From contig NZ_JADWOX010000002.1 of NCBI RefSeq assembly GCF_016135805.1, positions 558,001 through 622,000 of the forward strand: a stretch of DNA of 64,000 nt. The letters run 5' to 3'. This DNA comes from Caulobacter hibisci. Its GTDB lineage: Bacteria > Pseudomonadota > Alphaproteobacteria > Caulobacterales > Caulobacteraceae. The translations under genes were made by a program, and so were the position numbers. This document shows positions 1 to 64,000 of the stretch, piece after piece. Within the stretch, counting starts at the first letter, position 1, and the number at the start of each line of letters is the position of its first letter. The notes beneath the pieces are model-generated. The model saw only the letters and a program-made list of their open reading frames with translations, was not told the DNA's origin and searched no databases.

Positions 1-285
1 GAGGCGAGCAAGGCGGTTGCGACCAAGGCCGCCGCCCGCAAGGCGACCGCCGCCAAAGCCGATGCCGGCAAGGTCGACGCGCCCAAGGCCGATCCTGGCA
101 AGGCCGCCGTCAAGTCGGTGAAGCCGCAGGGCCCCAAGGCCCAGAAGCGGGTCTCGACCACCCCGAGCTACAAGGTCGGGGCCAAGTCGGCCGGCGGCAA
201 GGCCGGCGGTCCGCGCCGTCCGGTGGCCGGCTCGCGCGTGGTCCGCGGCAACAAGATCCCCGGCGGTAAGCCCAAGGGCCGCTAG
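1..285 (+). CDS. C-terminal fragment of a lysine/alanine-rich protein (5' end outside window)
   Basis: Reading frame 1 is open from the first base to a TAG at 283-285 and encodes 94 residues. The composition is strongly basic: repeated Ala-Lys blocks, then a Gly/Arg/Pro/Lys-rich end finishing GGKPKGR. Such tails occur on nucleic-acid enzymes of alphaproteobacteria (for example RNase R or topoisomerase I), but no catalytic domain is visible here, so the protein cannot be named. It converges on the chemoreceptor gene with only 18 bp between the stop codons. Coding is supported by the open frame and GC-rich third positions. Confidence 0.7.
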   Translation, partial: EASKAVATKAAARKATAAKADAGKVDAPKADPGKAAVKSVKPQGPKAQKRVSTTPSYKVGAKSAGGKAGGPRRPVAGSRVVRGNKIPGGKPKGR

Positions 286-303
286 TTCAAGGTTGGGAGG
301 AGC

Positions 304-1836
304 TTAGAACTCCTCCCACTCCTGGCTCACCGCCACGGCGGCCGAACCCGAACCGGGGCGGAACGACTGGGCGATGCGGCTCTGGGCGGCAGCGACCGGG
401 TTGGACGTCGGCCGGGCGACCGGAGCGGAACGCGGCGCCGGCTGGGCCGTCGCCGCGCCGGTGTCGAACCGCGAGACCAGCTCCGACAGAGCCGAGGCCT
501 CGTTGCGCAGGCTGGCGGCGGCGGCGGTGGCTTCTTCGACCATGGCGGCGTTGCGCTGGGTCACCTGGTCCATCTGGTTGATGGCGGTGTTGACCTGGTT
601 GAGGCCGCCGGCCTGTTCGTGGGCCGACTGGGCGATCTCGGAAATCAGGGTGTCGATCTCGGCGATGCGGCCGACGATGCCGTTCAGCGACTGTCCGGTG
701 TCGCCCACCAGCTTGGCGCCGCGTTCGACCTGGGCGCTGCTGTTGGCGATCAGGGTCTTGATCTCCTTGGCCGCCTCGGCCGAGCGCTGGGCCAGGGCCC
801 GCACTTCCTGGGCGACGACCGCGAAGCCGCGACCAGCCTCGCCCGCGCGGGCGGCCTCAACGCCGGCGTTCAGGGCCAGCAGGTTGGTCTGGAAGGCGAT
901 CTCGTCGATCACCCCGATGATCTGGCCGATCTTGCCCGAGCTCTGCTCGATCTCGCCCATGGCGGCGATGGCGTCGCGCATGATCTCGCCCGAGCGGGTG
1001 ACTTCCTGGCGGGTCGTCGAGGCCGCGGTCGAGGCCGACTTGGCGCCGTCGGCGCTGCGGCGGACGGTGGCGGTGATCTCGTCGAGGGCGGCGGCCGTCT
1101 CTTCCAGGCTGGCGGCCTGCTGCTCGGTGCGCTTGGAAAGGTCTTCCGAGGCTAGGGTGATCTCGTTGGAGCCGTTGCGCACGCCGCTGGCCGAGCTGGC
1201 GATCGAGTCCATGGCCTGGCGCATGGCTTCCAGGGCGGTGTTGTAGTCGCTCTTGATCGAGGCGAAGCGGCCCTCGAAGGCGGCGGTGATCTCGGCGGTC
1301 AGGTCGCCGGCGGCCATGCGCCGAAGGTTGTCGGCCAGGGTCAGCACCACGGCGCCCTGTTCGGCCTCGGTGCGACGCAGGGCGTCGTTGGCCAGGCGCT
1401 CGTGCTCGGCCTGGGTGATGTCGGTGCAGAACTTGATGACCTTGCAGGGCTTGCCCGCGGCGTCGAACACCGGGTTGTAGGCGCCCTGGATCCAGATCTC
1501 GACCCCGCCCTTGCCCTGGCGCTGGAACTTGCCGGCGAAGAACTCGCCGCGGCCCAGGTTCAGCCAGAACTGCTTGTACTCGTTGGTCCGGGCGAAGTCC
1601 GGATCGGCGAACATGCTGTGATGGCGGCCGCGGATCTCGTCCAGCGAATAGCCCACCGTCTTCAGGAAGTTGGTGTTGGCGGTCAGGATCGTGCCGTCCA
1701 GCTCGAACTCGATGACGGCCTGCGAGCGATGGATCGCCGCGACGGTGGCCTCGAGTTCGGCGAGGCGGGCGTCGGTGGTCTCGCGACCCTTGTTGAACAG
1801 CGTGAACGGCATCGGATCAGGCCCCGGCGACAGCAT
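304..1836 (-). CDS. Cytosolic PAS-domain methyl-accepting chemotaxis protein
   Basis: This is a chemoreceptor of 510 residues with no membrane segment, so it should signal from the cytoplasm to CheA/CheW. One PAS domain covers about residues 35-140. A HAMP-like linker follows (about 150-230), then a long helical signalling domain with the conserved hairpin tip around 305-365 ([20 protein letters not shown] and the GRGFAVVA stretch). The last five residues are EWEEF, which fits the x-W-x-x-F docking pentapeptide for CheR/CheB. The start at 1836 is used; an alternative ATG at 1812 gives MPFTLFNKG and is equally possible. A CtrA-like box lies just upstream. The PAS ligand cannot be inferred. Confidence 0.93.
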
Positions 1837-1875
1837 CTTATGGCTGCGCTACACCTTAAGGGTGTGCCTTGATCG

Positions 1876-1890
1876 TTAGCCGAGACTTAA
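1876..1890 (-). promoter_or_regulatory. CtrA-box-like TTAA-N7-CTAA upstream of the chemoreceptor
   Basis: Read on the minus strand this is TTAA, seven bases, CTAA. It matches the Caulobacter CtrA consensus TTAA-N7-TTAA at 7 of 8 fixed positions. It sits 40-54 bp upstream of the chemoreceptor start, in an AT-richer 243-bp intergenic stretch shared with the SDR gene. CtrA controls much of Caulobacter motility and chemotaxis, so the context fits. A single near-match can occur by chance. Confidence 0.3.
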
Positions 1891-2079
1891 AAAACGACGT
1901 GTTCCGTAACGGCACAGCGCGTCGAATTGTCGCGAATAGGCGTTTTCGTCCGAAGAGTCGTGATGACGACGCAGCGGTGACGAAATTATCCGCAATATCC
2001 GTGCTTTCAAAAAGGGTGTCGACGCGCTGATTCTATAGTTCAGAGCGTGAAACTACACCTGACTATGCCTGGACGGGGC

Positions 2080-2832
2080 TCAGCCGAGGCTGGCGGATTC
2101 CTGGCCTCGATCCTTGAAGCGGACCACGCCCTTGGGCGGCTCGCGCTCGGGGCGAGCAAGGTCGATGATGAAGGGCGCGATTTCGGCCGGATCCTGCACC
2201 GTCGCCTGGTCTTCGCCCGGGAAGGCCAGGGCCCGCATCTTGGTGCGCATGGCGCCGGGGTCGACGCAGAGCGCCCGCACGGCGGTGTTCTCCATCTCGT
2301 CGGCATAGCAGTCGACGATGGCCTCCAGCCCGGCCTTGGACGCGGCATAGGCGCCCCAGAAGGCCCGATGGCTCTTGGCGACGCTGCTGGTCAGGAAGAT
2401 GGCCCGGCCGGCGTCGGAGGCGCGCAGCAGCGGGTCCATGGCCCGGATCAGCCGCCAGTTGGCCGTCAGGTTGGTCGACAGGATCATGTCCCAGCCCTTG
2501 GGCTCCAAGTGGCCCACCGGCGTCAGCGGGCCCAGAACCCCGGCCGCGCCGATCAGGATGTCCAGCCTGCCAAAGCGTTGATGCAGCGCCGCGCCCAGAT
2601 GATCCAGGCTGTCGGCCTCGCGCAGGTCCATCGGCACGAGAGTGGCGTGCTCGCCGGTGGCGGCCAGGATGGCGTCGTCCAGCGCCTCCAGCGCCCCTTG
2701 CGTGCGGCCCAGGGCCACGACGTGGGCGCCGGCCTGGGCCAGGCCCAGGGCGATCGCCTGGCCGATGCCGCGGGTGGCGCCGGTGACGAGGGCGATGCGG
2801 CCGGCCAGCGGCTTGTCGGTCGGGATGGTCAT
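2080..2832 (-). CDS. SDR-family NAD(P)-dependent oxidoreductase
   Basis: This 250-residue protein is a classical short-chain dehydrogenase/reductase. It has the Rossmann cofactor motif TGATRGIG near residues 18-25, the NAG-like AAG at about 96, a catalytic Ser in the LTSS stretch, and the YAASK Tyr/Lys pair near 160. It resembles FabG but sits outside the fatty-acid cluster, so the substrate is unknown. It lies 52 bp downstream of the BASS transporter on the same strand, which may mean co-transcription. The length is normal for the family. Confidence 0.9.
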   Translation of the reverse strand: MTIPTDKPLAGRIALVTGATRGIGQAIALGLAQAGAHVVALGRTQGALEALDDAILAATGEHATLVPMDLREADSLDHLGAALHQRFGRLDILIGAAGVLGPLTPVGHLEPKGWDMILSTNLTANWRLIRAMDPLLRASDAGRAIFLTSSVAKSHRAFWGAYAASKAGLEAIVDCYADEMENTAVRALCVDPGAMRTKMRALAFPGEDQATVQDPAEIAPFIIDLARPEREPPKGVVRFKDRGQESASLG

Positions 2833-2884
2833 GAGCGTTTCCGGGGGCCTCTGACGGGCGATTGTTCTTGGCGTGGGAAGGAGA

Positions 2885-3868
2885 TCAGGTCTCGTCGGCG
2901 GGCCTGGCGCCGTAGCGCTGGGCGATGACCGAGCAGGCCATCAGCTGGATCTGGTGGAAGATCATCAGCGGCAGCACCAGCACGCCGGCGGTGGCGCCGG
3001 GGAACAGGATGCCGGCCATCGGCACGCCGGTGGCCAGGCTTTTCTTGGAGCCGCAGAACACGATGGCCACCTCGTCGGCCTTGGAGAAGCCCAGGGCCCG
3101 GGCGCCGAACACCGTGGCCAGCATGACCACGGTCAGCAGCACGCCGCAGGCCAGCAGCAGCACGATCAACTCCAGCGGCGAGACCTTGCGCCAGAGGCCC
3201 TCGACCACGGCGGCGCTGAAGGCCGAATAGACCACCAGCAGGATCGAGCCGCGGTCGACGCGGCCGACCAGGGTCTTGTGCTTCTCGATCCACTTGCCGA
3301 CCACCGGCCGGGCCAGTTGGCCGGCCACGAACGGCAGCAGCAGCTGGACGACGATCGACTGGATCGAGTCCCAGCCGCCGACGTCGCCGTGGGCGTTCAT
3401 CAGCAGGCCCACCAGCACCGGCGTCAGGAAGATGCCGAACAGGTTCGAGGCCGAGGCCGCGCAGACGGCGGCGGCGACGTTGCCGCGTCCGATCGAGGTG
3501 AAGGCGATCGACGACTGCACGGTCGAGGGCAGGCAGGCCAGGAACACCATGCCCGCCGCCATGGTCGGCGACAGCACTCCGGCCTTGCTGATCGCCAGGC
3601 CCAGGAGCGGGAACAGCAGGAAGGTGAAGGCCAGGATGGTCAGGTGCAGCCGCCAGTGGGTGATCCCGGCGACCACGGCTTCGCGAGAGAGTTTCGCGCC
3701 GTGCAGGAAGAACAGCAGGGCGATGGCGATCTTGACCACCCAGCCCATGATCTCGGCGGCCTGGCCGCGCACCGGCAGGAACGAGGCCAGCACGACCATG
3801 CCGATCAGGGCCAGGATGTAGCCGTCGATCTTCAGCTTGGAGAGGACGGCGGAAACGGGATTGGCCAA
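2885..3868 (-). CDS. Bile acid:sodium symporter-family (YfeH-like) membrane protein
   Basis: This 327-residue inner-membrane protein has about ten hydrophobic helices and fits the BASS/SBF-like (YfeH) transporter family. Visible family features are the FFLHGAKLS segment near residue 55, the conserved helix-break region CLPSTVQSSIAFT near 110, and the second pseudo-repeat with SASNLFG. Members move organic anions with sodium, but this subgroup has no assigned substrate. The start ATG at 3868 is preceded by a good CTCCTGT (minus-strand ACAGGAG) ribosome site. It lies downstream of purF, from which it is separated by a palindromic unit. Confidence 0.88.
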   Translation of the reverse strand: MANPVSAVLSKLKIDGYILALIGMVVLASFLPVRGQAAEIMGWVVKIAIALLFFLHGAKLSREAVVAGITHWRLHLTILAFTFLLFPLLGLAISKAGVLSPTMAAGMVFLACLPSTVQSSIAFTSIGRGNVAAAVCAASASNLFGIFLTPVLVGLLMNAHGDVGGWDSIQSIVVQLLLPFVAGQLARPVVGKWIEKHKTLVGRVDRGSILLVVYSAFSAAVVEGLWRKVSPLELIVLLLACGVLLTVVMLATVFGARALGFSKADEVAIVFCGSKKSLATGVPMAGILFPGATAGVLVLPLMIFHQIQLMACSVIAQRYGARPADET

Positions 3869-3964
3869 GGGGCGACTCTCACAGGAGGTGTCACCCGTGT
3901 GTCCGGGCGATCCGAGCGGCCGGAGGTCAAACCAGACAGGCCGTGTAGCGGGTTAGCGCAGCTT

Positions 3965-3991
3965 GGGTCCCCCGAACAAGCCGGAGGACCC
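3965..3991 (-). terminator. Palindromic unit / probable purF terminator
   Basis: A stem of ten pairs with one mismatch (3965-3974 with 3982-3991) encloses a seven-base loop, 12 bp past the purF stop. There is no U-tract. The sequence, including the flanking CAGCTTGGGTC and central ACAAG-CCGG, resembles one arm of the larger inverted repeat at 17736-17820. It is therefore probably a single REP-type unit that also ends or protects the purF transcript. Confidence 0.5.
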
Positions 3992-4003
3992 GAAAGGCGC
4001 GGC

Positions 4004-5506
4004 CTAGGCGCTGACCAGCAGCGACAGCTGCTTCTCGGCCTGGTCGTTGCGGCCTTCGGCGATCTCGCGATCGGTCAGGCGGGTGGGGTAGTCGCCGGTG
4101 AAGTAGTGGTCGGTGAACTGCGGGGCGGCCGGATCGCGCGGTGCGCAGTCCAGGGCCTCGTACAGGCCTTCGACCGACAGGAAGCCGAGGCTGTCGACCT
4201 CAAGGAACTTGGCCATCTCTTCCAGCGACTTGGTGGCGGCCAGCAGCTGTTCGCGCTCGGGCATGTCGATGCCGTAGAAGTCGGGCCACTTGATCGGCGG
4301 GCTGGCCGAGCGCAGGTGCACTTCCTTGGCGCCGGCCTCGCGGACCATGCGGACGATCTTCAGCGAGGTGGTGCCGCGCACGATCGAGTCGTCGATCAGG
4401 ATGACGCGCTTGCCTTCCAGCACGGCGCGGTTGGGGCTGTGCTTCATGCGCACGCCCAGTTCGCGCACGCCTTGGGTCGGCTGGATGAAGGTGCGGCCCA
4501 CATAGTGGTTGCGGATGATGCCCAGGTCGAAGGGCAGGCCGCTTTCGGCCGCGTAGCCGATCGCCGCCGGCACGCCGCTGTCGGGCACGGGCACCACGAC
4601 GTCGGCCTCGACGCCGGTCTCCATCGCCAGGCGGCGACCCATGCGCTTGCGCACCTCGTAGACCGAGCGGCCGTTCACGACGCTGTCGGGACGGGCGAAA
4701 TAGACATATTCGAACACGCAGGGGCGGGCGGCCGGGGCCGCGAACGGCCGCAGCGACTTCACGCCGGTATCGCTGATCACCACCATCTCGCCGTGCTCGA
4801 CGTCGCGCACAAAGCGGGCGCCGATCATGTCGAGGGCGCAGGTTTCCGAGGCCAGCACCGGCTTGCCGTCCAGGTCGCCCAGAACCAGCGGGCGGATGCC
4901 CAGCGGGTCGCGGATGCCGATCATCTTCTTGTTGGTGATGGCGACCAGGGCGTAACCGCCCTCGATCTGGCCCAGGGCGTCGATGAAGCGGTCGACGATG
5001 CGGGCCTTTCGCGAGCGGGCGATCAGGTGGAGGATCACCTCGCTGTCCGAGGTCGACTGGAAGATCGCGCCTTCCTGCACCAGGCGCTCGCGCAGGGTCA
5101 GGAAGTTGGTCAGGTTGCCGTTGTGGGCGAGGGCCAGGCCCCCCGTCTCCAGGTCGGCGAACATCGGCTGGACGTTGCGGATGAAGCTGCCGCCGGCGGT
5201 GGAATAGCGGGTGTGGCCGATGGCCATGTGGCCCGGCAGGCGCTGGACCAGGTCGGCGCCGGTGAAGGCGTCGCCCACGTGACCCATGTGGCGCTCGGTG
5301 TGGAAGCGCTGGCCGTCGAAGGCGGCGATGCCGCAGGCTTCCTGGCCGCGGTGCTGCAGGGCGTGCAGGCCCAGCGCCGCGATGGCCGAGGCGTCGCGCA
5401 CCCCGAACACGCCGAACACGCCGCACTCCAGGCGCAGGGTGTCGTCCTCGGGGTCACGCCAGGGCATGGACGAGAAGCGGTCGGTCGACTGGCCGATAGA
5501 CGTCAT
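4004..5506 (-). CDS. purF: Amidophosphoribosyltransferase
   Basis: PurF makes phosphoribosylamine from PRPP and glutamine, the first committed step of purine synthesis. The 500-residue protein has an N-terminal class II glutamine amidotransferase domain with nucleophile C28 in ECGVFGVFG, preceded by a propeptide that is normally cleaved. The PRPP-binding motif VILIDDSIVRGTTS lies near residue 370. Length and motifs match the long PurF type. The start overlaps the cvpA stop by 4 bp, so translation is probably coupled in a radA-cvpA-purF operon. Confidence 0.97.
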   Translation of the reverse strand: MTSIGQSTDRFSSMPWRDPEDDTLRLECGVFGVFGVRDASAIAALGLHALQHRGQEACGIAAFDGQRFHTERHMGHVGDAFTGADLVQRLPGHMAIGHTRYSTAGGSFIRNVQPMFADLETGGLALAHNGNLTNFLTLRERLVQEGAIFQSTSDSEVILHLIARSRKARIVDRFIDALGQIEGGYALVAITNKKMIGIRDPLGIRPLVLGDLDGKPVLASETCALDMIGARFVRDVEHGEMVVISDTGVKSLRPFAAPAARPCVFEYVYFARPDSVVNGRSVYEVRKRMGRRLAMETGVEADVVVPVPDSGVPAAIGYAAESGLPFDLGIIRNHYVGRTFIQPTQGVRELGVRMKHSPNRAVLEGKRVILIDDSIVRGTTSLKIVRMVREAGAKEVHLRSASPPIKWPDFYGIDMPEREQLLAATKSLEEMAKFLEVDSLGFLSVEGLYEALDCAPRDPAAPQFTDHYFTGDYPTRLTDREIAEGRNDQAEKQLSLLVSA

Positions 5507-6126
5507 CGAGATTTCTCCACCAGGTCGTCGGACTTTCGACGCTGGTCTTTATCATAGCCTTCTTCGCCACGGTCGGCGTCGGACGGTTTGTCGCTGGCGC
5601 CGTCTCGGACCGCGTCCTCGATGGCGGGAGCCAGCTTGCCGGCAAGTCCTGCGCCCTTCGGGGCGAACACCTTCAGCACCCGGGCGCTGGCGTTGGACAG
5701 CGGATAGAAGATCGACTCCGACACCCAGGCCGGCACGCGGTCGCGCGGCGTGGCCATGTGGAAGACGAGGTTGAAGACGCCCAGCACCACGAGGGCGCGG
5801 AGCAGGCCGAAGGCCAGGCCGATCAGCCGGTCCAGCAGGCCCAGGGCGCCGTCGGCGTGCAGGGTCTTGGTCAGCTGGCCGCCCAGCAGGCGCAGGGCCA
5901 CGAAGGCCACGACGAAGGTGACCAGGATGGCGGCGGCTGTCGCCGCCCAGTCCGGATCCATGATGTCTCGGAACAGGGGACCCGTCAGCCGCAGGCCCAG
6001 CAGCGCCACCACGGCGGCGACGATGAACGACAGGGCCGAGGTCAGCTCCCGCGAGGCGCCCCGGAAGAAGCCGACGGCGCCGGAGACCAGCAGGATCAGT
6101 CCGGCGATGATGTCGAACGGCGTCAC
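5503..6126 (-). CDS. cvpA: CvpA family membrane protein
   Basis: This 207-residue protein has four hydrophobic helices in its first 140 residues and a charged Asp/Lys-rich cytoplasmic tail of about 50 residues. The starting MTPFDIIAGLILLVSGAVGFFRG is characteristic of CvpA, a conserved inner-membrane protein first tied to colicin V production and usually found next to purF. It overlaps radA upstream and purF downstream by 4 bp each. The biochemical function of the family is not established. Confidence 0.93.
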   Translation of the reverse strand: MTPFDIIAGLILLVSGAVGFFRGASRELTSALSFIVAAVVALLGLRLTGPLFRDIMDPDWAATAAAILVTFVVAFVALRLLGGQLTKTLHADGALGLLDRLIGLAFGLLRALVVLGVFNLVFHMATPRDRVPAWVSESIFYPLSNASARVLKVFAPKGAGLAGKLAPAIEDAVRDGASDKPSDADRGEEGYDKDQRRKSDDLVEKSR

Positions 6127-7505
6127 GCGTGCGAGCTCCAGATGTCGTTCTCGATTCTACGGACCGCGTCGGCCAGTCGCGCCGCGCCGGCCACCGGCAG
6201 GGCGCCGCCGCCTTCGGGCAGGCCCGACAGCGGTCCCAGCGCGCGGCCGAACCCCAGCTTGGCGGCTTCCTTCAAACGCGACTCCATTCGGCTCACGGGC
6301 CGGATCTCGCCGGAGAGGCTGACCTCGCCGAACACCACGCAGTCCTGCGGCAGGGCGACATCCATGGCCGAAGAGGCCAAAGCGGCCGCCGCCGCGAGGT
6401 CGGCGGCGGGTTCGGTGATCCTCAGCCCGCCGGCGACGTTCAGATAGACGTCCTTGTCGCCAAAACCAAGGCCGCAACGCGATTCAAGCACGGCGAGCAC
6501 CATGGCCAGGCGTCCGGAATCCCATCCGACCACGGCGCGTCGGGGCGTTCCGTAAGCGGACGGGGCCACCAGGGCCTGGAATTCCACCAGCACCGGACGC
6601 GAGCCCTCGATGCCGGCGAACACCGCCGCGCCCGCCGCCCGCTCGCCGCCCTCGTTGAGGAACAGGGCCGAGGGGTTCTTGACCTCGCGCAGGCCGATGT
6701 CGCCCATCTCGAACACGCCGATCTCGTCGGTGGCCCCGAAGCGGTTCTTGGCCCCGCGCAGGATGCGGAACGGATAGCCGCGCTCGCCTTCGAAGCTCAG
6801 CACCGCGTCGACCAGGTGCTCGACCACGCGCGGGCCGGCGATCTGGCCGTCCTTGGTGACGTGGCCGACCAGCAGGATGGCCACGCCCTGCTTCTTGGCC
6901 AGCCGCACCAGCTCGGTGGCGCAGGCGCGGACCTGGGTCACCGTGCCGGGACCGGCCTCGTGGGCGTCGCTCCACATGGTCTGGATCGAGTCGATGACCA
7001 CCAGGTCGAACTTGTCGCGCTTCAGCCCGTCGAGGATGTCGCGCAGGCTGCTCTCGGCCGCCAGCTTCACCGGCGCGCCGGCCAGGCCCATGCGGTCGGC
7101 GCGGCCGCGGATCTGCTCCACGGCCTCTTCGCCCGAGATGTAGGCGCAGGACACGCCCCGGCTCGAGGCGTTGGCGCAGACCTGCAGCAGCAGGGTCGAC
7201 TTGCCCACGCCTGGGTCGCCGCCGATCAGGATCGCCGAGCCGGGCACCACGCCGCCGCCGCAGACCCGGTCGAACTCGTCGACGCCGGTCAGGATGCGGG
7301 GCGGGGCGGGGGTGTCGCTTTCCAGGCCGGTGAACTGCAGGCCGCGGTTGCGGGTGGCCTTGGTGGCCGACAGGCTGCCGGGCGCGCGCACGCCGACCTC
7401 CTCGACGAGGGTGTTCCAGCTCTGGCAGGCGGGGCATTGCCCGGCCCATTTGCTCTGGACCGCCCCGCAGGACTGGCAGGCGTAAACGGCGCCGTCGCGG
7501 GCCAT
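6123..7505 (-). CDS. radA: DNA repair protein RadA
   Basis: RadA is a RecA-like ATPase that helps process recombination intermediates. The 460 residues begin with a four-cysteine zinc finger (C10, C13, C24, C27), followed by Walker A GGDPGVGKST at 95-104. The RadA-specific KNRFG motif is present in KNRFGATDEIGVFEM, and a C-terminal Lon-protease-like domain follows. The start ATG at 7505 lies in a 162-bp divergent region shared with the Yip1-type gene. It is the first gene of the radA-cvpA-purF operon. Confidence 0.97.
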   Translation of the reverse strand: MARDGAVYACQSCGAVQSKWAGQCPACQSWNTLVEEVGVRAPGSLSATKATRNRGLQFTGLESDTPAPPRILTGVDEFDRVCGGGVVPGSAILIGGDPGVGKSTLLLQVCANASSRGVSCAYISGEEAVEQIRGRADRMGLAGAPVKLAAESSLRDILDGLKRDKFDLVVIDSIQTMWSDAHEAGPGTVTQVRACATELVRLAKKQGVAILLVGHVTKDGQIAGPRVVEHLVDAVLSFEGERGYPFRILRGAKNRFGATDEIGVFEMGDIGLREVKNPSALFLNEGGERAAGAAVFAGIEGSRPVLVEFQALVAPSAYGTPRRAVVGWDSGRLAMVLAVLESRCGLGFGDKDVYLNVAGGLRITEPAADLAAAAALASSAMDVALPQDCVVFGEVSLSGEIRPVSRMESRLKEAAKLGFGRALGPLSGLPEGGGALPVAGAARLADAVRRIENDIWSSHA

Positions 7506-7667
7506 GGGGTCTTCCTGATTCTCGAATGGGTGGAGACTACAGGCTGGCGCGGTCCTGCGCCAAAGCCGGACGCAGCAGGCCGTCGCCGAACCTTGTTCCC
7601 GTTTTGCGCGCGGTGCGTATAGATAACACCGGGGGGCGCAGACTCAGGATCTTTCTGGAGGCGCCTA

Positions 7668-8861
7668 ATGTCCGTGGTCGAGCCCGGCACTGTTTCTTCT
7701 TCCGACCTGGTCGGCCGCGTGAAGCGGCTGCTGCTGTCACCGTCCGCCGAATGGGAGCGGATCGATCCGGAACCGGCCACTATCAGGGGGCTGTATGTCG
7801 GCTATGTCTGCATCCTGGCGGCCATTCCCGCGATCGCGGGACTGATCGGCGGCCAGGTCTTCGGCCACGGCATTCCCGGTCTGGTGACGGCCAGACCCGC
7901 CCTGGCCGCCGCGATCGTCGGAACCGTCGTCGCCTACGGCCTGTCGCTGCTGTCGGTGTTCCTGCTGGCCCTGATCATCGACGCCCTGGCGCCGTCGTTC
8001 GACGGTCAGAAGAACCAGATCCAGGCCTTCAAGGTGGCCGCCTATTCCAACACCGCCGGCTGGCTTGCCGGGGCTTTCAGCCTCTTCCCGCCGCTGGGGA
8101 TCATCGGCGGGCTGCTAGGGCTCTACGGTCTCTACCTGCTCTATACGGGCCTGCCGCGCCTGATGAAGGCGCCCAAGGACAAGGCCGTCGGCTACACCGT
8201 GGTGACGGTGATCTGCGCCATCGTGCTGTTCTTCGCCGTCAGCCTGGTCACTGGCGCCATCGCCGGCATGGCGGCCTTCGGCGGCCTTGCCGCGGCCTCC
8301 AAGGTCTCGGGCGACAGCGGCTCGCTGACGATCGGGGGCAACACCGTCGACCTCGGCAAGATGGAGGCGGCCTCCAAGCAACTGGAGGCGGCCAACGCCT
8401 CGATCGAGGCGGGCAAGGACAAGCCGGCCACCTCGCCCGACGTGCTGAAAGGGTTCCTGCCGGGCGCCGTAGCGGGCTTCTCGCGCACCACGCTGGAGGC
8501 CCACTCGGCCGGCGCCGAGGGGGCGGGCATGTCCTCGGCCCAGGGCGACTACGAGAAGGACGGCAAGCGCTTCAGCCTGGCCGTCACCGATCTGGGCGCG
8601 CTGGCGGGCCTGACGGCCATGGCCTCGGCCATGAACGCCCAGAGCTCGACGGAAACCGAGACCGGCTACGAAAAGGCCAGCACGGTCGGTGGCCGCCTGG
8701 TGTCCGAGAAGTGGGACCGTCAGGCCAAGTCCGGCAGCTACAGCGTCGTGGTCGGCAACCGCTTCACCATCGAGGCCAATGGCGACGCCGACAGCATCGA
8801 CCAGCTCAAGTCGGCCGTGGCGGCGGTCGACGCGGGCAGGCTCGAAGGCCTGGCGAAGTAA
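7668..8861 (+). CDS. Yip1-family integral membrane protein
   Basis: The N-terminal half of this 397-residue protein carries about five hydrophobic helices (residues 40-210) typical of the bacterial Yip1 domain. It starts with a short amphipathic stretch VKRLLLSPSAEWERI that is a hallmark of the group. The remaining 190 residues are hydrophilic, rich in Ala/Ser/Gly, and presumably periplasmic or cytoplasmic. No enzymatic motif is seen and the role is unknown. A GGAGG ribosome site lies 6 bases before the ATG. The gene converges on alr with an 18-bp gap. Confidence 0.85.
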   Translation: MSVVEPGTVSSSDLVGRVKRLLLSPSAEWERIDPEPATIRGLYVGYVCILAAIPAIAGLIGGQVFGHGIPGLVTARPALAAAIVGTVVAYGLSLLSVFLLALIIDALAPSFDGQKNQIQAFKVAAYSNTAGWLAGAFSLFPPLGIIGGLLGLYGLYLLYTGLPRLMKAPKDKAVGYTVVTVICAIVLFFAVSLVTGAIAGMAAFGGLAAASKVSGDSGSLTIGGNTVDLGKMEAASKQLEAANASIEAGKDKPATSPDVLKGFLPGAVAGFSRTTLEAHSAGAEGAGMSSAQGDYEKDGKRFSLAVTDLGALAGLTAMASAMNAQSSTETETGYEKASTVGGRLVSEKWDRQAKSGSYSVVVGNRFTIEANGDADSIDQLKSAVAAVDAGRLEGLAK

Positions 8862-8879
8862 TGGAAAGGGGCGGGGCCC

Positions 8880-9962
8880 TCAGGCCTCGCCCAGCACCAC
8901 GCGGCGGGCGCGGCCGGCCAGGCGCACCAGCAGCTCGTAGCTGGTCGTGCCCGCCGCGGCGGCGGCTTCGTCCACCGGCAGGTTCGGGCCGAACAGTTCG
9001 ACCATCGCCCCGGGACGGGCCGCGTCGCAGTCGGTGATCTCGACCGCGATCAGGTCCATCGACACCCGGCCCAGGATCCGCCGGCGCGCGCCGTCGAACC
9101 ACACCTGGCCGGCGGGGCTGGCCGCGCGTAGCACGCCGTCGGCATAGCCGCAGGCCAGGATCGCCACGCGGGTAGTGTCGTCGGCCGTGAAGGCCGCGCC
9201 ATAGCCGATCGACTCGCCGCGCGGCACGACCCGCACCTGCAGGATCGGCGCTTCCAGGGTCGCCACGGCCTTGATCCGGTCGTCGGCCACGTCGCGCGGC
9301 CCGCCGCCATAGAGGCTGATCCCCGGCCGGCACTGGTCGAAGCGATAGGCCTCGCCCAGGAAGATCCCGGCCGAATTGGCGAGACTCCGGCGAGCGTTCG
9401 GGAACAGCGCGGCCGCGTCGGTGAAGCGGGTCAGCTGGCGGGCGTTCAGCGGATGCTCCGGCTCGCCGCCGCAGGCCAGGTGGCTGATCACCAGCGAGAC
9501 GTTCAGGTGCTTCAGCCGGTCCATCGAGGCCGTCAGCACCGCGGCCTCCTCGTGGCGCAGGCCCAGGCGGTTCATGCCGGTGTCGATGTGGATCGCCGCT
9601 TCCAGCACGCCCTTGCCGGCCTGGCTGTTCCAGGCCTCAACCTGCGGCAGGCTGTTGAGCACAGGGATCAGCCCGGCCTGGACCAGCGTCGGCCCCGAGC
9701 CCGGCGTCGCGCCGTCCAGCACGTGGATCGTCGCGTCCCGTTCGCCCAGCGCCTTGCGCAGGGCCACGCCCTCCGACAGCCGCGCCACATAGAAGCCGCG
9801 CGCGCCTTCGTCCCACAGGCGACGGGCGACCAGGCCCGCGCCCAGGCCGTAGCCGTCGGCCTTCACCGCTGGCGCGAGCTCGGTCCCGCCGGCCTCGGCC
9901 TTCAGCGTGGCGTAGTTGGCCGCCAGGGCGTCCAGGTCGAGGGTCAGGCGAGCTTCGGTCAC
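8880..9962 (-). CDS. alr: Alanine racemase
   Basis: Alr interconverts L- and D-alanine for peptidoglycan synthesis, using PLP. The 360-residue protein has the PLP-binding lysine K34 in [10 protein letters not shown] at the start of the TIM barrel. The second catalytic residue, a Tyr, is in SIGYGAAF near residue 259, in the C-terminal beta domain. It lies downstream of dnaB, a known neighbour pair, but here marC and a small acidic gene stand between them. The length is normal. Confidence 0.95.
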
Positions 9963-10023
9963 GGCTGGGGAGGTAGCCGACCCGCGCGGCCAAGGCCAGT
10001 GCAGATGCTGTGGAGATATCGGT

Positions 10024-10710
10024 CTAGCGCGTACTCAGGAACTGCGTCACCAGGGCCTCGACGCCGCTGGCGACGATCTGCACGCCGATGCACATCAAGA
10101 GGAACGCCATCAGCCGTGACATCACCCGCGCGCCGTTGACGCCCAGCAGGGCCAGCACACGGTCCGAGGCGCGATAGAACACCCAGACCATCAGGGCGAT
10201 CACCGCCACCGCCAGGCTCGCGCCCAGGAAGAACGGGGCCACCGAATGGCCCTCGGCCGGCCGCTGCGACGATAGGGCTATGGCCACCGAGATCGCGCCG
10301 GGGCCGGTGGTGAACGGCATGGTCAGCGGGAAGAAGGCCATGTCCTCGGCCCGGCTCTTGGCGGGTGAGGCGGCCTGGTCGGCCTTGCGCTCCTCATGCT
10401 CCTCGGGGGTCATCAGCAGCGCCCAGGCGCGGATGGCCACCACCAGGCCGCCGGCCACGCGCAGCGCGCCCAAGCTGACGCCGAAGAAGTTCAGCACGTA
10501 GCCGCCCAGCAGCAACGAGCCGAGCAGGATGAAGAAGGCGTAGAGCGCGATGGTCGGCGCCAGGCGCCGGCGGGTCTCGGCTGGGTGGTCGGCCAGCATC
10601 TGGTGGAAGATCAGCGCCGCCCCGACCGGATTGACGATCGAGAACAGGGCCGGAAAGGCCAGCAGGAACGCCCCGACGAAGGTCGAGACGGGCAGGGGGC
10701 TGAAGTCCAT
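10024..10710 (-). CDS. MarC family integral membrane protein
   Basis: This 228-residue protein has six predicted membrane helices. The N-terminal [13 protein letters not shown] segment and the [17 protein letters not shown] motif near residue 140 define the MarC/YhcE family. Despite the name, family members have no proven role in multiple antibiotic resistance, and transport activity is unproven. It lies 61 bp downstream of the small acidic gene and 61 bp upstream of alr on the same strand, so it is probably part of a dnaB-led transcript. Confidence 0.9.
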
Positions 10711-10771
10711 CAGGCAACCTCGTTCACGCGACGACCGACACCCTGGCCGACGGGCGTGCTCCGGGTCAAAT

Positions 10772-11080
10772 TCAGGCGACCGAGAAGGTCGTCAGCCCCT
10801 TGGGGTGCAGCACGATATAGCGCTCGTCGTCGGCTTCATCGTCGCGATAGGCGGCTCTCAGGCTCGTCATGTACGGCGCCAGGAGCGATGCGAGCGCCGC
10901 CAGGGCGCTTTCCGGTTCTGGCGAGAAGACGAAGATGTTCATCTCGCCCTCGCCAGCGTCGTGGCCGTCCACCTCGCCAAGCTCGCCGAGGACCTCGTCG
11001 ATCTGCTCTTCCAGCGCGATCATGGCGTCGTAGTCCGCCAGCGCGTCGTGCGGAAACTGGAGAACGAGCTGATAGGCCAT
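10772..11080 (-). CDS. Small acidic hypothetical protein downstream of dnaB
   Basis: This 102-residue protein is unidentified. It is soluble, with no membrane segment, and very acidic: an IALEEQIDEVLGELGEVDGHD stretch in the middle and DDEADDE near the C-terminus. The pattern of alternating helices and a possible beta end (RYIVLHPKG) suggests a compact alpha/beta fold. It starts only 5 bp after the dnaB stop, so translation is probably coupled. Proximity alone does not show a role in replication. Confidence 0.7.
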   Translation of the reverse strand: MAYQLVLQFPHDALADYDAMIALEEQIDEVLGELGEVDGHDAGEGEMNIFVFSPEPESALAALASLLAPYMTSLRAAYRDDEADDERYIVLHPKGLTTFSVA

Positions 11081-11085
11081 CGCGA

Positions 11086-12606
11086 TTACTCGTCGCTGCC
11101 CGAGCGCATCTGGTGGAAATAGTGGTCGCGGGCCAGGTTGCCGAAGCGGGTGGTGTCGCTGTTGAACGACAGGCGCACCGTGCCGATGGGACCGTGACGT
11201 TGCTTGGCGATGATCACCTCGGCCAGGCCCTGCAGCTTGTCCATTTCTTCCTGCCAGGTCAGGTGCTCGGGCGTGCCCTCGCGCGGCTCGGCCCGGCCGA
11301 CATAGTAGCTTTCCCGAAACACGAACCAGACCATGTCGGCGTCCTGCTCGATCGAGCCGGATTCGCGAAGGTCGGACAGCTGCGGGCGCTTGTCCTCGCG
11401 GCTTTCGACCTGACGCGACAGCTGCGACAGAGCGATGACCGGGCAGGCCAGTTCCTTGGCCAGGGCCTTCAGGCCCATGGTGATCTGCGAGACTTCCTGC
11501 ACGCGGCTGGCGTTGGAGCCCAGGTCCGAGCCGGTGACCAGCTGCAGGTAGTCGACGACGATCAGGTCCAGGCCCACCTGGCGCTTCAGGCGCCGGGCCC
11601 GGGCGGTCAGCTTGGCGATGGAGATACCACCGGTGGCGTCGATATATAGCGGCGCTTCCTGCAGCTCCATGGCCGCGTCGCGCACACGGCCGAACTCGCT
11701 GGCGTCGATCTCGCCCTTGCGGAGCTTGTCGCCCGAGACGCCCGAGGCGTCGGCCAGCATACGCAGGGCCAGCTGCTCGGCGCTCATTTCCAGCGAGTAG
11801 AAGGCCACGACCCCGCCGTTGACGGTCTTGCGGCTGCCGTCCGGCTGGGGCTCCCAGGCGTACTTCTTGGCGACGTTGAAGGCGATGTTGGTGGCCAGGG
11901 CGGTCTTGCCCATCGACGGACGGCCGGCCAGCACGATCAAGTCCGATGGGTGCAGGCCGCCGATCTTCTGGTCGAGGTCGATCAGGTCCGAGGCCAGGCC
12001 CGACATGCCGCCGTCGCGCTGGAAGGCCTCTGCGGTCATCTCGACGGCGCCGCGCAGGGCGTCGCCGAAGCTGACGAAGCCGGAGCTGGCCGTGCCGCTT
12101 TCGGCCAGGGTGTAGAGCTGCTGTTCGGCCGACTCGATCTGGTCGCGGGCCGGGCGCTTCTCGTCGCCGTGGCCGTGGGCGGCCGAGGCGATCTCGCCGC
12201 CGATGCGGATCAGGTCGCGGCGCAGGGCCAGGTCGAACACCGCCCGGGCGTAGTCGCCGACATTGGCGGCCGGCGGGGCGCGATCCACCAGGTCGGCCAG
12301 GTAGCGGATGCCGCCCAGCTCCTGGAACGCGGTGTCGTGCTTGAACTCGTCGGCCAGCAGGATCGGCTCGGCCAATTGGCCCTTGCGGATATGGGTCTCG
12401 ATCGAGCCGAACAGCCGCTGGTGGAAGGGCTCGTAGAAGTGCCGCCCCTGCAGGCTGTCGGTCAGCCGCTCATAGGCCGAGTTGTCGTACAGCAGCACCC
12501 CCAGCAGCGCCTGCTCGGCTTCCAGGTTGTGGGGGGCGACAGCGATAACGGGGGCGTCCTGCGCCGGCGGGCGCAGATCAAGGGCAGGTACGAGCGACAT
12601 CGTCAT
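11086..12606 (-). CDS. dnaB: Replicative DNA helicase DnaB
   Basis: DnaB is the hexameric helicase that unwinds DNA at the fork. The 506-residue protein has an N-terminal helical collar domain (about 25-130), a linker, and a RecA-like domain with Walker A GRPSMGKT at 228-235. Walker B is in LIVVDYLQLV near residue 345, followed by the SQLSRQVE motif. An insertion of about 14 residues after the Walker A region (KKYAWEPQPDGSRKTVNGG) fits alphaproteobacterial DnaB. It heads a same-strand group with the acidic gene, marC and alr. Confidence 0.97.
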   Translation of the reverse strand: MTMSLVPALDLRPPAQDAPVIAVAPHNLEAEQALLGVLLYDNSAYERLTDSLQGRHFYEPFHQRLFGSIETHIRKGQLAEPILLADEFKHDTAFQELGGIRYLADLVDRAPPAANVGDYARAVFDLALRRDLIRIGGEIASAAHGHGDEKRPARDQIESAEQQLYTLAESGTASSGFVSFGDALRGAVEMTAEAFQRDGGMSGLASDLIDLDQKIGGLHPSDLIVLAGRPSMGKTALATNIAFNVAKKYAWEPQPDGSRKTVNGGVVAFYSLEMSAEQLALRMLADASGVSGDKLRKGEIDASEFGRVRDAAMELQEAPLYIDATGGISIAKLTARARRLKRQVGLDLIVVDYLQLVTGSDLGSNASRVQEVSQITMGLKALAKELACPVIALSQLSRQVESREDKRPQLSDLRESGSIEQDADMVWFVFRESYYVGRAEPREGTPEHLTWQEEMDKLQGLAEVIIAKQRHGPIGTVRLSFNSDTTRFGNLARDHYFHQMRSGSDE

Positions 12607-12697
12607 AAGTTAACGCGAACGCCGTCCGGGCGCGCGGACGCAGCACGGTGAACGGCCAGATGGCTGGGGATGTTCTGTGTATATCTTTCCTATGACA

Positions 12698-12731
12698 AAC
12701 GGGGACGCAGCGTCGCCGCCGCGTCCCCGTT
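12698..12731 (-). terminator. Hairpin downstream of the TonB-dependent receptor
   Basis: A perfect 11-bp stem (12698-12708 with 12721-12731) and a 12-base loop lie 28 bp past the receptor stop codon. The minus strand has no clear U-tract after it, so it is a weak intrinsic terminator or an mRNA 3' stabiliser. It separates the receptor from dnaB. Confidence 0.55.
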
Positions 12732-12740
12732 CATGCTTAC

Positions 12741-12758
12741 GTTAGGTTAGGTTAGGTT
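12741..12758. repeat. Tandem pentamer (GTTAG)x3
   Basis: Three perfect GTTAG units plus a partial one directly abut the stop codon of the TonB-dependent receptor. It is a short simple-sequence repeat with no evident function. Confidence 0.6.
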
Positions 12759-15173
12759 TCACCAGTTGTAGCTGACCCGGGTGTAGAGGAACCGGCCGTT
12801 GAAGCCGAACGGCGAGTAGTTGGGGAAGCCGACCACGCCGCTGGTGCTGTTGACGGCCGCCGGGGTGCGGTTGGGATACTCGTCGAACAGGTTGTTGGCG
12901 CCGACCGCCCAGGTCAGGTTCTCGCCGAAGGTGCGGCGGGCCTCCAGGTCGATCACCGCCTTGCGGCCGGTCCAGTAGTCGAGCGAGGCCGTGGCGTTGG
13001 GCTGCAGCACGGTGCCGTAGCCGGTCAGCTTCAGCGTCGCGCCCCAGGGTCCGTTGCTCCAGTCGCCGCTGGCCACGAACTTGGTGCGCGGCGTGCCCCG
13101 TTCGAAGGTCAGGACGTTGACCCGGCCAAACAGGGTCGGCGGGACCGGCAGCGACGACAGGGTGTTGGTCGTCGGCAGGCGGGTGACCTCGGTCTCGTTG
13201 TAGTTCCCCGCCAGGGTCAGGTCGAAGCGGCCGGCCGCCTCGGCGTCCAGGCGATAGCGCACGACCACGTCCAGGCCCTTGGTGGTGGTGTCGACGCCGT
13301 TGATGAAGAACCGCGCCGTGGTCACGCCGTAGGGCTGCAGCAGGGTGTAGATCGCCTGCTGGGTCGCCGTGCCGGTCGCGCTGCCCTGGATGTTCTCCGA
13401 GAGCACGATGCGGTTGTCGATGTCGATCTGGTAGGCGTCGAGCGTCACTTCCAGCGGGCCGCGGCGATAGACCACGCCCAGCGAGTAGTTGGTGCTCTCT
13501 TCCGGCTCCAGGGCCTTGGCGCCCAGCACCTGCGAGACGGCGCTGGTGGCCGGGAAGGTGCCGACCTCGGTGGCCACGCCGCTGATGATGTTGGTCGAGG
13601 TGGCCGTGAAGTACTGCTGTTGCAGGGCCGGAGCCCGGAAGCCCGTCGACACCGCCCCGCGCAGGGCGAAGCTGTCGGTGAAGTCGTAGCGGGCGGCGAT
13701 CTTGCCGGTCGTGGTCGAGCCGAAGTCGGAATAGTCCTCGAAGCGGGCGGCCACATCGACGTCCAGCTTGTCGGTCACCTGGCTGTCGAGGTCGACATAG
13801 AGGCTGTAATTGTCGCGGCTGACATCGACCTCGTTGCTGGGGCGGAAGCCCGGGAAGCCCTGGGCGCCGGCCGCGAGGTTGTTGTAGCCGCCATTGGCCC
13901 AGGACGCGGTCTCGCCGGCCAGGATCTCGTAGGATTCCTTGCGGTACTCGGCCCCGAACGCCAGGGTCGAGGGCTGGGCGAAGGCGGCGATTTCCAGCGG
14001 ACGGGTGATGTCCAGCGAGGCCACCGCCTGCCGGTACTTCATCGAGCCGGCGTAGAACGCGGTCGGCGAGGTCGGGCCGTAGGAGGCGTTGAGGCTGTCC
14101 TTGACGCCGTAGTCGATGTCGTTCTCGCCGTAGGTGACGCTGGCGTCGACCGTGTAGGCGCCGATCTCGCCCTTGGTCCCCAGGGCGAAGTTGTAGTCGT
14201 CGATGTCGGTGGTGATCTTCGGCAGGAAGCCCTGCGGATAGATGGCGGCGATGTTGTTGGCGTTGCTGGCCAGGCGCGGGAAGGCCGCGCTCTCGCCCTC
14301 GCGCTTCTGGTAGCCGGCCCAGCCGTAGAGGCTCCAGGTCTCGCCCAGCGGCAGGCCGGCGTTGGCGAAGATCGACTTGCTCTCGACCTCGGCGTCGCCG
14401 TAGCGGCCGGTGACCTTGTTCGGGGTGATGGCCGAGGACAGGTCGGAACGGTTGGTCGGGTTGCGCTTGGACCAGTCGCCGGTGACCGTCAGGAAGCCGT
14501 CCTTGGGCAGGGTGAAGCCCTGCCAGATCGAGGCGGTGTAGGTGACGCCGTCGTGGGCCTTGCGGCCGTCGGTGTCGCGGGCGGTCTTCACCTCGGTGTC
14601 GTAGAGGCCGTAGCTGGCCGTGGCGCCGCCGCCGCTGCGGGCTTGCCGCAGGCGCAGGTTGACGACCCCGGCGATGGCGTCCGAGCCGTACTGGGCGGCC
14701 GCGCCCTCGCGCAGGATCTCGACGCGGTCGAGGGCGGCGGTCGGGATGGTGTTGAGGTCGAAGGCGGCCGAGCCGCGGCCGACCGCGCCGTTGATATTGA
14801 CCAGGGCGGCGGCGTGGCCGCGCTTGCCGTTCAGCAGCACCAGGGTCTGGTCGGGCGCCAGGCCGCGCAGCGTGGCCGGACGCACCGAGTCGGTGCCGTC
14901 CACGGCCGACGGGCGCGGGAAGTTCAGCGACGGCGCCAGGGTCGACAGGGCCTGGGCCAGTTCGGTCGAGCCCTGGCGGGTCAGGGCCTTGCTGTCGACC
15001 ACGTCGACCGGCGAGACGGTGTCCAGGCGCGAGCGGCCGGCGGTGCGGGTGCCGGTGACGACCAGCTCCTCGACGGCGGTGGGATCGGTCGCGGCGACGT
15101 CCTGGGCGTAGGCGGACGAGGCGGCGAAGGCCGATGCCGAGGCGGCGGCCAGCAGGGCAAGTTTGATACGCAT
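12759..15173 (-). CDS. TonB-dependent outer-membrane receptor
   Basis: This 804-residue protein is a TonB-dependent outer-membrane transporter. A signal peptide ends in SAYA near residue 23, and a TonB-box-like VEELVVTGTR follows at about 34-43. Next come a plug domain (about 50-165, with DRVEILREGAAAQYGSDAIAGVVN) and a 22-strand-type barrel. It ends in an aromatic residue, YNW, as outer-membrane proteins do. A ribosome site AGGGG lies 9 bases before the ATG. The substrate is unknown; no metal-uptake or sugar genes flank it. Caulobacter carries many such receptors. Confidence 0.93.
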   Translation of the reverse strand: MRIKLALLAAASASAFAASSAYAQDVAATDPTAVEELVVTGTRTAGRSRLDTVSPVDVVDSKALTRQGSTELAQALSTLAPSLNFPRPSAVDGTDSVRPATLRGLAPDQTLVLLNGKRGHAAALVNINGAVGRGSAAFDLNTIPTAALDRVEILREGAAAQYGSDAIAGVVNLRLRQARSGGGATASYGLYDTEVKTARDTDGRKAHDGVTYTASIWQGFTLPKDGFLTVTGDWSKRNPTNRSDLSSAITPNKVTGRYGDAEVESKSIFANAGLPLGETWSLYGWAGYQKREGESAAFPRLASNANNIAAIYPQGFLPKITTDIDDYNFALGTKGEIGAYTVDASVTYGENDIDYGVKDSLNASYGPTSPTAFYAGSMKYRQAVASLDITRPLEIAAFAQPSTLAFGAEYRKESYEILAGETASWANGGYNNLAAGAQGFPGFRPSNEVDVSRDNYSLYVDLDSQVTDKLDVDVAARFEDYSDFGSTTTGKIAARYDFTDSFALRGAVSTGFRAPALQQQYFTATSTNIISGVATEVGTFPATSAVSQVLGAKALEPEESTNYSLGVVYRRGPLEVTLDAYQIDIDNRIVLSENIQGSATGTATQQAIYTLLQPYGVTTARFFINGVDTTTKGLDVVVRYRLDAEAAGRFDLTLAGNYNETEVTRLPTTNTLSSLPVPPTLFGRVNVLTFERGTPRTKFVASGDWSNGPWGATLKLTGYGTVLQPNATASLDYWTGRKAVIDLEARRTFGENLTWAVGANNLFDEYPNRTPAAVNSTSGVVGFPNYSPFGFNGRFLYTRVSYNW

Positions 15174-15332
15174 GAGATAACCCCTCTCGAAACCTGTCGG
15201 TCGGGGGACGTGCTGATACGCCTCTTGTATCCGACAGATGGATAGATGCTCGGAACTTGGGTGAGCGGAGGGGGCGATACAATCTGAGCAATTCTAGCCG
15301 CCCGCACAGAAAAATAGGGGGGGCGCAGAAAA

Positions 15333-15358
15333 AACGGCGCGGATTGCTCCGCGCCGTT
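15333..15358 (-). terminator. Rho-independent terminator of the rpsF-rpsR-rplI operon
   Basis: A perfect 10-bp GC-rich stem (15333-15342 with 15349-15358) with a 6-base loop is followed on the minus strand by a run of six U residues. It lies 30 bp past the rplI stop and is a canonical intrinsic terminator. Confidence 0.93.
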
Positions 15359-15387
15359 CTTCAGTCTTCTGCGAAGGTCCTGACGGA

Positions 15388-15972
15388 TCAGGCTTCGTAG
15401 TGGTCGCCTTCGTGCGAACCGGCGCCACCTTCCAGCATGTCCTGGGCGGCTTCGGCGTCGGCGGCGCGATCTTCTTCGAATTGCGAGGCGATGACGTTTT
15501 CGCCGCGCGCTTGGCGATCGGCTTCGTCTTGGCTGCGCGCGATGTTGAGGGTGACCGTGACGGTCACTTCAGCGTGCAGCTTCACCTTCACTTCGTGGAC
15601 GCCCAGCGTCTTGATCGGCTTGTCCAGCACGATCATCGAGCGGTCGACCTTGCCGCCTTCGGCCTTGATGGCGTCGGCGACGTCGCGGCCCGCGACCGAA
15701 CCGTACAGCTGGCCGCTTTCGCCAGCTTGACGGATCAGGACGTACTGCGTGCCGTCCAGCGATTCACCGGACTTGCCGGCGGTTTCGCGGTTGCGGACGT
15801 TGCGGGCTTCGATCTCGGCGCGTTGCGCTTCGAAAGCCTTGAGGTTGTTCGAGTTGGCGCGGAGAGCCTTCTGGCGCGGCAGCAGGAAGTTACGGGCGTA
15901 GCCGTCCTTCACCGTCACCACGTCGCCCAGGACGCCCTTGCCTTCGACTCGTTCGAGCAGGATCACTTTCAT
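15388..15972 (-). CDS. rplI: 50S ribosomal protein L9
   Basis: This is L9, a two-domain protein at the base of the L1 stalk. It begins [33 protein letters not shown], the conserved rRNA-binding N-domain (1-50). A long connecting helix (about 42-75) and a C-terminal domain (about 80-150) follow. At 194 residues it is longer than the usual 150, owing to an acidic Glu/Asp/Ala tail after residue 155, as in other alphaproteobacteria. It is the last gene of rpsF-rpsR-rplI, 13 bp after rpsR. Confidence 0.97.
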
Positions 15973-15985
15973 CGTGGCGTCTCCC

Positions 15986-16261
15986 TTACTTCACGACGTA
16001 GGGGAGCAGAGCCAGGAAGCGGGCGCGCTTGATGGCCTTGGCCAGTTCGCGTTGCTTCTTGGCCGACACCGCGGTGATGCGCGACGGCACGATCTTGCCG
16101 CGTTCGGAAACGTAACGCTGCAGCAGCTTCACGTCCTTGTAGTCGATCTTCGGCGCGTTGGCGCCCGAGAACGGGCAAACCTTGCGGCGACGGAAGAACG
16201 GGCGGCGAGCGCCGCCGGCGGCGGCCGGAGCCGCGGCTTCGGGAGCAGTCGTATCGGTCAT
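15986..16261 (-). CDS. rpsR: 30S ribosomal protein S18
   Basis: This 91-residue small-subunit protein pairs with S6 on the platform. The conserved core runs from RRKVCPFSG (about 25-33) through [49 protein letters not shown]. The N-terminal 20 residues are a low-complexity Ala/Pro extension. It lies between rpsF (14 bp gap) and rplI (13 bp gap), the usual order. Confidence 0.97.
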
Positions 16262-16275
16262 GATCTATTTCTCCC

Positions 16276-16683
16276 TTACGCTTGCGGGGCGAAGTCTTCG
16301 CGCGGACGCTCGGAACGCTCAGGGCGGTCCGAACGCTCGGGGCGATCGCTGCGCTCACGGTCGCGACGGGCCAGAACCGGCGACAGTTCCAGGTCCAGCT
16401 CTTCCACGCGGATGGTCAGGAAACGCAGCACGTCTTCGTTGATCGACAGCTGGCGCTCCAGTTCCTTCACCGCCGGCGCCGGGGCGTCGATGGCGAGCAG
16501 GGAGTAGTGGCCCTTGCGGTTCTTCTTGATGCGATAGGTGAGGTTACGCAGACCCCAGTATTCGATCTTGGCGATGTGACCACCACCTTCTTCGATCAGG
16601 GTCTTGATTTGCTCGTTGAGAGCTTCGGCCTGTTGCGGCGAGATGTCCTGCCGCGCGATGACCACGTGTTCGTAGAACGACAT
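16276..16683 (-). CDS. rpsF: 30S ribosomal protein S6
   Basis: S6 binds S18 on the 30S platform. The frame is open far upstream, but the true start is the ATG at 16681-16683: it gives the conserved [18 protein letters not shown] and is preceded by AGAAGGA. The 135 residues comprise the ferredoxin-like fold (1-100) with [20 protein letters not shown] charged tail with repeated SDRPER units follows (about 110-130). The first gene of the operon; its leader holds a hairpin that may bind S6:S18. Confidence 0.96.
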
Positions 16684-17025
16684 GTTTTCCTTCTTCCGTT
16701 GTGGAAGGCGGCGCGGTCGGCGACGGAAGTCCGACAACCACGATGGATCCTGTGCGACGAGCGGGATAATCCCGGCCCCGTGAGGGGTTCGCGCAAGACC
16801 GCCTTCCAATAGAGCGCGCGCTATTACAGGAAACGGCGGTGCGAGGCAAGGCGAGGATCCATCCGGCGCCTGGCCGTCGAGCGCCGGGCGGGGCGCCTGA
16901 AATGCGGGCGCAATGTGCAGAGCCGCCGCGCCGCAGGCCTTTCTGCGTCGAAATTTCCGCGGCGAAATGGCTTTCGTAGCGGAAGTCAGCTTGCCGTTAA
17001 CACCTTCGGTGGATAGGGAAGGAGC
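16684..17025. other. Divergent intergenic region, rpsF leader and upstream of secreted gene
   Basis: These 342 bases hold no convincing gene. They contain the rpsF leader with a hairpin at 16693-16729, and presumably divergent promoters for rpsF and for the secreted hypothetical gene at 17026. Shadow reading frames run through it but have no homology or ribosome sites. I see no riboswitch that I recognise. Confidence 0.6.
16693..16729 (-). promoter_or_regulatory. rpsF leader hairpin, candidate S6:S18 autoregulatory element
   Basis: A perfect 7-bp stem (16693-16699 with 16723-16729) with a 23-base GC-rich loop ends 9 bases upstream of the rpsF start and overlaps its ribosome site region. rpsF-rpsR leaders in many bacteria carry a structure bound by S6:S18 that feeds back on translation. 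The placement fits, and the loop holds CCG and ACCG segments. I cannot show the exact consensus by eye. Confidence 0.35.
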
Positions 17026-17682
17026 ATGCGGGGCAGCATCCTCAGAAGCTTGATCCTTGGCGGCGCGATCGCGCTGTCGATGACGGCCGCCCCGACCTTC
17101 GCCCAGACCCTGCTGCGCAAGCCCGACCTGTCGGTGTCGTCCAACGACGGCCGCTTCACGGGCTATTCGGCCGCCCTGCCGGTCGACCTGTCGACCGACG
17201 CCGAGCGGGTCGACTTCACGGCCAAGGTGGCCGGCAATATCGAGCAGCCCACCTACGACGTGAACCTGAACCTCACGGCCAAGGCGCAGGAAGGGCCCAG
17301 CCCCCACGCCGTGGCCCTGGGCGCCTCGCTCAACAAGCGCGAGGCCGGCTTCCGCTCGTCGATGTCGCGGCTGTTCGGCTTCGGCGACCTGCCCAAGTCG
17401 AACTATGTCAGCCTGTCGGTCGACATGAACGCCACCCGCTCGATGATCGTCCCGGCCGCCATTCCGCTGGCCCGCGCCAATCTGCGCTCGGCCCTGACGC
17501 TGGACGGCCGCCAGGTCGCCGCTATCGGCTTCGGCGGCGGCACCATCGGCGACGAGGGCGTCGACTTCGCCCTGATCCGCCCGTTCGACATCCCGGCCGA
17601 GTTCTCGGTCAGCCTCCGCGCCGAGGACGAGCGGCTGCAGGACGGCCGCTTCATGGTCAAGCTGATCAAGACCAACTGGTAG
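17026..17682 (+). CDS. Secreted/periplasmic protein of unknown function
   Basis: This 218-residue protein is unidentified. It begins with a clear signal peptide, residues 1-27, ending in a TFAQ cleavage region. The mature part has alternating hydrophilic and hydrophobic stretches typical of beta structure (for example [13 protein letters not shown] and [26 protein letters not shown]). It has no cysteines, so it is probably a soluble periplasmic beta protein or an envelope-associated factor. The ATG follows a GGAAGGAG ribosome site only one base away. It stands alone between the ribosomal operon and the peroxiredoxin gene. Confidence 0.8.
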
Positions 17683-17735
17683 CGGTAGGGCGCGGCGAGC
17701 GCGCCGCTGTCTTCAAAAACTCCCCCTACAAAAAG

Positions 17736-17820
17736 TCATCGCCCGCTTCATGCGGGCGACCCAAGCGACATGTCAGGATCGCAAAGTCAGCTTGGGTCGC
17801 CCGGACAAGCCGGGCGATGA
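17736..17820. repeat. Inverted pair of REP-type units (GGGTCGCCCGG family)
   Basis: Two arms (17736-17769 and 17786-17820) are inverted near-copies of each other, and each contains its own short GC palindrome. They lie between the convergent secreted-protein and peroxiredoxin genes and may stop transcription from both sides. A related single unit lies at 3965-3991. Confidence 0.75.
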
Positions 17821-17863
17821 CTTCAGATACAGGAATGGAGGGAGGGCAGGGCGCCCCCGCCCC

Positions 17864-18409
17864 CTACTTCTTCTTCCCCGCCTTGTAGGCCTTCACCGCC
17901 TCCATGGTCTGGGTCACGTGGCCCTGGAAGTTCAGGTCGCTATAAGCCAGCAGCACCTTGCCGCCCGGCGCGATGACGTAGGAGGTGCGGTTGGACATGG
18001 TGTCCTTCAGCGGCAGCTTGACGTCGTAGTCCTTGATCAGGGCCGGGCTGGCGGCGGCCACGGCGAACTTGTCGCGGCAGTGCTCCTTCGAGAACTCCTT
18101 GATCCGGTCGACATTGCCGCCGGTGACGCCGATCACCGTCGCGCCCAGCTTTTCGAACTCGGGCGTGGCCTCGGCGAACTCGTGGGCCTCGGCCGTGCAG
18201 CCCGAGGTGTAGGCGGCCGGGAAGAAATACAGCACCACCGGGCCCTTCTTCAGCGCCTTGCTCAGCTTGAACTCGAAGTCCTTGCCGGCCAGGGCCGCCG
18301 GGGCGGTGAAGTCGGGGGCCTTGTCGCCGGGCTTCAGCGCCGCCAGGGCGGGGGCGGCGGCCAGCAGGCCGAAAGCAGCCAGCGAGGCGGCGAGGGCGAG
18401 GCGTTTCAT
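17864..18409 (-). CDS. Periplasmic peroxiredoxin (AhpC/TSA family)
   Basis: This 181-residue protein should reduce peroxides in the periplasm. A signal peptide (residues 1-23, ending APALA) precedes a thioredoxin-like peroxiredoxin fold. The peroxidatic cysteine is in FFPAAYTSGCTAEAHEF near residue 70, with the nearby Thr of the PxxxT/SxxC motif replaced in spacing as in BCP-type enzymes. A second cysteine (EHC) near 111 could resolve it. The start is the ATG at 18407-18409, preceded by GGAG; the frame runs on upstream without homology. Confidence 0.85.
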   Translation of the reverse strand: MKRLALAASLAAFGLLAAAPALAALKPGDKAPDFTAPAALAGKDFEFKLSKALKKGPVVLYFFPAAYTSGCTAEAHEFAEATPEFEKLGATVIGVTGGNVDRIKEFSKEHCRDKFAVAAASPALIKDYDVKLPLKDTMSNRTSYVIAPGGKVLLAYSDLNFQGHVTQTMEAVKAYKAGKKK

Positions 18410-18613
18410 CTTGGCGACTCCGATAGGGCGGGGGAAGAGCGGTGCGCGTTCAGATACGGAACGGCGAGCAATGTGGACGCGCCCCAACGGAAAGCAAGCG
18501 ACGGCCCTTAGGGAAAGCAAGCGGGGGCAAAACGTCGGTCCGGCTTGCCCAGGCCTTGGGTTTCCCCTAACCCTCCGCCCCCAAGACATTGAATTACAGA
18601 GGAGCGGGCCGCC

Positions 18614-19558
18614 ATGAGCATCGCCTTCATCTTCCCGGGGCAGGGCAGCCAATCGGTCGGCATGGGCGTCGAGCTGGCGGAGGCCTTCGCGTCCGCCCGC
18701 GAGGTGTTCCAGGAGGTCGACGACGCCCTGGGCCAGAAACTCTCCCAGCTGATGCGCGAAGGTCCGGAGGGTGATCTCACCCTGACCGAGAACGCCCAGC
18801 CGGCCCTGATGGCCGTCAGCCTGGCCGTGACCCGCACCCTCGAGAAGGAGTTCGGGATCGGCATCGAGCGCGCCGCATTCGTGGCTGGCCACAGCCTCGG
18901 CGAATATTCGGCCCTGGCCGCCGCCGGCGCCATCAGCCTGACCGACACCGCGCGCCTGCTGAAGCTGCGCGGCCAGGCCATGCAGCGCGCCGTGCCGGTG
19001 GGCGAGGGCGCCATGGCCTCGCTGATCGGTCCCAAGACCGATCTCGCTTTGGCCGAAGCGGCCGCCGCCGCCGGCTCGGAAGTCGGCGTCTGCGTCGTCG
19101 CCAACGACAACAACAACGGCAATGTCGTGATCTCCGGCGCCAAGGCCGCGGTCGACAAGGCCATCGAGAAGGCCAAGGAACTGGGCGCCCGCGCCATTCC
19201 GCTGAACGTCTCGGCCCCGTTCCACTGCCCGCTGATGCAGCCGGCCGCCGACGAGATGGCCGCCGCCCTGGCCGTGACCACCATCCTGGCCCCCAGGGCC
19301 CCGCTGCTGGCCAACGTCACCGCATCGCCGGTCCATGATCCGGACGTCATCCGCAAGCTGCTGGTCGAGCAGGTCACCGGCCGCGTCCGCTGGCGCGAGA
19401 GCATGACCTGGCTGGCCGGCGAGGGCGGCGTCACCCGCTTCGCCGAGGCCGGCGCCGGCAAGGTGCTGTCGGGCATGGCCAAGCGCATCGCCCCGGACGC
19501 CGAGGCGACCCCGCTCAACAGCCCGGCCGACCTCGAAGCCTTCGCCAACTCGCTCTGA
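18614..19558 (+). CDS. fabD: Malonyl-CoA:ACP transacylase
   Basis: FabD loads malonyl groups onto ACP for fatty acid synthesis. The 314-residue protein starts IAFIFPGQGSQ and has the nucleophile S94 in GHSLGEYSALAAAGA. The catalytic His is in VSAPFHCPLM near residue 201. A GAGGAG ribosome site precedes the ATG by 9 bases. It is the first gene of the fabD-fabG-acpP-fabF cluster. A long REP element separates it from fabG. Confidence 0.97.
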   Translation: MSIAFIFPGQGSQSVGMGVELAEAFASAREVFQEVDDALGQKLSQLMREGPEGDLTLTENAQPALMAVSLAVTRTLEKEFGIGIERAAFVAGHSLGEYSALAAAGAISLTDTARLLKLRGQAMQRAVPVGEGAMASLIGPKTDLALAEAAAAAGSEVGVCVVANDNNNGNVVISGAKAAVDKAIEKAKELGARAIPLNVSAPFHCPLMQPAADEMAAALAVTTILAPRAPLLANVTASPVHDPDVIRKLLVEQVTGRVRWRESMTWLAGEGGVTRFAEAGAGKVLSGMAKRIAPDAEATPLNSPADLEAFANSL

Positions 19559-19590
19559 AGGCGTCGCTCTGATCTTCCGCCTTGCCACGT

Positions 19591-19680
19591 CCTTATCCTT
19601 CGACAAGCTCAGGATGAGGACGACCGGCGCGGCGATCCGTTTGAAAACCTCATCCTGAGCTTGTCGAAGGACGAGGTTTT
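19591..19680. repeat. Long palindromic repeat, copy 1 (between fabD and fabG)
   Basis: Two perfectly inverted 24-base arms (19596-19619 and 19648-19671) share the core CTTCGACAAGCTCAGGAT and are spaced by 28 bases. The second arm is framed by AAAACCTC and GAGGTTTT. It is one of four related elements in the window (also near 24966, 26912 and 56265). Its place between two co-directional fab genes suggests a role in transcript processing or stability. Confidence 0.9.
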
Positions 19681-19713
19681 CGCGCTCAATCCCTCCGAAA
19701 CGGAGAACGAAAA

Positions 19714-20454
19714 ATGTTCGACCTCACCGGCAAGACCGCCCTCGTCACCGGCGCCACCGGCGGCATCGGCGGCGCCATCGCCCGGGCCCTGCACGGCCAG
19801 GGCGCCCACGTCGTGCTCTCGGGCACCCGCGAATCGGCCCTGACCGAACTGAAGACCGAGCTGGGCGAGCGCGCCTCGTTCGTCGTGGCGAATCTGTCGG
19901 ACGCCGCACAGGTCGACGGCCTGGTCGCCAAGGCCGAGGAAGCCGCCGGCGCCCCGCTCGACATCGTCATCGCCAACGCCGGCATTACCCGCGACGGCCT
20001 GATCGTGCGGATGAAGGACGAGGACTGGGAAACCGTCATCAAGGTGAACCTGGAAGGCTACTTCCGCCTGGCCCGCGCCGCCGCCAAGGGCATGATGAAG
20101 CGCCGCGCCGGCCGCATCATCGGCATCACCTCGGTGGTGGGCGTCACCGGTAACCCCGGCCAGACCAACTACGCGGCCTCCAAGGCCGGAATGATCGGGT
20201 TTTCCAAGGCCTTGGCCCAGGAACTGGCCAGCCGCGGCGTGACCGTCAACTGCGTCGCCCCCGGCTTCATCGCCAGCCCGATGACCGACTCCCTGAACGA
20301 CGCCCAGAAGGCCGGCATCCTGTCGACCATTCCGGCCGGAAAGCTGGGCGAAGGGAGCGATATCGCCGCCGCCTGCGTTTACCTGGCCAGCGATCAAGGT
20401 GGTTACGTCACCGGTCAGACCTTGCACGTCAACGGCGGCATGGCCATGATCTAG
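19714..20454 (+). CDS. fabG: 3-oxoacyl-ACP reductase
   Basis: FabG reduces 3-ketoacyl-ACP with NADPH in each elongation cycle. The 246-residue SDR has cofactor motif TGATGGIG (12-19), NAG at 88-90, and the catalytic set S140, Y153, K157 in GQTNYAASKAG. It ends with VTGQTLHVNGGMAMI, the conserved FabG C-terminus. It lies in the fab cluster, 155 bp after fabD. Confidence 0.96.
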   Translation: MFDLTGKTALVTGATGGIGGAIARALHGQGAHVVLSGTRESALTELKTELGERASFVVANLSDAAQVDGLVAKAEEAAGAPLDIVIANAGITRDGLIVRMKDEDWETVIKVNLEGYFRLARAAAKGMMKRRAGRIIGITSVVGVTGNPGQTNYAASKAGMIGFSKALAQELASRGVTVNCVAPGFIASPMTDSLNDAQKAGILSTIPAGKLGEGSDIAAACVYLASDQGGYVTGQTLHVNGGMAMI

Positions 20455-20614
20455 GCGAACGCCGCCTTGGGCTTTAAATGGCCCCGCTTCTTCGCGGCTG
20501 ACCCGCTGGTCACCCGAAAAGGAACGTGATAGGCGGTGACCCGACATCTCGCGGACGGCGAATATTTTCAGCCGGTCGTGGGGTAAACAGATATCAAAAC
20601 GAGGGACTAACAGA

Positions 20615-20854
20615 ATGTCCGACATTCTCGAGCGCGTGCGTAAGATCGTCATCGAACACCTGGATGCCGATCCCGAGAAGGTCACCGAGAAGGCTAGCTT
20701 CATCGACGACCTGGGCGCCGACAGCCTCGACAACGTCGAGCTGGTCATGGCGTTCGAAGAAGAATTCGACATCGAAATTCCGGACGACGCGGCTGAGCAC
20801 ATCCAGACGGTTGGCGACGCCGTGAAGTTCATCACGGAAAAGACCGGCGCCTAA
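20615..20854 (+). CDS. acpP: Acyl carrier protein
   Basis: ACP carries growing acyl chains on a phosphopantetheine arm. The 79 residues are very acidic, with the attachment serine S37 in [21 protein letters not shown]. The length and sequence are fully typical. It has its own 160-bp upstream region after fabG, with an AGGGACTAAC leader, so it may have a separate strong promoter as is usual for acpP. A strong terminator follows. Confidence 0.98.
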
Positions 20855-20896
20855 GGGCGTCGGGTTCGTACCCTCACGGGCGAACAGGACTATCAG

Positions 20897-20941
20897 CCGC
20901 CGCGCAGCACGGGCTCTTGCCATCGTGCGCGCGGCGGTTTT
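20897..20941 (+). terminator. Rho-independent terminator after acpP
   Basis: A 9-bp GC-only outer stem (20897-20905 with 20929-20937) encloses an inner GCACG/CGTGC stem and is followed by TTTT. It lies 43 bp past the acpP stop, so it allows acpP to be expressed as a short separate transcript with partial read-through to fabF. Confidence 0.88.
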
Positions 20942-21030
20942 CGTATGTGGCCAAGATTCGCGCCGCAACCGGCCGATAGGGGTTAGCCTTATCGTCCGAG
21001 AACGGTGCGTCGGAAGGTTGGGAGCAATCC

Positions 21031-22311
21031 ATGCGTAGAGTCGTCGTCACCGGGCTGGGCCTGCTGACTCCTCTGGGCCAGGGCGTCGAGACGTCCTGGA
21101 AGAACATCCTGGCCGGCAAGTCCGGCGCGGGCCGCATCACGGCTTTCGATCCGACCGACTATGCCTGCCAGGTCGCCTGCGAAGTGCCGCGGGTCGACGG
21201 TCGCGGCGGCGGCGGTCCGGATGTCGAGGGTTCGTTCGACCCCGACCAGACCATGAGCCCGCGCGATCAGAAGCGCGTGGACGACTTCATCCTCTACGGC
21301 ATCGCCGCGGCGGACGAGGCGGTGAAGGATTCGGGCTGGGTGCCGGAAACCGACGAGCAGAAGTGGCGCACGGGCGTCATCCTCGGCTCGGGCATCGGCG
21401 GCCTGTCGACGATCGCCGACACCGCCCTGGAGCTGGAAGCCAAGGGCCCGCGCCGCGTCAGCCCGTTCTTCATCTCCTCGGCCCTGATCAACCTGATCTC
21501 GGGCCAGGTCTCGATCCGCTACGGCTTCAAGGGCCCCAACCACGCCGTGGTCACGGCCTGCGCCACCGGCGCCCACGCCATCGGCGACGCCGCCCGCCTG
21601 ATCAAGTACGGCGACGCCGACGTGATGGTGGCCGGCGGCGCGGAAGCGGCCGTCTGCAAGATCGGCATCGCCGGCTTCATCGCCTGCCGCGCCGTCGCCA
21701 CGGCCTATAACGACACCCCCGAAAAGGCCTCGCGTCCCTACGACAAGGACCGCGACGGCTTCGTCATGGGCGAGGGCGCCGGCGCCGTCGTGCTCGAGGA
21801 GTACGAGCACGCAAAGGCCCGTGGGGCCAAGATCTACGCCGAAGTGGTCGGCTACGGCCTGTCGGGCGACGCCTATCACATCACCGCCCCGGCCGAGGAC
21901 GGCGAAGGCGGCGGCCGCGCCCTGGCGGCGGCGGTCAAGGACGCGGGCCTCCAGCCCTCGGACATCGACTACATCAACGCCCACGGCACCTCGACCATGG
22001 CCGACGGCCTGGAAGCCGGCGCCGTGGCCCGGTTCCTCGGCGATCACGCCAAGAACGTGGTGATGTCCTCGACCAAGTCGATGACCGGCCACCTGCTGGG
22101 CGCGGCCGGCGCGATCGAGTCGATCTTCTCGATCCTGGCCATCCGCGACCAGATTTGCCCGCCGACCATCAACCTCGACAATCCCGACGTCGACGTGCCG
22201 ATGAACCTGGCGCCCAACAAGGCCGTGCCGAAGAAGATCGACGTGGCGGTATCCAACAGCTTCGGCTTCGGCGGCACCAACGCCTCCGTCGTGTTCCGTA
22301 AAGTCTCGTGA
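21031..22311 (+). CDS. fabF: 3-oxoacyl-ACP synthase II
   Basis: FabF condenses malonyl-ACP with acyl-ACP. The 426-residue thiolase-fold enzyme has the nucleophile C177 in [13 protein letters not shown], the first His in NAHGTST and the second in [12 protein letters not shown]. The C-terminus is [18 protein letters not shown]. It follows the acpP terminator and precedes mltG. Its stop codon lies inside a 14-bp tandem duplication. Confidence 0.97.
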
Positions 22312-22328
22312 GCCAAGTCTCGTGAGCA
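22301..22328 (+). repeat. 14-bp tandem duplication at the fabF/mltG junction
   Basis: The 13-base string AAGTCTCGTGAGC occurs at 22301-22313 and again at 22315-22327. The first copy holds the fabF stop codon (TGA 22309-22311) and an overlapping GTG at 22308. The second holds the GTG used as the mltG start (22322). The ancestral arrangement was probably a GTGA stop/start overlap that a slippage event duplicated. Confidence 0.75.
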
Positions 22329-23416
22329 AGGCCCCGCGTCCGCAGAAGAAGGCTCCGGCGTCCAAGCGGGCGTCGGGCGCCCGTAAACGGGAAACCGCGA
22401 CCCTGGGGCGTCGCCTGGCCGCCATGGCCGGCGGCGGCCTGGTGGTCGCCGCGGTCGCGGCGCTCGTCGTCGCCGGCGGGGCCGTCTGGGTCTATGGCGG
22501 GCCCGGCCCCAAGGCCAAGAACGGCGAATACACCTCGGTGGTCCTGCGTCGCGGGGCCAGCGTCTCCGAGATCGCCGGCGCGCTGGAAGCGGGCGGGGCG
22601 ATCCGCTCCTCGTCGCTGTTCCTGACCGCCTCGCAGATCACCGGCGCGGCCCGCAGGCTGAAGGCCGGCGAATACGAATTCCCCACCGGCGCCTCGCTCT
22701 CCACCGTCCTGGCCATGGTCCGCGACGGCAAGGTGGTGCGCCACCAGGTCACCGTGCCCGAGGGCGTGACCTCCGAGATGGTCGTCGAGATCCTGCAGCG
22801 CTCCGACGTGCTGGTCGGCGACGTGCCCACCCCGCCGGAAGGCGCCGTCCTGCCCGAGACCTATCAGGTCGAGCGCGGCGAGGAGCGGGCCGCCGTCCTG
22901 CAGCGGATGATGGACGACCGCGACAAGGTGCTGAACGCCCTCTGGGCCGACCGCGAGCAGGGCCTGCCGTTCCAGACCAAGGACGAGGCCGTCACCCTGG
23001 CCTCGATCGTCGAGAAGGAGACGGGCCTGGCCAGCGAGCGTCCGCGCGTCGCGGCCCTGTTCATCAACCGCCTGCGCATCGGCATGCGGCTGGATACCGA
23101 TCCCACCGTGATCTACGGCATCACCCGCGGCCGGCCCCTGGGCCGGGGCCTGCGCCGGTCGGAGCTGGACACGGTCACGCCCTACAACACCTACAAGATC
23201 CCCGGCCTGCCGCCGACGCCGATCGCCAATCCGGGCCGCGCGGCCCTGGCGGCGGTGATGAACCCGCCCAAGACCGACGAGCTCTATTTCGTCGCCGACG
23301 GCACCGGCGGCCACGTCTTCGCCAAGACCTACGAAGAGCACGAGCGCAACGTCGCCCAGTGGCGCAAGATCGAGCGCCAGGCCAAGACCACGGCGCCGCC
23401 GTCGGCGGGAGACTGA
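22322..23416 (+). CDS. mltG: Endolytic murein transglycosylase MltG (YceG-like)
   Basis: MltG cuts nascent peptidoglycan strands and sets their length. The 364-residue protein has a Lys/Arg-rich cytoplasmic start, one membrane helix (about 34-58), a LysM-like region, and the YceG catalytic domain. The catalytic Glu lies in ASIVEKETG near residue 222. The start is GTG at 22322; it is the first start in this frame after the fabF stop. It sits between fabF and yicC, as in many alphaproteobacteria. Confidence 0.94.
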   Translation: MSKAPRPQKKAPASKRASGARKRETATLGRRLAAMAGGGLVVAAVAALVVAGGAVWVYGGPGPKAKNGEYTSVVLRRGASVSEIAGALEAGGAIRSSSLFLTASQITGAARRLKAGEYEFPTGASLSTVLAMVRDGKVVRHQVTVPEGVTSEMVVEILQRSDVLVGDVPTPPEGAVLPETYQVERGEERAAVLQRMMDDRDKVLNALWADREQGLPFQTKDEAVTLASIVEKETGLASERPRVAALFINRLRIGMRLDTDPTVIYGITRGRPLGRGLRRSELDTVTPYNTYKIPGLPPTPIANPGRAALAAVMNPPKTDELYFVADGTGGHVFAKTYEEHERNVAQWRKIERQAKTTAPPSAGD

Positions 23417-23420
23417 TCGC

Positions 23421-24302
23421 ATGGCGCTTTCGGGCATGACAGGTTTCGCGCGCGTCGAAGGCGCCCTGGGCGACTGGAGCTGGGCCGTCGAGGCCCGCAG
23501 CGTCAACGGCCGCAACCTCGAGACCCGCTTCCGCGGCCCGCCGGGCCTGGACAGCCTCGACCGCGCCGCCCGTGACGGGGCGCAGGCCCGCTTCCAGCGC
23601 GGCCAGCTGACCGTCAACGTCCAGGCTCGCAAGGCCGAGGCCGCCGCCGCCCCGCAGGTCAATGTCGAGGTGCTGGAGCGCTATCTGAAGGCCGGCAGCC
23701 CCTATGTCGCCACCGGCATGGTCGCCAAGCCCAGCCTCGACGGCCTGCTGGCCCTACGCGGGGTCATCGAGGTCCGCGAGGACGACGAGGATGCCGACGC
23801 CCGCGCCGCCCTCGAGGCCGCCATGGCCGCCAGCCTGCACCAGGCCCTCGACGGCCTGAAGGCCGCGCGCCAGGAGGAGGGGGCTTCGCTCGCCCCGGTG
23901 CTGGCCGGTCTGGTCGACCGCATCGAGACCCTCACGAGCCTCGCCGCCGCCGAGGCCGAGGGCCAGCCGGCCATCCTCAAGCAGCGCTTCGAGCGCCGCA
24001 TGGCCGAGCTGCTGGGCGAAAGCGCCTCGCCCGACCGCATCCTGCAGGAAGCCGCCGCCCTGGCGGTCAAGGCCGACGTCCGCGAGGAGCTCGACCGTCT
24101 GGCCGGCCACGTCGCCGCCGCCCGCACCCTGCTGGCCAGCGACACCGCCTCGGGCCGCCGCCTCGACTTCCTGTCCCAGGAATTCATGCGCGAGGCCAAC
24201 ACCCTCTGCAGCAAGTCGGCGCTGACCGCGCTGACCGCCCACGGCCTGGAACTCAAGGCCACGATCGAACAGTTTCGCGAACAGGTTCAGAATGTCGAAT
24301 AA
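23421..24302 (+). CDS. yicC: YicC family endoribonuclease-like protein
   Basis: This 293-residue protein fits the YicC/YloC family: N-terminal domain MALSGMTGFARVEGALGDWSWAVEARSVNGRNLE and C-terminal DUF1732 domain with RLDFLSQEFMREANTLCSKS. Some family members are reported endoribonucleases. The start is 5 bp after the mltG stop, and the end overlaps gmk by 11 bp, a tightly packed operon. Confidence 0.95.
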   Translation: MALSGMTGFARVEGALGDWSWAVEARSVNGRNLETRFRGPPGLDSLDRAARDGAQARFQRGQLTVNVQARKAEAAAAPQVNVEVLERYLKAGSPYVATGMVAKPSLDGLLALRGVIEVREDDEDADARAALEAAMAASLHQALDGLKAARQEEGASLAPVLAGLVDRIETLTSLAAAEAEGQPAILKQRFERRMAELLGESASPDRILQEAAALAVKADVREELDRLAGHVAAARTLLASDTASGRRLDFLSQEFMREANTLCSKSALTALTAHGLELKATIEQFREQVQNVE

Positions 24303-24948
24303 CCCGGCCGACAAGAGCGGGCGCAAGCACCGCGGCCTCCTGCTGATGGTCGTGGCCCCCTCGGGCGTCGGCAAGACCTCGCTGACCCGCCGCCTGGTGG
24401 CCGACCATGGCGACCTGCACCTGTCGATCAGCGCCACCACCCGCGAGCCGCGCCCCGGCGAGCACGACGGCCGCGACTACCACTTCGTCTCCAAGGACAA
24501 GTTCAAGGCGATGATCGAGGAAGACGCCTTCTTCGAGTGGGCCGAGGTCTACGGCAACTACTACGGCAGCCCCAAGGCCCCGATCCTGGAGGCGCTGGAG
24601 CGCGGCGAGAGCGTGCTGTTCGACATCGACTTCCAGGGCGCCATGAAGGTGCACACCCAGGCCGGCCCCGACAGCGTGCTGGTCTACATCCTGCCGCCGT
24701 CCCTGGCCGAGATGAGCCGCCGCCTGCACGCTCGCAGCCAGGACAGCGAAGAGGTCATCGCCCGCCGCCTGTCGCGCGCCAAGGACGAGGTCGCCGCCTG
24801 GGAAGAGTTCGACTACGTCGTGCTCAACGACGACTTCGACAAGGCCTATGCGGACCTGGCCCACATCTACCACGCCGAACGCCACAAGCGCGCCCGCAAC
24901 CCGTGGATCGGGGATCTGGTGCAGGACCTGCTGGGCGAGGAGATCTGA
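24292..24948 (+). CDS. gmk: Guanylate kinase
   Basis: Gmk phosphorylates GMP to GDP. The 218-residue protein has the P-loop APSGVGKTS (22-30) and the GMP-binding stretch ISATTREPRPGEHDGRDYHFVS. The DIDFQGA motif follows near residue 110. A ten-residue basic leader precedes the core. It overlaps the end of yicC and ends the fab-mltG-yicC-gmk group before a long palindromic repeat that probably terminates transcription. Confidence 0.97.
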   Translation: MSNNPADKSGRKHRGLLLMVVAPSGVGKTSLTRRLVADHGDLHLSISATTREPRPGEHDGRDYHFVSKDKFKAMIEEDAFFEWAEVYGNYYGSPKAPILEALERGESVLFDIDFQGAMKVHTQAGPDSVLVYILPPSLAEMSRRLHARSQDSEEVIARRLSRAKDEVAAWEEFDYVVLNDDFDKAYADLAHIYHAERHKRARNPWIGDLVQDLLGEEI

Positions 24949-24965
24949 GCGGGATCACTGCGTGA

Positions 24966-25056
24966 TCCTCGTCCTTCGACAGGCTCAGGATGAGGGTCAA
25001 GGACGGGCTGGACGCTAAGAAAACCTCACCCTGAGCTTGTCGAAGGGCGAGGTTTT
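24966..25056. repeat. Long palindromic repeat, copy 2 (between gmk and a response regulator)
   Basis: The arms at 24966-24995 and 25020-25056 are inverted, with core CTTCGACAGGCTCAGGAT and its partner. The second arm begins AAAACCTC and ends GAGGTTTT. It lies between convergent genes and could act as a bidirectional terminator. Confidence 0.88.
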
Positions 25057-25066
25057 AGCCCCCCAC

Positions 25067-25465
25067 TCAGTAGTGGAAGCTGCCGCTCTCGCGCGGCTGG
25101 ATCAGCTCGCGGGCCCGCATGACGATCTGCACGGCGGTGAAGGGCTTCATCATGTAGGTGGTGGCCCCGGCGCTCATCGCCTCGACCACGCGGTCCAGGC
25201 GCCGCTCGCCGGTCATGATCACCACCGGCACCTCGCGGCCCCAGTCGCTGACCCGCAGCCGCCGCAGCACCTCGATCCCCGTCTCGCCCGGCATGCGCAC
25301 GTCGAGGAAGACGATCGCCGGCTTGCGGTCCTGCACGTCGGTCAGCAGGCTCTGGGCGCCTTCGGCCGTCTGGACGTCGAAGCCGCCATCGATCAGCGCG
25401 CCGGCCACGAACTCCAGCATCAGAGTGTCGTCGTCGATCACCAGGGCCAGGGGACGGGACGTCAT
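25067..25465 (-). CDS. Single-domain response regulator (CheY-like)
   Basis: This 132-residue protein is a receiver domain alone. The acidic pocket is in LVIDDDTLM, the phospho-acceptor Asp in IVFLDVRMPG near residue 55, with Thr in VIMTGER and Lys in YMMKPF. It has no DNA-binding or enzymatic output, so it should act by protein contact. A related receiver gene lies 22 bp upstream on the same strand. No cognate kinase is next to it. Confidence 0.9.
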   Translation of the reverse strand: MTSRPLALVIDDDTLMLEFVAGALIDGGFDVQTAEGAQSLLTDVQDRKPAIVFLDVRMPGETGIEVLRRLRVSDWGREVPVVIMTGERRLDRVVEAMSAGATTYMMKPFTAVQIVMRARELIQPRESGSFHY

Positions 25466-25487
25466 GCGGGGTCTCCGTACGCGCGCG

Positions 25488-25898
25488 TCACAACCAGACG
25501 CGAGACTGGTTCTTGGTCGCCGCGCGCACCCTTTGCAACAGGTCGTCGGCGGAAAACGGCTTGAGCACGTAGCCGACCGCCCCGGCTTCCATGGCGGCCT
25601 TGACGTTGGCGCCGGCCGCCGAGGCGGTGATCATGATCGCCGGCACGTCCTTGAGCCGCTTTTCGGCCCTCAGACGGCGCAGCAGGGTCAGGCCGTTGAT
25701 CTCGGGCAGGCCGACGTCGAGCAGGAAGACGTGCGGCGGACGGCGGATGGCGGCGGCCAGGGCGTCTTCGGCGTTGTGGGCCACCTCGACGGCGAAGCCG
25801 TCCATCTCCAGCCGAAACCGGACGAATTCGGTCACCAACGGGTCGTCGTCGACCACCAGGACCGGGTGCTGCTGCTCGGGCGAGGCCTGCATGACCAA
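25488..25898 (-). CDS. Single-domain response regulator (CheY-like)
   Basis: This 136-residue receiver protein has the acidic pair in LVVDDDPLV, the phospho-acceptor Asp in VFLLDVGLPE near residue 60, ITAS for the switch Thr/Ser, and the Lys in YVLKPF. It is visibly related to the downstream gene along its full length, which points to a tandem duplication. There is no output domain. It lies downstream of rsmA, separated by a large palindrome. Confidence 0.9.
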   Translation of the reverse strand: MVMQASPEQQHPVLVVDDDPLVTEFVRFRLEMDGFAVEVAHNAEDALAAAIRRPPHVFLLDVGLPEINGLTLLRRLRAEKRLKDVPAIMITASAAGANVKAAMEAGAVGYVLKPFSADDLLQRVRAATKNQSRVWL

Positions 25899-25960
25899 AT
25901 GATTCCTCCGCCGGAGCAGAATGGCAAGCGCCGGCTCAGGCGGCGGCGATCAGGGCGCCG

Positions 25961-26009
25961 GAGCGCGCCAGGGTTAGGTGTTGAGCGGCTAACCCGCCCG
26001 GGCGCGCTC
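25961..26009 (-). terminator. Two-tier hairpin downstream of rsmA
   Basis: A 9-bp outer stem (25961-25969 with 26001-26009) and a 7-bp inner stem GGGTTAG/CTAACCC (25971-25977 with 25989-25995) form a large hairpin with a one-sided bulge. It starts 7 bp after the rsmA stop. It has no U-tract, but the position fits a terminator for the lpt-surA-pdxA-rsmA transcript. Confidence 0.6.
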
Positions 26010-26015
26010 TAACAC

Positions 26016-26849
26016 TCAAATCAGAGCCTGAAAGGCTCTGGCCAGGTCCTGGAAGCCGTCGACGGAAATGGTCTCGGCGCGGGCGTCCGGATCGATCCCG
26101 GCCGCCTCGCACAGAGCGCCGCCGCCCAGGGTCTTGAGGCTGGAGCGCAGCATCTTGCGCCGCTGGCCGAAGGCGGCGGCCGTCACCCGCTCCAGGGCCG
26201 AGACCATGGCCTTGTCGGGGGCCGGCGCCAGCGGGACCAGGTGGACCACGGCCGAAGCCACCTTCGGCGGCGGGGTGAAGGCGCGGGCCGGCAGGTCCAT
26301 GACCACCTTGGCCGAGCACACCGTCTGCGAGATCACCGCCAGCCGCCCATAGGCGTCGTCGCCGTCCTGGGCGGCGATGCGGTCGGCGACCTCCTTCTGG
26401 AACATCAGGGTCATCGACAGCGGCCGGAACGGTCCCGTCAGCCAGTCGATCAGGAGCTGGGTGCCGACATTGTAGGGAAGGTTCGACACCATGTGCGCCG
26501 GGCCGCCCGCCAGGGCCGCCATGTCGGCCCGCAGGGCGTCGCCCTCGACCAGGGTCAGGCGGCCGTCGGCGGCCTCGGCCAGCTCGCCCAGCAGCGGCAG
26601 GAAGCGGCTGTCCTTCTCGACGGCGATCACCTTGGCGCCGGTCTCCAGCAGGGCCCGCGTCAGGCCGCCGGGGCCGGGGCCGACCTCGATCACCGTGTCG
26701 CCTTCGCCCACCTGCGCCATGCGCGCGATCTTGCGGGTGATGTTGAGGTCGAGCAGGAAGTGCTGGCCGAAGCTCTTGCGGGCCAGCAGGCCGTGGCGTT
26801 CGAGCGCCTCGCGCAGCGGCGGCAGGTTGGCGAGGGAAGGGATCGTCAT
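26016..26849 (-). CDS. rsmA: 16S rRNA (adenine1518/1519-N6)-dimethyltransferase
   Basis: RsmA (KsgA) dimethylates two adenines in the 3' hairpin of 16S rRNA late in 30S assembly. The 277-residue protein has KSFGQHFLLDLNITRKI (about 25-41), the SAM-binding VIEVGPGPGGLTRALL, and the NLPYNV catalytic motif near residue 124. It follows pdxA on the same strand, a common order (surA-pdxA-rsmA). A palindromic repeat sits between pdxA and rsmA. Confidence 0.96.
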   Translation of the reverse strand: MTIPSLANLPPLREALERHGLLARKSFGQHFLLDLNITRKIARMAQVGEGDTVIEVGPGPGGLTRALLETGAKVIAVEKDSRFLPLLGELAEAADGRLTLVEGDALRADMAALAGGPAHMVSNLPYNVGTQLLIDWLTGPFRPLSMTLMFQKEVADRIAAQDGDDAYGRLAVISQTVCSAKVVMDLPARAFTPPPKVASAVVHLVPLAPAPDKAMVSALERVTAAAFGQRRKMLRSSLKTLGGGALCEAAGIDPDARAETISVDGFQDLARAFQALI

Positions 26850-26911
26850 CGCCTTCGTCTAATTCGAATTGCCGCGTAAGCCTAGGATGGATCGCACGGC
26901 CTTCCGAGACG

Positions 26912-27003
26912 AAAACCTCGTCCTTCGACAAGCTCAGGATAAGGTTTTTCTACAGTCCAGGCCTGCAATGGTCCTCACCCTGAGCCCGTCGAAGGGCGAG
27001 GAC
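26912..27003. repeat. Long palindromic repeat, copy 3 (between pdxA and rsmA)
   Basis: The arms at 26912-26949 and 26971-27003 keep the CTTCGACAAGCTCAGGAT core and its complement but are more diverged than the other copies (arm 1 reads GGATAAGG, arm 2 reads GAGCCCGTCG). It lies within a co-directional gene group. Confidence 0.82.
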
Positions 27004-27022
27004 CACGCAATGAGCGCTGTTT

Positions 27023-28027
27023 TCAGCTGGCCGCGCGCCGGGCGGCGATCTCGGCGGCCAGGCGCAGGGCGGCGATCAGGCTGTCGGGACGGGCCAGGCC
27101 GCGCCCGGCGATGTCGAAGCCCGTGCCATGGTCGGGCGAGGTGCGCACGATCGGCAGGCCCAGGGTGACGTTCACCCCGCCCCAGAAGTCGAGCATCTTC
27201 ACCGGGATCAGGGCCTGGTCGTGGTACATGCACAGCACCCCGTCATAGGTCTTGCGCGCGTCGGGATGGAACAGGCTGTCGGCGGGCGAGGGGCCGCGGG
27301 CGTCGACGCCGCGGGCCCGCAGGGCCGCCACGGCCGGGATGATCGTCTCGATCTCCTCGCGACCCAGGGCCCCGCCTTCGCCGGCGTGCGGATTGAGGGC
27401 GGCCACGGCCAGGCGCGGCTGGGCGATGCCGAAATCGGTCTTCAGGGCCTGGGCGGTGACCAGGCCGGCCGCGACGATGCGGTCGATGGTCAGGGCGGCC
27501 GGAACCGTGCCCACCGCCTGGTGGATCGTCACTAGGGTGGCGCGCAGGTCGGCGGCGGTCAGCATCATCACCGGCCCGCGGGCCCCGGCATAGGGCGCAG
27601 GGGCGGTCAGCTCGGCCAGGAACTCGGTATGACCGGGAAACTTGAAGCCGGCTTCGTACAGCGGCGCCTTGGCGATCGGGGCGGTGACCAGGCCGGCCAC
27701 GGCGCCCGACAGCGCCAGGCCCGCGCCGGTCTCGATGCAGCGGATGATCTGGGCGGCGTGGGCGCTGGACGGCTGGCCGGCGATCACCGGCGACTGCAGG
27801 GGCGTGTCCAGCACGGGCAGGGCGTCGGCGAAGACCTTGGCGGCTTCGACCGGCCCCGTCACGGCCTTGACCTTAACCCCGCCGCCGGCCGCGGCCAGGC
27901 TCTGCAGGTCGCCGACGGCCATGAAGGCCGGCCCGGTTTCCCGAAGCTGGCCCCAGGCCTTGGCGATGATCTCGGGCCCTACGCCGGCGGGATCGCCGAC
28001 GCTGAGGGCCAGGATGTCTGTCTTCAC
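27023..28027 (-). CDS. pdxA: 4-hydroxythreonine-4-phosphate dehydrogenase
   Basis: PdxA is an NAD- and metal-dependent step of the vitamin B6 (pyridoxal phosphate) pathway. The 334 residues begin MKTDILALSVGDPAGVGPEIIAKAW and include the conserved SADSLFHP-type segment ADSLFHPDARKTYDGVLCMYHDQALIPVKM with metal-ligand His residues. The start is GTG at 28025-28027, which overlaps the surA TGA as GTGA. The frame continues upstream but only as a shadow of surA. Confidence 0.94.
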   Translation of the reverse strand: MKTDILALSVGDPAGVGPEIIAKAWGQLRETGPAFMAVGDLQSLAAAGGGVKVKAVTGPVEAAKVFADALPVLDTPLQSPVIAGQPSSAHAAQIIRCIETGAGLALSGAVAGLVTAPIAKAPLYEAGFKFPGHTEFLAELTAPAPYAGARGPVMMLTAADLRATLVTIHQAVGTVPAALTIDRIVAAGLVTAQALKTDFGIAQPRLAVAALNPHAGEGGALGREEIETIIPAVAALRARGVDARGPSPADSLFHPDARKTYDGVLCMYHDQALIPVKMLDFWGGVNVTLGLPIVRTSPDHGTGFDIAGRGLARPDSLIAALRLAAEIAARRAAS

Positions 28028-29367
28028 CGGGTCTCGATGGTGGCGGAGTTGCGCAGGTCTCGCAGGTAACGTTTGGAGATCAGCGCAAGTTGCTGACCAC
28101 GCAGGCGGTTTTCGATCTGGTCGTGGTTCGGGGCGGCGGCGCCGGACTGGCGCTTGCCGCACACCGCGATCAGGTGCAGGCCGGCGTCGGTGCGGATCGG
28201 GTCCGACACCTGGCCGACGTTGAGGGCGTTGGCGGCTTCCTGGAAGGCAGGAGCCAGGTCGCCGATCTCGGCTTCGCCGAGGTCGCCGGCCACGACGCCG
28301 CTGACCTTGCCGGCCTCGGCCTCCAGGGTCGGGCAGCTGGTCAGCTTGGGCTTCAGGCCCGCCAGCAGGACGGTGGCGGCCTGGACGTCGGCTTCCGGCG
28401 CGTCCTTGGGCAGGGCCACGGCCACCTGCTTCAGGTCGACCAGGGTCGCCTTGGAGCCCGAACGCTTGTCGCGCAGATAGACGATGTAGACGCCGTCCTT
28501 GACCGGGATCGGGGTCGACAGCTGGCCGGGGCGCAGCTGTTCCAGGGCCACGTCGACCTCGGCCGGCATTTCGCCGGGGCTGACCCAGCCGGCGTCGCCG
28601 CCGTTGGCCGCGGTGGCGGCGGCCGAGAACTGGCGGGCCACGGCCGGGAAGGGCGCGCCCTGCTGGATCTGGGTCACCAGCTGGCGGGCCCCGTTCAGGG
28701 CCACGTCCGGGCCGCCGACGCGGGTGGCGTCGATGAACACTTCGCTGACCTGGTACTGCGGCTTGCTGGCCGATTCGGACAGGCGGCGCTGGAAGGCCTT
28801 GATCTGGTCTTCGCCGATGCGCAGGCGCGAGCCGTAGCGGCCGCTGATCCAGTTCTGCCAGCTGGTCTCGGCGCGGATCTGGGCGCGCCAGGTGTCGGCG
28901 CTGACGCCCTGGGCGGCCAGCTGGTCCAGCAGCTGCTGGGCGGTCATCTTGTTGCCCTGGGCGATGCCGCCGATCTCCTCGTCGACTTCCTTGTCGGTCG
29001 AGATGATCGTGATCTTCTGTTCCTTCTCGACCCGACGCAGCTCCTGCATCTGGACGTGCTCGTCGATCAGCGAGCGCAGGGCTTCCTGCTCCAGCTGGGG
29101 CAGGTTTTCCTGGGTCGGCTGCAGGCCCGAGGTGACCATCAGCAGGCGCATGCGCTGCATCAGGTCGTAGGACGAGATGATGTCGTCGTTGACGACGGCC
29201 GCGACGCTTTCCGACAGCGGATTGGCCCGAGCCTGGGGCGGGGCCGCCGCGGGGGCGTCGATGACGGGCGCGGCCTGCTGGGCGTGCGCCGGAAGGCCCG
29301 CCATGGTCAGGGCGAGAATGGACGCGGCGCTGGCCGCGAAAGTCGTCACGCTACGCGCAGGCCGCAT
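28024..29367 (-). CDS. surA: Periplasmic peptidyl-prolyl isomerase/chaperone SurA
   Basis: SurA escorts outer-membrane proteins, including LptD, across the periplasm. The 447 residues have a signal peptide (1-29, ending PAHAQ) and a helical N-terminal chaperone domain (about 45-210). A parvulin-type domain (about 215-320, with GGDAGWVSPGEMP) and a second degenerate parvulin-like region follow. It lies between lptD and pdxA. A hairpin precedes it in the 150-bp gap after lptD. Confidence 0.93.
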   Translation of the reverse strand: MRPARSVTTFAASAASILALTMAGLPAHAQQAAPVIDAPAAAPPQARANPLSESVAAVVNDDIISSYDLMQRMRLLMVTSGLQPTQENLPQLEQEALRSLIDEHVQMQELRRVEKEQKITIISTDKEVDEEIGGIAQGNKMTAQQLLDQLAAQGVSADTWRAQIRAETSWQNWISGRYGSRLRIGEDQIKAFQRRLSESASKPQYQVSEVFIDATRVGGPDVALNGARQLVTQIQQGAPFPAVARQFSAAATAANGGDAGWVSPGEMPAEVDVALEQLRPGQLSTPIPVKDGVYIVYLRDKRSGSKATLVDLKQVAVALPKDAPEADVQAATVLLAGLKPKLTSCPTLEAEAGKVSGVVAGDLGEAEIGDLAPAFQEAANALNVGQVSDPIRTDAGLHLIAVCGKRQSGAAAPNHDQIENRLRGQQLALISKRYLRDLRNSATIETR

Positions 29368-29429
29368 GGGTAGTGTCGTTCCTCTGGAGCCCGACCCCTT
29401 GGGATCGGCCTCGATTTCAAGCCTCTGAT

Positions 29430-29459
29430 GGCGCGAGCGCCCCTGTGGGCGATCGCGCC
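29430..29459 (-). promoter_or_regulatory. Strong hairpin in the lptD-surA gap
   Basis: A 13-bp stem with one mismatch (29430-29442 with 29447-29459) and a 4-base loop lies in the middle of the 150-bp gap between lptD and surA. There is no U-tract on the minus strand. It could be an intra-operon processing or stability element or a partial terminator. Confidence 0.5.
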
Positions 29460-29517
29460 TCGATACGCCATATGGACGGGTGCGGACCCCCGCACGCCCC
29501 CCGGCGCGATGGATTTC

Positions 29518-31917
29518 TTAGTCGCTGTACCCTGTATCACCTAATGTGGCGAGGGTTAGGCGGACCACGATCGACTCGTCTGGCTGGAGCTTCAGCCCGG
29601 TAACGGTCGAGCTATAGCGGTCTTCGTGTTGGTAGATGATGTCCACCCGGATGCAATCGTCCGTGTAGGCGATCCCCAGGTCGCGACGGCGCCAGGTCTC
29701 GGCCACCAGGTCGAGCTGGCCGAAGGCGGTCAGGGCCCACTTGTCGGTCAGCTTCAACTGGCCCCGGGTCTCGAAGTTTTCCTGCCGCTCGCCGTTGGAG
29801 TCGACATTGTCCTTCAGGTAGCGGAACGAGCCCTGGACCCGCGAGGTATAGGCGTCTGCGCCGGTTTCCAGGCGGTTGATCTTGGTGGTGTCGGAGTCCA
29901 GGCGCGTGCGGATATAGGCGTTGATGCCGCGCACCGGCGTGACCGTGGCGGCCACGATCCAGTCGGACGACTTGTCCTGCAGGCCCGTGCGTTCCGGCAG
30001 CAGCGGATCGTATTCGGTGCGGAAGCTGCGCCCGACCAGGATGCTGCCGCCGCGGCCGTCGGCGGTGTTAAAGGTCGCCCGGCCGCCGACATTGGCCCGC
30101 GTGCCGCCCTCATAGAGGTCGAAGCCCGGCGACTTGTTGGTGCGGAACAGGTTGGTCTCGTCGAACTCGAAGGCCGAGCTGTCCTCGTTGTAGAGGTAGG
30201 TCGTGGTCCCGTTGCGCGCCACCACCACCGGCACCCGCGAGCTGTCCGAGCCCGAGGCGATCTGCACCAGGGGCTCCAGCACGACGCTGCCGCCGTTCTT
30301 CAGGCCCTTGTAGAGCGGCAGGCTGAGGTCCACCCCGGCCACGCCCAGGGCGCGGGAATAGTTGACCTCGGCGTCGTCGCCGGCCGCCAGGGCCGCCGTC
30401 GTCAGGTAGATGCCCTTGACCTTGTAGGCGTCGGCGCGGGCCTGGGCGAAGGGCTGGATGCGCAGGCCCGGCCCGACCACCGCGCTGGCGCGCCAGTCGG
30501 CCTGGAAGCTGCCGCGAACGCTGTCGACGCCGTCCTCGCCCCGATAGGCGGTGAAGGCGTAGGGCGACTCTCCGTATTGCGACTCCGAGCGGTTCAGCAT
30601 CACGCCCGAGCCCTGCAGGCGCAGGCGCCCGAACAGCACCGGCGATTCAGGCTCCCAGCGGCCCTCGACCAGCGGGCCGATGAACGGGAAGGCGCCGCTG
30701 TTCTCGAACTTGTTGCCCAGGCCCGTCGAGGAATCGGTGCCGACGACCCGCAGGCCCTGCACCGAGACGGCCGAGACCGAGAACCACGACCGCTCGTCCT
30801 GCCGCGAGGCGTAGACCTGCGAGGTCAGACGGTGGTCCTCGCTCGTGAACAGGCCGCGCTGCTGGTAGACGTCGTTGATGTCGTACTTGTCGAACAGCAG
30901 GGCGTCGGAGGCGCGCTCGGCGCTGAAGCCCCACTTCCACTTGTCGTCGATGTCGAAGGCGCCCTTGGCCAGGATGTAGCTGCGGGTGGTCGCCTCGCCG
31001 AAGCGATTGCCCCGGTTGTCGAATTCCTTCTCGTACGTCGCCCCGAAGCGCGCCTCGAGCATGCCCGAGTAGAAGCGCTTGCGGAAATTGACGTTCACGA
31101 ACGGATTGATTTTCGTGTTGATCTGAGGACTTACGATGACATCCGAAGACGGCGAGAGAACCTGCAGATAGGGCTGCTGGTACGAAAGTCCGCGCTTCTT
31201 CGACAGCCCGACCTTCGGCGTCAGGAAGCCCGAGCTCTGCTCGGCCTGCGGGTCCGGGTGCCAGAACAGCGGCAGGTAAAGCAGCGGCGCGCCCCACAGG
31301 CGGATGCGGGCGCCGTGGTAGTAGACGATCTTCTTGCTCTTATCCTGCACCACCTTGTCGGCTTCGATCGACCAGGTCGGCTTGGGCTTTTCGGCGCAGA
31401 CGTCGCAGGGGGTGTAGATCGCCTGGTTGAGCTCGGTGACCTGCTCGTTGCGGCGGATGGCCGTAGCGGCGGCGATCTTGACGTTCTCGTCCAGGCGCGT
31501 GGAGAAGTTGCGCGCGAAGCCGGCGCGCATGTCCTTGTCCAGGGTCAGGTCGTCGGCGAACTGGGCCGTGCCGTCGGCGTTGATCAGCGAAACCTTGCCG
31601 TGGGCGGTCACCACGCCGGTCTTGGTGTCGTAGATCACTTCCTGGGCGCGCAGCACGCGGCCCTGGTAGCGCACCTCGACCGAACCGCGCGCGGTCATGG
31701 TCTGGGTGGTGTCGTCGCGGATCAGCAGATCGGATTCGAGATAGTAGCCGTCGTCGCCCAGGCCGTCGTCGGGAACGGCGGGTCTGGCCGGAACTTCCGG
31801 GATCGTCGTCAGGGCGGGCTGGGCGGCGGCCGCGCTCGCGGCGAACGCCAGCCAGGCCACGCCGGCCATCAGCAGCTTGCGAACCGCCGCGCCAGGCGCT
31901 GGGCTTAGATCGATCAT
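29518..31917 (-). CDS. lptD: LPS-assembly protein LptD
   Basis: LptD is the outer-membrane barrel that inserts lipopolysaccharide into the outer leaflet. The 799 residues have a signal peptide ending in ASAAAAQ, an OstA/LptA-like jellyroll domain (about 60-170, with GSVEVRYQGRVLRAQEVIYDTKTGVVTAHGKV), and a large barrel domain. Two cysteines, CDVC near residue 180, could form the disulphide. The ATG at 31917 is chosen because GAGG lies 6 bases before it; an ATG at 31953 overlaps the lptG end and has no spaced ribosome site. Confidence 0.94.
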   Translation of the reverse strand: MIDLSPAPGAAVRKLLMAGVAWLAFAASAAAAQPALTTIPEVPARPAVPDDGLGDDGYYLESDLLIRDDTTQTMTARGSVEVRYQGRVLRAQEVIYDTKTGVVTAHGKVSLINADGTAQFADDLTLDKDMRAGFARNFSTRLDENVKIAAATAIRRNEQVTELNQAIYTPCDVCAEKPKPTWSIEADKVVQDKSKKIVYYHGARIRLWGAPLLYLPLFWHPDPQAEQSSGFLTPKVGLSKKRGLSYQQPYLQVLSPSSDVIVSPQINTKINPFVNVNFRKRFYSGMLEARFGATYEKEFDNRGNRFGEATTRSYILAKGAFDIDDKWKWGFSAERASDALLFDKYDINDVYQQRGLFTSEDHRLTSQVYASRQDERSWFSVSAVSVQGLRVVGTDSSTGLGNKFENSGAFPFIGPLVEGRWEPESPVLFGRLRLQGSGVMLNRSESQYGESPYAFTAYRGEDGVDSVRGSFQADWRASAVVGPGLRIQPFAQARADAYKVKGIYLTTAALAAGDDAEVNYSRALGVAGVDLSLPLYKGLKNGGSVVLEPLVQIASGSDSSRVPVVVARNGTTTYLYNEDSSAFEFDETNLFRTNKSPGFDLYEGGTRANVGGRATFNTADGRGGSILVGRSFRTEYDPLLPERTGLQDKSSDWIVAATVTPVRGINAYIRTRLDSDTTKINRLETGADAYTSRVQGSFRYLKDNVDSNGERQENFETRGQLKLTDKWALTAFGQLDLVAETWRRRDLGIAYTDDCIRVDIIYQHEDRYSSTVTGLKLQPDESIVVRLTLATLGDTGYSD

Positions 31918-31945
31918 CAGGGGCCTCGATGCCGGCGTCACAGAC

Positions 31946-33037
31946 TCAACCATCCTCGGTATAGCAAAGCAGGGTCAAACCCGCCAAAAGCGCCGCGGCC
32001 GGCGGGGTCCAGGCGGCCAGGATCGGCCCCAGGACATCGGCCTTGCCAAGCGCGCCGCACAGTTCGTTGAAGAAGAAGAAGCCAAAGCCGAGGGCCACGC
32101 CCGAGCCGGCCAGGGCCGCCAGGCCCCCCAGGCGCATCAGGCGCAGCGAGAAGGCCGCCGCCAGCACCGACATCGCCGCGAACAGCAGCGGCGTGGCCAG
32201 CATCTGCTGCAGGCGCATCTTGAACGGCGTCGCTGAGAAGCCGGCCGCCTCGGTGCGGGCGATGGTCTCGGGCAGGCGCCAGAAGGCCACGGCCTGCGGG
32301 TTCTTGAAGCGGTCGGAGGCGGTGCGCTCGTCCAGGTCCGACGGCACCGAGGCGCTTTCCGAGCGCAGGGCGCCGGCGCCGGGCGTGGCCTCGCTGACGC
32401 CGGTCAGGCGCCAGAAGCCCGGCTCCAGCCGCGCCTCGGCCGCCTCGTAGCGGCGCGAGAACACCAGGCTGCCGTTGGGCTGCACGTCGTAGACGAAGAA
32501 CGACACGCCGCGCAGGCGCACCGCGCCGCCGACCGTGTCGCGCATGCGGGCGCGGATGACGATCTGGCGCTTGTCGTCGCCCTGCCGCAGCCAGGCGCCC
32601 TTGGGGGCGTTCTTCAGATAGCCGGCCATCAGCGCGTCGCGCTCGGTCTCGAAACGCGTGCTCATCGCCGCCGTCAGCGGGTTCAGCAGGGTGACCGTGA
32701 CGATGCCCATGGCGAAGGCCGCGAAGGCCGCCGGCAAGATGAAGCGCCAGGCCGAGACGCCGGCCGCGCGCATGGCGATCAGCTCGCTGCGGCGGTTCAG
32801 GCCGACGAATGCGCCCAGGGTGCCGAACAGGAAGATGAACGGCGTCAGGGTCAGCAGGGTGGCCGGCGCCTGCAGCACGGTCAGGTACAGCAGCTGGCCA
32901 AAGCCCGCGTCCTCCGAGCGCGTGCCGACATTGCGGGCGATGTCGACGAAGGCGATCAGCATCACCAGCGCGCCCAGCACCGCCAGGGCCGCGCCCAGCG
33001 AGGCCAGCGTCTTGCGCAGCACGTAGCGCTCGATCAT
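31946..33037 (-). CDS. lptG: LPS export ABC transporter permease LptG
   Basis: LptG pairs with LptF in the LptB2FG transporter that extracts LPS from the inner membrane. The 363-residue protein begins MIERYVLRKTLASLGAALAV and has three helices before and three after a periplasmic jellyroll domain. An alternative GTG start at 33052 overlaps the lptF stop as GTGA and has GGGAG 7 bases before it; it would add 5 residues. It is followed by lptD. Confidence 0.93.
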   Translation of the reverse strand: MIERYVLRKTLASLGAALAVLGALVMLIAFVDIARNVGTRSEDAGFGQLLYLTVLQAPATLLTLTPFIFLFGTLGAFVGLNRRSELIAMRAAGVSAWRFILPAAFAAFAMGIVTVTLLNPLTAAMSTRFETERDALMAGYLKNAPKGAWLRQGDDKRQIVIRARMRDTVGGAVRLRGVSFFVYDVQPNGSLVFSRRYEAAEARLEPGFWRLTGVSEATPGAGALRSESASVPSDLDERTASDRFKNPQAVAFWRLPETIARTEAAGFSATPFKMRLQQMLATPLLFAAMSVLAAAFSLRLMRLGGLAALAGSGVALGFGFFFFNELCGALGKADVLGPILAAWTPPAAALLAGLTLLCYTEDG

Positions 33038-33048
33038 GCCCGGACCGA

Positions 33049-34191
33049 TCACGAGGCGGCTCCCAGCGGCTGGAGGTCGTCGCGATGCTTGCCGATGGGC
33101 ACGTAGCGCATGATCTTCTGCCGGAAGATCTGCGACAGCCCCCACCAGATGGCGCCGATAGGCACGGCGTATTGCAGCACGTTCAGCCAGACGTTGTCGT
33201 CGCAGGCCGCCTGCACGCCGAAGCCGACGATGCGGATCACCGCCGCGGCTGCGCCGACGGCGGCGATCCGCTTGGCGTAGCCCATGCGGCTGAACGAGCC
33301 GCCGATCACGGCCGCCAGGGCCATGGCCATCATGGCGATGTTGTAGAGCGGGCTCGACAGCCGCGAATGGCCCTCGGCGATCAGCTTCACGCGGTTATGC
33401 TGCTCCCACTCCTGGGTCATGTCCGGGAAGAACAGCTCGTGCGGATAGCGGTCGGCGATCTTGTAGTGCAGCAGCTCGTCGCTCTGGAACAGGGTCGACA
33501 GGTCGAAGACGTATTCCTCGAACGACAGGTAGTTCAGCACGCCGTTGCTGGAGAACTCCTGGTTCGAGCCCTTGCGCATGATCAGCACCGGCAGGTCGTT
33601 GCGCTTGGCGATGACGCCTTCGCGGGCCGTGTAGGTGACCGAGCCGCCGTTGGGCTTTTCCTGGTGGATGAAGAGGTTCTTGATCAGGCTGTCGCGGTCG
33701 ATCGACTGGGCGTAGACGGTCAGGCCCGGTCCGGGCTCGGTGAACTCGCCGGGCCGCACCAGGGTCGAGGCCAGGTCGGTCTTCATGTCGAAGGCGGTCT
33801 CGCGGATCAACCGCGCCGACCAGGGCTGGGCCCACAGCCCCAGCGCCAGCGAGATCAGGGCCGCGCCCACCGCCAGCCTCATGGCCGGCGAGATCACCCG
33901 CCAGCGGCTCATGCCGCCGGCGAAGCAGACGACGATCTCCTGCTCGGTGTGCAGACGGTTCAGCGCCACCAGGGCGGCCACGAACACGGCCACCGGCATG
34001 ATGATGTTCAGCAGCTGGGGCAGGGCCAAGAGGATCATCTTGGCGAAGATCAGCGCGGTCTGGCGCTGCTCGACCAGGATGTCGAACTCCGACAGGCTTC
34101 GCGCCAGCAGGGCCAGCGCCGCCAGGGCCGCGGTGGCCAGGATGGTCGGCCCGACCAGCTGTCGGAAGAGATAGCGTTCGATCAGGCGCAT
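33049..34191 (-). CDS. lptF: LPS export ABC transporter permease LptF
   Basis: LptF is the partner permease of LptG. The 380 residues begin MRLIERYLFRQLVGPTILATAALAALALLARSL and have six helices flanking a periplasmic domain (about 120-280). The ATG at 34191 is chosen because MRLIERYLF is the conserved start of the YjgP/YjgQ family; no clear ribosome site is visible. It is the first gene of lptF-lptG-lptD-surA-pdxA-rsmA and diverges from pepA. Confidence 0.93.
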   Translation of the reverse strand: MRLIERYLFRQLVGPTILATAALAALALLARSLSEFDILVEQRQTALIFAKMILLALPQLLNIIMPVAVFVAALVALNRLHTEQEIVVCFAGGMSRWRVISPAMRLAVGAALISLALGLWAQPWSARLIRETAFDMKTDLASTLVRPGEFTEPGPGLTVYAQSIDRDSLIKNLFIHQEKPNGGSVTYTAREGVIAKRNDLPVLIMRKGSNQEFSSNGVLNYLSFEEYVFDLSTLFQSDELLHYKIADRYPHELFFPDMTQEWEQHNRVKLIAEGHSRLSSPLYNIAMMAMALAAVIGGSFSRMGYAKRIAAVGAAAAVIRIVGFGVQAACDDNVWLNVLQYAVPIGAIWWGLSQIFRQKIMRYVPIGKHRDDLQPLGAAS

Positions 34192-34383
34192 TGAGGGGTG
34201 TTTCGGGGGCTTCACGGATTCGCGCGGCGAACCCCGGCGGTTGGCGTGTTCTACACGTCTGGCTCGGCTTGGCACAACCGAAGACATGATGTGGGACGGC
34301 GTGACGGGGCTGTGAACGGCGACGGTCTTTTCCCCGGATGCGGCATGGACTATGCCGGGCGTTCACGTCCTGTCGTGTCGGAT

Positions 34384-34404
34384 CGCGGCCTTCTCAAGGC
34401 CGCG
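34384..34404 (+). promoter_or_regulatory. Perfect 9-bp hairpin just upstream of pepA
   Basis: Bases 34384-34392 pair perfectly with 34396-34404 across a three-base loop, ending 35 bases before the pepA ATG. It lies in the presumed 5' leader of pepA, in the 248-bp divergent region with lptF. No U-tract follows, so it is not an ordinary terminator. It may be a leader structure or an operator palindrome. Confidence 0.5.
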
Positions 34405-34439
34405 CCGCGACCGGGTCTTCCGCTTCCCAGGAGCGCTCA

Positions 34440-35921
34440 ATGCGTATCGAGTTCGTCACCGCCGACAGCCAGGCCGGCGCCAACGCCGCCCTCGCGGTCC
34501 TGGCCTACGAGGCCGCCGCCCTTTCGCCCGAGGCCAAGGCCGTTAACGACGCCGCCGGCGGCGCGATCGCCCGCGCCGCGGCCGGCGGCCGCTTCATCGG
34601 CGCCAAGGGCCAGGTGCTCGACATCGTCGCGCCCGCCGGCCTCGACGCCGCCCGCGTCGTCGTCATCGGCGTCGATGGGTCCGGCGCGGTCGAGCCGGAG
34701 ACGATCGAGATCGCCGCCGCCCACGCCTACAACGCGGTGAAGACCTCGGGCGTCACCGAACTGCTGCTCAAGCTCGGCGGCGACGCCGAGACCGCCGCCC
34801 GCGTCGCCTTCGGCGTCAAGCTGGCCGCCTATCGCTTCGACAAGTACCGCACCACCGAGAAGGCCGAGAAGAAGCCCTCGGTCGCCACCGTCAAGGTCGC
34901 CGCCGCCGATCCGGCCAAGGCCCAGAAGGCCTTCGCCGCCCTCGAGCCGATCGCCGACGCCATCCTGTTCAGTCGCGACCTGGTCTCCGAGCCGGCCAAC
35001 ATCCTGCATCCGGAAGAGTTCGCCGCCCGCGTGAAGGGCCTGGAAAGCCTGGGCCTGGAGGTCGAGATCCTCGGCGAGGCCGCCATGGCCGAGCTCGGCA
35101 TGGGCAGCCTGCTCGGCGTCGGCCAGGGCAGCGTCCGCGAGAGCCAGCTGGTCATCGCCCGCTGGAACGGCGCGGCCGACAAGTCGGCCCAGCCCATCGC
35201 CTTCGTCGGCAAGGGCGTCTGCTTCGACACCGGCGGCATCTCGATCAAGCCGGCCGACGGCATGGAAGACATGAAGTGGGACATGGGCGGCGCGGCCGCC
35301 GTGGCCGGCGTCATGCACGCCCTGGCCGGCCGCAAGGCCAAGGTCAACGCCATCGGCGTGCTCGGCCTCGTCGAGAACATGCCCGACGGTAACGCCCAGC
35401 GTCCCGGCGACGTCGTCACCTCGATGTCGGGCCAGACCATCGAGGTCATCAACACCGACGCCGAAGGCCGCCTCGTCCTGGCCGACGCCCTCTGGTACAC
35501 GCAGGACCGCTTCAAGCCGAAGTTCATGATCGATCTCGCCACCCTGACCGGCGCGATCATCATCTCGCTGGGCAACGACTACGCCGGCCTGTTCAGCAAC
35601 AACGACGGCCTGTCGGAGAAGCTGCTGGCCGCCGGCGAGTCCGAGCGCGAGCCCCTGTGGCGCCTGCCGCTGCCCAAGGCCTACGAGAAGCAGATCGAAA
35701 GCCCGATCGCCGACATGAAGAACATCGGCGGCCGCCCGGCCGGCTCGATCACCGCCGGCCTGTTCCTGCAGCGCTTCGTCAACGGCGTGCCGTGGGCCCA
35801 CCTCGACATCGCCTCGACCGCCTGGCGCAAGGGCTCGTCCGACCCGACCGTGCCGGACGGCGCGGTGGGCTTCGGCGTGCGCCTGCTCAACCGCCTCGTC
35901 GCCGACGCCTACGAAGGCTGA
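34440..35921 (+). CDS. pepA: Leucyl aminopeptidase (M17)
   Basis: PepA removes N-terminal residues from peptides with two metal ions; in some bacteria it also binds DNA. The 493-residue protein has the catalytic Lys and Asp ligand in GKGVCFDTGGISIKP near 258 and the M17 signature NTDAEGRL at 338-345. The ATG at 34440 is preceded by CAGGAG; the frame runs further upstream without a ribosome site. holC follows 8 bp after the stop. Confidence 0.96.
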   Translation: MRIEFVTADSQAGANAALAVLAYEAAALSPEAKAVNDAAGGAIARAAAGGRFIGAKGQVLDIVAPAGLDAARVVVIGVDGSGAVEPETIEIAAAHAYNAVKTSGVTELLLKLGGDAETAARVAFGVKLAAYRFDKYRTTEKAEKKPSVATVKVAAADPAKAQKAFAALEPIADAILFSRDLVSEPANILHPEEFAARVKGLESLGLEVEILGEAAMAELGMGSLLGVGQGSVRESQLVIARWNGAADKSAQPIAFVGKGVCFDTGGISIKPADGMEDMKWDMGGAAAVAGVMHALAGRKAKVNAIGVLGLVENMPDGNAQRPGDVVTSMSGQTIEVINTDAEGRLVLADALWYTQDRFKPKFMIDLATLTGAIIISLGNDYAGLFSNNDGLSEKLLAAGESEREPLWRLPLPKAYEKQIESPIADMKNIGGRPAGSITAGLFLQRFVNGVPWAHLDIASTAWRKGSSDPTVPDGAVGFGVRLLNRLVADAYEG

Positions 35922-35929
35922 AGCCAGGC

Positions 35930-36391
35930 ATGACTTCCGCCGCGCACTGCGAGATCTGGTTCTACCATCTGGAGCGAAGCAGCGCCGAACAGGTGCTGCC
36001 CGAGCTGCTGGAAAAGACGCTGGGGCGCGGCTGGAAGGCTCTGGTCCGGGGCGGGGATCCGGCGCGCCTCAACGCGCTGGACGCCCACCTCTGGACCTGG
36101 CGCGACGACAGCTTCCTGCCCCACGGCCTGGCCGAGGAGCCCATGGCCGAGCGCCAGCCGGTGCTGCTCAGCGCCGGGCTCGACAACCCGAACGGCGGCG
36201 ATGCGTTGTTCCTGCTCGACGGCGCCGAGCCGGGGGATCTGGGCGACTTCGCGCGCTGCATCCTGCTATTCGACGGCCGTGACGAAGAGGCCCTGCGGCT
36301 GGCGCGGGGCCGCTGGAAGGCGTTCAAGGCGGCCGGCCACCCGGTGTCCTACTGGCAGCAGGCCGAACGCGGATGGGAGAAGAAGGCATGA
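35930..36391 (+). CDS. holC: DNA polymerase III chi subunit
   Basis: HolC links the clamp loader to SSB. The 153-residue protein begins CEIWFYHLERSSAEQVLPELLEKTLGRGWKALVR and includes LWTWRDDSFLPHG near 60, both typical of HolC. It follows pepA directly, the standard pepA-holC pair. The end overlaps the lipoprotein start as ATGA. Confidence 0.94.
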   Translation: MTSAAHCEIWFYHLERSSAEQVLPELLEKTLGRGWKALVRGGDPARLNALDAHLWTWRDDSFLPHGLAEEPMAERQPVLLSAGLDNPNGGDALFLLDGAEPGDLGDFARCILLFDGRDEEALRLARGRWKAFKAAGHPVSYWQQAERGWEKKA

Positions 36392-36726
36392 AGCGGTTCG
36401 GCGTAATTCTGGGTGCGGCGATGATCCTGGCGGCCTGCTCGACGGGCGCGCCCGAACCCGCCCCGCCGCCGCCGCCCGAAACCCCCGTCGCCCCGCCCGC
36501 CATCGCCCTGCCGAAGCCCCCGGAGCCCGAAAAGGACCAGTGCGGCCTCAAGGACGCGCAAACCTTCGTCGGCAAGAACCGCACCGCGCTCCCGGCCCCG
36601 GTCGATCCCTCCCGCTGGCGCGTGGCCTGCACCACCTGCCCGGTGACCATGGACTACCGCCCCGACCGCCTGAACATCCTGTTCAATCCGGACACAGGCG
36701 TGGTGCAGCAAGTGAAGTGCGGCTGA
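36388..36726 (+). CDS. Lipoprotein with peptidase-inhibitor I78-like domain
   Basis: This 112-residue protein has a lipoprotein signal with lipobox LAAC at about residues 15-18. A Pro-rich linker (PEPAPPPPPETPVAPP) follows, then a small domain resembling the I78 inhibitor family: CGLKDAQTFVGKN, then RPDRLNILFNPDTGVVQQVKCG. Further cysteines (CTTC) may form a disulphide. I78 members inhibit serine proteases, so this may guard the envelope. The start overlaps the holC stop, so it may be translated with it. Inhibitory activity is inferred only. Confidence 0.8.
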   Translation: MKRFGVILGAAMILAACSTGAPEPAPPPPPETPVAPPAIALPKPPEPEKDQCGLKDAQTFVGKNRTALPAPVDPSRWRVACTTCPVTMDYRPDRLNILFNPDTGVVQQVKCG

Positions 36727-36741
36727 GGGCGGCCTAAAAAT

Positions 36742-36797
36742 CCCTCTCCCAGAGGGAGAGGGAGGGGCCCGCGCGAAGCGTGGGAGGGTGAGGGGGT
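36742..36797. repeat. REP-type palindrome CCCTCTCCC/GGGAGAGGG
   Basis: A perfect 9-bp stem (36742-36750 with 36754-36762) and a GCGCGAAGCG hairpin follow each other, ending GGGAGGGTGAGGGGG. This is a REP-like unit common in high-GC proteobacteria. It lies 15 bp after the I78 lipoprotein stop and may end the pepA-holC-lipoprotein transcript. Confidence 0.75.
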
Positions 36798-36833
36798 ACG
36801 CCGCTCGCGGTCCTATCCCCGTTCCCCCCACCC

Positions 36834-36927
36834 GTAAAATCCCCGCGAAAGCGGGGACCCAGGCTTTTTCTGCCACCACGGCCCTCGACGATAAAACACC
36901 TGGGCCCCGCTTTCGCGGGGGTTTTAC
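36834..36927. repeat. Inverted pair of CCCCGC-GAAA-GCGGGG units
   Basis: Arms 36834-36863 and 36899-36927 are inverted near-copies, and each contains a CCCCGC stem with a GAAA loop. Each arm ends in GTAAAA/TTTTAC on the outside and CCAGG/CCTGG on the inside. The whole element is a double-hairpin BIME of a family different from the CTTCGACA one. Confidence 0.85.
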
Positions 36928-37481
36928 GGTTTGGGGTGGGCCGTACGCACGCTGCTCACACGGCGAACTCAGAAAAGAGTCCAGCGAACTCAAGGGCCTA
37001 CAACTTTATAACCCCAATCGATCCCCACCCACTCAAACCACCCCCATACTCACAGTCATCCCAGCCATGGGGAGGGCTCTTGGTACCGGCCCAAGTTGCG
37101 GCTGTGATCGCATCGAGCGGGGCCGCTTGGAGCGTCATGGGAAGGGCGGGTTTGCAGGATCGCTCAGAAGGCGTGATTGGGCCGTCAGCCGTTCCGTGAC
37201 GCGACAAGCGGGTCGACAGGCCGGGAACGTTCAAACCGGTTCAACAGGATCAGCCGAGGCCGCGCCGGATTACCGCGGGGCTGTCGATCCTGCCCGTCCG
37301 AGGGCTAGCCGGGCCAATGGCTGAAATAGCGCCTACGCCCCCGGTCCTTCGAGCCAACGATGCGGCGGAGCGGTCTGACGAAGCCGAAACGCTAAAACCC
37401 ATCACGGTCTCCGGGCTCCGCCCGGCCGCTCCGCGCCTTCCCGACCTAACGCGCATTCGCGCGGGAGACCGAAAAGCCGTG

Positions 37482-37607
37482 CCCCTCTCCCCTTGCGGGA
37501 GAGGGTGGCCTGCGAAGCAGGTCGGGTGAGGGGTCTCTCAGAACCGTCCGCGCGACCCCTCATCCGTCGCCTGTCGGCGACACCTTCTCCCGCAAGGGGA
37601 GAAGGAC
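37482..37607. repeat. BIME with two inverted REP units upstream of a hypothetical gene
   Basis: Arm 1 (37482-37533) holds a hairpin with CCTTGCGGGAG and a GCCTGCGAAGCAGGT hairpin, then GGGTGAGGGG. Arm 2 (37557-37606) is an inverted related unit (CCCCTCATCCG, then CACCTTCTCCCGCAAGGGGAGAAGG). It ends 16 bases before the ATG of the small gene at 37623, so it would be in its leader. Confidence 0.8.
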
Positions 37608-37622
37608 GAAGCGGAGAACCCC

Positions 37623-37940
37623 ATGCCCAAGTCCAAGCCCCCGCGCAGCCGCCTGCGTCGCACGCCTAACGGCAAGCCTCTCAATCGCATCAGTCAGCGC
37701 ATGATCGCCGATAGCGAGGCCAACATCGCCTCTCTCCAGCGCATGGTGCGGGACGTCGAGCGCATCGCCCACAAGGCGCCCGCCGACGAACTGGCCAGTT
37801 TTCGCGAGGAAATGAACGAGGGAATCCGCTGCTGGACCAGCGTGCGCAACATTCAGCTGGAATTCCAGAACAACACCAAGCCGGTCTGGCCGGGGATCGT
37901 GAAGGCGCTGGAGGAAGAGGCGGCCCGCCTGAAACGCTAG
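37623..37940 (+). CDS. Small basic hypothetical protein
   Basis: This 105-residue protein is unidentified. It begins with a Lys/Arg/Pro-rich stretch (PKSKPPRSRLRRTPNGK), followed by a mostly helical part with heptad-like patterns (IADSEANIASLQRMVRDVERIAHKAP) and ends ALEEEAARLKR. It has no signal peptide or membrane segment. The ATG follows AAGCGGAGAACCCC. The 3' end overlaps the next gene on the opposite strand by 4 bp. Likely real but function unknown. Confidence 0.65.
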   Translation: MPKSKPPRSRLRRTPNGKPLNRISQRMIADSEANIASLQRMVRDVERIAHKAPADELASFREEMNEGIRCWTSVRNIQLEFQNNTKPVWPGIVKALEEEAARLKR

Positions 37941-38347
37941 CGCTTGCCCACGCCCGGGAACATCGCCACCTCGCCGTCGAACACGCCCAGATAGCCCAGC
38001 TCGCCGAGCAGCGGCGTCAGGTCTTCCAGGGTGTCGGCGCCGGCGCGGGCGGCGGCCAGTTCGCTGGGACGGCCTTCCTGGTCGTGCAGGCGGTAGACCG
38101 TCCACATCTTGCCCTTGGGCGCGGTCGCGCCGGGGGCAAGGTAGCGGTGCTCCCAGCCGACCAGGGCGGGGCTGCGGCCGATCTCGACGTCGAACGGACG
38201 GTCGCGGAAGGCCAGGTCCATCTCCAGCCGGGTGGCCTCGGCCAGCCGCTGGTCCAGCCACTCGGCGAAGGCCTCCAGCACGCTGGCGGCCGACAACCCT
38301 TCCGGGTTGGCGATCACATGGTTGCGACTGGAAAGGGCTGCGCTCAT
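37937..38347 (-). CDS. Hypothetical protein
   Basis: This 136-residue protein is unidentified. It is soluble, with an N-terminal amphipathic region (LEAFAEWLDQRLAEATRLEMDLAFRDRPFDVEIG) and a beta-rich middle with HRYLAPGATAPKGKMWTVYRLHD. The C-terminus is short, LGVFDGEVAMFPGVGKR. The ATG at 38347 is chosen; in-frame alternatives at 38368 (ATG) and 38377 (GTG) exist, none with a clear ribosome site. It lies downstream of the ABC-F gene on the same strand, separated from it by about 100 bp. Confidence 0.7.
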   Translation of the reverse strand: MSAALSSRNHVIANPEGLSAASVLEAFAEWLDQRLAEATRLEMDLAFRDRPFDVEIGRSPALVGWEHRYLAPGATAPKGKMWTVYRLHDQEGRPSELAAARAGADTLEDLTPLLGELGYLGVFDGEVAMFPGVGKR

Positions 38348-38446
38348 GGGTCGCAGTTTTGCGCCCATAGGTGTCACGGAAGGCCTAAACGTCTTGGTTT
38401 ACTGACGTTTACCGCGATTTTTCCGCGCCTCGCCTAAGGTGAAGCT

Positions 38447-40318
38447 CTAGCCCTCGGCCTCGGCCAGCTGCTCGGCCAAGTCCATCCACGCCGCCTCGGC
38501 CTCGTCGAGCTTGGCCTTGGCGTTGTCGCGGCGCTTCTCCAGTTCGGGCACCTTGGCCGGTGTCTTCACATAGAGCTGCGGGTCGGCCAGCTGGGCTTCC
38601 AGCTCGGCCAGGTCGCGGGTCTTGCGGTTGAGCACCTGCTCGGCCGCCTCGACCTTGCGGCGCAGCGGCTCGACGGCGACGGTCTTGCGCGGGGGGGCGG
38701 CGGGCTCGGCCTTGACCGGCTCGCGGGCCACCTGGGTCGGCTTCACCGCCTGCTTGGCGCGGTCGAGCACGAACTTGGCGTAGTCGTCCATGTCGCCGTC
38801 GAACGGCACGACCTTGCCGTCGGCGGCCAGCCAAAGCCGGTCGGCCACCAGCTCCATCAGCGAGCGGTCGTGGGTGATCAGCAGCACCGCGCCCTCGTAG
38901 TCGTTCAGGGCGTCGAGCAGGGCCCGGCGGCTGTCGATGTCGAGGTGGTTGGTCGGCTCGTCGAGGATCAGGACGTGCGGGGCGTCCATGGCCACCAGGT
39001 TCAGCAGCAGACGGGCCCGCTCGCCGCCCGACAGGCTGGCGACCGTGGTCTCCTGCTTGTCGAAGTTCAGGCCCCACTGGGCCAGGCGCGAGCGGCGCGA
39101 GGATTCGCTGGAGTCCGGCATGGCCCGGCGGACGATCTCCAGCGGGGTGTCGTTGGGATCCATCGCCTCGATCTGGTGCTGGTGGAACCAGCCGACCTTC
39201 ATCTTCTTGTCGCGATGCAGCTCGCCCGACTGCACGGTCAGGGCCCCGGCGATCATCTTGGCGAAGGTCGACTTGCCCGCGCCGTTGACGCCCAGCAGGC
39301 CGATGCGGTCGTCCAGGTCCATGCGCAGGTTGAGGTTCTTGAGGATCGAACGGCCGTCCTCGTAGCCGACATTGGCCTTTTCCAGCCTGATCAGCGGCGG
39401 CGGCAGCGGGCGCGGCGGCGAGGGCAGGGTGAAGGGCGCGACGCGCTCCTCGATCGTCGTCGACACCGGCTCCATCTTGGCTAGGCGCTTCATCCGCGAC
39501 TGGGCCTGGGCGGCCTTGGACGCCTTGGCCTTGAAGCGGTCGACGAAGGATTGCAGGTGGGCGCGCTCGGCGTCCTGCTTGGCCTTGGCCGACAATTGCA
39601 GGCGGGCCTTCTCGGCGCGGCGCTTCTCGAAGTCGTCGTAGCCGCCGACATAGAGCTCCAGCTTGCCGCCTGCCAGGTGCAGCATGTGCGTGCAGCTGTT
39701 GTTGAGCAGTTCGCGGTCGTGGCTGACGATCAGGGCGGTGTGCGGATACTTCTTCAGGCGCGCTTCCAGCCACAGGGCGCCTTCGAGGTCGAGATAGTTG
39801 GTCGGCTCGTCGAGCAGCAGCATGTCGGGCTCGGCGAACAGCGCCGCGGCCAGGGCCACGCGCATCCGCCAGCCGCCCGAGAACTCGCTCATCGGCCGTT
39901 GCAGGTCTTCCTGGGTGAAGCCCAGGCCCGCCAGGATTTCCGAGGCCCGCGACGGCGCCGAGTCGGCGTCGATCTCGATCAGCCGGCCCCAGATCTCGCC
40001 CATCTCCTCCGGATCGGCGGTTTCCAGCCGGGTCAGCAGGTCGTGACGCTCCTCGTCGGCCTCCAGCACGGTGTCGAGCAGGGTCACGGGCGTGGCCGGG
40101 TGCTCCTGGTCCACCGAGCCGATGCGGGCGTTCTTGGGCAGGCTGATCTCGTCGCCGGCGGCGACCAGCTGGCCCAGGATCAGCTTGAACAGCGTCGACT
40201 TGCCCACGCCGTTGCGGCCGATCAGCCCGACCTTGGCCCCCGGCGGCAGGCTGACGGTCGCCTTGTCGAAGAACCGGCGTCCCCAGGCGTCGAAAGTAAG
40301 TTCGTTGATCTGAAGCAT
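38447..40318 (-). CDS. ABC-F family ATP-binding protein
   Basis: ABC-F proteins act on the ribosome rather than in transport. The 623 residues hold two ABC domains without membrane segments: Walker [10 protein letters not shown] near 34 with signature EFSGGW near 142, and Walker [10 protein letters not shown] near 342 with SLSGGE near 425. A charged linker between them and a C-terminal coiled coil (about 530-620) follow the Uup/YheS pattern. The ATG at 40318 ([13 protein letters not shown]) fits the family; the frame extends further. It diverges from ndk. Confidence 0.9.
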
Positions 40319-40407
40319 GTTGGGAACGCGGGGTTGGCGGGGAGGAGGCGCCCGGCTATAAGCCCGCAACCTCCCAATTCACAAACTTTCTCTGTGAGAT
40401 TTTCGGA

Positions 40408-40827
40408 ATGACCGAACGCACCTTCTCGATCCTGAAGCCCGACGCGACCCGCCGCAACATCACCGGCAAGATCAACGCCGTGATCGAGGAAGCCGGTCTG
40501 CGCATCGTCGCCCAGCGCCGCGTCCACCTGACCGACGCCCAAGCCAAGAAGTTCTACGAAGTGCACGCCGAGCGCCCGTTCTACGGTGAACTCGTCGCCC
40601 AGATGACTGCCGAGCCGGTCGTCGTGCAGGTCCTGGAAGCCGAAGGCGCCGTGGCCAAGTACCGCGAAGTCATGGGCGCCACCAACCCGGACAACGCCGC
40701 CGAAGGCACCATCCGCAAGCTGTTCGCCCTGTCGATTGGCGAAAACTCGGTCCACGGTTCGGACAGCCTCGAGAACGCGGGCATCGAAATCGCCCAGTTC
40801 TTCAAGGACGAAGACATCGTCGGCTAA
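40408..40827 (+). CDS. ndk: Nucleoside diphosphate kinase
   Basis: Ndk exchanges gamma phosphates between NTPs. The 139 residues begin [21 protein letters not shown] and carry the phospho-accepting H116 in ENSVHGSDS. The length is typical. Divergent from the ABC-F gene with 89 bp between; a strong terminator follows. Confidence 0.98.
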
Positions 40828-40850
40828 GGCTTTCGAGCTTTAGCGACGGC

Positions 40851-40883
40851 AAAAGGCCGGCGGGGAAACCCGCCGGCCTTTTT
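40851..40883 (+). terminator. Rho-independent terminator of ndk
   Basis: A perfect 14-bp stem (40851-40864 with 40869-40882) with a four-base loop and a run of T residues lies 23 bp after the ndk stop. It can also work in the opposite direction because A residues begin the stem. Confidence 0.95.
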
Positions 40884-40919
40884 GTTTGGGGTTTGGTGTG
40901 CTGTGGGGCTTGCTTCTCG

Positions 40920-40975
40920 CCACCCCTCCAACCGCCTTCCTCGCCTTCGTGGCGGGGAAGGCAAATATGGGGTGG
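40920..40975 (-). terminator. Large palindrome at the purN end
   Basis: An inner 12-bp stem with one G-T pair (40934-40945 with 40951-40962) sits inside an outer perfect 7-bp stem CCACCCC/GGGGTGG (40920-40926 with 40969-40975). It lies 13 bp past the purN stop, between convergent ndk and purN, and probably ends the purM-purN transcript. Confidence 0.7.
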
Positions 40976-40988
40976 TGAATGAGGGCCC

Positions 40989-41569
40989 TCAAAGCCCTCG
41001 CACGAACGCGCTCAGCACCGCCGGATAGAGCCTGTGCTCTTCCTTCAGCACCCGCACCGCCAGCGCATGGTCATTATCGCCAATCTCAATCGGCACCCGC
41101 GCCTGGCCCAGGATCGGGCCTTCGTCGACCCCCGCCGTGACCAGATGCACCGTGCACCCCGCCTCCGCATCCCCGGCCGCGATGGCGCGGGCGTGGGTGT
41201 CGAGGCCCGGATACTTGGGCAACAGCGACGGATGGATATTGAGCATCCGGCCTTCCCAGGCGTCGACCAGGAACGGCGTTAGAATCCGCATGTAGCCGGC
41301 CAGGGCGATGACCTCGATGCCGCGCTCGCGCAGGGCCGTATCGACCGCGCGCTCATGAGCCTCGCGGTCCTTGCCGAACGGCTTGCTCTCGACGCAAAGA
41401 GCCTCGATCCCGGCCGCCTGGGCCGTCGCCAGACCGCCGGCGTCGGCCTTGTTGGCCAAGACGAGGGCGATCTCGAACGGGCAGGCGGGATCCTGGGCGG
41501 CGCGGACCAGGGCCTCCATGTTGGAGCCCCGGCCCGAGATCAGGGCGGCGACCTTGGTCCTTGCCGTCA

Positions 41570-41570
<1 letters not shown>
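40989..41570 (-). CDS. purN: Phosphoribosylglycinamide formyltransferase
   Basis: PurN transfers a formyl group from 10-formyl-THF to GAR in purine synthesis. The 193-residue protein has GRGSNMEAL (13-21) and the catalytic pair N111 and H113 in NIHPSLLPKYPGLDTHARAI. The ATG at 41570 overlaps the purM stop by one base (TGATG), so translation is coupled. The frame runs further upstream as a shadow of purM. Confidence 0.96.
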
Positions 41571-42619
<1,049 letters not shown>

Positions 42620-42732
42620 CTGTGGTTCCAGGCCCTTCGCGACCCGCCTCGGGCGCTTTGGGACAGAAAAGTGGCTGCTCCGCAACGCTTGACGCTTGCA
42701 GACTCGGGGGTGCGCGAGGCTATTAGCAGCCG

Positions 42733-43902
42733 ATGACGCCGATCACCACCACCGCCGCGCTGGCGGAGTTCTGTAATGGTTTGAAGGGGCAGCCCTTCAT
42801 CGCCGTGGACACCGAGTTCATGCGCGAGACCACCTATTGGCCCAAGCTCTGCTTGATTCAGGTCGCCTCACCGTCTTCGGACGCCGTGATCGATCCGCTG
42901 GCGGACGGCCTCGACCTCGAGCCGCTGCTCGAACTGATGCGCGACGAGACCCTGCTCAAGGTGTTCCACGCCGCCCGTCAGGACGTCGAGATCTTCAACA
43001 ATCTCAAAGCGATGCCGACGCCTTTGTTCGACACCCAGGTGGCCGGCATGGCCGCGGGTTTCGGCGAGCAGATCGCTTATGACGCCCTTGTGCGTCAGAT
43101 GCTGAAGATCGAAATCGACAAGTCGAGCCGCTTCACCGACTGGGCCCGCCGCCCGCTGACCGACGCCCAGCTGGCCTACGCCCTGGCCGACGTGACGCAC
43201 CTGGCGCGGCTGTTCCCGGTGCTGCGCGATCGCCTCCAGGAATCAGGCCGCCTGGCCTGGGTCGAGGAGGAGATGAAGGCGCTGAGCGATCCGGCCGCCT
43301 ACGATGTCGACCCGGAAAAGGCCTGGCGCCGCCTGCGTCCGCGCAAGACCCAAGCCAAGTACCTGGCCGTGTTCAAGGCCGTCTCGGCCTGGCGCGAACG
43401 CACCGCCCAACAGCGCGACCAGCCGCGCGGCCGCATCCTCAAGGACGAGGCCATCGACGAGCTGGCCACCCAGGCCCCGACTTCGCTGGAGGGCCTCAAC
43501 ACCCTGCGCGGCGTGCCCAAGGGCTTCGGTGGCAGCAAGTTCGGTCCGGACCTCCTGGCCGCGATCAAGGCCGCCCTGGCCGATCCCGAGGGCTACGCCC
43601 CCGTGGTCGATAAGCCCGGCCCGCCGCCGCCGCCTTCGGCCGGCGCCGTGGTCGAGCTGCTTAAGGTGCTGCTCAAGGCTCGCGCCGAGGAAGCCGGCGT
43701 GGCCTCCAAGCTGATCGCCACGGTTTCGGATCTCGAGAAGATCGCCGCCGACGACGAAGCCGAGACCCCGGCCCTGCAAGGCTGGCGGCGCGAGGCCTTC
43801 GGCGCCGACGCCCTGAAGATCAAGCGGGGCGAACTGGCCCTGGTGCTCGACGGGACCAAGGTCCGCGTCGTCGAAGTCCGCCGGGCCCCGCGCCCGGCCT
43901 GA
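42733..43902 (+). CDS. rnd: Ribonuclease D
   Basis: RNase D trims tRNA precursors from the 3' end. The 389 residues have the DEDD exonuclease domain (VDTEF with D26 and E28; later [11 protein letters not shown] and the [12 protein letters not shown] segment), then a HRDC domain (about 210-290), and a C-terminal second helical region. It diverges from purM with 113 bp between. Confidence 0.94.
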
Positions 43903-43913
43903 TCCGAGCTCCA

Positions 43914-43945
43914 GGCGGCGCGGCCCAAAAGAGGGTTGCGCCGCC
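43914..43945 (+). terminator. Hairpin after rnd
   Basis: An 8-bp GC-only stem (43914-43921 with 43938-43945) with an inner CCC/GGG lies 11 bp after the rnd stop. There is no T-run, so this is a weak candidate terminator. Confidence 0.45.
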
Positions 43946-44040
43946 CGCGGGCCGGCGCGAGAGCAATCTCCGCTTTGTGCAAGACGGCACAGCCGCCTTG
44001 CCGCTGACATGTTTTGACAAATTCATTGTGACCTCCGGGC

Positions 44041-44048
44041 GCTATAAC
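44041..44048 (+). promoter_or_regulatory. Candidate Caulobacter -10 element upstream of the hybrid kinase
   Basis: The octamer GCTATAAC matches the Caulobacter housekeeping -10 consensus (GCTANAWC) and lies about 57 bases upstream of the kinase start. A TTGACA lies further upstream but at a non-standard distance, so the -35 is uncertain. Confidence 0.3.
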
Positions 44049-44104
44049 GGCGCCACGGAGATGTCGGCCGTGGGGACGGCCGAAGACTGGGGAACTAGGT
44101 CGAG

Positions 44105-45835
44105 TTGGCGTACACGGAACCGGATCCGTGGCCGGTCAGGGCCGCGCGTAGCTATGTGAGGCCCGCCAAGGCGCTGCGGCAGCAGATTCCGCTGCGCCTG
44201 TTCGTCATCGCGGTGATCTGCGCGGCCGTCGGCCTGCAGGTGCAATTCGCCTTCATGCTGCCCTGGGCCCTGGCCTGTCTGGCCGCCCAGATCCTGCAGG
44301 CCTTGGCCCTGCGCGTCTTCGAACGCGATCCCGTGCGCTGGATCCTGGTTTGCCTGGCCGCCGACTTCCTGCTGGCCGTCGCCTTCGGCTGGGCCGCGGT
44401 GCCGCTGTGGCGGACGGGCCTGCCCAGCGGCGCGGCCGGGGCTGCCCTGTTGCTGGCCGGCTCGATCCTCACCGCCCTGATGGGCGCCAAGGGCTCGCGC
44501 CTGGGGTTCGCCGCCACCGTCACACCGCATCTGGCCTATCTGTTCCTCACCCCGCTGCTGGCCGGCGGCGCCGATCCGGGCGTGCGCGCCTTCCTGGCCG
44601 GCGGCGGTCTGATGGCCCTGGTCACGGCCCTGGTGTTCGGCTGGTCGCGCCACACCCTGGTGGCCGAGCGCGAGGCGAGGGCGGCCGCCGAGATCCGCCG
44701 CGAGCAGGCCGTGGCCGCCGACGCCGCCAAGAGCGCCTTCGTCGCCATGGTCAGCCATGAGCTGCGCACCCCGCTCAGCGCCATCCTGGCCGGGGCCGGC
44801 GAGATCGCCCGCGCCTCGCGCGGCCAGTCGCGGGCCAAGGCCGGGCTGATCGCCGACGCCGGCGTGATGATGCGAGCCCTGCTCAACGACCTGCTCGACC
44901 TGTCGAAGATCGAGGCCGGGCGCATGACGGTGGAGTCCATCGACTTCGCCCCGCGCATCCTGATCTGCGACACCCTGCGGTTCTGGCGCGCCGAGGCCCG
45001 GGCCAAGGGCCTGGCGCTGCGCTTCACCGGCGGCCATCGCCTGCCGCGCTGGATCAAGGGCGACCCGGTGCGCCTGCGCCAGGTGCTCAACAACCTGCTG
45101 TCCAACGCCATCAAGTTCACGCCGGACGGGCGGATCTGCGTCGAACTGGAAGTCGCCCCGCGCGCCGAGGGCGGCCTCCTGCTGACCCTGTCGGTGACCG
45201 ACACCGGGCCGGGCCTGGGCCCCGAGCAGTTGCAGCGTCTGTTCACGGCCTATGACCAGCTGGGCGCAGACACCGCCCGCACCTTCGGCGGCACGGGCCT
45301 GGGCTTGGCCATCAGCCGCGATCTGGCCCGCCTGATGGGCGGCGACCTGGCTGCGGAGTCGGCCCAGGGACGCGGCGCGCGCTTCATCCTGACCCTGCCG
45401 GCGCCCGTAGGCGAGGAGCCGCCCGCGCCCGAGCCGCTGGATGCGCCCGCCGACGGCTTCACCGACGCTGCGGCCGTGCTGGTGGTCGACGACCACGAGA
45501 TCAACCGCCGCACCCTGGCCCAGGTGCTCGAAGCCTTCGGCCTGAAGGTGACCCTGGCCGCTGACGGCGAGACGGCGCTGGGCCTGGCCGCCGCCACGCG
45601 CTTCGACGTGGTGCTGATGGACGTCAACATGCCGGGGCTGGACGGCCTGGACACCACCCGGCGGCTGCGCGCCGACGGCCTGAACCGGGCGACGCCCGTT
45701 GTGGCGGTGACCGGCGCGGTCAGTCAGGCCGAGGTGGCCGCCTGCCGCGCGGCGGGCATGCAGGATTTCGTCGAGAAGCCGTTCGAGGTCGCCGCCCTGC
45801 ACGCCGTTCTGGTGCGGGTGCTGGGCGGCGCCTGA
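44105..45835 (+). CDS. Membrane-bound hybrid histidine kinase/response regulator
   Basis: This 576-residue protein has about six membrane helices (residues 32-190) with no recognisable sensor domain. A HisKA domain follows with phospho-accepting H218 in MVSHELRTPLSAIL, then an HATPase domain with NNLLSNAIKFT, DTGPGLG and GGTGLGLAIS. A C-terminal receiver has phospho-acceptor D506 (VVLMDVNMPG) and Lys in VEKPF. The start is a TTG; an ATG in frame appears only within the second helix, so TTG is favoured. No partner phosphotransferase lies nearby. The signal is unknown. Confidence 0.92.
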   Translation: MAYTEPDPWPVRAARSYVRPAKALRQQIPLRLFVIAVICAAVGLQVQFAFMLPWALACLAAQILQALALRVFERDPVRWILVCLAADFLLAVAFGWAAVPLWRTGLPSGAAGAALLLAGSILTALMGAKGSRLGFAATVTPHLAYLFLTPLLAGGADPGVRAFLAGGGLMALVTALVFGWSRHTLVAEREARAAAEIRREQAVAADAAKSAFVAMVSHELRTPLSAILAGAGEIARASRGQSRAKAGLIADAGVMMRALLNDLLDLSKIEAGRMTVESIDFAPRILICDTLRFWRAEARAKGLALRFTGGHRLPRWIKGDPVRLRQVLNNLLSNAIKFTPDGRICVELEVAPRAEGGLLLTLSVTDTGPGLGPEQLQRLFTAYDQLGADTARTFGGTGLGLAISRDLARLMGGDLAAESAQGRGARFILTLPAPVGEEPPAPEPLDAPADGFTDAAAVLVVDDHEINRRTLAQVLEAFGLKVTLAADGETALGLAAATRFDVVLMDVNMPGLDGLDTTRRLRADGLNRATPVVAVTGAVSQAEVAACRAAGMQDFVEKPFEVAALHAVLVRVLGGA

Positions 45836-45850
45836 TCCCGAAAAAGGGTC

Positions 45851-46135
45851 TTAGCTGAACAGGTGCGACAGCGTCTCGCTGGCCGCCAGGCCCAGCGCCA
45901 CCAGCACCACGACGTGATAGGCCGCGCCGAGCAGCACGGTGCGCTTCACCGTCCAGCCCTGGCGGGCGCCGAAGGCCGCGGCCAGGTCCTGCTGTAGACG
46001 GCGGGCCGGACTGTCGACGGGCGTCGCGCTGGCCCCGGCCAGGCGGACGATCTCGCCGGTTGGCGGCGCGGGCGACGGCGAGGCTTCGGTGGTTTCGATC
46101 TGGTAGTCGTGCTGTTCGGCGACTTGCTTCTGCAT
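45851..46135 (-). CDS. Small single-pass membrane protein
   Basis: This 94-residue protein is unidentified. The first 55 residues are polar and Pro/Ala/Glu-rich; a basic stretch (WTVKRT) precedes one membrane helix (about 70-90, VLLGAAYHVVVLVALGLAASETL). A cytoplasmic N-terminus is likely. The ATG at 46135 is preceded by GGGGAG; an upstream in-frame ATG at 46192 lacks one. It converges on the hybrid kinase gene with a 15-bp gap and lies downstream of ppx. Confidence 0.65.
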   Translation of the reverse strand: MQKQVAEQHDYQIETTEASPSPAPPTGEIVRLAGASATPVDSPARRLQQDLAAAFGARQGWTVKRTVLLGAAYHVVVLVALGLAASETLSHLFS

Positions 46136-46259
46136 GTCGGCTGGCTCCCCTGCTGAGACGGAGAGCTTCGCCTTGCGTGGATAACAAACCATGCTCGCGG
46201 AACGCTGTTCGGGTGCGGCCGGCTGTCGCAGCCAAGCTTCGACGGATGCCGCTGACGCC

Positions 46260-47747
46260 CTAGAGGGGGGCGATCTTCAGCTTCAGGCCCAGCACCTGGG
46301 CCAGGGTGCTGGCGCGCTTGGCGGTCTGTTCGCCCAGCAGCATGGCCGCATAGCCGGGTTCGGCCGACAGCTGGACCTCGGTCTTGTCGATCGTCAGTCG
46401 TGAGCGCGACAGCAGGGCCGGACTGCGGCCCGAAAGATCGCAGCCCAGGCGGATGGCCGCGCCCAGGGCCCGCGCGCGCTTGAGGCGGGCGGGGGTGAGC
46501 AGACGATCCAGCACCACCATCTCCGGCGGGGTGAAGGCCGTGGCGTGACGGGCGAAGGCGGCGGCGGCCAGGAAGGCGCGCTCGGCGTGGGTCTGGCCGG
46601 CGATCGGCGCGCGCAGCACCTGCTCGAAGACCAGATCGGCGCGATGGTCCGGATGCAGCCGCGCGCCAAGGTCGGCCAGGCGGCAGGCGGCCGAGGTCAG
46701 CACCGCGTCGCGGCCCTCGAAGGCGGGCTCCAGCTTGTCGAAGGCCGGCGCCAGCCAGGCGTCCAGCGCCACGCCCAGGTCGTCGGCCACGCCCTGGCGC
46801 GCCGTCAGAGAGGCGCAGCCCTCGATCAGCGGGTCCAGGCCCCGCACCCGCGGCGGCATGGCCTCGAACAGCAGGCCTTCACGCACGCCGAAGGCCGAGA
46901 TCTCGATGCGCTTGAGGTCCAGCCGCTCGATCAGGCTTTCCAGCACGATCGCCGCATAGGGCAGGGTCTCGATCCGCTTCTTGGACATGCCCTCGATGCG
47001 TTCGAGCGAGCTTTTCGACTGGTGCGAGACCAGGCGCGCAGCCTCCAGGGCTTCGGTGCGGCCGATCTCGTACTGGTGGACGACCTGCAGCGGATAGCCC
47101 GACAGCCGCATGTGCAGCAAAGCAAGGTTCCGCCAGGCGCCGCCGACGGCGTGGAAGGTGTCGGCCTTGAAGGCCTCGGCCACCGGGGCCAGGCGCTGGG
47201 CGGCCATGCGGCGCACGCGGTCGGCGTCGAAGCCGTCGGCCAGGCCCAGGCTGAACGGCCCCAGCGGCAGGGTCACGCCCTGGCCCGCGCCGGTCGGCTC
47301 CAGCCGCACCAGCTCCAGGCTGGCGCCGCCCAGGTCGCCGACCACGCCGGTGGCGTCGGGCGTCCCGGCCAGCACGCCCAGGGCGGCGTAGCGGGCCTCT
47401 TCCTCGCCCGACAGCACGCGGATGGTCAGGCCGGTCTCTTCGATCACGCGCTTGACGAAGGCGGCCCCGTCACTGGCCTCGCGCACGGCGGCGGTGGCGG
47501 CCACGAAGGTCTCGGCCGGCTGGACGGCCTTCAGCACCGCCTTGAAGCGCTTCAGCGCCGCCAGGGTCTGGGTGACGCCCTCGGGGGCCAGGCGGTTCTT
47601 TGAGCCCAGCTCGCGGCCGAGGCCGGCGAGCACCTTCTCGTTGAACACGGTCCAGATGGCGCGGCCTTCCAGCCGGTACACCACCAGGCGGACCGAGTTT
47701 GAGCCGATATCGATCACGGCCGCGTCGCGCGGCGCCGAGAGGGGCAT
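46260..47747 (-). CDS. ppx: Exopolyphosphatase (Ppx/GppA family)
   Basis: Ppx/GppA proteins hydrolyse polyphosphate or pppGpp. The 495-residue protein has the actin-like ATPase fold with VIDIGSNSVRLVVYR at the N-terminus (phosphate 1 motif) and GDLGGASLEL near 140 (phosphate 2). The AVGGAWRNLA region follows and a C-terminal HD-like helical domain. It lies 97 bp downstream of ppk on the same strand, so the pair controls polyphosphate turnover. Confidence 0.93.
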   Translation of the reverse strand: MPLSAPRDAAVIDIGSNSVRLVVYRLEGRAIWTVFNEKVLAGLGRELGSKNRLAPEGVTQTLAALKRFKAVLKAVQPAETFVAATAAVREASDGAAFVKRVIEETGLTIRVLSGEEEARYAALGVLAGTPDATGVVGDLGGASLELVRLEPTGAGQGVTLPLGPFSLGLADGFDADRVRRMAAQRLAPVAEAFKADTFHAVGGAWRNLALLHMRLSGYPLQVVHQYEIGRTEALEAARLVSHQSKSSLERIEGMSKKRIETLPYAAIVLESLIERLDLKRIEISAFGVREGLLFEAMPPRVRGLDPLIEGCASLTARQGVADDLGVALDAWLAPAFDKLEPAFEGRDAVLTSAACRLADLGARLHPDHRADLVFEQVLRAPIAGQTHAERAFLAAAAFARHATAFTPPEMVVLDRLLTPARLKRARALGAAIRLGCDLSGRSPALLSRSRLTIDKTEVQLSAEPGYAAMLLGEQTAKRASTLAQVLGLKLKIAPL

Positions 47748-47844
47748 GAGGCTGGTTTAACGCATTCGGCGCGCAGGGGAAGCGGCGGCCTTGGACGAAA
47801 CCGTCACGAAAGCCGTCGCTCCCCAGGTTTTCAGCGCCAAGTCC

Positions 47845-50073
47845 TCAGCGCTTGCGCTTGGGGCCGACGTGGTCGAAGGCCCGCGGCAGGTCCTGCACGT
47901 GATGCCCGCGGCCCGACAGGCTGGGATTGGTCATGAAGTATTCGTGGGCCGAGAAGGCGCCCTTGCTTTCCCAGGCCGGGTCGCGGGCGTAGCGGCCTTC
48001 GCTGTCCAGCTTCCAGCTCTGAGCCTCGTCATTGAGGTTGGCGACCATGATCTGGCTCAGCACCTGCTGGTGCACGGTCGGGTTCTCGACCGGCACCAGG
48101 CTTTCCACCCGGCGATCGAGGTTGCGCGGCATCCAGTCGGCCGAGCTGATGAAGGCGCGGGTCTGGGCGCTGGGCATGTCGGCGCCGTTGGCGAAGGCCA
48201 CGACGCGGCTGTGTTCCAGGAACCGGCCGACGATCGATTTGACGCGGATGTTCTCCGACAGGCCCTTGATCCCGGGACGCAGGCAGCAGATGCCGCGCAC
48301 GACCAGGTCGATCTGCACGCCGTCCTGGCTGGCCAGGTAGAGGGCGTCGATGATCTGCGGATCGACCACGGCGTTCATCTTGGCCCAGATGCCGGCTGGC
48401 TTGCCGGCGCGGGCGTTGGCGGCCTCGGCGGCGATCATGGCCAGCAGGTCGGGCTTCAGGGTCTGGGGCGAGAACGACAGCTTCTCCAGCGCGCCGGGCT
48501 GGGCGTAGCCGGTGATGAAGTTGAACAGCTTGCCGCCGTCGCGGCCCATGGCCGGATCGCAGGTGAAGAGGCTGAGGTCGGTGTAAACCCGGGCCGTCTG
48601 CGGGTGATAGTTGCCGGTGCCGAAGTGGCAGTAGGTGCGCAGGGCCTCGCCCTCGCGCCGCACCACCACCGACAGCTTGGCGTGGGTCTTCCAGTCGACG
48701 AAGCCGAACACCACGTGCACGCCGGCCCGTTCCAGATCGCGCGCCCACTTGAGGTTGTTTTCCTCGTCGAAGCGCGCCTTGATCTCGACCAGGGCGGTGA
48801 CGTTCTTGCCGTTGTCGGCCGCCTCGATCAGGGCCGCCACGATCGGGCTGTCCTTCGAGGTTCGGTACAGGGTCTGCTTGATCGCCAGCACGTTGGGATC
48901 GCGCGCGGCCTGGCGCAGGAACTGCACCACCACGTCGAAGCTCTCGAACGGATGGTGGACCAGGATGTCCTTTTCGCGGATCGCCGCGAAGCAGTCGCCG
49001 CCGTGGTCGCGCACCCGCTCGGGGAAGCGGGCGTTGTAGGGCTTGAACTTCAGGTCCGGACGATCGGGCGGGATCAGCTCGCTCATCTGGGCCAGACCCA
49101 GCTTGCCGTCGACCAGCACCACGTCTTCCGGCGCGGCGCGCAGGCCCTCGGTGATGAACTCGCGCAGGTCGGCGGGCATGGTGGTCTGGATCTTCACCCG
49201 CACCACGCGGCCGAGGCGGCGCTTCTTCAGCCGCGCCTCGAACTCGCGCACCAGGTCTTCGGCCTCTTCCTCGATCTCCAGGTCGCTGTCGCGGATCAGG
49301 CGGAACAGGCCACGGCCCTCGACCTCGTAGCCGGGGAACAGGTGGTCGAGGAACAGGATGATGAAGCTTTCCAGCGCCACGATCTTGCGCTCGCGCTTGC
49401 GGCCGCGAGCGGTGCTGGCGATCTCCCAGAAGCGCTGAACCTGGTTGGGGATCGGCGCCAGGGCGTAGAGATGCTTGTCGTCCGAAATCCGGCGCAGCTT
49501 CAGCGCCAGGCAGAAGCCCAGGTTGGGGATAAACGGGAAGGGGTGGGCCGGATCCACCGCCAGGGGCGTCAGCACCGGGAAGATGCGGGTCTTGAAGATC
49601 TCCTCGGCCCGCTCGCGGTCGGCGCCGACGATGTCCTTGGCGTCCAGCAGCTTCAGGCCCTCGGCCCACAGCTCGGCGCGCACCTCGCGCCAGATCTTCT
49701 GCTGCTCGCTCATCAGCTCGAAGGCCGAGGCGTTGATGCGGGTCAGCTGCTCGCCCGGCGTCAGGCCGTCCAGGCTGACCACCCGCACGCCCTCGCGCAC
49801 CTGGCCCTTCAGGCCGGCCACGCGGACCATGTAGAATTCGTCGAGGTTGTTGGCGCTGATGGACAGGAAGCGCAGGCGTTCCAGCAGCGGGTGGCGCGGA
49901 TTGGCGCTTTCCTCGAGGACGCGCTGGTTGAAGGCCAGCCACGACAGTTCGCGGTTGAAGAAGCGTTCCGGCGAGGCCAGCTGGTCCTCGTCGAGCACCA
50001 GGCGCGCGCGATCCTCGGGCGCGGTCTCCACCTTGTGAGGGGCGGGCGCGAGGGCGGCGGCGTCGGTCATCAT
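47845..50073 (-). CDS. ppk: Polyphosphate kinase 1
   Basis: PPK1 makes polyphosphate from ATP. The 742-residue protein has the N-terminal domain with [19 protein letters not shown] and the catalytic PLD-like domains. The active site is visible in [23 protein letters not shown] (autophosphorylated His) and in [22 protein letters not shown]. The length is typical. Next to ppx, and two genes away from hdaA, a neighbourhood known in Caulobacter. Confidence 0.97.
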
Positions 50074-50146
50074 CTACTCCAGGGCAACGTCTCGCATCGT
50101 GACCGAGCCTGATGACAGCCGCAAGACAAACGGCCTGTCTTCGTCT

Positions 50147-50875
50147 TCAGTCGAGCTTCATGCCCGGCGGCGGAGGCGAGCGGGTCTGTGGACAGGGCGG
50201 ACCCGACTGCATGCGCGCCTTGTATTCGGCGTAAGGGTCGGGGAAGGCCAGGAGGGCGCGGCGGGCTTCCAACCCGGCTTCGTCCTCGATCGGATAGGGC
50301 CGCCATTTGCCGCCGTCGCAGCGGAACTGGGTGCCATAGCGCTGTTGGCGTCCATTCGACGTGGCCACCCGGTCGAACATCATGCCGTAGTTCTGGCCCT
50401 CGAACTCGCCGGCCCTCACCAGCGGCTCCAGCGCTGGCAGAAACCGCTCCTGAGCGGCGGTGTCGGCATGCTGAATGATGTGAAAGGCCGAGGTGGCCGC
50501 CTTGTCGCCATAGCGGCTGCGCAGGAACCAGCCCTCGGGCGGCAGCAAGGCCAGCAGGGCTTCGCGATTGGACTTGTCCTGCGCCTCGATGGGCGCGAAG
50601 GCCGCCCTCATGGCGGCGTCCCGCTCGGCTTGCGGCAGGGTGGAATAGTCGAAGCTCAGGGCCACGCGGCGCGGAATCTGGTCCAGCCGGCCAAGCCGAA
50701 CCAGGCGTTCGGCGTCGTCCTTGGGCAGCGGCAGGGCGGCTTGGCGAGCCTGTTCCTGGTCGATCGAGGCCTGCACGGAGGCGATCAGCGCCCGGGCCTC
50801 AGGCGACACGAGCGCCGGCGCTGGCGCGGCGGTCGTTTGCGCCAGCATCGCCGCCGCGATCAGCAGTTCCAGCAT
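50147..50875 (-). CDS. Secreted protein with DUF6624-like domain
   Basis: This 242-residue protein starts with a short signal-like segment (MLELLIAAAMLAQTTAAPAPA). The middle has the pattern of DUF6624: GWFLRSRYGDKAATSAFHIIQHADTAAQERFLPALEPLVRAGEFEGQNYGMMFDRVATSNGRQQRYGTQF. Function unknown. It lies between hdaA and ppk on the same strand. The C-terminus is Pro-rich with a single Cys. Confidence 0.75.
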   Translation of the reverse strand: MLELLIAAAMLAQTTAAPAPALVSPEARALIASVQASIDQEQARQAALPLPKDDAERLVRLGRLDQIPRRVALSFDYSTLPQAERDAAMRAAFAPIEAQDKSNREALLALLPPEGWFLRSRYGDKAATSAFHIIQHADTAAQERFLPALEPLVRAGEFEGQNYGMMFDRVATSNGRQQRYGTQFRCDGGKWRPYPIEDEAGLEARRALLAFPDPYAEYKARMQSGPPCPQTRSPPPPGMKLD

Positions 50876-50942
50876 CCGCCCCTCCAGCCTCCGGTCACGA
50901 CGTCAGGTTGTCGTCAGGGCGTGGCGAAAGCTTGGCCGCCTT

Positions 50943-51641
50943 CTAGGCCTCGTCGAAATCCTCGTCCTCGCCGAAGGCCAGCACCTGGGCGGCGAAGGCG
51001 CGGGTGATCCCGCGACCGCTTTCGGAGGCGGCCTCGTCCAGCAGAGCCACCAGGGCCACCGCCTCGGGAGCGCTGCGCGGGATGCGGCGCAGCAGGAACG
51101 CGTAGACGTCGTCGGCCGGGCGGATCAGGCGGTCGGCGAAGGCGCGGCGCAGCACCGCCTCCAGCACCACGTCGTCCGGCTCGTCGATGACGGCGGCGGT
51201 CAGGGCGTTGAGACGCGAGCGCAGGTCGGGCACCACCGTCCGCCATTCCAGCGGCGCGACCTGGGCCGTCAACAGCAGGCTGCCGCCGTCGATCCCGGCC
51301 ATGTTCAGCAGATGGAACAGGTCCTCGTCCGAGACCACGCCGCCGAGCGCGCGGCGATCGGCGTCCTCGATCAGGATCGCCCGGCCGCGCAGGGCGGGCA
51401 GGTCCAGCGGCGCGAGGTTCGGATCCGCCGCATCGATGACCACCGCGCCGGCCTTCTCGGCCCAGGCGCGCGCCAGGTGCGTCTTGCCGCTGCCCGAGGG
51501 GCCGACCAGGGCCAGGCGGCCGTTCGGCCATTCCGGCCAGGTATCGACGGCGCGCACGGCGTCCTCGTTGGCCGGCGATACGGCGAAGTCGTCCCGCTCG
51601 AAGCTCGGCGGACGTTCCAACGGCAATTTCAGCTGGCTCAA
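50943..51641 (-). CDS. hdaA: DnaA regulatory inactivator HdaA
   Basis: HdaA with the sliding clamp triggers ATP hydrolysis by DnaA after initiation. The 232-residue protein begins with a clamp-binding motif QLKLPLE (residues 3-9) and has Walker A GPSGSGKT (47-54) and a DnaA-like AAA+ core. It has no DNA-binding domain IV, unlike DnaA. A cluster of DnaA-box-like sequences and a GANTC (CcrM) site at 51692-51696 lie upstream. It is downstream of the EcsC gene, divergently transcribed. Confidence 0.93.
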   Translation of the reverse strand: MSQLKLPLERPPSFERDDFAVSPANEDAVRAVDTWPEWPNGRLALVGPSGSGKTHLARAWAEKAGAVVIDAADPNLAPLDLPALRGRAILIEDADRRALGGVVSDEDLFHLLNMAGIDGGSLLLTAQVAPLEWRTVVPDLRSRLNALTAAVIDEPDDVVLEAVLRRAFADRLIRPADDVYAFLLRRIPRSAPEAVALVALLDEAASESGRGITRAFAAQVLAFGEDEDFDEA

Positions 51642-51746
51642 GGTCGGGGCGAAGTCACATGGTGAATGGTCGGCAATCTATAGGCGGCGCAGACTCTTAC
51701 AGCGAGACGGCGAACGGGCGCGCTTGGGGATAGAGAAGGCGATAGG

Positions 51747-51850
51747 TGTGGACGCTAGGCAAGGGTGTGGACGCACGTGTGGATGTCCGGTGGACGCTCG
51801 GTGGGCCTTCGTGTGGATGGCCATGACCAAACTGTCCCCGTTGATGCACA
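51747..51850. promoter_or_regulatory. Cluster of DnaA-box-like motifs between hdaA and the EcsC gene
   Basis: Four TGTGGA motifs in the same orientation begin at 51747, 51766, 51778 and 51812; a fifth, degenerate one begins at 51789. They read TGTGGACGC (twice), TGTGGATGT and TGTGGATGG, versus the inverted DnaA box TGTGNATAA. A sixth motif, TGATGCACA at 51842-51850 on the opposite strand, matches TTATNCACA at 8 of 9 positions. The cluster is 106-209 bp upstream of the hdaA start. DnaA binding is inferred only. Confidence 0.4.
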
Positions 51851-51890
51851 GGGCCTTGGGGAGGACTCCGATCCGCGCGCCGAATGGGTC

Positions 51891-52667
51891 ATGATCTCTG
51901 TGGCCGATGCGATTCATCTGGCCGCTCAAACGCTTCGGAGACCTCTTCTGGCCCAGACCGCCGCCACCGCCGATCTCGCCGCCTGGCGGGCGCAGATGAC
52001 CAGGCCGCCCGGCGCCTTGGGCCAGGCCGCCCGCGCCGTGCAACTGAAGGTCAACAAGATCATCCCGGAGAAGGTCCACGCGGCGATCACCGCGGCGATG
52101 CAGGGCATGACTCGGGCGATCCTCACCGGTTCGGACTTCGCCACCGGCGCGCCGCTGGTCCAGGCCACGCTCGACGAGCGGCTGGAGCGTGTGCGCGCGG
52201 CCATCGACGGTTGGAAGAAGGCCGCCGCCGCCGAGGGCGGCATCGCCGGGGCAGGGGGCTTCGTCCTGGCCGCCGCCGACTTTCCACTGTTGATGAGCTT
52301 CAAGATCAAGCTGCTGTTCGAAATCGCCGCCGCCTTCGGCCATGACGGATCGGAGCTCTCCGAGCGGCTCTACATCCTGCACATCTTCGAGCTGGCCTTC
52401 TCGGACGCGGGCCATCGCGCCCGGGTGTTCGAGGCCATGGACGGCTGGGACGTCCGCCAGCACCCCACCGACCTCTCCGGCTTCGACTGGCGCGCCTTCC
52501 AGCAGCAGTATCGCGACCACATCGACCTGGCGAAACTGGCCCAGCTCCTGCCGATCGTCGGCGCGCCGGTCGGGGCGATCGTCAACTGGCGCCTGGTCGA
52601 GAAGCTCGGCCACACGGCGGTGATGGCCTATCGGATGCGGTTGGAGAGCCAGGCGCTGATCGGCTGA
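51891..52667 (+). CDS. EcsC family protein
   Basis: This 258-residue protein fits the EcsC family: KVNKIIPEKVHAAITAAMQGMTRAILTGS near 45-75, GGIAGAGGFVLAAADFPLLMSFKIKLLFEIAAAFGHD near 115-150, and LPIVGAPVGAIVNWRLVEKLGHTAVMAYRMR at the end. Hydrophobic segments suggest membrane association. EcsC is a partner of an ABC exporter in Bacillus, but here there is no exporter nearby. The ATG at 51891 is chosen; the frame is open to 51765 and a longer start is possible. It diverges from hdaA. Confidence 0.85.
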   Translation: MISVADAIHLAAQTLRRPLLAQTAATADLAAWRAQMTRPPGALGQAARAVQLKVNKIIPEKVHAAITAAMQGMTRAILTGSDFATGAPLVQATLDERLERVRAAIDGWKKAAAAEGGIAGAGGFVLAAADFPLLMSFKIKLLFEIAAAFGHDGSELSERLYILHIFELAFSDAGHRARVFEAMDGWDVRQHPTDLSGFDWRAFQQQYRDHIDLAKLAQLLPIVGAPVGAIVNWRLVEKLGHTAVMAYRMRLESQALIG

Positions 52668-52693
52668 GCTTCGACGAGCGCCGACCGACGAGC

Positions 52694-52930
52694 CTAGCGT
52701 CGGGCGTCTGGTTTCACCTTCACCGGCTTGCCGCTGCAGGAATGGTATCTGACGACGTCCGGCGGATCGCCCGCGCAGTGAAAGCCCGAGGCGGAGAACG
52801 TCGGCTTGCCTGTCACGAGGGCCTTGGCGGCGCCTATGACCAGCATCGGCAGCGCCACGAGCAGGAACAAGATGGCGAAGATCTTGAAGACCTTCATTTT
52901 CGTAGCGGCGACGTAGTTCGAAGAGGCCAT
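52694..52930 (-). CDS. Small single-pass membrane protein
   Basis: This 78-residue protein is unidentified. It has a basic start (ATKMKVFK), one membrane helix (about 15-37, IFAILFLLVALPMLVIGAAKALV) and a C-terminal part with two cysteines (FHCAGD and YHSCSG) that would be periplasmic and could pair. It ends in basic residues. The ATG at 52930 is chosen; MKVFK eleven residues on is an alternative. It lies 35 bp downstream of the FrnE-like gene. Confidence 0.65.
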   Translation of the reverse strand: MASSNYVAATKMKVFKIFAILFLLVALPMLVIGAAKALVTGKPTFSASGFHCAGDPPDVVRYHSCSGKPVKVKPDARR

Positions 52931-52965
52931 GTGGATCGGTCCCGTCTTGATTGACGGCGAGCAGG

Positions 52966-53601
52966 TCAGCTCAGCGCCTGTTCGATCGCCTTCTGCAGGT
53001 TTTCCGGGCTCTCGGCCCCGACCACCGCCACCTTGCCGGCGAAGATCGCCACCGGCACGCCGGTGACGCCGCCGCGCACGGCCATGGCGTGCTGCTGGAC
53101 GATCACGTCCTTGTCGGCGCCGTCCGACAGCAGGCCCAGCACCGCGACCTCGTCCATGCCGGCGGTCTTGGCGATGTCGGCCAGCACGATGGGATCGCCG
53201 ATGTCGCGGCCTTGTTCGAAATAGGCGGCGAACAGAGCCTCGACCACGGCGTCCTGCACGGCCGCGCCGCGCGCCCAGCGGATCAGGCGGTGGGCGGCGC
53301 TGGTGTTGGGCGACAGGGCGATCTTGTCGAAGGCGAAGGCGATGCCTTCCTCGGCGCCGGCCTCGACCAGGGCCTCGTGCACGGCCTTCAGCCGCGCCGG
53401 GTCCTTGAACTTGCCGGCCATGTAGGCGGCGCGGTCGACGCCTTCCTCCGGCAGGGTGGGATCGAGCTGATAGGGACGCCAGACCACGATCGGCTCCAGG
53501 TCGGGCCGCGCGGCCAGGGCGCTCTTCATCCGACGCCAGCCCAGATAGCACCAGGGGCAGACGACATCGGCGACGACGTCGACGGTGATTGGCGCACCCA
53601 T
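52966..53601 (-). CDS. DsbA family oxidoreductase (FrnE-like)
   Basis: This 211-residue thioredoxin-fold protein has the CPWC active site (C15 and C18) in DVVCPWCYLG and a large helical insertion. The family's GVTGVPVAIFAGKVAVVGAESPE cis-Pro loop is near residue 180. There is no signal peptide, so it acts in the cytoplasm, like FrnE proteins. It follows popA on the same strand with a 16-bp gap, so it is likely co-transcribed with popA, but a shared role is not evident. Confidence 0.92.
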   Translation of the reverse strand: MGAPITVDVVADVVCPWCYLGWRRMKSALAARPDLEPIVVWRPYQLDPTLPEEGVDRAAYMAGKFKDPARLKAVHEALVEAGAEEGIAFAFDKIALSPNTSAAHRLIRWARGAAVQDAVVEALFAAYFEQGRDIGDPIVLADIAKTAGMDEVAVLGLLSDGADKDVIVQQHAMAVRGGVTGVPVAIFAGKVAVVGAESPENLQKAIEQALS

Positions 53602-53617
53602 CGGAAGCTCCTACAGA

Positions 53618-54940
53618 CTAGACGGCTTTCTGGAGCGCCAGCGAGGCGGCGCGTTCCAGCGCGTGGATGGCGGTTTCGCCCGGCTCGATCTGGGCCACGC
53701 CGATGTCGAACTCGCAGACGAAGGGGCTGCGGTCCTCGCCGGCGTCGAAGGCCGTGCAGCCGATGACCGCGGCGATGCGCTCGGCGGCGGCCTTGGCGGC
53801 GGTCAGGTTGGTGGCCGGGAGGGCCAGCGCGAAGACTTCCGGCGCGAGGCGCGCGGCGGTGTCCTCGACGCGGACTAGGCGACCGACCATCGAGCCGATC
53901 TGCGGAATGGCGCGGTCCAGCCAGCCGTTCTGGCGGGCCCAGAGGACCTCGGGCTTGTCGGCGACGCGCAGCACGCCGATCGACAGCGGACGCCCCCGTT
54001 CGCGGGCGGCGCCGGCCAGGCGCGACAGGTGGGCGGCGAACAGGTCGCGAGTGAAGAGGCCGGTGGCGGCGTCCATCAGGCCCGAACTGCGGGCCTTTTC
54101 CAGCGCGCCGCGAATGGCTTCGCCCCGGCGATAGTTGCGGGCCAGCTCAATCACCCGGCGGGCGGTGTCGCCTTCGGGCGTCTGCGGCGAGGCCACGTCC
54201 GACACGCCGCGATGGAACGCCTCGGACATGGTCACATAGCTCTCGGCGTTCATGTAGAGCAGCGCCGGGATGTGGAAGAGGCGGGTGTTGCGGCGCATGC
54301 CGGCGGCGATCGACATCGCCTCCTGCTGGTTCTCGCCGGCCCACAGCACCACCGCGTCGAAGGCCCGCTCGTGCAGGTAGTCGAAGGCGGTGTAGGCGGT
54401 GAAGGCGCCGACCACGTCCGCGCCGCTGCGGGTCAGGGCGTTGGACAGGGCCAGAAACTGGGGAGCGGGCTCGCCGATGGCCAGCACGCGATAGGGCACG
54501 CTGGCGGCTTCCGGCAGGTCGAGCCGGCGGCCGCGATCGCCGAAGGTGGTCAGGCGAAGCTCGAACTCTTCCTCGGCGATGGCCGTGCGGACCAGGGATT
54601 CGAGGCGCAGCACCGCCTGCGACGGATGCAGCGGCGGCGACAGGGTCAGGTCGAAGGCGCTCTGGCCAACCTCGATGCCCGGCTCGCCGATGGCGATCAC
54701 CGGCAGGCGGCGCGGGGCCACGGCGGCCTTCAGGCGACGGGCGAGGGTCTGGCTGTCGGGGCCGGCGGCGTCGATGTCGACGATCACGGCCTCGATCTGC
54801 AGGTCGCCCAGCGCCGCCAGCGCCGCATACGGGCCGCGGGCGGTGATGGTGCGCCAGCCCAGCCGGTCCAGCCCCTCCGACAGGGGACCGGCCCGCGTGT
54901 CGTCACGCGCCACGATCAGGATCCGGGCGTTCACCGCCAA
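53618..54940 (-). CDS. popA: PopA, c-di-GMP effector (Rec-Rec-degenerate GGDEF)
   Basis: PopA is the Caulobacter effector that binds c-di-GMP and recruits the protease pathway for CtrA to the cell pole at G1-S. The 440 residues hold two receiver domains (1-125 and 150-275) and a GGDEF domain (285-440). D55 in the first receiver matches the known phospho-site. The I-site RVED has R357, the residue identified in C. crescentus PopA. The GGDEF A-site is replaced by LAPEVF, so it cannot be a cyclase. It heads popA-FrnE-small membrane gene. Confidence 0.95.
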   Translation of the reverse strand: MAVNARILIVARDDTRAGPLSEGLDRLGWRTITARGPYAALAALGDLQIEAVIVDIDAAGPDSQTLARRLKAAVAPRRLPVIAIGEPGIEVGQSAFDLTLSPPLHPSQAVLRLESLVRTAIAEEEFELRLTTFGDRGRRLDLPEAASVPYRVLAIGEPAPQFLALSNALTRSGADVVGAFTAYTAFDYLHERAFDAVVLWAGENQQEAMSIAAGMRRNTRLFHIPALLYMNAESYVTMSEAFHRGVSDVASPQTPEGDTARRVIELARNYRRGEAIRGALEKARSSGLMDAATGLFTRDLFAAHLSRLAGAARERGRPLSIGVLRVADKPEVLWARQNGWLDRAIPQIGSMVGRLVRVEDTAARLAPEVFALALPATNLTAAKAAAERIAAVIGCTAFDAGEDRSPFVCEFDIGVAQIEPGETAIHALERAASLALQKAV

Positions 54941-54968
54941 ATTCGTCTCTCCGCTGGCGCAGGCCTAC

Positions 54969-55035
54969 GATTCGCGAGCCAACATAGCAGAGGCTTGGGT
55001 GCGGCAAAGGGATGCAAGGTCGCAGGCTTAACCTT
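54969..55035. promoter_or_regulatory. popA upstream region with GANTC and TTAACC motifs
   Basis: A GATTC at 54969-54973 matches the CcrM methylation site GANTC, 29 bp before the popA start. TTAACCTT at 55028-55035 resembles the CtrA half-box TTAACCAT at 6 of 8 positions. Both are common enough by chance in this length that regulation remains uncertain. The region is shared with the divergent CoA-transferase gene. Confidence 0.25.
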
Positions 55036-55125
55036 GTCGACAGGTGGTTTGCGCCCGGGCTTGCCTGACCGAGCGTCAGCCGGGTCCTACTGCCCGCAAC
55101 GAGATAGAAGAACGGGAGAGACGGG

Positions 55126-56253
55126 ATGGGCCAGGGACCGCTTTCGGGGCTGAAGGTGCTGGAGTTCGCGGGGATCGGCCCCGGGCCGTTCTGCGGCATG
55201 CTGCTGTCGGATCTCGGCGCAGACGTCGTGCGGATCGACCGCAAGGGCTCGGGCCGCACCTCGGCCGCCGACGTCACCGCCCGCGGCCGCCGCTCGGTGG
55301 CGCTGGACCTCAAGCAGCCGGCCGCCGTCGAGACCTGCCTGAAGCTGATGGAGACCGCCGATGCGGTGTTCGAGGGCTTCCGTCCCGGCGTCATGGAACG
55401 CCTGGGCCTGGGTCCGGACGTCGCCCTGGCTCGCAACCCGAAGCTGGTCTACGGCCGCATGACCGGCTGGGGGCAGACTGGCCCCTACGCCAAGGCCGCC
55501 GGCCACGACATGAACTACATCGCCATCACCGGCGCCCTCGACGCCATCGGCGCGCAGGACAAGCCGATCCCGCCGCTGAACCTGGTCGGCGACTTCGGGG
55601 GCGGGGCGCTTTACCTCGCCTTCGGCCTGTTGGCCGGGGTGATCCATGCGCGCGAGACGGGCCAGGGCCAGGTCATCGACTGCGCCATGAGCGACGGCGC
55701 GGCCTCGCTGATGGCCATGTTCTACGGCTTCAAGGCCATGGGGATGTGGCAGGAGGGCCGGCGCAGCAACCTGCTCGACGGCGGGGCCCACTTCTACGAC
55801 ACCTACCAGTGCGCCGACGGCAAGTGGGTGTCGATCGGCTCGATCGAGCCGCAGTTCTACCTGTTGCTGCTGGAGAAGACCGGCATCACCGACCCGCACT
55901 TCCAGGCCCAGATGAGCCGCGAGGACTGGCCGGCCCTGCGCGAGAAGCTGGCCGCCGTCATCGCCACCAAGACCCGCGACGAGTGGTGCGCGATCATGGA
56001 CGCCACCGACGTATGCTTCGCCCCCGTCCTGTCGATGGACGAAGCCCCCGGCCACGCCCACAACAAGGCCCGCAAGACCTTCGTCGAGGTCGCCGGCGTC
56101 ATCCAGCCCGCCCCCGCGCCCCGCTTCTCGGCCACCCCCGGCGCCATCCAGGGGCCGCCGCCGAAGATCGGAGGCGACAACGCCGCCGCGCTTTCGGATT
56201 GGGGCTTCGAGGCGGGGGCGATCGCAGAGCTTGAGGCGGCCGGCGCGCTGTAG
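55126..56253 (+). CDS. CoA-transferase family III, alpha-methylacyl-CoA racemase-like
   Basis: This 375-residue protein fits alpha-methylacyl-CoA racemases, which invert the methyl-bearing carbon during branched fatty acid breakdown. It starts [34 protein letters not shown]. The catalytic His/Asp pair is in GHDMNY (H127, D128) and a further Asp at D156 in [11 protein letters not shown], at the positions expected. Family III CoA transferases share the fold and have an Asp at another site, so a transferase role is less likely. It stands alone between popA and a repeat. Confidence 0.88.
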
Positions 56254-56264
56254 GCGCCTTGCGT

Positions 56265-56357
56265 GGTCCTCGTCCTTCGACAGGCTCAGGATGAGGACCA
56301 AGGACAGGGCGGCGCAGTAGAAAACCTCACCCTGAGCTCGTCGAAGGGCGAGGTTTT
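56265..56357. repeat. Long palindromic repeat, copy 4
   Basis: Arms 56265-56299 and 56321-56357 share the core CTTCGACAGGCTCAGGAT and its inverted partner. The first arm is itself framed by GGTCCTC/GAGGACC, the second by AAAACCTC/GAGGTTTT. Very similar to copy 2 at 24966-25056. Confidence 0.88.
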
Positions 56358-56426
56358 CGCACCCTCGCCAAACTGACAACCACGTTCAGCCGCGGTTCAG
56401 GCGGCGAATCCTAGTTTCGAACTGTG

Positions 56427-56527
56427 ACCGGCCGCCGCGCCAACCCGTCCCTCGATGTGACGGCCGGTTCAGGCAAGTCCTGCGGAGACGCGTCGCTTTC
56501 CCTGAGGCGGCGCGTCTTTGACTTGCC
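56427..56527 (+). ncRNA. Candidate structured RNA or 5' leader (two consecutive hairpins)
   Basis: First hairpin: perfect 8-bp ACCGGCCG/CGGCCGGT (56427-56434 with 56461-56468). Second, coaxial and two-tier: 8-bp outer GGCAAGTC/GACTTGCC (56472-56479 with 56520-56527) and 11-bp inner stem with one mismatch (56486-56496 with 56507-56517). It ends 72 bases upstream of the BrkB ATG. It has no U-tract after it on either strand. It may be a leader of the BrkB gene or a small RNA; strand is not decided. Confidence 0.4.
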
Positions 56528-56599
56528 AAGACCAGTGTTTCGAACAGCGCGGCCGTACAAGGGTTGCTTCCCCGGGCCGCCGGGGGCAGGTTCCGGCGG

Positions 56600-57550
56600 A
56601 TGCAGCCCTCCAAGGCCCCCATCCGTTGGCGAGACCTCGATCTCGACCCGATCCACTGGATTCAGGAAATCCTCCGCGTCCTCGGCCTGGCCCTCACCCG
56701 GCTGTGGGGGCGCGATGTCATGCTCTATGTCGGCGGGGTGTCGTTCTTCGCCCTGCTGGCGGTGTTCCCGGGCCTGGCGATCCTGATCGGCCTCTACAGC
56801 CTCTTGCTGGACCCCAGCACCGCCGCCCGCCAGGCCGACGCCCTGGCCTTCATGATGCCGCCCGGCGCGCGGCCGATCTTCCAGAGCGAGATGCAGCGCC
56901 TGGCCCATGCGCCGGTCTACACCGTTTCGCTGCAGAGCCTCGTCATCCTGGTCATCGGCGTCTACGCCGCCCATCGCGGCTTCAAGGCCCTGCTGGCCGG
57001 CCTGTCGTTCATCCATGATGAGGAGGACCAGCGCGGCTTCTTCGGCTTCAACCTGATGGCGCTGTTCGTGCTGATCGCCGCCTTCGGCCTGCTGTTCGCC
57101 ATGTCGGGGATCTTCCTGACCTTTCGGCTGCTCTCCAGCACCCTGAACCTGCGGCCGCTGGAGGGCGTGTCCTGGATCCAGAGCGAGTGGACCTGGGCCA
57201 CCCTTGGCCTCGTCTTCGGCATGACCCTGATCTACCGCTACGCCATGTCGCGCGCCCCGGTCGGCTGGCGCGCCTCGATCACCGGCGGCGTCGCCGCGGC
57301 TCTGTTCTGCGTGTTCATGTCGTGGGCCAGCGCCTTCTACGTCGAGAAGGTGGCCCATCTGGGCGCGACCTACGGCTCGATTTCGGCCGTGATCATCTTC
57401 CTGATCTGGCTGTCGTGGAGCGTCAACGCTGTGTTCTACGGCGGCGCTTTGGCCACCGAGGTCGAGATCGCGCTCGACGAGCGACCCCAGGCCCTGGTCG
57501 AAGGCCCCAAGGCCATCGCCCTCAAGGCGCCTTCGTCACCCGAAAGCTGA
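56600..57550 (+). CDS. YihY/BrkB family membrane protein
   Basis: This 316-residue inner-membrane protein has about six helices. Conserved segments are the N-terminal LYVGGVSFFALLAVFPGLAILIGLYSLLLDP, then SGIFLTF, and the last YGSISAVIIFLIWLSWSVNAVFYGGALATEVE. These fit the YihY/BrkB family, once misnamed RNase BN. Function unknown. The ATG at 56600 is used; a TTG at 56564 would add 12 residues. Its 3' end overlaps the tusA-like gene on the other strand by 29 bp. Confidence 0.92.
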   Translation: MQPSKAPIRWRDLDLDPIHWIQEILRVLGLALTRLWGRDVMLYVGGVSFFALLAVFPGLAILIGLYSLLLDPSTAARQADALAFMMPPGARPIFQSEMQRLAHAPVYTVSLQSLVILVIGVYAAHRGFKALLAGLSFIHDEEDQRGFFGFNLMALFVLIAAFGLLFAMSGIFLTFRLLSSTLNLRPLEGVSWIQSEWTWATLGLVFGMTLIYRYAMSRAPVGWRASITGGVAAALFCVFMSWASAFYVEKVAHLGATYGSISAVIIFLIWLSWSVNAVFYGGALATEVEIALDERPQALVEGPKAIALKAPSSPES

Positions 57551-57752
57551 TCACGCCGGAGGGCAGGTCCTCGACCCCCTCCAGCGTCGCCCCCAACTGC
57601 CGAGCGAAGTGCGGCACGTCGATGCGCGCCATCGGGTCGTCGGCCAGCAGCCGCACCGTCGCCCCGCCTGGCGCCTGTTCCAGCGCCTTGCGCAGCTTCA
57701 AGGTCGGCACCGGGCAGCGATGCCCGCGCGCGTCGACCTCGATGTCGCTCAC
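57522..57752 (-). CDS. TusA-like sulfur carrier protein
   Basis: This 76-residue protein has the TusA/SirA fold: DARGHRCPVPTLKLRKALEQAPGGATVRLLADDP with the active C13 in the CPxP motif. TusA passes sulfur for tRNA thiolation and other pathways, but paralogues do other things, and no tus genes are nearby. The start overlaps the rsuA-like stop by 4 bp. The 3' end overlaps the BrkB gene on the opposite strand. Confidence 0.92.
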   Translation of the reverse strand: MSDIEVDARGHRCPVPTLKLRKALEQAPGGATVRLLADDPMARIDVPHFARQLGATLEGVEDLPSGVISFRVTKAP

Positions 57753-58483
57753 GAAAACACCTGCTCGGCCTCTTCGGCGCTGAGGATCCGGTGCTTGCCC
57801 GGCTCCAGGTCGGCCGGCAGCACGATGCCGCCGATCCGCTCGCGATGCAGGGCCACGACATGGTTGCCCATGGCCGCGAACATCCGGCGCACCTGATGAT
57901 AGCGGCCCTCGGTGATGGTCAGTCGGGCGGTGGTCTCGTCGATCACCTCCAACTGGGCCGGCGCCAGCGGCTTTTCCTCGCCCTCCAGCATCAGCGTCCC
58001 GGCGGCGAAGGCCTGCGCCTCCTTGCCCGACAGCGGTCGGTCGAGGCTGGCCAGATAGGTCTTGGCCACATGGCGCTTGGGCGAGATCACCCGGTGCAGA
58101 TAATCGCCGTCGTCGGTGATCAGCAGCAGGCCCGAGGTGTCCTTGTCCAGCCGCCCGACGCTCGACAGCGCCGGATCGCGCACCTGCCAGCGCTTGGGCA
58201 GCAGGTCGTAGATCCGCTCACCGTCCTCCCGGTGCGAGCAGACCACGCCCAGCGGCTTGTTCATCAGCAGCACCAGCGGGGCCGGCGGATCCACAGGCAC
58301 GCCCCGGATCATCAGGTGCTGGGGCAGGTCGGCCGTCACCGCGATGCGCTTGCCGGCGTCCTTCAGCGGCACGCCGTCGAAGGTCACCTTGCCGGCCGCC
58401 ACCAGGGCCTGGACCTCGCGCCGCGCGCCATAGCCCAGATTGGCCAGCAGCCGGTCGAGCCTGGCCATCAGCGGCTTGCTCAT
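57749..58483 (-). CDS. Ribosomal small-subunit pseudouridine synthase (RsuA family)
   Basis: This 244-residue protein has an S4 RNA-binding domain (about 6-55) and a pseudouridine synthase domain. The catalytic D113 is in VGRLDKDTSGLLLIT, and EGRYHQVRRMFAAMGNHVVALHRERIG follows. It fits RsuA (16S U516). RluE/RluF-type targets are possible. The ATG at 58483 overlaps the rsmC stop as ATGA; the long upstream frame is a shadow of rsmC. Confidence 0.9.
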   Translation of the reverse strand: MSKPLMARLDRLLANLGYGARREVQALVAAGKVTFDGVPLKDAGKRIAVTADLPQHLMIRGVPVDPPAPLVLLMNKPLGVVCSHREDGERIYDLLPKRWQVRDPALSSVGRLDKDTSGLLLITDDGDYLHRVISPKRHVAKTYLASLDRPLSGKEAQAFAAGTLMLEGEEKPLAPAQLEVIDETTARLTITEGRYHQVRRMFAAMGNHVVALHRERIGGIVLPADLEPGKHRILSAEEAEQVFS

Positions 58484-59397
58484 TTGACGGCCTCGAACAC
58501 CTTGAAGCCGTTCTGGTCGAGCGCCGAGCGTACGCGGCTGAAGTGCTCGGCCAGCACCGCCTCGTAGGGCAGGTGACGGTTGGCCACCAGCCACAGTACG
58601 CCGCCCTTGCGCAGCAGGGCCGCGGCCCCGCGGATGAACGCCTGGCCCAGCGCCTTGTCCTCGCCGCCGCCCTCGTGGAACGGCGGGTTGCTGACCACGA
58701 AGTTCAGGCCCGACAACTCTGGCAGGCCCAGCCGCACGTCGGCGTGGGCGAAGCTCACCCGCTCGTCGCCGACATTGCGCCGCGCCGCGTCCAGGGCCCG
58801 GCGGTCGATGTCGATCAGGGCCAGCTTGGTCACCTTGGGCGAGGCCAGCACCTGGTGGGCCAGCACGCCGATGCCGCAGCCAAGATCGGCGCCAGCGCCG
58901 GAGAAGGCGGGCAGGGCGCTCATCAGGAGGGCGGTGCCGGTGTCGAGCCGATCCCAGCTGAACACGCCCGGCTGGGTCCACAGGCCTTCGCCGTCGATCC
59001 GGCGCGGGGCGCCGTCGGCCAGCGCTTCGGCCAGGCCCGTCGGGGCCTCGGGGCGCAGGGTCACGCAGATGCGGTGGTGACGGCGGGCGTCCTCGCCGAT
59101 CTTGCAGCCGAAGCCTTCCAGCTCCTTCTTCAGACGCAGGCCGCCGCGATCCTTGGGGGCGGCTACGGTCAGCCGGCCGCCGGGCTTCAGCGCCCGCAGC
59201 ATCTGGGCCAGCACATAGCGGCGCTCCACGGCGCCGGCCGGCGCCAGGGCGGTGAAGGCGTCGAGCGAGGCGTCGGCCAGGCCCTCCAGGGGCTCGGCGC
59301 CCGGAACGGTCGGAGCGGTCTGCACCGCGCCGCGCGGCGTCTCGATCACCTCGCGCGGGGGAAAGCCATAGACGGCGGCGGAGGCGGTGTCGGTCAT
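58480..59397 (-). CDS. rsmC: Class I SAM methyltransferase, 16S rRNA G1207 type
   Basis: RsmC-type enzymes methylate G1207 of 16S rRNA. The 305-residue protein has an N-terminal degenerate domain (1-150) and a C-terminal SAM domain with GADLGCGIGVLA near 170 and the catalytic NPPFHEGG motif near 237. The ATG at 59397 (MTDTASAAVYGFPPREVIETP) is used; a GTG at 59418 would add 7 residues. First gene of the rsmC-rsuA-tusA group with 4-bp overlaps. Confidence 0.9.
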   Translation of the reverse strand: MTDTASAAVYGFPPREVIETPRGAVQTAPTVPGAEPLEGLADASLDAFTALAPAGAVERRYVLAQMLRALKPGGRLTVAAPKDRGGLRLKKELEGFGCKIGEDARRHHRICVTLRPEAPTGLAEALADGAPRRIDGEGLWTQPGVFSWDRLDTGTALLMSALPAFSGAGADLGCGIGVLAHQVLASPKVTKLALIDIDRRALDAARRNVGDERVSFAHADVRLGLPELSGLNFVVSNPPFHEGGGEDKALGQAFIRGAAALLRKGGVLWLVANRHLPYEAVLAEHFSRVRSALDQNGFKVFEAVK

Positions 59398-59552
59398 GGA
59401 GGTCAGGATCTTGATCACGATGGCTGGGCGGCGCGAAAGGCCGCCTCGAAAGGGCGTTGGTTACCTTGGCGAGGCCCCTGACGCCAGAGGGCGCGCCAGA
59501 CGGGGGAACTTCGCCGCTCGAAACGGATTGGCTCGGCGAGGGAGGATCCGCC

Positions 59553-60098
59553 ATGGCCAAGCCCCGCGCGCGCCGCCTGAAGGTCTTCGAAGCCCAGTTC
59601 GGCTTCCACGATTCCGTCGTCGCCGCGTCCAGCCAGCAAGCGGCCCTCGACGCCTGGGGCGTGCGCCAGAACCTGTTCGCCGAGGGAAGCGCCAGGCTGG
59701 CGACCGACGAGGCCGCGATCGCCTCAGCTCTGGAACATCCCGAAACGCCTCTGCGGCGCGCAGCGGGCTCCAAGGACCCGTTCGGACTGGCGCCGAGCCT
59801 GCCCGACATCCCCGATGGACCAAAGAAGCCGAACGGGCGCGCCAAACCGACCAAGGACCCTGAACCGGAAGAACCGCCGCCTCCGCCCGACCGCTCAGAC
59901 CTTGATGCCGCCGAGGCAAGGCTGGCGGAGTTGGAAGCGGGTCACCGGGAAGAGGCGCGGGCGTTCGAGCGCCGTCTCGCCGAGTTGGAGAAGGAGGCCG
60001 ACGCCGCCCGTGGTCGCCGACGCGCCGAGGCCAGGAAGGCCAAGGCCGCGCTCGACGAGGCCCGCCGCGACTATCGCGCGGCCGGCGGAACGCCCTGA
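59553..60098 (+). CDS. Hypothetical protein with N-terminal domain and coiled-coil tail
   Basis: This 181-residue protein is unidentified. Residues 1-75 form a compact region (RLKVFEAQFGFHDSVVAASSQQAALDAWGVRQNLFAEGSA), then a Pro-rich linker (DPEPEEPPPPPDRS). A highly charged helical part follows ([54 protein letters not shown]), which is probably a coiled coil. There is no signal peptide. The ATG at 59553 has GAGGGAGG 9 bases before it. It diverges from rsmC and converges on the tRNA-Ser gene. TolA-like labels for such proteins reflect composition only. Confidence 0.75.
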   Translation: MAKPRARRLKVFEAQFGFHDSVVAASSQQAALDAWGVRQNLFAEGSARLATDEAAIASALEHPETPLRRAAGSKDPFGLAPSLPDIPDGPKKPNGRAKPTKDPEPEEPPPPPDRSDLDAAEARLAELEAGHREEARAFERRLAELEKEADAARGRRRAEARKAKAALDEARRDYRAAGGTP

Positions 60099-60106
60099 AG
60101 GAAATC

Positions 60107-60196
60107 TGGCGGGCAGGGTGGGATTCGAACCCACGGTGGACTTTCACCCACGGCGGTTTTCAAGACCGCTGCCTTAAACCACTCGGCCACCTGCCC
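60107..60196 (-). tRNA. tRNA-Ser (anticodon UGA)
   Basis: On the minus strand a 7-bp acceptor stem GGGCAGG/CCTGCCC is followed by a class II tRNA: D arm with GGCCGAGTGG, anticodon loop CTTGAAA with TGA, a long variable arm and a T-arm with GGTTCGAATCC. The discriminator is G and the 3' CCA is encoded (60107-60109). The gene is 90 nt and reads UCA and likely other UCN codons. Confidence 0.97.
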
Positions 60197-60331
60197 GGAG
60201 CGGGCGGCTATATCAGCGCCCGCGCGTCGGCTCCAGAGCGATCTGTCGCAGGCATCCTTAACCAAGCCTAAAAACATCTGAACGAAGCTGAAACCACGAT
60301 GGGGGACGACCATCCGGAGTTTTGGCGACCT

Positions 60332-61270
60332 ATGCGGCGCATCTGCAGTTTTGAAATTCGCGCGCTGAAGGTCCTGGGCCTGACGGCGCTGGGCGCCGCG
60401 GGCCTGGCCGCCTGCGCGACGCCGTCGCCGCGCCTGCCGATCAACAAGACCCCGCCCAAGGTCACCGCCGACCGCGACTATCACGGCCCGCCGCCGCCCG
60501 GTTACGGCCAGGGCCTGCGCGGCACCGACAAGCCCTATCAGATCAAGGGAATCTGGTATTATCCGAAGAACGACCCGGACTACGACGTCGTCGGCGTCGG
60601 CTCCTGGTATGGCGAGCAGTTCCACAACCGCCGCACCGCCAATGGCGAGATCTTCGACATGGACCTGCCGTCGGCGGCCCATAAGACGCTGCCGCTGCCA
60701 TCCATCGTCGAGGTGACCAACCTCGACAATGGCAAGAAGATGCGCCTGCGGGTCAACGACCGCGGGCCGTTCGTCGGTGACCGGGTCATCGACCTGTCGC
60801 GCGCCGCCGCCGAGGAGCTGGGCTATCGCCGCTCGGGCGTGGCCAAGGTGCGCGTCCGCTATATCGGCCCCGCGCCGAAGACCGCCGTCGACCAGCCCCG
60901 CCGCTTCGCCGACATTCCCGCGACGCCGCCGCCCGCCAAGCCGGCCTATCGCGAGATCCCGCGCGAAATGGCCTCCAACCTCTACGACCAGCCCGACGAC
61001 GCCCCGCCCGCGCGGATCGTCCAGGCGGCGTCGTCCGCGTCGGGCGCCTTCCGCGTCCAGGCCGGCAGCTTCGCCAATCGCGACAACGCCGAACGCGCCG
61101 CCGAACGCTTGGCCTCGGCCGGTCGGGTCACCGTCGAGCCGATGGACCGCGCCGGCGGCACGCTCTACCGCGTCGTCGTCAACTGCGGCGCCGACGAGGG
61201 CGAGGCCTGGGGCGTCCGCGACCGCGTCGCCTCGCTGGGCTTTGGCGACGCGACGGTGCTGCGGCCCTAA
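60332..61270 (+). CDS. rlpA: RlpA-like lipoprotein with SPOR domain
   Basis: RlpA acts on peptidoglycan denuded of stem peptides at the septum. This 312-residue protein has a lipoprotein signal with lipobox LAAC ending at C28. The double-psi barrel domain is at about 90-180 (VGVGSWYGEQFHNRRTANGEIFDM, and RVNDRGPFVGDRVIDLSRAAAEELG). A C-terminal SPOR domain (about 237-312) targets division sites. The ATG at 60332 is used; the frame starts at an ATG 33 bases earlier. It precedes tmk. Confidence 0.92.
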   Translation: MRRICSFEIRALKVLGLTALGAAGLAACATPSPRLPINKTPPKVTADRDYHGPPPPGYGQGLRGTDKPYQIKGIWYYPKNDPDYDVVGVGSWYGEQFHNRRTANGEIFDMDLPSAAHKTLPLPSIVEVTNLDNGKKMRLRVNDRGPFVGDRVIDLSRAAAEELGYRRSGVAKVRVRYIGPAPKTAVDQPRRFADIPATPPPAKPAYREIPREMASNLYDQPDDAPPARIVQAASSASGAFRVQAGSFANRDNAERAAERLASAGRVTVEPMDRAGGTLYRVVVNCGADEGEAWGVRDRVASLGFGDATVLRP

Positions 61271-61312
61271 CCAGGTCTGGACAAGCCCCGCGTTCCAGCC
61301 GATTTGAGGCCG

Positions 61313-61942
61313 GTGACCCGCGGAACATTCATCAGCTTCGAAGGCGGCGAAGGCGCCGGCAAGTCCACCCAGGTGCGCCTGTTGGCGCAGCGGCTGGAGG
61401 CGCTCGGCCATGAGGTCGTCCTGACCCGTGAACCCGGCGGCAGCCCCGGCGGCGAGGCGATCCGCGAGCTCTTGGTGCACGGCGCGGCCGATCGCTGGTC
61501 GCCGGTGACCGAGACCCTGTTGATGTACGCCGCTCGCCGCGACCACGTGGAGCGGGTGATCCGTCCGGCGCTCGACCGCGGCGCGGTGGTCGTCTGCGAC
61601 CGCTTCGCCGATTCGACCCGGGCCTATCAGGGCGCCGGCGGCGATGCGCCCGCGTCCTTGATCGCCAGCCTGGAAGAGCACGTGCTGGGCGTCACGGTCC
61701 CGGCCCTGACCCTGGTCTTCGACCTGCCGGCCACGGCCGGGCTGGAACGCGCTTCGGCGCGGGGCGGCGCCGCCCGCTTCGAATCCAAGGGCCTCGACTT
61801 CCACAAGCGCCTGCGCGCCGGCTTCCTCGAGATCGCCCGCCGCGAGCCCGAGCGCTGCCAGGTGATCGACGCCACGGCGAGCATCGACGAAGTCTCGGTC
61901 GCCGTCTGGGAGGCCGTGTCCGAGCGGCTGGACCTGGCATGA
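61313..61942 (+). CDS. tmk: Thymidylate kinase
   Basis: Tmk makes dTDP from dTMP. The 209-residue protein has the P-loop EGGEGAGKST (10-19), the DR-containing CDRFADSTRAYQG near 90-102, and a LID-like region. The GTG at 61313 is used (MTRGTFISFEGG); a TTG nine bases earlier gives 212 residues. Neither has a well-spaced ribosome site. It overlaps holB by 4 bp. Confidence 0.95.
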   Translation: MTRGTFISFEGGEGAGKSTQVRLLAQRLEALGHEVVLTREPGGSPGGEAIRELLVHGAADRWSPVTETLLMYAARRDHVERVIRPALDRGAVVVCDRFADSTRAYQGAGGDAPASLIASLEEHVLGVTVPALTLVFDLPATAGLERASARGGAARFESKGLDFHKRLRAGFLEIARREPERCQVIDATASIDEVSVAVWEAVSERLDLA

Positions 61943-62946
61943 GCGACGCGCCTCCGCATCCGCGCGACGTCTTCTCGCTGGACGGCCAGGAGAAGGCCGA
62001 GCTGTCGTTCATCGACGCCCTGGGCCGCGGCCGGCTGCACCACGCCTGGCTGCTGACCGGCCCCGAAGGCGTCGGCAAGGCGACCCTGGCCTATCGCATG
62101 GCCCGCCGCCTGCTGGGCGCGCGGCCCGATCCGGCCTTCGGGGCCCTGGGCTCGGCGCCGTCCGATTTCACCAGCCGACAGGTCGCCGCCCGCTCGCATC
62201 CAGACCTTATGGTGCTGGAGCGCGCCACCGACGACGGCAAGGCCCGCAAGTCGATCCCGGTCGACGAGGCCCGCCTGCTGCCCGGCTTCTTCGCCAATTC
62301 GCCGGCCGTCTCGCCCTATCGGGTGGCGATCATCGATGCAGCCGACGACCTCAACGTCAACGCCGCCAACGCCGTGCTGAAGACCCTGGAAGAGCCGCCG
62401 GCCCGGGGCGTGATCTTCCTGATCAGCCATTCGCCGGGCAAGCTGCTGCCGACCATCCGCTCGCGCTGCCGGCGCCTGGCCGTGCCTGCGCCCGGCGTCG
62501 AGCGCGCCGCCGACATGGTCGAGCACCGCCTGGGCCTGGACCGCCGCCAGGCCGAGCGCCTGGGCCGCATGGCCCACGGCGCGCCGGGCAAGGCGCTGCA
62601 GCTGGCCGCCGCCAAGGCCCTGGAGGCCGACGACACCGCCGGCGAGATCCTGCGCAAGCTGCCCGAGATCGACGAGGCCGCGCTGCTGGCCTTGGCCGAC
62701 ACCTTCAAGGGCGCCGAGGGCCAGGCCCGCTTCGAGCTGCTGTTCGAGCGCCTGGCCGACCAGATCCACGCCATGGCCGTCGGCATGGCCGGCGACCGCA
62801 CCCCGGCCGGCCTCGACCGCTGGGCCGGCGCCTGGGAGCGGCTGATCCGGCTGCCGATCGAGGCCGAGGCCGTGAACCTCGACCGCGCCGACGTGTTCTG
62901 GACGGCGATTGCGGACTTGCGCGCCGCCGCCAAGGCCGCCAATTGA
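61939..62946 (+). CDS. holB: DNA polymerase III delta' subunit
   Basis: HolB is the stator of the clamp loader. The 335-residue AAA+ protein has P-loop-like GPEGVGKATL (41-50) and the sensor/Walker-B region VAIIDAADDLNVNAANAVLKTLEEPP, and SRCRRL near 176. It overlaps tmk by 4 bp and ends 4 bp before tatD. metG, which lies here in many alphaproteobacteria, is absent. Confidence 0.95.
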   Translation: MSDAPPHPRDVFSLDGQEKAELSFIDALGRGRLHHAWLLTGPEGVGKATLAYRMARRLLGARPDPAFGALGSAPSDFTSRQVAARSHPDLMVLERATDDGKARKSIPVDEARLLPGFFANSPAVSPYRVAIIDAADDLNVNAANAVLKTLEEPPARGVIFLISHSPGKLLPTIRSRCRRLAVPAPGVERAADMVEHRLGLDRRQAERLGRMAHGAPGKALQLAAAKALEADDTAGEILRKLPEIDEAALLALADTFKGAEGQARFELLFERLADQIHAMAVGMAGDRTPAGLDRWAGAWERLIRLPIEAEAVNLDRADVFWTAIADLRAAAKAAN

Positions 62947-62950
62947 CCGC

Positions 62951-63730
62951 ATGCTCATCGACAGCCACGTAAACCTGCACGCGCCCCAGTTCGCCGAGGA
63001 CCGCGACGCCGTCATCACCCGCGCCCGCGAGGCCGGGATCGAGATGATGCTGACCATCTGCGACAAGATCCCCAGCTTTCCGGACGTCCACGCCATCGCC
63101 ATGGCGGAAGCCGATATCTGGTGCACGGTCGGCGCCCACCCGCACGAGGCCAAGGACCATACGGACCTGACGACGGCCCAACTGGTCGACCTGGCCGGCC
63201 GGCCCAAGGTGGTCGGCATCGGCGAGACGGGCCTGGACTTCCACTACGACCTGTCGCCGCGCGAGGTTCAGGCCGCCGTGTTCAAGCAACATGTCGCCGC
63301 CGCCCGCAAGACCGGCTTGCCGCTGGTGGTCCACACCCGCGAGGCCGACGACGTCATGGGCCAGATCCTCGAGGAGGAGCACGCCAAGGGCGCCTTCAAG
63401 ATCCTGATGCACTGCTACACCAGCGGCGCGGACCTGGCCCGCCGGGCCGCCGCCCTGGGCGCCTGGTTCTCGGTCTCGGGAATCGCCACCTTCAAGCAGG
63501 CCGAGGACGTGCGCGCCGTGATCCGCGACATGCCGGGCGACCGCATCATCGTCGAGACCGACTGTCCCTATCTGGCCCCCGTGCCGATGCGCGGCCGCCG
63601 CTGCGAGCCGGCTCACCTGCCGCACATCGTCGACAAGCTGGCAGAGATCCGCGGCTGGAGCCGCGCCGAGGCGGAGCAGCGCTCCGAAGACGCCTTCTTC
63701 GCCCTGTTCGACGCGATACCGCGTCCATGA
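62951..63730 (+). CDS. tatD: TatD family metal-dependent deoxyribonuclease
   Basis: TatD proteins are TIM-barrel metal-dependent DNases. The 259-residue protein begins MLIDSHVNLH, so H6 is kept but the second His of the usual HxH is N8, as in the E. coli TatD subgroup (VNL). Other ligands are present: GIGETGLDFHYD, VVHTREADD, LMHCYTSG and VETDCPYLAPVP. The ATG at 62951 is chosen by homology. The stop overlaps the start of the next gene as ATGA. It is part of tmk-holB-tatD-MBL. Confidence 0.94.
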   Translation: MLIDSHVNLHAPQFAEDRDAVITRAREAGIEMMLTICDKIPSFPDVHAIAMAEADIWCTVGAHPHEAKDHTDLTTAQLVDLAGRPKVVGIGETGLDFHYDLSPREVQAAVFKQHVAAARKTGLPLVVHTREADDVMGQILEEEHAKGAFKILMHCYTSGADLARRAAALGAWFSVSGIATFKQAEDVRAVIRDMPGDRIIVETDCPYLAPVPMRGRRCEPAHLPHIVDKLAEIRGWSRAEAEQRSEDAFFALFDAIPRP

Positions 63731-64000
63731 GCGGCGGCCGGCTGGAGTTCACGATCCTCGGCAGCGGCTCCTCCGGCGGCGTGCCGCGGGCCGACGGCAA
63801 CTGGGGCGACTGCGATCCGGCCGAGCCAAAGAACCACCGCTCGCGCTGCTCGATTCTGGTGCGGCGGCTGTCGGGCGGCGATCCGCGCGGCGACACCACG
63901 GTCATCGTCGACACCTCGCCGGACCTGCGTTTGCAGACCGCGCGAGCAGGGGCGGGCCGCGTCGACGCGGTGCTGTTCACCCACGACCACGCTGACCAGG
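63727..64000 (+). CDS. MBL-fold metal-dependent hydrolase (3' end outside window)
   Basis: The first 91 residues are present. They start GRLEFTILGSGSSGGVPRADGNWGDCDPAEPKNHRSRCSILV, the typical beginning of PhnP-like metallo-beta-lactamase-fold hydrolases, and reach the HDHADQ metal motif at the window edge. The gene starts inside the tatD stop, as is common. The substrate (often cyclic phosphodiesters or tRNA precursors in the family) is unknown. Confidence 0.9.
   Translation, partial: MSGGRLEFTILGSGSSGGVPRADGNWGDCDPAEPKNHRSRCSILVRRLSGGDPRGDTTVIVDTSPDLRLQTARAGAGRVDAVLFTHDHADQ

Follow-up and report, generated by a model that had tools for sequence, protein, structure and literature searches.

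Directly upstream of hdaA, the gene for the DnaA regulatory inactivator, the genome of Caulobacter hibisci carries a cluster of short, equally oriented motifs that resemble DnaA boxes. Is this cluster more than chance, and if so, does it serve the expression of hdaA, or DnaA itself as a place to be held or remodelled? The region in question lies within the stretch of 64,000 nucleotides analysed here (the window), which belongs to a genome of 5.57 Mb in 49 contigs. We read the site, with a probability of about 0.86, as a DnaA-activated hdaA promoter in which a G-box-like TCCACA motif acts with a W-box, extended into an array in one clade and operating in negative feedback.

Such a conserved DnaA-box promoter is real and ordinary in kind: in C. 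crescentus, DnaA activates the hdaA promoter, which carries as many as six DnaA boxes, as one paper states (PMC3193534, Fernandez-Fernandez et al., 2011, citing Collier & Shapiro, 2009). The regulation of hdaA by DnaA, and the promotion of DnaA-ATP hydrolysis by HdaA, also appear in the review PMC8203912, again with reference to Collier & Shapiro (2009). What appears to be new, measured against the open-access literature, is the genus-wide geometry of the sites, the array specific to one clade, the thinning of the boxes in the family and their absence in four other families; in that literature the phrase 'hdaA promoter' is found together with DnaA in one paper, PMC3193534, and for C. crescentus some of this geometry may already be contained in Collier & Shapiro (2009).

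The hdaA upstream region

The protein encoded downstream of the boxes scores 362 bits against the NCBIfam equivalog NF051883.1 (cut-off 300), so that the gene is hdaA, as the first-pass annotation of the window had named it; in Pfam, Bac_DnaA alone reaches its cut-off and Hda_lid stays below it. Its nearest named relative is from Caulobacter sp. D5 (91%), followed at 87-89% by Caulobacter sp. 602-2 and by strains labelled C. endophyticus, C. radicis, C. zeae and C. vibrioides T5M6, in a comparison from which the window's own genome records may have been excluded. An intergenic region of 249 bp separates hdaA from a divergent EcsC-family gene (Table 1).

Table 1. Features of the hdaA upstream region, in window coordinates.
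Feature	Coordinates	Strand	Remarks
hdaA (DnaA regulatory inactivator HdaA)	50943..51641	-	TTG start; NCBIfam NF051883.1 equivalog
Putative -10 element CTATAG of the hdaA promoter	51678..51683	-	conserved CTATA position
W-box-like TCCCCA	51725..51730	-	22 bp on the promoter side of the proximal TCCACA
Proximal DnaA box GCGTCCACA	51747..51755	-	the copy common to the genus
Array box GCGTCCACA	51766..51774	-	19 bp from the proximal box in 9/9 clade genomes
Array box ACATCCACA	51778..51786	-	12 bp from the preceding box in 9/9 clade genomes
Degenerate copy GCGTCCACC	51789..51797	-	from sequence; at -153; absent from the eight sisters (shorter array)
Degenerate copy AGGCCCACC	51800..51808	-	from sequence; at -164; absent from the eight sisters (shorter array)
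Outermost array box CCATCCACA	51812..51820	-	full match to the Caulobacter DnaA consensus
Divergent EcsC-family gene	51891..52667	+	Pfam EcsC PF12787, 1e-69; shares the intergenic region with hdaA

Four intact motifs, TGTGGAC at 51747 and 51766 and TGTGGAT at 51778 and 51812, lie on one strand within 72 bp; on the hdaA strand they read TCCACA and start 111, 130, 142 and 176 bases before the TTG. Together with a degenerate GGTGGAC at 51789 and TGATGCACA at 51842-51850 they form the cluster that had been placed 106-209 bp upstream of hdaA, which starts at 51641, with a GANTC site (GACTC) at 51692. All these positions, strands and distances are confirmed; a weaker additional copy, GGTGGG at 51800-51805, had been missing from the list.

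The window total of TGTGGAY is ordinary (12 found, 8.8 expected), since 24 of 100 shuffles reach 12. The density in front of hdaA goes beyond a random model: the largest same-orientation cluster per 75 bp contains four motifs in the window, as against one in 284 and two in 16 of 300 dinucleotide shuffles, and more than two in none of them. Across the whole genome, TGTGGAY-N0-30-TGTGGAY occurs at six places, three overlapping at the hdaA site and three being isolated pairs; the reversed control gives one.

The E. coli-type box TTATNCACA was rejected as a yardstick for these motifs; a published Caulobacter consensus is [TC][TCG][AG]TCCACA, with TCCACA as its constant half (PMC2877005). The outermost box fits this consensus fully, and is likewise CCATCCACA in the sister locus L017; the three other intact boxes agree in eight of nine positions and may be weak DnaA sites, because their position 1 departs from it. 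A search of the genome with TKATCCACA returns 58 matches and is uninformative on the hdaA site. The genome G045 has a dnaA start that agrees in full with the C. crescentus dnaA primer; its DnaA and that of the window species are 84% identical overall and almost completely so in the C-terminal, DNA-binding part. In the window species this part aligns with PDB 1j1v, which we take to be domain IV of E. coli DnaA with a DnaA box. Because of this near-identity and this alignment, the published binding preference should carry over to the present species.

Conservation of the proximal box

Among 75 genomes of the genus scanned for hdaA, 73 have some match and 68 loci were retained; G030, G035, G039, G041, G042, G050 and G054 were dropped (weak, DnaA-like match at E 5.9e-5 or worse, or none), and G021 is absent from part of the counts (67 loci) and included in the later ones (68 loci). 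Start codons in distant loci were extrapolated from the alignment to the query. A sense TCCACA stands 80-125 bp before the start codon in 63 of the 68 loci, which are related and do not represent independent events, and which include L031 despite the different register of its box. In the set of 67, TCCACA is found in 62 loci and its reverse complement in none, with a median of one for 60 permutations of its letters; the three next-best permutations (35, 34 and 28) read the box and its flank in a shifted register, and the fifth reaches 9. Two stretches further upstream of hdaA contain TCCACA in one and none of the 67 loci. When these loci are grouped at 75% identity over 130 bp, the box is present in 28 of 29 group representatives. 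The proximal nine bases match the full consensus in 49 of the 63 loci; the 14 that deviate include all nine loci of the window's clade, every one of them GCGTCCACA.

The conservation across Caulobacter that had been looked for thus holds for the position, strand and spacing of this one box (63/68), and does not hold for the number of motifs, four intact boxes being confined to nine genomes. Two further sites of the first-pass annotation are not conserved and were rejected. TGATGCACA, taken there for a DnaA box, occurs upstream of hdaA in one of 67 genus loci, that of the window species, and is no commoner than chance would have it, five matches to TTATNCACA with one mismatch comparing with 5.1 expected. 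The GANTC site, for which CcrM-dependent timing had been considered, has counterparts at -80..-30 in three of 67 loci, two of which belong to the window's clade.

TCCACA is not indispensable, because it is missing from five of the 68 loci (L048, L056, L059, L060 and L062) and stands in another register, with no partner motif, in L031. In this last locus the usual position is degenerate, and a TCCACA beside the W-box site gives the impression that the strong site has been relocated. The related loci L059, L060 and L062 may have had their hdaA promoter replaced, because the sequence upstream of the gene looks coding nearly to the start.

Promoter geometry

A partner motif, TCC(A/C)C, follows the proximal box at 20-22 bp in 62 of 63 loci (20 bp in 5, 21 bp in 48, 22 bp in 9). 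At the remaining distances between 8 and 60 bp the same motif reaches at most 15 loci (at 30 bp; 10 at 8 bp and 10 at 47 bp), such matches coming easier because the region is C-rich. Among the first 62 loci, 29 have an exact TCCCCA as partner at 21 bp and 9 have it at 22 bp, and in L057, L058, L061 and L069 a second TCCACA occupies its place. Conservation per column among the group representatives is 82-93% within this second motif, as against 43-71% between the two motifs.

Further towards the gene, CTATA stands 68 or 69 bp past the proximal box in 39 of the 63 loci and is absent at 60-75 bp in 24; among the first 62 loci, 16 carry an element of GGTAAA or GCTA type at 66-68 bp in its stead, and 8 carry neither. 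No sigma-70 consensus pair was found at the hdaA promoter, nor a good -35, and a consensus promoter of this kind was rejected; from its conservation, CTATA is the probable -10 instead. Activator sites immediately upstream of a weak core promoter would fit activation by DnaA. CtrA was rejected as a candidate regulator, the region containing no TTAA-N7-TTAA motif. A result from a single model species is in this way extended to a genus-wide pattern: TCCACA and TCC(A/C)C separated by two helical turns, with a -10-like element at an almost constant distance from the pair.

The combination of motifs recalls the C. crescentus origin (Cori), whose W-box is given as TCCCCA and whose G-box is given as TGATCCACA in the published work (PMC4285127), the boxes being weak sites and the W-boxes needing cooperation with G-boxes (PMC4468827, PMC4285127). 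Boxes ending in TCCACA and W-boxes of the form TCCCCA are found at the window hdaA as well; unlike Cori, however, the site is a promoter rather than an origin, TTAA-N7-TTAA is absent, and the boxes begin with CC, AC or GC, where the G-box begins with TG. With the C. crescentus hdaA promoter, for which activation and HdaA negative feedback are described in the literature, it shares the gene and the presence of several DnaA boxes. It differs in their make-up: the four genomes in which the dnaA start gives an exact match to the C. crescentus primer (G045, G069, G070 and G072) have one TCCACA (L027, L028 and L049) or none (L048), followed by TCCCCA-like sites, whereas the window species has four intact TCCACA boxes.

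The clade-specific array

Four intact boxes occur, within the 68 loci, only in nine close genomes (L016-L024, the window species included). In the eight sisters the steps between boxes are 12, 12 and 19 bp; the window species has two extra, decayed copies inside the array. Across the 75 genomes, the places listed for TCCACA-N4-8-TCCACA number 77, in 38 genomes, with 17 of them at the hdaA of the nine clade genomes; the reversed pattern gives about 61 places by a count of its table, and isolated pairs are to be regarded as background because this control is similarly frequent. Runs of three boxes, seen as overlapping pairs, occur at the hdaA of the eight sisters; the 75 genomes contain one more, in G047. 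Pairs of TCCACA with a TATCCACA-type motif 11 bp apart (for example TCCACATTTTATCCACA) are found once each in G004, G020, G032, G039, G040, G052 and G068, and are possibly origin or dnaA sites.

How the array arose is a matter of more tentative judgement. In the nine-genome clade, the single genus-wide box may have been amplified into a phased, one-directional array (steps of 11-12 bp, then 19 and 22 bp promoterward) on which DnaA would polymerise head to tail, making hdaA steeply responsive to free DnaA; we regard this as possible, with the odds somewhat against it. If true, it would amount to an evolutionary retuning of the gain of replication feedback, with box number as the dial. The alternative that slippage produced the extra copies as a neutral minisatellite of 11-12 bp, and that the proximal pair alone matters, draws on Tandem Repeats Finder, which reports a period of 11 with 3.4 copies and 74% matches, and on the copy number, which differs between the window species and its sisters, with two copies decayed. 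It is rendered rather unlikely by the pattern of substitution: across the eight sisters the four boxes are unchanged in 24 of 24 core columns, as against 17 of 30 spacer columns (Fisher p 0.0002, uncorrected for relatedness). This is moderate evidence, because the genomes are closely related and seven of the eight are nearly alike at the array. The hdaA promoters found in nature range from zero to four intact TCCACA boxes, a series in which the effect of box number on replication feedback is measurable with reporters.

Function of the boxes

In the proposed mechanism, which is built on the sequence comparisons above and on the activation known from C. crescentus, DnaA would bind the proximal G-box-like TCCACA together with the weak W-box, two helical turns nearer to hdaA, both immediately upstream of a promoter that has a probable -10 and lacks a good -35 (Table 1). 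Bound DnaA would then help RNA polymerase to start hdaA. In the clade, the three further intact boxes of the same orientation, joined in the window species by the two decayed ones, would lengthen this platform upstream and probably raise its occupancy through head-to-tail cooperative binding. More DnaA would thus yield more HdaA, which with the sliding clamp would cause DnaA to hydrolyse its ATP, closing a negative feedback. The first-pass annotation had proposed a loop of this kind; the conserved boxes and the C. crescentus activation (PMC3193534) bear it out in kind, and it is not new, because that activation was already published. Its stronger form, control by DnaA-ATP specifically, is not supported by the same source: at the hdaA promoter of C. 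crescentus, overexpressed DnaA(R357A) shows no higher activity than the wild type. Because R357A is unable to replace the wild-type protein (PMC3193534), the cells in that experiment probably contained wild-type DnaA too.

The array could in principle act on DnaA rather than on hdaA. The datA and DARS elements of E. coli are clusters of DnaA boxes that affect DnaA activity, acting on its nucleotide state with IHF, and the annotation had offered them as models. The array resembles them in being a DnaA-box cluster, and its several same-orientation boxes at 11-12 bp steps are more than any of the other 59 genus loci examined has; a role mainly as reservoir or remodelling site, with its place before hdaA incidental, is nevertheless improbable, and a titration site is the less likely reading. 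The boxes are few, the distances from the proximal pair to the hdaA start and to the -10-like element hardly vary, and the position and strand of the boxes are tied to hdaA, so that, in contrast to datA and DARS, the placement points to hdaA transcription. The stretch 51641-51891 contains no exact match to the E. coli IHF consensus, from which a Caulobacter site could differ.

If the boxes act on transcription, the divergent EcsC-family gene comes into view as a second candidate target: the array lies 71-144 bp upstream of its start in the window, and in eight of the nine clade genomes the start of its homologue is 230-250 bp from hdaA. Of 30 loci tested, 18 have a homologue in the flanking sequence covered, about 0.15 to more than 1 kb from hdaA. 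In L017, however, it lies about 1 kb from hdaA and the array keeps its usual distance to hdaA, and the corresponding distances for L028 and L030 are about 1.2 and 0.6 kb, again with the proximal box at hdaA. The boxes are assigned to hdaA because they stay with it where the divergent gene lies further away; the EcsC-family gene is probably not their target, and its control by the array would surprise us. Hardly any weight falls, finally, on another transcription factor with a TCCACA-type site. It is suggested by the fact that DnaA binding in this species is read from the motifs themselves, but it would have to share the six bases that form the constant half of the published Caulobacter DnaA consensus (PMC2877005), to account for the W-box that accompanies them, and to coexist with DnaA activation of the C. 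crescentus hdaA promoter (PMC3193534); the CtrA motif, as noted, does not occur here. In the interval that separates hdaA from the EcsC homologue in L017, a near relative, there is an open frame of some 280 codons.

Distribution beyond the genus

Outside the genus, the family was sampled through 44 hdaA loci (43 genomes, 19 genera), hand-chosen for spread and score from 128 genomes. A sense TCCACA at -130..-60 is found in 12 of the 44, and its reverse complement in 2; eight of the 12 box-bearing loci, spread over four genera, also have the partner at 20-21 bp. A sample of the order, 21 loci of four other families hand-chosen for spread and score from 199 genomes listed, shows no sense TCCACA within 400 bp upstream of the gene (0/21), the reverse complement occurring in two, at -334 and -228. 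The contrast between 12 of 44 and 0 of 21 suggests that control of hdaA by DnaA from a promoter of its own belongs to the family and not to the whole order. In the other families hda may come second in an operon, because the sequence upstream of it looks like the end of a coding gene. One genome from another genus of the family (g8; G081:C19:141895-145575, L109 and L110) carries a pair of hdaA-type genes with the same orientation, separated by about 3 kb and each 49-50% identical to the query.
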